From an uncultured Clostridia bacterium (GTDB lineage Bacteria; Bacillota; Clostridia; Oscillospirales; Oscillospiraceae): 11,972 nucleotides of DNA. Made by a program: the position numbers and the translations under genes. Location of the stretch: the NCBI GenBank assembly GCA_945927915.1, contig CAMEMX010000030.1, positions 1 through 11,972 on the forward strand, written 5' to 3'. Of the stretch, positions 1-11,972 are shown in pieces. Under the pieces are notes generated by a model that did not search any database, was not told the origin of the DNA, and saw only the letters and a program-made list of their open reading frames with translations. Position 1 is the stretch's first letter, and each line of letters begins with the position of its first letter.

Positions 1-474
1 GGGCACTGTCTGCTCGTGCGTTTCGTCTCCGGAGGATACCACCGTTTCCACCGGGGCGTTGCGGGGTATGCCGAACAGATCGCACAGATACCAGCCGATC
101 GTCGTGCCGAACAGCGTGCTGAAGGTTCTGGAAAGCCAATGCTCCCCGCTCTTATCGTTCCAGCCCTTGAACGTTTTGTCCGCTTCCTGCAATGCCTCGG
201 GGCAATCGGTAAGGCGCTTTTGCAGGGAGGCCAGATTTGCCGCGACTGCTTCCAGCTCGCAGGCGATGCTCTCTGCCTCCTCCGCAGCGTTTGACAGGAA
301 CCGGACGCCGTAGCTGTTGCGCACATTGTGCTGCATCGTCGATGCAATATCATACAGTGAGGTCGCGGCAAAGAGAGAATCGGACGAGCGCGTCACGGTT
401 TCGAGCAGCGAGACCGCCTTTTTGATATTCTTTGTGCTTATTTCGTCGTCCTGCAGGAAAATCTTATCCGCCAT
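1..474 (-). CDS. Candidate T7SS substrate, N-terminal part (cut by left edge)
   Basis: I do not recognise this family. The frame is open for 158 codons from the ATG at 474-472 to the window edge, so only the N-terminus is visible. It begins MADKIFLQDDEIS. Residues of about 10-105 look mostly alpha-helical, with heptad-like leucine, alanine and glutamate spacing, as in the helical N-terminal domains of WXG100 and LXG-type substrates. A tryptophan-containing stretch follows (GWNDKSGEHW, about residues 104-113), then a hydrophobic segment with GTTIGWYLCDLFGIP (about 123-137), then a polar stretch. A GGAGGA ribosome site lies 6 nt before the ATG, and only 12 nt separate this gene from the WXG100 stop codon. 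Position directly after the WXG100 gene suggests a T7SS effector, or a partner co-secreted with the WXG100 protein; this is inference. It could instead be a structural accessory protein. No toxin domain is visible because the C-terminus is missing. Confidence 0.72.
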   Translation of the reverse strand, partial: MADKIFLQDDEISTKNIKKAVSLLETVTRSSDSLFAATSLYDIASTMQHNVRNSYGVRFLSNAAEEAESIACELEAVAANLASLQKRLTDCPEALQEADKTFKGWNDKSGEHWLSRTFSTLFGTTIGWYLCDLFGIPRNAPVETVVSSGDETHEQTVP

Positions 475-480
475 GGCTTT

Positions 481-486
481 TCCTCC
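481..486 (-). promoter_or_regulatory. Ribosome binding site of the left-edge gene
   Basis: On the minus strand GGAGGA lies 6 nt upstream of the ATG at 474. It starts directly after the TGA stop of the WXG100 gene (489-487), so termination and re-initiation are almost in contact. This fixes the start codon and suggests translational coupling of the two proteins. Confidence 0.75.
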
Positions 487-774
487 TCAGGGTTTTGTTT
501 CTTCGGCGGGCCAGGCGGCAGCGGCAGAGGCTGCCTGGCTCTGCACCTGCGCGATCAGCACCTCGATCCTGCCGATCGCGGTCCGGATCCTTGCTTTCTG
601 CGCCGCCAGCGCCTCGACCATGGCATCGGCGGCCTGTCCCTGCCACGCCGCCTCCACGGCGCTGATCTGCGCGGTCAAATCGTTCACGGCCTCCTGACAC
701 TTTGCCTTTACGTCGCTGAGCTCGCTGACGACGCCCGCTGCGCCGTTTTGCATATCCTGCAAGGTATCTGCCAT
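487..774 (-). CDS. WXG100 family protein (EsxA-like T7SS substrate)
   Basis: A 95-residue protein, the usual size for WXG100 (ESAT-6-like) proteins, which are small helical hairpins secreted as dimers by type VII systems through EssC/EccC. The defining W-x-G turn is visible as W44-Q45-G46 (AAWQGQAAD), near the middle and flanked by two long alanine- and glutamine-rich helices (about residues 5-40 and 47-82). There is no signal peptide or membrane segment. The tail is short (AAAAWPAEETKP), and I do not see a clear C-terminal Y-x3-D/E export signal, so the signal may be supplied by a partner, possibly the protein encoded just downstream. A GGAGGA site (782-787) sits 7 nt before the ATG. The gap to the upstream YukD-like stop is 15 nt. 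The family assignment is firm; the secretion role comes from family knowledge and the neighbouring essC. Confidence 0.92.
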   Translation of the reverse strand: MADTLQDMQNGAAGVVSELSDVKAKCQEAVNDLTAQISAVEAAWQGQAADAMVEALAAQKARIRTAIGRIEVLIAQVQSQAASAAAAWPAEETKP

Positions 775-789
775 CGTTCGTTCCTCCGA

Positions 790-1065
790 TCATCCGCGCT
801 CCCGGAAGGAGCCTTTTTTCTCTGTGACGGTCAGAAAATCCCCGTCGCAGATCCCGTAGTCAAGCAGGCAGGCCGCCTCATCCGGCAGGTACTGCCCGTT
901 ATGTACGAGCCACAGCCCGTGCATATGGCTGAACCGGGCGGGCTCCATGGCCTGCAGCGCGCTCAGCAGCCGCCCGGAAAGCAGCCCGACAGGCATCCGG
1001 CACGGCAGCTCCATATCCGCCGCGCGTCCGCCGAACTGCACCGTGACGATGATGCTATGCTTCAT
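790..1065 (-). CDS. yukD: YukD/EsaB ubiquitin-like T7SS accessory protein
   Basis: A 91-residue cytosolic protein of the YukD/EsaB family, which has a ubiquitin fold and is a conserved accessory component of Firmicutes type VII systems. Visible family features are the first beta strand SIIVTVQF, the D-x-E-L-P motif (D17-M-E-L-P21) followed by M-P-V, the LWLVHNGQYL strand pair, and the C-terminal D74-G75-D76 before FLTV. The start was set at the ATG at 1065, because GGAGG (1074-1078) lies 8 nt upstream. A possible GTG three codons earlier would overlap that ribosome site. The start overlaps the last 11 nt of the upstream EspG-like gene, which implies translational coupling. A basic tail (KKGSFRERG) follows the core fold. 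The molecular role of the family is still poorly defined; in characterised systems its loss reduces secretion. Confidence 0.88.
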   Translation of the reverse strand: MKHSIIVTVQFGGRAADMELPCRMPVGLLSGRLLSALQAMEPARFSHMHGLWLVHNGQYLPDEAACLLDYGICDGDFLTVTEKKGSFRERG

Positions 1066-1855
1066 CCGCCGCACCTCCTCCGGAGAAAAAGCCGTCCAGC
1101 AGCGCGAAGAGCCTCTCCTTCAGCCGCTGCTCCGGGATGTCCGCAAACGCTGCGGCGCTGCGATAGTCCTCCATTGCCGGCTCGATCAGCAGATACCCCT
1201 CCCCGTCCACGGAAAACATACAATGCCCGCAGACCGGCGGCTGCACGGTTTGGTCAACGGTGATGACGGAAAAGACGGAGGTGTTTTCCAAAAGCGCGTT
1301 GGCGATGATCCGCGAGGCGTCCTCATCCGCGCCCTGCCGGCGCAGCAGGAGGGCTGCGCCGTCGAAATCGTTGCTTTTTGCGCAGCGCTTAGCCTTTTTC
1401 AGCGCTGTCTGCGTGAGTTTCGTCGTCTTTTCCGGGCGGCTCTTCCCGCTCCACGGAATACTGTGCAGCAGACGTTTTTCCACCTCGCCGCGCCGCAGCA
1501 CCGACAGGCGGTAGGTTTTGTTCCGCACGTCGGCAAGCAGAAAGCGGTCGCCCCGTTTCCATACGATCAGCCTGGACATCCCGGCCTCACGCGAGCGCGA
1601 GACGACAGACAGATACCTGCTGCACTCCGTGCAGAAGAGGACGGCCTGCCGCACCTCCCCGTCGAGCGTTGTGTTTCCGTCGAAATCCATGGACAGCAGG
1701 CGCTTTTCCCAGAGTCCGTCTTTCGTTTTTTGGATCGCCGCGCTGCGCTGCGCGGGCGGCAGCCCCGCAAACTCGTCTGCGATCGCATACAGCTTTGCTT
1801 TTTTGCACAGGGCCGCTGCGACGAGCAGCTCCCCTGCGCTGAGCGTTATCGACAT
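1055..1855 (-). CDS. EspG-like T7SS accessory protein (tentative)
   Basis: A 266-residue protein with no signal peptide or membrane segment, so probably cytosolic. The opening resembles EspG-type and related Firmicutes T7SS proteins: TLSAGELLVAAAL, a helical region ending near residue 50 in KDGLWEKRLLS, then DFDGNTTLDGEVRQAVLFC. This matches the EspG pattern of a leucine-rich first helix followed by a small winged-helix-like unit with 'L...G.L..D..G.L' spacing. A beta-rich part follows (about 94-122, with RLIVWKRGDRFLLADV), then helices (about 145-190), another strand region, and a final helix (about 240-257). In mycobacteria EspG binds PE/PPE substrates as a chaperone; a similar role here is inference. 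Two CxxC pairs are present, C75-C78 and C209-C212, and may bind metal. The gene starts 6 nt after the essC stop and its last 11 nt overlap yukD. The position is secure; the family call is moderate. Confidence 0.62.
   Translation of the reverse strand: MSITLSAGELLVAAALCKKAKLYAIADEFAGLPPAQRSAAIQKTKDGLWEKRLLSMDFDGNTTLDGEVRQAVLFCTECSRYLSVVSRSREAGMSRLIVWKRGDRFLLADVRNKTYRLSVLRRGEVEKRLLHSIPWSGKSRPEKTTKLTQTALKKAKRCAKSNDFDGAALLLRRQGADEDASRIIANALLENTSVFSVITVDQTVQPPVCGHCMFSVDGEGYLLIEPAMEDYRSAAAFADIPEQRLKERLFALLDGFFSGGGAADEA
1074..1078 (-). promoter_or_regulatory. Ribosome binding site deciding the yukD start
   Basis: GGAGG on the minus strand, 8 nt before the ATG at 1065 and inside the 3' end of the upstream gene. 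It overlaps the alternative GTG at 1074-1072, which argues against the longer reading frame. Confidence 0.7.
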
Positions 1856-1861
1856 CCGAAC

Positions 1862-1869
1862 TCACCTCC
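1862..1869 (-). promoter_or_regulatory. Ribosome binding site containing the essC stop codon
   Basis: GGAGGTGA on the minus strand. Its last three bases are the TGA stop of essC, and the ATG of the next gene follows 6 nt later at 1855. Ribosomes finishing essC therefore sit on the site used to start the EspG-like gene, which points to coupled translation. Confidence 0.75.
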
Positions 1870-4800
1870 GTGCGGATCGATCCAGCATGAACTGAACGCG
1901 CCGGGCGGTCTGTCCCTGCACGACATAGCCCTCGCGCTCGTTTACGACGGCGCTTTTTTCGCTGTAGCTCAGTCTGACCTGCGCGATGCCGTGGTCGTTC
2001 AGGCAGCCGCCGAGCAAAAGAAGCTGCCGGTCGGTCGAGGCGGCGGTGACAAAGGGCTCGCCCTTCGCGCGGAAGACGGAAAGCGCCGTCGCATCGCCCG
2101 CGGCAAGCAGATAGACCCGCAGGCCGTCACAGAGCTTGGAGATCGCTTCCAGCCGGCTGACCGTCTTGTCGTTTACCTGCGAATAAAACGCGGAAAAATC
2201 GTCGATCAGCACGATGATCGGCGCGAAGCCCTCTCTTTCTTCGACCGGCTGCTCGCTGCGCCCGCGCAGGACGGGCATCAGGCGGTCAAAAAAGGCGTGG
2301 ATCTCTTCGGCGGTCGTCGCATGATCCGCCGCCTCTGCCCGCAGGTCCGCCGGCGCCGACGCAGCGACGTCGAGCAGATGCAGCGTACCGCCCAGCTTCT
2401 GCTTCATCTGCCTGCCCAGCATATAGAGCGTCCGGCTCTTGCCGCTGTGCGGCGTGCCGGAAATGATGAGATAATACTGCTTTTGATGATCGAAGCAGAC
2501 CGGCTCGATGGTGGCGGTGTCAAGCCCGCAGACGATGCCGCTGCTTTCGATGCTGCCGTAGGGGATCTCCTGCGGCATCTGCGGGATCTTCCTTGCGCAT
2601 ACGCCGCGCCAGCGCTCCGCCAGATGCTCCGCCTGCAGGCGGATGTTGCGGTCGATCTCGGCATCCGTCTCGCCCGCGGCGGGCAGCGCGGCCTGAAACA
2701 GCAGGGCGGGCGAGTGCTTTGCCAGACCCCGGCCCGGAATGTCCTCCGGCGTTATGCCGTTCGTCTTTCCGACGATCCCGCTGTAGTCGGCGCGATCCGC
2801 CATTTGCAGGGCATATGCCATCTTGATATTGGGCTGCATTTTGTAAGGGATGCCGGTCGCGCCGGTCGTCGTCGCAGCCAGATAGACGCCGTAGTTCGCG
2901 CCCGACTGCGTCAGCGCGAGCAGGAAGGCATCCAGCGCCGGGTGCGCCGCCGGCGCGGCGTTGATCTGATCCACCACGAGCAGAATATAGGGCAGGCTCT
3001 GCGCACACTCCTGCCGATACGCCCGGATGCTGCCGACCCCCGCCGCGGAAAAGAGCTTCTTCCTGCGCTCGATCTCGTCGAGCAGCATGCTTGCCAGCCG
3101 CCCGATCCGCTCAGCATCGCCGAGCTCCACGATGCCGCCCACATGAGGCAGCCCCGCAAAGCAGCGCATATTCATGCCGCCGAGATCCATGAGGTAGAGA
3201 TTGACGTCCTGCGGGGCGTATTGCAACGCCGCAGACATCACCAGCGTCTTGAGCAGCGTGGTCTTGCCCGTGACCGGCGCGCCGTAGATCGCAATGTGCC
3301 CCTGCTCGGAAAAGCGCATGGCAAGCGGATACTGCGCCTGGCGCTTCGGGTCGTCCACCTTGCCGACGATCACGGAGAATTCCTTCGTGGGGAAAGCGCT
3401 TCCCGCCTCACGCAGAAGCGCGTCCACCGCGATCCTGGCAGGCAGAGGCTCCGACCAGACACGCGCGGCGGCAGGGATGTGGTGCTTCCTTGCGTATTGC
3501 GCAATATAAGCCACCGCCGCGTCGATCTCCGTTGTCCCGTTCCGGTCCTTCTGCCCTGCGGCGGCATCGGAGAAATACCTGCGGTTTCCCGCAAGATCGA
3601 CCGTGGCGAGCTTGACGCGGTCGGCGGAATAGTCCTTTCCGGCAGCATAGGGCGCGCCGCTCCAGAAGCTCTGCACCTGCACCAGAAAGTCCGAGCTGTT
3701 GTTGTTGACGCGGACATATGCCCTGCCGGGGCGGGTGATCTGCGCGGCGTCCGGGATGCCGAGCAGCTCCTTGCTGGCGGAGGCAGAGGCGACCTTGAGG
3801 CACCATTTGAAATGGGAATTCTCCTTGATCGCCTGGCTCGCCTCGTTGCCGGGCTGCTGCGTCGCAAGGATGAACCAGATCCCCTCGGATCTGCCCTTGG
3901 CGAAGCTGCTTTCCACCCATTTCATAAACTCCGGGAAGGTCTTTTTGAACTCCGCGAACTCATCAATGATGACGAACAGGATGGGCAGTCGCTCTTTGAT
4001 CTTCCCGCTGTTGCATTTTTTCAGATACGCCTGAATGTTGGAAACGCCGTATTGATCGAACAGCTTTTCCCTGCGGGTCAGCTCGTATTCCAGCGCCTCC
4101 TTGTTGCGCCGGATGTCTCTGTCGATGTTGGAGATCGTGCCGGCGAGATGCGGCAGGTCGACAAACGGTGTGATCAGCCCGGTTCCCTTGAAGTCGATGA
4201 GGATGAACGAAATGTCCTGCGGCGAGAAATGCATCGCCATGGAGAGGATCCAGCTTTGCAGCATTTCGGATTTGCCGGAGCCGGGCATTCCGCCCACCAG
4301 ACCGTGAACACCGTGTTTTCCGTCCAGTATATCGAACGAGAACACCTTGCCGGACTCGTCGACGCCGACCGGCACGGCAAGGGAGGTGTCCGTCCGCGCG
4401 CTGCTCCATGCGGCGCCGAGGTCATAGTCCTCGATGCGCTTGAGCCGATAGCCCTCAAAAAAGCTGACGGCGTTGGGGATCGTGTGCTTTTCCGCGCTCT
4501 CGGAGAGCCGGAGCGGCGCCAGCGCTCTGGCAAAGCCGTCGCAGGCGGCGTGGTCGAACCGATCGCGCCGGAATGTCTGCCGCCGGTCGGCATCGTCGCG
4601 CGGGTAGAAAACGCCCCCGGAGGCGGCGACCTCCACGACCGCGCTGCACTCCTTCGGCAGCTGCGCGACAGACCGGCAAAGAAAGATCACCCGGATGCCC
4701 GGATCCGACGGGGCGGAAAGCTGCTCGTAGATCTGATTCCCCGCAAGAAGCTCGGGCGCCGCGACGATCAGAAGATACCGCGGTCTGCCGCCCGCTGCGC

Positions 4801-5995
4801 CATAGCCCGTGTGCGGCGCGTTCTTTGCGCGCGCGTGCAGCACGGAGAGCAGCTTCTCCCGCAGGATGCTCGCCTGCGCCTGCGTTGCCGCCAGATAGCG
4901 CAGGTCGTCCTCGTCGCTGTGCGTGTGCGGGAGCCAGCGCACCCAGTCCCAGCCGTCCCGGTCCGCCTCGGAGAAAATGACGCAGAGCTTCAGATCCTCG
5001 TACGAATGCAGCGCCGCAAGCTGCACCGCGACCTCCTGCGCCAGTTGATTTGCGGCATCCTTCGGCCCGACAAAGCCGACCAGCCTGTCCTCCGGGCCGA
5101 TCAGCACGGGAGCGTCCGCGATCCGCTTTCCTTCCGCGCCGAGGCACTCAGCCTGCTCCTCCAACGGGTCGTCGGTCATGGAAAGGACATCCCTCGTCCA
5201 CACCGCCGTGACCGCCGCGGGGACATCGCCCGTGCCGATGCGGAACGCGCCGAAGTCCGGGTCGTCAAAGCGTCGCTCCCACAGGCTCCGGCTGCGCTTT
5301 GCCGCGATGCGGACGCACTCCTGCGCGGAAGGATTCTCCTGCAGAAGAACGCTCCGCTGCTCATCGGCCGCCGCGGCGACCTGCTCCCGTATGCTCTGCA
5401 GGTAAGCGGTGTAGACCTCTTCCCGCTTTGCGCTCAGGCGTGTATGCTTCTTTTTTTGCTGCAGGTAGCTGACGACGGATACGACGACCGAGATCACCTG
5501 CATCGGGATCATAAAGAACAGGTAGGTGGAGACGCCGCCGGAGAGGACGGAGACGACGACCAGAACGGCTGCCATCAGCACGGGCGGGAGCAGGATTGTC
5601 AGCCAGTTGAATTCCGGCGTTCCGTTCGCCGCCGGCGGACGCCGGATCGTGATCGTCTCGCGGCGGAGCGTCGTCTGGAAGCGCGGCGAGCGGTTGAAGC
5701 GGTTGGCAGCGCCGCCGTCAAGCGCCCTGGCGTGCGGCGGCAGTCCCGCGGGTGGCTCCGCCGCCCATATGTCCCCTGCCGCGTCGGCGTTCGCTGCCGC
5801 TGTGCCGTCCAGATCGGCGGGCGCGTGCCACAATGTGTCCGAAGGCGGGTCTTCTTTTCGGGGCGCGGTCTTTCTGACGGTCCCGACAAGAGAGCCTGTC
5901 AGCTTTCCTCCGGCGGCGCCTTTTTTCACGGGCGCGCAGTCCGGGCAGAGGCCGCTGCCCTCGCGGAGTTCTTTTCCGCATCTGTTACAGTACAT
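1862..5995 (-). CDS. essC: EssC/YukBA-type T7SS ATPase with N-terminal zinc ribbon
   Basis: The membrane-anchored motor of type VII secretion, 1377 residues, with three tandem FtsK/SpoIIIE ATPase domains. A zinc ribbon (C3, C6, C17, C20) and a roughly 100-residue low-complexity linker precede two membrane segments (about 131-152 and 158-178). Staphylococcal and Bacillus EssC normally carry FHA domains here, and I see none. A basic helical region and a middle domain lead to domain 1 (Walker A GMPGSGKS, K575; Walker B VIID678-E679; ATQQPG sensor-like motif), domain 2 (GAPVTGKT, K911; Walker B LLVVD1009-Q1010) and domain 3 (GTPHSGKS, K1186; Walker B IVLID1265-D1266). All three Walker lysines are intact. 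The usual second acidic residue is glutamine in domain 2 and aspartate in domain 3, so domain 1 is the best candidate for the main hydrolytic site. By family knowledge the C-terminal domain binds WXG100 export signals. A GGAG (6004-6007) sits 8 nt before the ATG. Confidence 0.95.
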   Translation of the reverse strand: MYCNRCGKELREGSGLCPDCAPVKKGAAGGKLTGSLVGTVRKTAPRKEDPPSDTLWHAPADLDGTAAANADAAGDIWAAEPPAGLPPHARALDGGAANRFNRSPRFQTTLRRETITIRRPPAANGTPEFNWLTILLPPVLMAAVLVVVSVLSGGVSTYLFFMIPMQVISVVVSVVSYLQQKKKHTRLSAKREEVYTAYLQSIREQVAAAADEQRSVLLQENPSAQECVRIAAKRSRSLWERRFDDPDFGAFRIGTGDVPAAVTAVWTRDVLSMTDDPLEEQAECLGAEGKRIADAPVLIGPEDRLVGFVGPKDAANQLAQEVAVQLAALHSYEDLKLCVIFSEADRDGWDWVRWLPHTHSDEDDLRYLAATQAQASILREKLLSVLHARAKNAPHTGYGAAGGRPRYLLIVAAPELLAGNQIYEQLSAPSDPGIRVIFLCRSVAQLPKECSAVVEVAASGGVFYPRDDADRRQTFRRDRFDHAACDGFARALAPLRLSESAEKHTIPNAVSFFEGYRLKRIEDYDLGAAWSSARTDTSLAVPVGVDESGKVFSFDILDGKHGVHGLVGGMPGSGKSEMLQSWILSMAMHFSPQDISFILIDFKGTGLITPFVDLPHLAGTISNIDRDIRRNKEALEYELTRREKLFDQYGVSNIQAYLKKCNSGKIKERLPILFVIIDEFAEFKKTFPEFMKWVESSFAKGRSEGIWFILATQQPGNEASQAIKENSHFKWCLKVASASASKELLGIPDAAQITRPGRAYVRVNNNSSDFLVQVQSFWSGAPYAAGKDYSADRVKLATVDLAGNRRYFSDAAAGQKDRNGTTEIDAAVAYIAQYARKHHIPAAARVWSEPLPARIAVDALLREAGSAFPTKEFSVIVGKVDDPKRQAQYPLAMRFSEQGHIAIYGAPVTGKTTLLKTLVMSAALQYAPQDVNLYLMDLGGMNMRCFAGLPHVGGIVELGDAERIGRLASMLLDEIERRKKLFSAAGVGSIRAYRQECAQSLPYILLVVDQINAAPAAHPALDAFLLALTQSGANYGVYLAATTTGATGIPYKMQPNIKMAYALQMADRADYSGIVGKTNGITPEDIPGRGLAKHSPALLFQAALPAAGETDAEIDRNIRLQAEHLAERWRGVCARKIPQMPQEIPYGSIESSGIVCGLDTATIEPVCFDHQKQYYLIISGTPHSGKSRTLYMLGRQMKQKLGGTLHLLDVAASAPADLRAEAADHATTAEEIHAFFDRLMPVLRGRSEQPVEEREGFAPIIVLIDDFSAFYSQVNDKTVSRLEAISKLCDGLRVYLLAAGDATALSVFRAKGEPFVTAASTDRQLLLLGGCLNDHGIAQVRLSYSEKSAVVNEREGYVVQGQTARRVQFMLDRSARR

Positions 5996-6028
5996 ACGAT
6001 CTGCTCCATGTTTCGGGCCGGCAACGCA

Positions 6029-7327
6029 TCAGTCTTCCGCGATCCTGAGCCAGTAGTCAAGCTGCTCCATGTCGATCTCCGTGCTGCCGATGTCGCTGAA
6101 ATCCAGCGTGATGCGCAGGGAATCGTTGCGCTCCTGCGTGATGATGACGGCAGAGGTCAAATAGTTTCCCTCCGTTGTAAATTCCAGATATGCGGATGTA
6201 TTTTCCCGCCGCTGCAAGTATGCAACGCTGTCCTTTATGTCATAATAGTCGTCGATCGACCGGAACGCCGGCTTCACCGTCTCCAGCGCCGCGTACAGGA
6301 ATTGCGGCAGGACGTCGTAATCCAGGTCGAAGCAGAACGTCGTGCTGCCGCCGCGCTCTGAGCAGTAATAGCCGGCGTTTTCCGTCAGCCATTTTTCGTC
6401 GTTCAGCTCCTCCAGAAGGGTGCCGAAGCACTCGCGCAGCGCCTCCGTGTCAATAGATTCCTCGATCCTGCGGAGCGTCCGTCCGCTCGGATCGAGACGA
6501 TCGAGCGCCTCCAGAGGATCCGGCTCGGACAGATCGACGCTGTTATAGACGTCGAAGAACATCTCCACCTCGTCGCTGATGTCCTCCTTATAGACATAGT
6601 CGCTGTTTTTATAAATAATGTATCCCTGATAAATGGCATAGGTGTGTCTGCCGTCGCTGATCACGGCGGTCAGCTCTCTGTCTGCGGGAGAAAACACGAC
6701 CTCGGCAGTGTATTTATCCTCCAGGCTGCCGTCCTCGTAAAGCGATACGCGGACGGAGAAGGACTTGCCGGTCAGCGTGTTTTCCAGCGAGGAGAGGATC
6801 TGTCCGAAGGGGCCGTTCGCGCGCACAAGCGCAACGATCCCGAAGATGCCGAAGACCAGCACGCAGACCGTTGCCAAAGCGATGCAGGAGATCAGCAGCT
6901 TCTTTTTCTTTGCGGAGCGGGGGCGCTTCGGCGTGGACTTCCGCGCAGCCGGCTCGGTCGCGCCGCCGCAGACGGCGCAGAAGCGGTCGCCCGGACGCAG
7001 CTCCGCACCGCAGTGCGGGCATCGTCCGGCTTTCGGCGCGAAGGGCTTCGCATCCGCCGCAGCAGACGTGCCTGCGCCCGTCACCGCCGCACCGGCGGAC
7101 GAAAGAGAGCTTGCAACGCGGACCCCGGATGATGCGCCTGTGTCCGCGCCGGCTGCCGGGGAAGCACCGGATGTCCGCTTCGGCGCGGCGCCGCCCAGAT
7201 CTCCGGGGGCGGAGAAGAAGCCCGCCGCGGAAGGGGCGGCGCTGTCCGGCGCCTCGACCTTTGCGCCGCAGTCCCCGCAAAACGTACTCCCCTCCGCAAG
7301 GATATTTCCACACTGTTTACAGACCAT
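6029..7327 (-). CDS. Double zinc-ribbon, single-pass membrane protein with ectodomain
   Basis: A 432-residue protein not recognised as a named family. It has two zinc ribbons (C3, C6, C17, C20 and C103, C106, C117, C120) joined by an alanine/glycine/serine-rich linker. The linker carries GFFSAPGDLGG (36-46) and VRVASSL (69-75). A very basic stretch (KRPRSAKKKK, about 134-143) precedes one membrane segment (about 144-168), predicting a cytosolic N-terminus. The remaining 260 residues are predicted extracytoplasmic. They start with beta-rich sequence (SFSVRVSLYEDG, YTAEVVFSPADRELTAVISDG, YAIYQGYIIYKN) that loosely recalls LolA/LppX-like lipoprotein folds, continue with acidic helices, and end in strands (SAYLEFTTEGN, LRITLDFSDIG). 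The ATG at 7327 follows GGAGGAAATATC. It lies 33 nt upstream of essC, whose protein has the same zinc ribbon and linker motif, so a role at the secretion machine is likely but inferred. Confidence 0.88.
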   Translation of the reverse strand: MVCKQCGNILAEGSTFCGDCGAKVEAPDSAAPSAAGFFSAPGDLGGAAPKRTSGASPAAGADTGASSGVRVASSLSSAGAAVTGAGTSAAADAKPFAPKAGRCPHCGAELRPGDRFCAVCGGATEPAARKSTPKRPRSAKKKKLLISCIALATVCVLVFGIFGIVALVRANGPFGQILSSLENTLTGKSFSVRVSLYEDGSLEDKYTAEVVFSPADRELTAVISDGRHTYAIYQGYIIYKNSDYVYKEDISDEVEMFFDVYNSVDLSEPDPLEALDRLDPSGRTLRRIEESIDTEALRECFGTLLEELNDEKWLTENAGYYCSERGGSTTFCFDLDYDVLPQFLYAALETVKPAFRSIDDYYDIKDSVAYLQRRENTSAYLEFTTEGNYLTSAVIITQERNDSLRITLDFSDIGSTEIDMEQLDYWLRIAED

Positions 7328-7383
7328 GATATTTCCTCCGTTTATTTTGTAGCATATCTTCTATTGGTTTTTTCTCTTCTTGC

Positions 7384-8655
7384 TTAGTTATATAGTTTAT
7401 ACGGTCCGCCATACACATGAAGCGCGTCCCAATATACGCCGCTCCAAGGATACACCTTGATGTAACCAAGCGATGATTCGCTGCCGTCCTCATGGCGAAT
7501 GTCTCCCAAATCGATCAGCAGGTAATAGGTCTCGCCATTCCACTCATTATCTCCGTAGACCTTCTTGCTCCCGTTTGTGCTGTATGTAATCTGTTCCCGG
7601 CTTGACCAGTAGTGTGCACAGTAGTTGATTTCATACTCAACGACATAGGCGTTGCCGTCTCTTTCTATGAAATTGATCCAGATGCTTGTTTCTCCATCGT
7701 CATACTGCCAAACTCCGAGTTTTGTAAACTGATGATCTACTTGCCAGATTTCACATGCATCATAAGCGCCGGAAAGTCTAAACTCGTCATCAACATTGCT
7801 ATAAGTTATTTTCGCACGGTAATTCTCACTACCGTATTCCCACGGGACAGCAATGTCAAACCAGTAAATTGCATTCACGGAATCTATAGTGGGATATTCA
7901 TATGTCACTGTGTCAAATGTAACCGTGCCATTTTCCAAACACTCGTGCTGTTTATTTTCGCGCAAGTCTTCTTCTGCTTTTTCTACCGTGATCACATTGA
8001 GGGGCGCCCGGCTAACAGCGTCTGGATACGCCGTATCTATTTTGGGTGCTTCCGTTTCAAGATTTGTGTCTAATTTCCCACGATCCCAATTACTGCTATT
8101 GACACGGGCTGCGGGCAAGAGTATTGCAAGACTAACGAGCAGCAGCAAGCAGGCAGCGATACTGATTCCCGCGATCAGATACTTTCTCTTGTTCGAGGCG
8201 TTCTTCTTTTTTTCAGCAGAATAACCGGCTGCGGTATTTACCGCTTTGCCGCAGACTGCGCAGAATTTGCTGTCTTCCTTTGTTTCTGCACCGCAATTGG
8301 TGCAGTGTTTCTTCGGCCCGGAAGTCACGCACCCCGTAAGTCCGCTGCCACCGGATTCTTTCGAAGTTCCGGGCAGACCCATTGCACCCGGTTCATTCGC
8401 TCCGGGCTCATCGGCGGAACAGCCGGACATAAGTGATCTTGAAATGCGCAGAGCCGCCGTGCCGCTTGCTTTTTTCGTTTCCGGTGATACGGCAGATATC
8501 TCGTGTGTGCCAGCGGAACCGTCAAGATTTCCCGCAACGGTGAAAAACCCGCCGGCGGACGGAGTGGAAGGTGCGGCAGGGGCAGCTTTTTCTCCGCAAC
8601 AGGCGCAGAACGAGCTGTCTTCTGCAATAAAGCTTCCGCATTTTCTGCAAATCAT
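7384..8655 (-). CDS. Double zinc-ribbon, single-pass membrane protein, AT-rich ectodomain
   Basis: A 423-residue protein of the same design as its downstream neighbour, with zinc ribbons at C3, C6, C17, C20 and C118, C121, C132, C135. The linker carries GGFFTVAGNLDG (35-46) and LRISRSL (69-75) at the same residue numbers as in the neighbour. A basic segment (about 149-158) is followed by one membrane segment (about 159-181). The ectodomain (about 185-423) is unlike that of the neighbour. It is aromatic- and acid-rich with many short strands (YWFDIAVPWEYG, EIWQVDHQFTKLGVWQYDDG, IWINFIERDG, YYLLIDLGDI) and ends GGPYKLYN. I do not recognise its fold. By hand count, 7681-7980, which encodes ectodomain, is about 41% GC, well below the flanking genes, which suggests a separately acquired domain. 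A GGGGGAG site lies close before the ATG at 8655. Real protein almost certain; function unknown. Confidence 0.87.
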   Translation of the reverse strand: MICRKCGSFIAEDSSFCACCGEKAAPAAPSTPSAGGFFTVAGNLDGSAGTHEISAVSPETKKASGTAALRISRSLMSGCSADEPGANEPGAMGLPGTSKESGGSGLTGCVTSGPKKHCTNCGAETKEDSKFCAVCGKAVNTAAGYSAEKKKNASNKRKYLIAGISIAACLLLLVSLAILLPAARVNSSNWDRGKLDTNLETEAPKIDTAYPDAVSRAPLNVITVEKAEEDLRENKQHECLENGTVTFDTVTYEYPTIDSVNAIYWFDIAVPWEYGSENYRAKITYSNVDDEFRLSGAYDACEIWQVDHQFTKLGVWQYDDGETSIWINFIERDGNAYVVEYEINYCAHYWSSREQITYSTNGSKKVYGDNEWNGETYYLLIDLGDIRHEDGSESSLGYIKVYPWSGVYWDALHVYGGPYKLYN

Positions 8656-8753
8656 TTCTCTCCCCCTTTATTTTCTTGCAATTTACGCTTTTGACATACC
8701 AGGATGATCATTCCGGCATAATGCCTCCATATTATCTCTCTCGCGCGGGCAGA
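8656..8753 (-). other. Intergenic gap without a clear signal
   Basis: A 98-bp gap between two zinc-ribbon genes. Apart from the ribosome site next to the ATG at 8655, I see only a TAATAT-like element and a very short GGCA-TTA-TGCC palindrome, too weak for a terminator. No convincing promoter pair is present, so read-through from the upstream gene is the simpler view. Confidence 0.4.
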
Positions 8754-10262
8754 TCACGTTTCTTTCCCGGTCAGCAGATCATAGGTGACGCTGGTATACG
8801 GCTCCCATCCCTGCGTAATGCAGATCGTTCCCTCGTCGATCCTTGCAAACTCGTTCGTCATTTCAAACGCAGCGATCGGCGTTTGCCCGGAGGAATCCAC
8901 ACGATATTCCTGCATCACATAGGGCTTATTGCTGCTCCAGGCGTCGAAATCCACCGCAAGATAATACACCGCGCCATTGCAGATCGCTGCGTCCCAGGCA
9001 TCGGCCATTGAAACGAGCATACGGTCATGCGCGTCTATCACGGTAACGCTTTTCGGGCTGACATCCGAGCGGAAGCCCTCCAGCAGGATCATGCCGTCCC
9101 GGAATTCCGCCTCCCAGCCGCCGCCGAGATCCTGAAAATCATCCCCTTCGATCGTATAGGAGAACACCTGGATGCCCCACCATTCTTCCGGCTCGTCATA
9201 GATGAAATACAGACGCTCCTGCGTGACGGCAAACAGCGCAGTATAATCCATCACATAGCCGAACGGCGTACAAACCTCACCCGAAGCGGCATCTACGCGG
9301 AGGAGCTGCCCGTCACGAAGAACCTGGTAGTAGATCCGTCCGTCTGTAAAGCAGTCACCCTGGCGCACATAATAATCCGCAGTGTCTGCGATCCGTTCTT
9401 CGGAAACAACATAAGTATTGCTTAGAACAGACATATCCGGCGCTTCGGAATAACAGGGCTCTTTGAAAAAGCGCAGGTATTCTTCCTCCCCGGTGAGCTC
9501 GCGTTCCAGCGTACAGGTGCTGATGACGCTGTTTTGCTGCAAAGTCAATTCATTGACCTTTTCATGCCCCATATCTCCGAAATGCAATATCAGCTTGCCT
9601 TTCTGAATATACAGGCCGCTGTGTCCGGCAGAGATGCTGCCCAGAGGAAGCAGGCTTGCGTTACGGTAGGAATAGAACTCATACAGCGCATCCGCTTCAC
9701 AGGTCGCCGTCCGGAGGATCAGCTCGCTGATGTTGTCACCGTCCATGTCGAACATATAGATGCGCGTTACATTTGATGTCCGGACGATTTGTTCAGCGTA
9801 GGCAAGCACGGCCGATACATCACCCCTGATTCGTATCTGCCCTTCCTTTAATTGCTGCGACGATTTCTCCGTTGCAGGCGCTTCCGGCGCTTCGTCCGCA
9901 GAATAAGCGGCAGACGCCTCATGCCCTGCCTCGGAGGAGCCCGGTCTTGCCAGCAGGAAAGCGCCCGTGATCAGCGCAAGACACGCAGCCGCGGCTGCGA
10001 TGCTTATCATCAAAATACGGGTCCTTTTTTTGCCGGACTTGATTGGCTCCGTTTTCAACCTGCTTCCGCAGGCCGTGCAGAACGCGCCGCCCGCGTTATT
10101 GGCTGCTCCGCAATGCGGGCAGTATCTTTCTGCCTGCGGCGCGGGCTTTTGCGTGCCGCCGGGATTTTGGCTGTTGTTTGCGAAGCGCTCGATTTTTGCC
10201 CCGCAATGCCGGCAAAACGCACTCGCATTCTCAATTGGCTTTCCGCATTTTTGACAAACCAT
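8754..10262 (-). CDS. Double zinc-ribbon membrane protein with FG-GAP-like and propeller-like ectodomain
   Basis: A 502-residue protein. Two closely spaced zinc ribbons (C3, C6, C17, C20 and C48, C51, C62, C65) and a basic segment (KSGKKRTR, about 75-82) precede one membrane segment (about 83-105), so the C-terminal 395 residues are predicted outside. After an alanine/glutamate-rich spacer, FDMDGDNISELIL (about 171-183) resembles a calcium-binding FG-GAP/VCBS-type loop with D172, D174, D176 and E180. From about residue 285, repeated strand pairs such as GRIYYQVLRDGQLLRVD, ERLYFIYDE and GAVYYLAVD resemble beta-propeller blades of DUF5050-like proteins. It lacks the GFF-DL linker motif of the two genes downstream. 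It ends in LLTGKET. A GGAGGGG site (10266-10272) precedes the ATG at 10262. Its second zinc ribbon and early membrane segment are identical in DNA to the next gene upstream. The substrate or ligand is unknown; surface sensing or protein binding is speculation. Confidence 0.88.
   Translation of the reverse strand: MVCQKCGKPIENASAFCRHCGAKIERFANNSQNPGGTQKPAPQAERYCPHCGAANNAGGAFCTACGSRLKTEPIKSGKKRTRILMISIAAAAACLALITGAFLLARPGSSEAGHEASAAYSADEAPEAPATEKSSQQLKEGQIRIRGDVSAVLAYAEQIVRTSNVTRIYMFDMDGDNISELILRTATCEADALYEFYSYRNASLLPLGSISAGHSGLYIQKGKLILHFGDMGHEKVNELTLQQNSVISTCTLERELTGEEEYLRFFKEPCYSEAPDMSVLSNTYVVSEERIADTADYYVRQGDCFTDGRIYYQVLRDGQLLRVDAASGEVCTPFGYVMDYTALFAVTQERLYFIYDEPEEWWGIQVFSYTIEGDDFQDLGGGWEAEFRDGMILLEGFRSDVSPKSVTVIDAHDRMLVSMADAWDAAICNGAVYYLAVDFDAWSSNKPYVMQEYRVDSSGQTPIAAFEMTNEFARIDEGTICITQGWEPYTSVTYDLLTGKET
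9982..10159. repeat. Exact direct repeat, copy 1 (at least 178 bp)
   Basis: Identical base for base to 11795-11972, at an offset of 1813 bp. It covers the linker end, the whole second zinc ribbon, the basic segment and the first part of the membrane helix of the 8754-10262 gene. Similarity falls to 25 of 35 positions over the next stretch (9947-9981 against 11760-11794) and then disappears. The far limit of the repeat is unknown because copy 2 reaches the window edge. Confidence 0.97.
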
Positions 10263-10286
10263 TTTCCCCTCCAGGTATTTGAAGCT

Positions 10287-10316
10287 ATTTTAAGGAAGCT
10301 CTGAATCAATCCGCAA
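10287..10316 (-). promoter_or_regulatory. Possible sigma-A-type promoter
   Basis: On the minus strand TTGCGG (10311-10316) and TAAAAT (10287-10292) are separated by 18 nt, upstream of the GGAGGGG site and ATG of the 8754-10262 gene. The -35 match is poor and part of it lies in one arm of the palindrome. It could give this and the downstream genes their own transcription start, but chance occurrence is quite possible. Confidence 0.22.
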
Positions 10317-10398
10317 GAGCGGTCAGCGAGAGATTTTGTCGCAAACCGAGAAGCTGCGGCAAAGGATCCGCCGAGCGCTGAAGCCGATTTGTTCAGAG
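10299..10398. repeat. 100-bp imperfect palindrome, MITE-like or hairpin element
   Basis: The outer 16-bp arms, CTCTGAATCAATCCGC at 10299-10314 and the complement of 10383-10398, agree at 13 of 16 positions. Weaker pairing continues inward to about 30 positions. The element fills most of the 145-bp gap between two zinc-ribbon genes and holds no gene. It could be a miniature inverted-repeat element, a remnant of an insertion sequence, or an RNA hairpin that tunes expression between genes. No clear target-site duplication was seen, and there is no T-run typical of an intrinsic terminator on the minus strand. Confidence 0.5.
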
Positions 10399-10407
10399 GA
10401 TAATGAT

Positions 10408-11972
10408 CTACTCGTCGCGCCAGGTCAGGTAGTAGGTTTGACCGCCCATGTACCAGTACATTTCGTTTCCGCTGCGTTCAAATGTGCAAACCGAGGTCTT
10501 TCCGTCAATGTTCAGAAACGCCGTGTCGTCGATCACAGAATAGGTATATTCATATTTCACATCGCCGAATATGCTGATATTGCCTGTGCCGTCCGGCTCA
10601 AAGGTGAAAACGCCGACCGGGCCGTACAGCTCGTGGTTATAGGTCCAATGCCCGATGATTGCGTTTTCGTCCGGCTCTTCAATGAAGAATATGTCCGACG
10701 GCTGCATCGGATACAATGCGATGGTATCCTCGTCATATCCGTTCTGCGGGAAGGAATAGATGGTGTAGAAGCTCGCCTTCCGCTCCGCGATGCGAGCTTT
10801 ATACCGGTCAAACGCAGCGGTGATTGCTTCGTCCGTGCTGTAATCAAGGCTTGTGACGCTGACGGACGCAACATCGCATATCCCGCCGCTCCGGGTAAGA
10901 TAATACTCGTGATAGACAAGCGTTCCGTGCCCGGTGCTCCAATGTCCGTCCTCACTCGCCAGGAGGAAGCCCGTCGGGGATTGCTGAATATACCAGTTAA
11001 AGAACCCTCCTGCGTTGCACGAGGAGCCGACCTTGGTGAAGATCAGCTCGACCTGCCGGTTTTCGTCAATGGTATAGACAAGACCTTCGACCCTTGCATT
11101 CATTTCGTCACAGAAGTGCACGACGATCATCTCGTCAAGCCCGTCGTGGGTCACATCCGCCAGACACACCAGGTCGGTGTAGGAATAATTCTCACAGAAG
11201 AACGTCTCATATATGGAATGCGCCTCCTCCGGCGTGATCTGCCGCACGACCGAGGACAGCTCGCGCTCGACCCAGTCCTCCCGCGACAAATCGCGCTCAA
11301 GCGTTCTCCCCGCGAACGGGGACTGCTCGTCCTCCGTCCCGGTCACCGTCAGGAAGTCTCCGTCGACGCGCACCGTGATCATCGCATTGTACGGGTCGTG
11401 CGGTTCCTCCTCCGAATCGCCCAGACCGAGGTAGCCGCCGGAGAGCTGCAGCGTGATCCGCGCCGTGTCTTCGGACAGGACGGTCGCGCTCCAGGTGCCG
11501 GTATAGGAGTAATAGATATCGCTGCTTGTCACATAATGCAGGAGCGTCGCCTCCATCGTGCGCTCCAGATGCAGCTCCGTCACGTCCGCGCCGACGATAT
11601 AGCCCGCGTTCGGGTACGCCGTTCCGCCGGAGTAGGAATACCAGCTTCCATAGAGAAAGTCGGGCGATTGCGATACTGCCTCCGCTGTGGGCGCCGTCGG
11701 TTCGCTGCGCTCCGCGTCTGCGGCGGGCGCGCCCGGCTCTGCTTCCGGCTTTCCCGCGTTTGCCAGCAGGAAAATACCCGCGGTCAGCAGGAAGCACGCA
11801 GCCGCGGCTGCGATGCTTATCATCAAAATACGGGTCCTTTTTTTGCCGGACTTGATTGGCTCCGTTTTCAACCTGCTTCCGCAGGCCGTGCAGAACGCGC
11901 CGCCCGCGTTATTGGCTGCTCCGCAATGCGGGCAGTATCTTTCTGCCTGCGGCGCGGGCTTTTGCGTGCCGC
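10408..11972 (-). CDS. Zinc-ribbon membrane protein with FG-GAP-like and lipocalin-like ectodomain (N-terminus cut by right edge)
   Basis: The frame is open from the stop at 10408 to the right edge, giving about 520 visible residues. The true start lies outside. The paralogue at 8754-10262 suggests that only a first zinc ribbon of some 35-40 residues is missing. Visible parts in order are a zinc ribbon (CPHCG...CTACG, coded near 11884-11943), KSGKKRTR, and a membrane segment, both zinc ribbon and early helix identical in DNA to the paralogue. Next comes an alanine/glutamate/proline spacer, then LYGSWYSYSG and GTWSATVLSED, which resemble lipocalin-like or DUF5640-like repeats. A calcium-loop-like DVTHDGLDEMIVV follows (coded near 11120-11158). 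The protein ends in another 'GHWTYN...GVFTFEPDGTGN' unit and the tail YYLTWRDE. Predicted orientation is cytosolic N-terminus and external C-terminus. Function is unknown. The TTG at 11871 is not a credible start, as it lies inside the conserved module. Confidence 0.87.
   Translation of the reverse strand, partial: GTQKPAPQAERYCPHCGAANNAGGAFCTACGSRLKTEPIKSGKKRTRILMISIAAAAACFLLTAGIFLLANAGKPEAEPGAPAADAERSEPTAPTAEAVSQSPDFLYGSWYSYSGGTAYPNAGYIVGADVTELHLERTMEATLLHYVTSSDIYYSYTGTWSATVLSEDTARITLQLSGGYLGLGDSEEEPHDPYNAMITVRVDGDFLTVTGTEDEQSPFAGRTLERDLSREDWVERELSSVVRQITPEEAHSIYETFFCENYSYTDLVCLADVTHDGLDEMIVVHFCDEMNARVEGLVYTIDENRQVELIFTKVGSSCNAGGFFNWYIQQSPTGFLLASEDGHWSTGHGTLVYHEYYLTRSGGICDVASVSVTSLDYSTDEAITAAFDRYKARIAERKASFYTIYSFPQNGYDEDTIALYPMQPSDIFFIEEPDENAIIGHWTYNHELYGPVGVFTFEPDGTGNISIFGDVKYEYTYSVIDDTAFLNIDGKTSVCTFERSGNEMYWYMGGQTYYLTWRDE
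11795..11972. repeat. Exact direct repeat, copy 2 (truncated by right edge)
   Basis: Identical at all 178 positions to 9982-10159, including third codon positions, so the match reflects recent duplication or gene conversion and not protein-level constraint. It encodes the second zinc ribbon, the basic segment and the beginning of the membrane helix of the right-edge gene. The repeat may extend beyond the window. Confidence 0.97.

Follow-up and report, generated by a model that had tools for sequence, protein, structure and literature searches.

A type VII secretion locus of an uncultured Clostridia bacterium with a zinc ribbon at the N-terminus of EssC, beside an array of ribbon-bearing membrane proteins

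Gene content of the locus

The window, which is the whole analyzed stretch of 11,972 nucleotides from an uncultured member of the Oscillospiraceae, is a type VII secretion (T7SS) locus with the order essC, EspG-like candidate, yukD and WXG100, and all of its genes are encoded on the minus strand. The EssC-type motor of 1377 aa (1862..5995) carries an N-terminal zinc ribbon (5936..5992) instead of FHA domains. It is followed by the YukD/EsaB ubiquitin-like protein (790..1074; PF08817, 38.9 bits, cut-off 27) and, before that, by a 266-aa protein (1055..1855), an EspG-like candidate with a weak EspG-family match below the cut-off (PF14011, E 0.0053). The WXG100-type protein (487..774) scores slightly below the Pfam cut-off (PF06013, 25.1 of 27.3 bits, E 2.2e-5), and its position and length fit. 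The protein at 1..474 is lost in part at the contig end, has no convincing Pfam family, and is named a candidate substrate only by its place after the WXG100 gene; long genes were found at the corresponding place in genome G743. In G743, G108 and a Lachnospiraceae MAG, the gene between essC and yukD codes for a profile relative of the 266-aa protein. PF14011 is matched by one of the four aligned members of this group and by none of three positional counterparts (G805, G863, G986), and a PDB sequence search with the protein returned no match at E < 0.1 and no EspG structure.

Four genes upstream of essC encode ribbon-membrane proteins. The one at 10408..11970 has lost its N-terminus at the contig end and displays one visible ribbon, one membrane segment and an ectodomain with a DUF5640 match below the Pfam cut-off. 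The protein at 8754..10262 has ribbons at residues 3 and 48, a membrane segment at about 80 and an ectodomain without a convincing Pfam family. The next two have ribbons at 3 and 118, a membrane segment at about 157 and the linker motif GFFTVAGNL (7384..8655), and ribbons at 3 and 103, a membrane segment at about 141 and the linker motif GFFSAPGDL (6029..7327). The gene at 6029..7327, whose full-length homologues are P0077-P0080, ends 33 bases ahead of essC, and successive genes of the operon are separated by 145, 98, 56, 33, 6, -20, 15 and 12 bases.

A recount agrees with the preliminary description that these five consecutive genes, essC included, encode eight ribbons (1+2+2+2+1) of the form C-x2-C-x10-C-x2-C, the first one starting at residue 3 in all four complete genes. 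The Zn_Ribbon_1 (PF13240) pattern is matched by all eight, and the Pfam model scores above its cut-off in three of the five proteins (those starting at 6029, 7384 and 8754) and below it in the contig-end protein (23.7 of 25 bits) and EssC (14.4 of 25). The common x10 spacing was rejected as a mark of one family, since 12 of the 13 pattern hits on other contigs fetched from the same genome share it; it is the ordinary spacing of such ribbons and therefore no proof by itself.

As previously claimed, the four neighbours are single-pass proteins with different ectodomains: a simple hydropathy scan gives one hydrophobic segment each. A second ribbon and membrane segment form a repeat (9907..10159), of which another copy, 89% identical, reaches the contig end (11720..11972). 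In the cassettes 68/77 and 68/72 residues are identical, against 49/176 over a part, or 17/58, in the ectodomains. The ribbon and membrane segment are thus a cassette that was copied and joined to different ectodomains.

The EssC motor and the origin of its ribbon

The motor matches the EssC model TIGR03928 from residue 98 with 975.4 bits (cut-off 778.4), as compared with 419 bits for the EccC model, and PDB entry 9qks (YukB) matches it from residue 99 (E 1.7e-107). FHA, a phosphopeptide-reading domain, is absent from the best 25 Pfam families listed for this protein. A genome search with FHA gave no match in the window contig, and the sole match of the genome is an FtsW protein adjoining a penicillin-binding protein on another contig (labels by Pfam). 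EssB (PF10140) has no match in this genome, which is 85% complete. All four cysteines are kept in 11 of the 12 proteins of the window EssC clade while the N-terminus is otherwise variable, and the EssC ribbon is regarded as real for this reason; P0010 is without a ribbon. The earlier claim of a ribbon where FHA domains are usual is thereby borne out.

A phylogenetic tree was constructed from 57 EssC proteins, namely the window protein, P0002-P0023 and 34 from that part of the fetched loci in which the gene was identifiable. The ribbon EssC P0016 is placed among the FHA-bearing P0014, P0015, P0017 and P0018, and a single clade of all ribbon EssC proteins is rejected (p-AU 2.15e-5). Judged from this tree, the ribbon of the second EssC lineage, which consists of the one protein P0016, is of separate origin. 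FHA is mostly the state of the closest EssC relatives outside the clade, with the zinc ribbon in its place in the window. Further searches gave three loci with 29-32% identity in genome contigs, four distant hits in viral contigs, and no place covering 80% of EssC in plasmids. No description of a ribbon EssC was found in the open-access literature searched.

The Arg/Ser/His/Asn residues of the phosphothreonine site are kept, by eye, in seven of the twelve FHA-type relatives inspected (P0013, P0017, P0019, G743, G805, G863, G108). The other five deviate, with Lys for Arg in P0014 and P0015, Gly for Ser in P0018 and G986, and a degenerate site in the Lachnospiraceae MAG. Among the close FHA-bearing relatives with readable loci, a PP2C gene, confirmed by Pfam, stands beside EssC in all four (G743, G805, G863, G986), and kinase genes also adjoin it there. 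The FHA-less EssC proteins of G783, G962, G1026 and G1075 start close to the membrane region without any cap, with the start chosen by the analyst.

Ribbon-membrane genes in the vicinity of essC

In the own genome, 4 of the 14 listed ribbon ORFs fall in the 12-kb window contig, where 0.075 would be expected (p 8e-7); the EssC ribbon itself is below the limit of this list. In 19 genomes, at least 11 ribbon ORFs, taken from the best 150 of 198 ribbon matches, map no more than 10 kb from an FHA-type essC gene, against 0.84 expected, an approximately 13-fold enrichment. Chance clustering, which the preliminary description had left to be excluded, is excluded by these numbers. In four of the 11 (G082, G104, G122, G743) a membrane segment clearly comes after a ribbon at the N-terminus, the one in G292 is truncated by the contig end, and five have internal or C-terminal ribbons; this reading of architecture covers the 11 apart from the second ribbon ORF of G156. 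Ribbon matches were found in all 20 genomes searched, from 1 to 18 each, and no ribbon ORF was seen at 12 class-level EssC loci. In G986, farther from EssC, one kinase has the ribbon pattern at residue 634.

The suggested tie between the ribbon array and ribbon EssC holds only in part. The window neighbourhood was read directly, and a second one was deduced for P0002, an EssC 90% identical to that of the window. The same neighbour is very likely present beside P0002, since the contig of the ribbon-membrane homologue P0078 (82%) equals that of P0002 in length, 16019 bases. However, ribbon proteins also stand beside FHA-type EssC: in G743 five membrane genes with ribbons share a contig with an FHA-EssC, and L086, a Lachnospiraceae MAG, has a ribbon-membrane gene 27 bases upstream of its FHA-EssC. 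FHA-bearing EssC in the same context in many relatives had been named earlier as evidence against the tie, and these and other FHA-type loci supply it in part. Strict pairing was rejected on G743 and L086, and since ribbon proteins accompany FHA-type EssC, they do not require the motor to carry a ribbon.

A GFFxxxGDL linker motif common to neighbours and EssC reached p 0.05 in 3 of 13 EssC N-termini (P0005, 0.005; P0011, 0.035; P0012, 0.05), among which related linkers are not independent, and remained above it in the window (0.06), P0004 (0.08) and P0016 (0.71). When five proteins were drawn twice as controls out of 19 other ribbon proteins, 0 of 26 reached p 0.05. The shared linker is thereby a weakened proposal, convincing in P0005, marginal in P0011, P0012, the window and P0004, and absent in the other eight including P0016. 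TVLL-type threonine repeats (7, 3, 7 and 2) were observed in the linkers of four ribbon-membrane proteins of families f23/f26 at FHA-type loci, and none in six ribbon-membrane proteins counted in the own genome or in seven from EssC loci of other genomes. These sequences are suggestive of putative FHA ligands.

On contig C54 of the same genome, genes for vWA, PP2C-like (below cut-off) and kinase proteins follow one another, among four ribbon genes with membrane segments. Hydropathy gives no membrane segment for the kinase, and its Pfam list contains no ribbon. BspA-type leucine-rich repeats occur among the ectodomains on C54, and choline-binding repeats among those of L086.

Possible role of the ribbons and comparison with known systems

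In Staphylococcus aureus, FHA2 of EssC recruits EssB and EssA, which cannot join without it (PMC9436818). The EssC N-terminus, which at least in that species decides the membrane partners of the T7SS channel, may by analogy be the place where the motor recruits such partners. We tentatively propose as the best account, with somewhat less than even confidence, that the window represents a T7SS variant of a new sort. At the cytosolic face of its motor a zinc ribbon would have taken over docking from FHA, and the array beside it would consist of surface proteins with ribbon anchors and N-terminal cassettes that recombine. Recruitment in the ribbon lineage would proceed via the ribbon, with phosphothreonine no longer read. 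Matching cytosolic ribbons, directly or via one shared partner, would gather membrane proteins round the EssC ring, and these would set different ectodomains at the channel mouth. A bolder form appears rather doubtful as a whole, namely a phosphorylation-independent coupling code in which FHA was swapped twice for an array-type ribbon, any ribbon-cassette protein could be plugged into the motor, and the surface-adaptor array grows by cassette recombination.

The ribbons may instead be generic cytosolic caps. The neighbours would then be ordinary ribbon-membrane surface proteins that tend to be found together with T7SS in islands for signalling or surface functions, and the EssC ribbon would be a small folding or stability cap that stayed when FHA was lost, with no docking between them. 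We consider this a real possibility, if a rather doubtful one. The ribbon matches in every genome searched, the usual spacing, the ribbon proteins near FHA-type EssC and the 10 of 13 EssC N-termini without the common motif at p 0.05 are all consistent with it; the enrichment near EssC and the two origins of ribbon EssC argue against it, as do the four cap-less EssC proteins, from which it follows, given the chosen starts, that a cap is not needed. Rather improbable is a zinc or redox switch, or the binding of one soluble regulator such as the vWA, phosphatase or kinase of C54, whereby the ribbons would gate the motor and not recruit surface proteins. The C54 genes among ribbon-membrane genes speak for such a switch, and part of PMC11090510 hypothesises TerY-P triads to be metal-sensing phosphorylation switches, but C54 and the window are separate contigs and the diversity of ectodomains would stay unexplained.

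It is very improbable that the tandem membrane proteins confer immunity to secreted toxins of this or rival systems and that their ribbons are incidental. Tandem membrane immunity genes do occur at T7SS loci, which counts for it. Candidate immunity genes at loci of several subtypes are described in sections of PMC11217815. However, the membrane genes of the window lie upstream of essC and not behind the candidate substrate gene, and ectodomains of such arrays can be surface-like, as on C54 and in L086. Under the docking proposal, the natural and repeated swap of FHA for a ribbon would be an evolutionary experiment that parts the docking site from the phosphopeptide reader, and ribbon EssC would make partner recruitment by T7SS variants testable with small soluble domains.

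The window motor shares its motor and ATPase domain order with T7SSb EssC (S. aureus; YukB of Bacillus subtilis). T7SSb has EssB, and FHA domains on EssC, whereas the window has one zinc ribbon plus linker, in a genome without an EssB match. T7SSc combines an ATPase without FHA with EspG-like, YukD and WXG100 proteins (Garrett et al. 2024, sections of PMC11217815) as in the window, where the EspG-like protein is a candidate. The T7SSc locus also has vWA, phosphatase and membrane kinase genes, while such genes of the window genome are on the separate contig C54, with the PP2C-like match below cut-off and a kinase without membrane segment. The T7SSc ATPase clusters with EccC in that survey, whereas the window motor scores far higher as EssC than as EccC; the tree of 57 proteins covers sequences other than those of T7SSc. 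T7SSh and T7SSi share the ATPase, YukD, WXG100 and EspG-like components, the last a candidate in the window, and T7SSh is also without FHA; unlike in the window, no ribbon is described for them, and the main text of the survey mentions neither zinc nor ribbon. No Tad pilus protein or kinase-like TshM was found among the nine proteins scanned from this short contig. TcaA-like proteins resemble the window neighbours in their N-terminal ribbon and membrane segment, with NCBIfam matches (E 0.0041 to 0.094) that span this part only and are far below the 550-bit family cut-off. The TerY-P triad (PMC11090510) resembles C54 in its consecutive genes for vWA, PP2C-like and kinase proteins; on C54 the kinase is without a ribbon and the ribbons are instead carried by separate membrane proteins.

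Locus organization and conservation of the EssC ribbon

The window takes up all of contig C30, from a fragmented assembly of 1.47 Mb (209 contigs, 85% complete). All genes of the feature lie on the minus strand. Four ribbon-membrane proteins come first, the outermost truncated at the contig end and the other three complete. They are followed by essC, the gene for a 266-aa protein whose match to the EspG family is weak, yukD, a gene of WXG100 type, and the beginning of one more gene, possibly for a substrate. Most of the feature looks like a single operon, since the intergenic gaps are 145, 98, 56, 33, 6, -20, 15, and 12 bases. Pattern counting finds eight ribbons, all with ten residues separating the cysteine pairs and starting at residue 3 in the four complete genes, and thus bears out the preliminary description. 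This spacing was also found in 12 of 13 pattern matches on other fetched contigs of the genome, and is the usual one for such ribbons.

A total of 76 EssC homologues were found from 5.8 billion proteins, among the 8000 scored candidates sharing most words. The ribbon is present in eleven of the twelve closest homologues, P0001-P0012 (49-99% identity, 99-100% query coverage). In the alignment before residue 86, invariant or nearly invariant positions are limited to the first methionine, the four cysteines, a glycine and a proline, and the linker behind the ribbon varies among clade members both in length and sequence. The ribbon of the window EssC is real and conserved. The next-closest homologues, P0013-P0019, have 92-94% coverage, and six of these seven possess the FHA domain according to the precomputed Pfam list; the exception is P0016, whose ribbon has a spacer of nine residues. 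P0020, a 1356-aa EssC with no FHA called, apparently starts inside an FHA-like stretch, and its start was probably wrongly called.

EssC matches were found in 3 of 17 genus, 32 of 400 family, 22 of 295 order (29 of 394 in a second draw) and 20 of 391 class genomes, in draws that overlap. Among the matches listed for the genus, family, second order and class draws, only the window's own starts before query residue 79. No ribbon was found at the EssC N-terminus among 34 genome loci. Some genes are cut at contig ends and do not allow a judgement (for example G333, G228, and G546). Scanning of named genomes with EssC yielded three loci at 29-32% identity, and goat reticulum MAGs account for two of these.

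Evolutionary origins and FHA-type relatives

A phylogenetic tree was constructed from 57 EssC proteins and 1264 columns, with the N-terminus excluded. The sister of the window clade is the FHA-bearing P0013 (support 1.0). P0016 groups with the FHA-bearing P0014 and P0015 (0.996) and further with P0017 and P0018 (1.0), separate from the window clade. A second tree, with 27 rows, requires three label changes; a single clade forced on all ribbon proteins together with P0010 is worse by 564 log units (p-AU 2.15e-5). The third change is P0010 without ribbon, where a loss or a wrong start may be responsible. FHA is inferred as the older state because the outgroups carry it. The EssC ribbon has two origins, the second resting on one protein, P0016.

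Four FHA-type genomes (G743, G805, G863, and G986) share one gene order. FHA-EssC comes first, then a 252-269-aa protein at the EspG-like position, then YukD-like and WXG100-like genes; long substrate-like genes, more WXG100-like genes, PP2C and kinase genes follow. The small genes were named by eye, and PP2C was confirmed by Pfam in all four. Two or three kinase genes occur in succession in G805, G863, and G986; in G743 there is one on the upstream side and, downstream, another that seems split. The window 266-aa protein has profile relatives in G743, G108 and a Lachnospiraceae MAG; its counterparts in G805, G863, and G986 were assigned by place and length only, with no Pfam match. Among 12 FHA-type EssC proteins inspected by eye, the Arg, Ser, His and Asn of the phosphothreonine site are present in P0013, P0017, P0019, G743, G805, G863, and G108. 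Lysine replaces arginine in P0014 and P0015, glycine replaces serine in P0018 and G986, and the domain of the Lachnospiraceae MAG is degenerate. Three class-level genomes (L187-L189 and L199-L201) display a coherent order of FHA-EssC, a 252-269-aa protein in the EspG position, YukD-like, WXG100-like and substrate-like genes, PP2C and tandem kinases, which may denote an undescribed or T7SSi-like subtype.

Ribbon genes beside EssC and elsewhere in the genome

Ribbon matches were located in 20 EssC genomes, 19 of them FHA-type, from the best 150 of 198 matches. In these 19, eleven ribbon ORFs are no more than 10 kb from EssC, where 0.84 would be expected (p 2e-9). They are spread over nine genomes, against 0.82 expected, and the count rises to 16 within 15 kb, against 1.18 expected. 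Ribbon proteins and T7SS therefore go together in this order regardless of the EssC N-terminus. Chance clustering, which the preliminary description had wanted excluded, is excluded by the 10 kb count, but as this enrichment is seen beside FHA-type EssC, the ribbon proteins do not depend on a ribbon in EssC. The contig that carries FHA-EssC in G743 also has five ribbon-membrane genes. In the Lachnospiraceae MAG, one such gene precedes essC by 27 bases, and another, with choline-binding repeats, lies behind the WXG100 genes. A wide rule is weakened, as only 4 of the 11 ORFs clearly combine a ribbon at the N-terminus with a membrane segment behind it, and no ribbon ORFs were seen in 12 class-level EssC loci of 16-20 kb.

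Several other proteins near EssC were observed. Ribbon proteins near FHA-type EssC at L066 16245-18437, L068 1386-3380, L069 17544-19694, and L073 1-248 carry 7, 3, 7, and 2 TVLL-type threonine motifs behind the ribbon, which makes them candidate ligands of FHA in kinase-driven docking. The zinc-ribbon pattern, with unchanged spacing, also opens two kinase-like genes near an FHA-EssC (L070 16130-19000), so kinases in T7SS islands may likewise be capped by ribbons. Directly upstream of EssC in G013 and G035, which belong to different families, lies a gene for a 376-aa protein whose C-terminal part has three ribbons (L075 12604-13734, L076 6104-7234).

In the genome of the window, the single FHA match is in an FtsW protein adjoining a penicillin-binding protein (contig C103). 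Kinase matches number three (C4, C54, and C75), and ribbon matches with E of 1 or lower number 26, seven in C30 and five in C54. C54 carries a ribbon-membrane gene, vWA, PP2C-like and kinase genes, and three further ribbon genes, among them one with BspA-type leucine-rich repeats and another with DUF898. Its vWA, PP2C-like and kinase genes (2491-5230), in a row amid ribbon-membrane genes, resemble a TerY-P triad and may be a missing part of the window's T7SS island. C54 and C30 may belong together, because C54 ends and C30 begins in a ribbon gene.

Both contigs contain a repeat of the sequence that encodes ribbon plus membrane segment, 253 bases at 89% in C30 and 205 bases at 99% in C54. These cassette copies share 68/77 and 68/72 identical residues, and the ectodomains 49/176 over a part, or 17/58. 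P0078 is 82% identical to the protein encoded next to essC (6029-7327), and its gene is very probably on the same contig as that of P0002, the 90% identical EssC homologue, because both show the same 16019-base longest contig. No further pairing of this type was found in a wider profile search.

Possible role of the ribbon and comparison with known systems

Deletion of FHA2 in Staphylococcus aureus EssC abolishes the recruitment of EssB and EssA (PMC9436818), and the authors of a survey of T7SS variants suggest that differences among FHA domains reflect the different partners they bind (PMC11217815). In the simplest reading, the ribbon would take over the FHA docking place on EssC. The neighbouring ribbon-membrane proteins would be natural candidates for its partners: their ribbons are of the same kind, hydropathy predicts these to face the same membrane side as the EssC ribbon, and their genes come next in the operon. 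A GFFxxxGDL-like linker motif is common to two neighbours and some EssC linkers, with p of at most 0.05 for 3 of the 13 EssC N-termini and for none of 26 tests on other ribbon proteins; this likeness in sequence hints at a common module. These data do not distinguish direct contact between ribbons from a shared adaptor or from a switch that responds to metal or redox state.

No description of a ribbon EssC was found in the open-access literature on type VII secretion, EssC or WXG100 with zinc ribbon, a scope that mostly leaves aside subscription papers and preprints, nor in the portions consulted of PMC11090510, PMC10611510, and PMC1779556. ATPases without FHA are reported in T7SSc, T7SSg, and T7SSh (PMC11217815).
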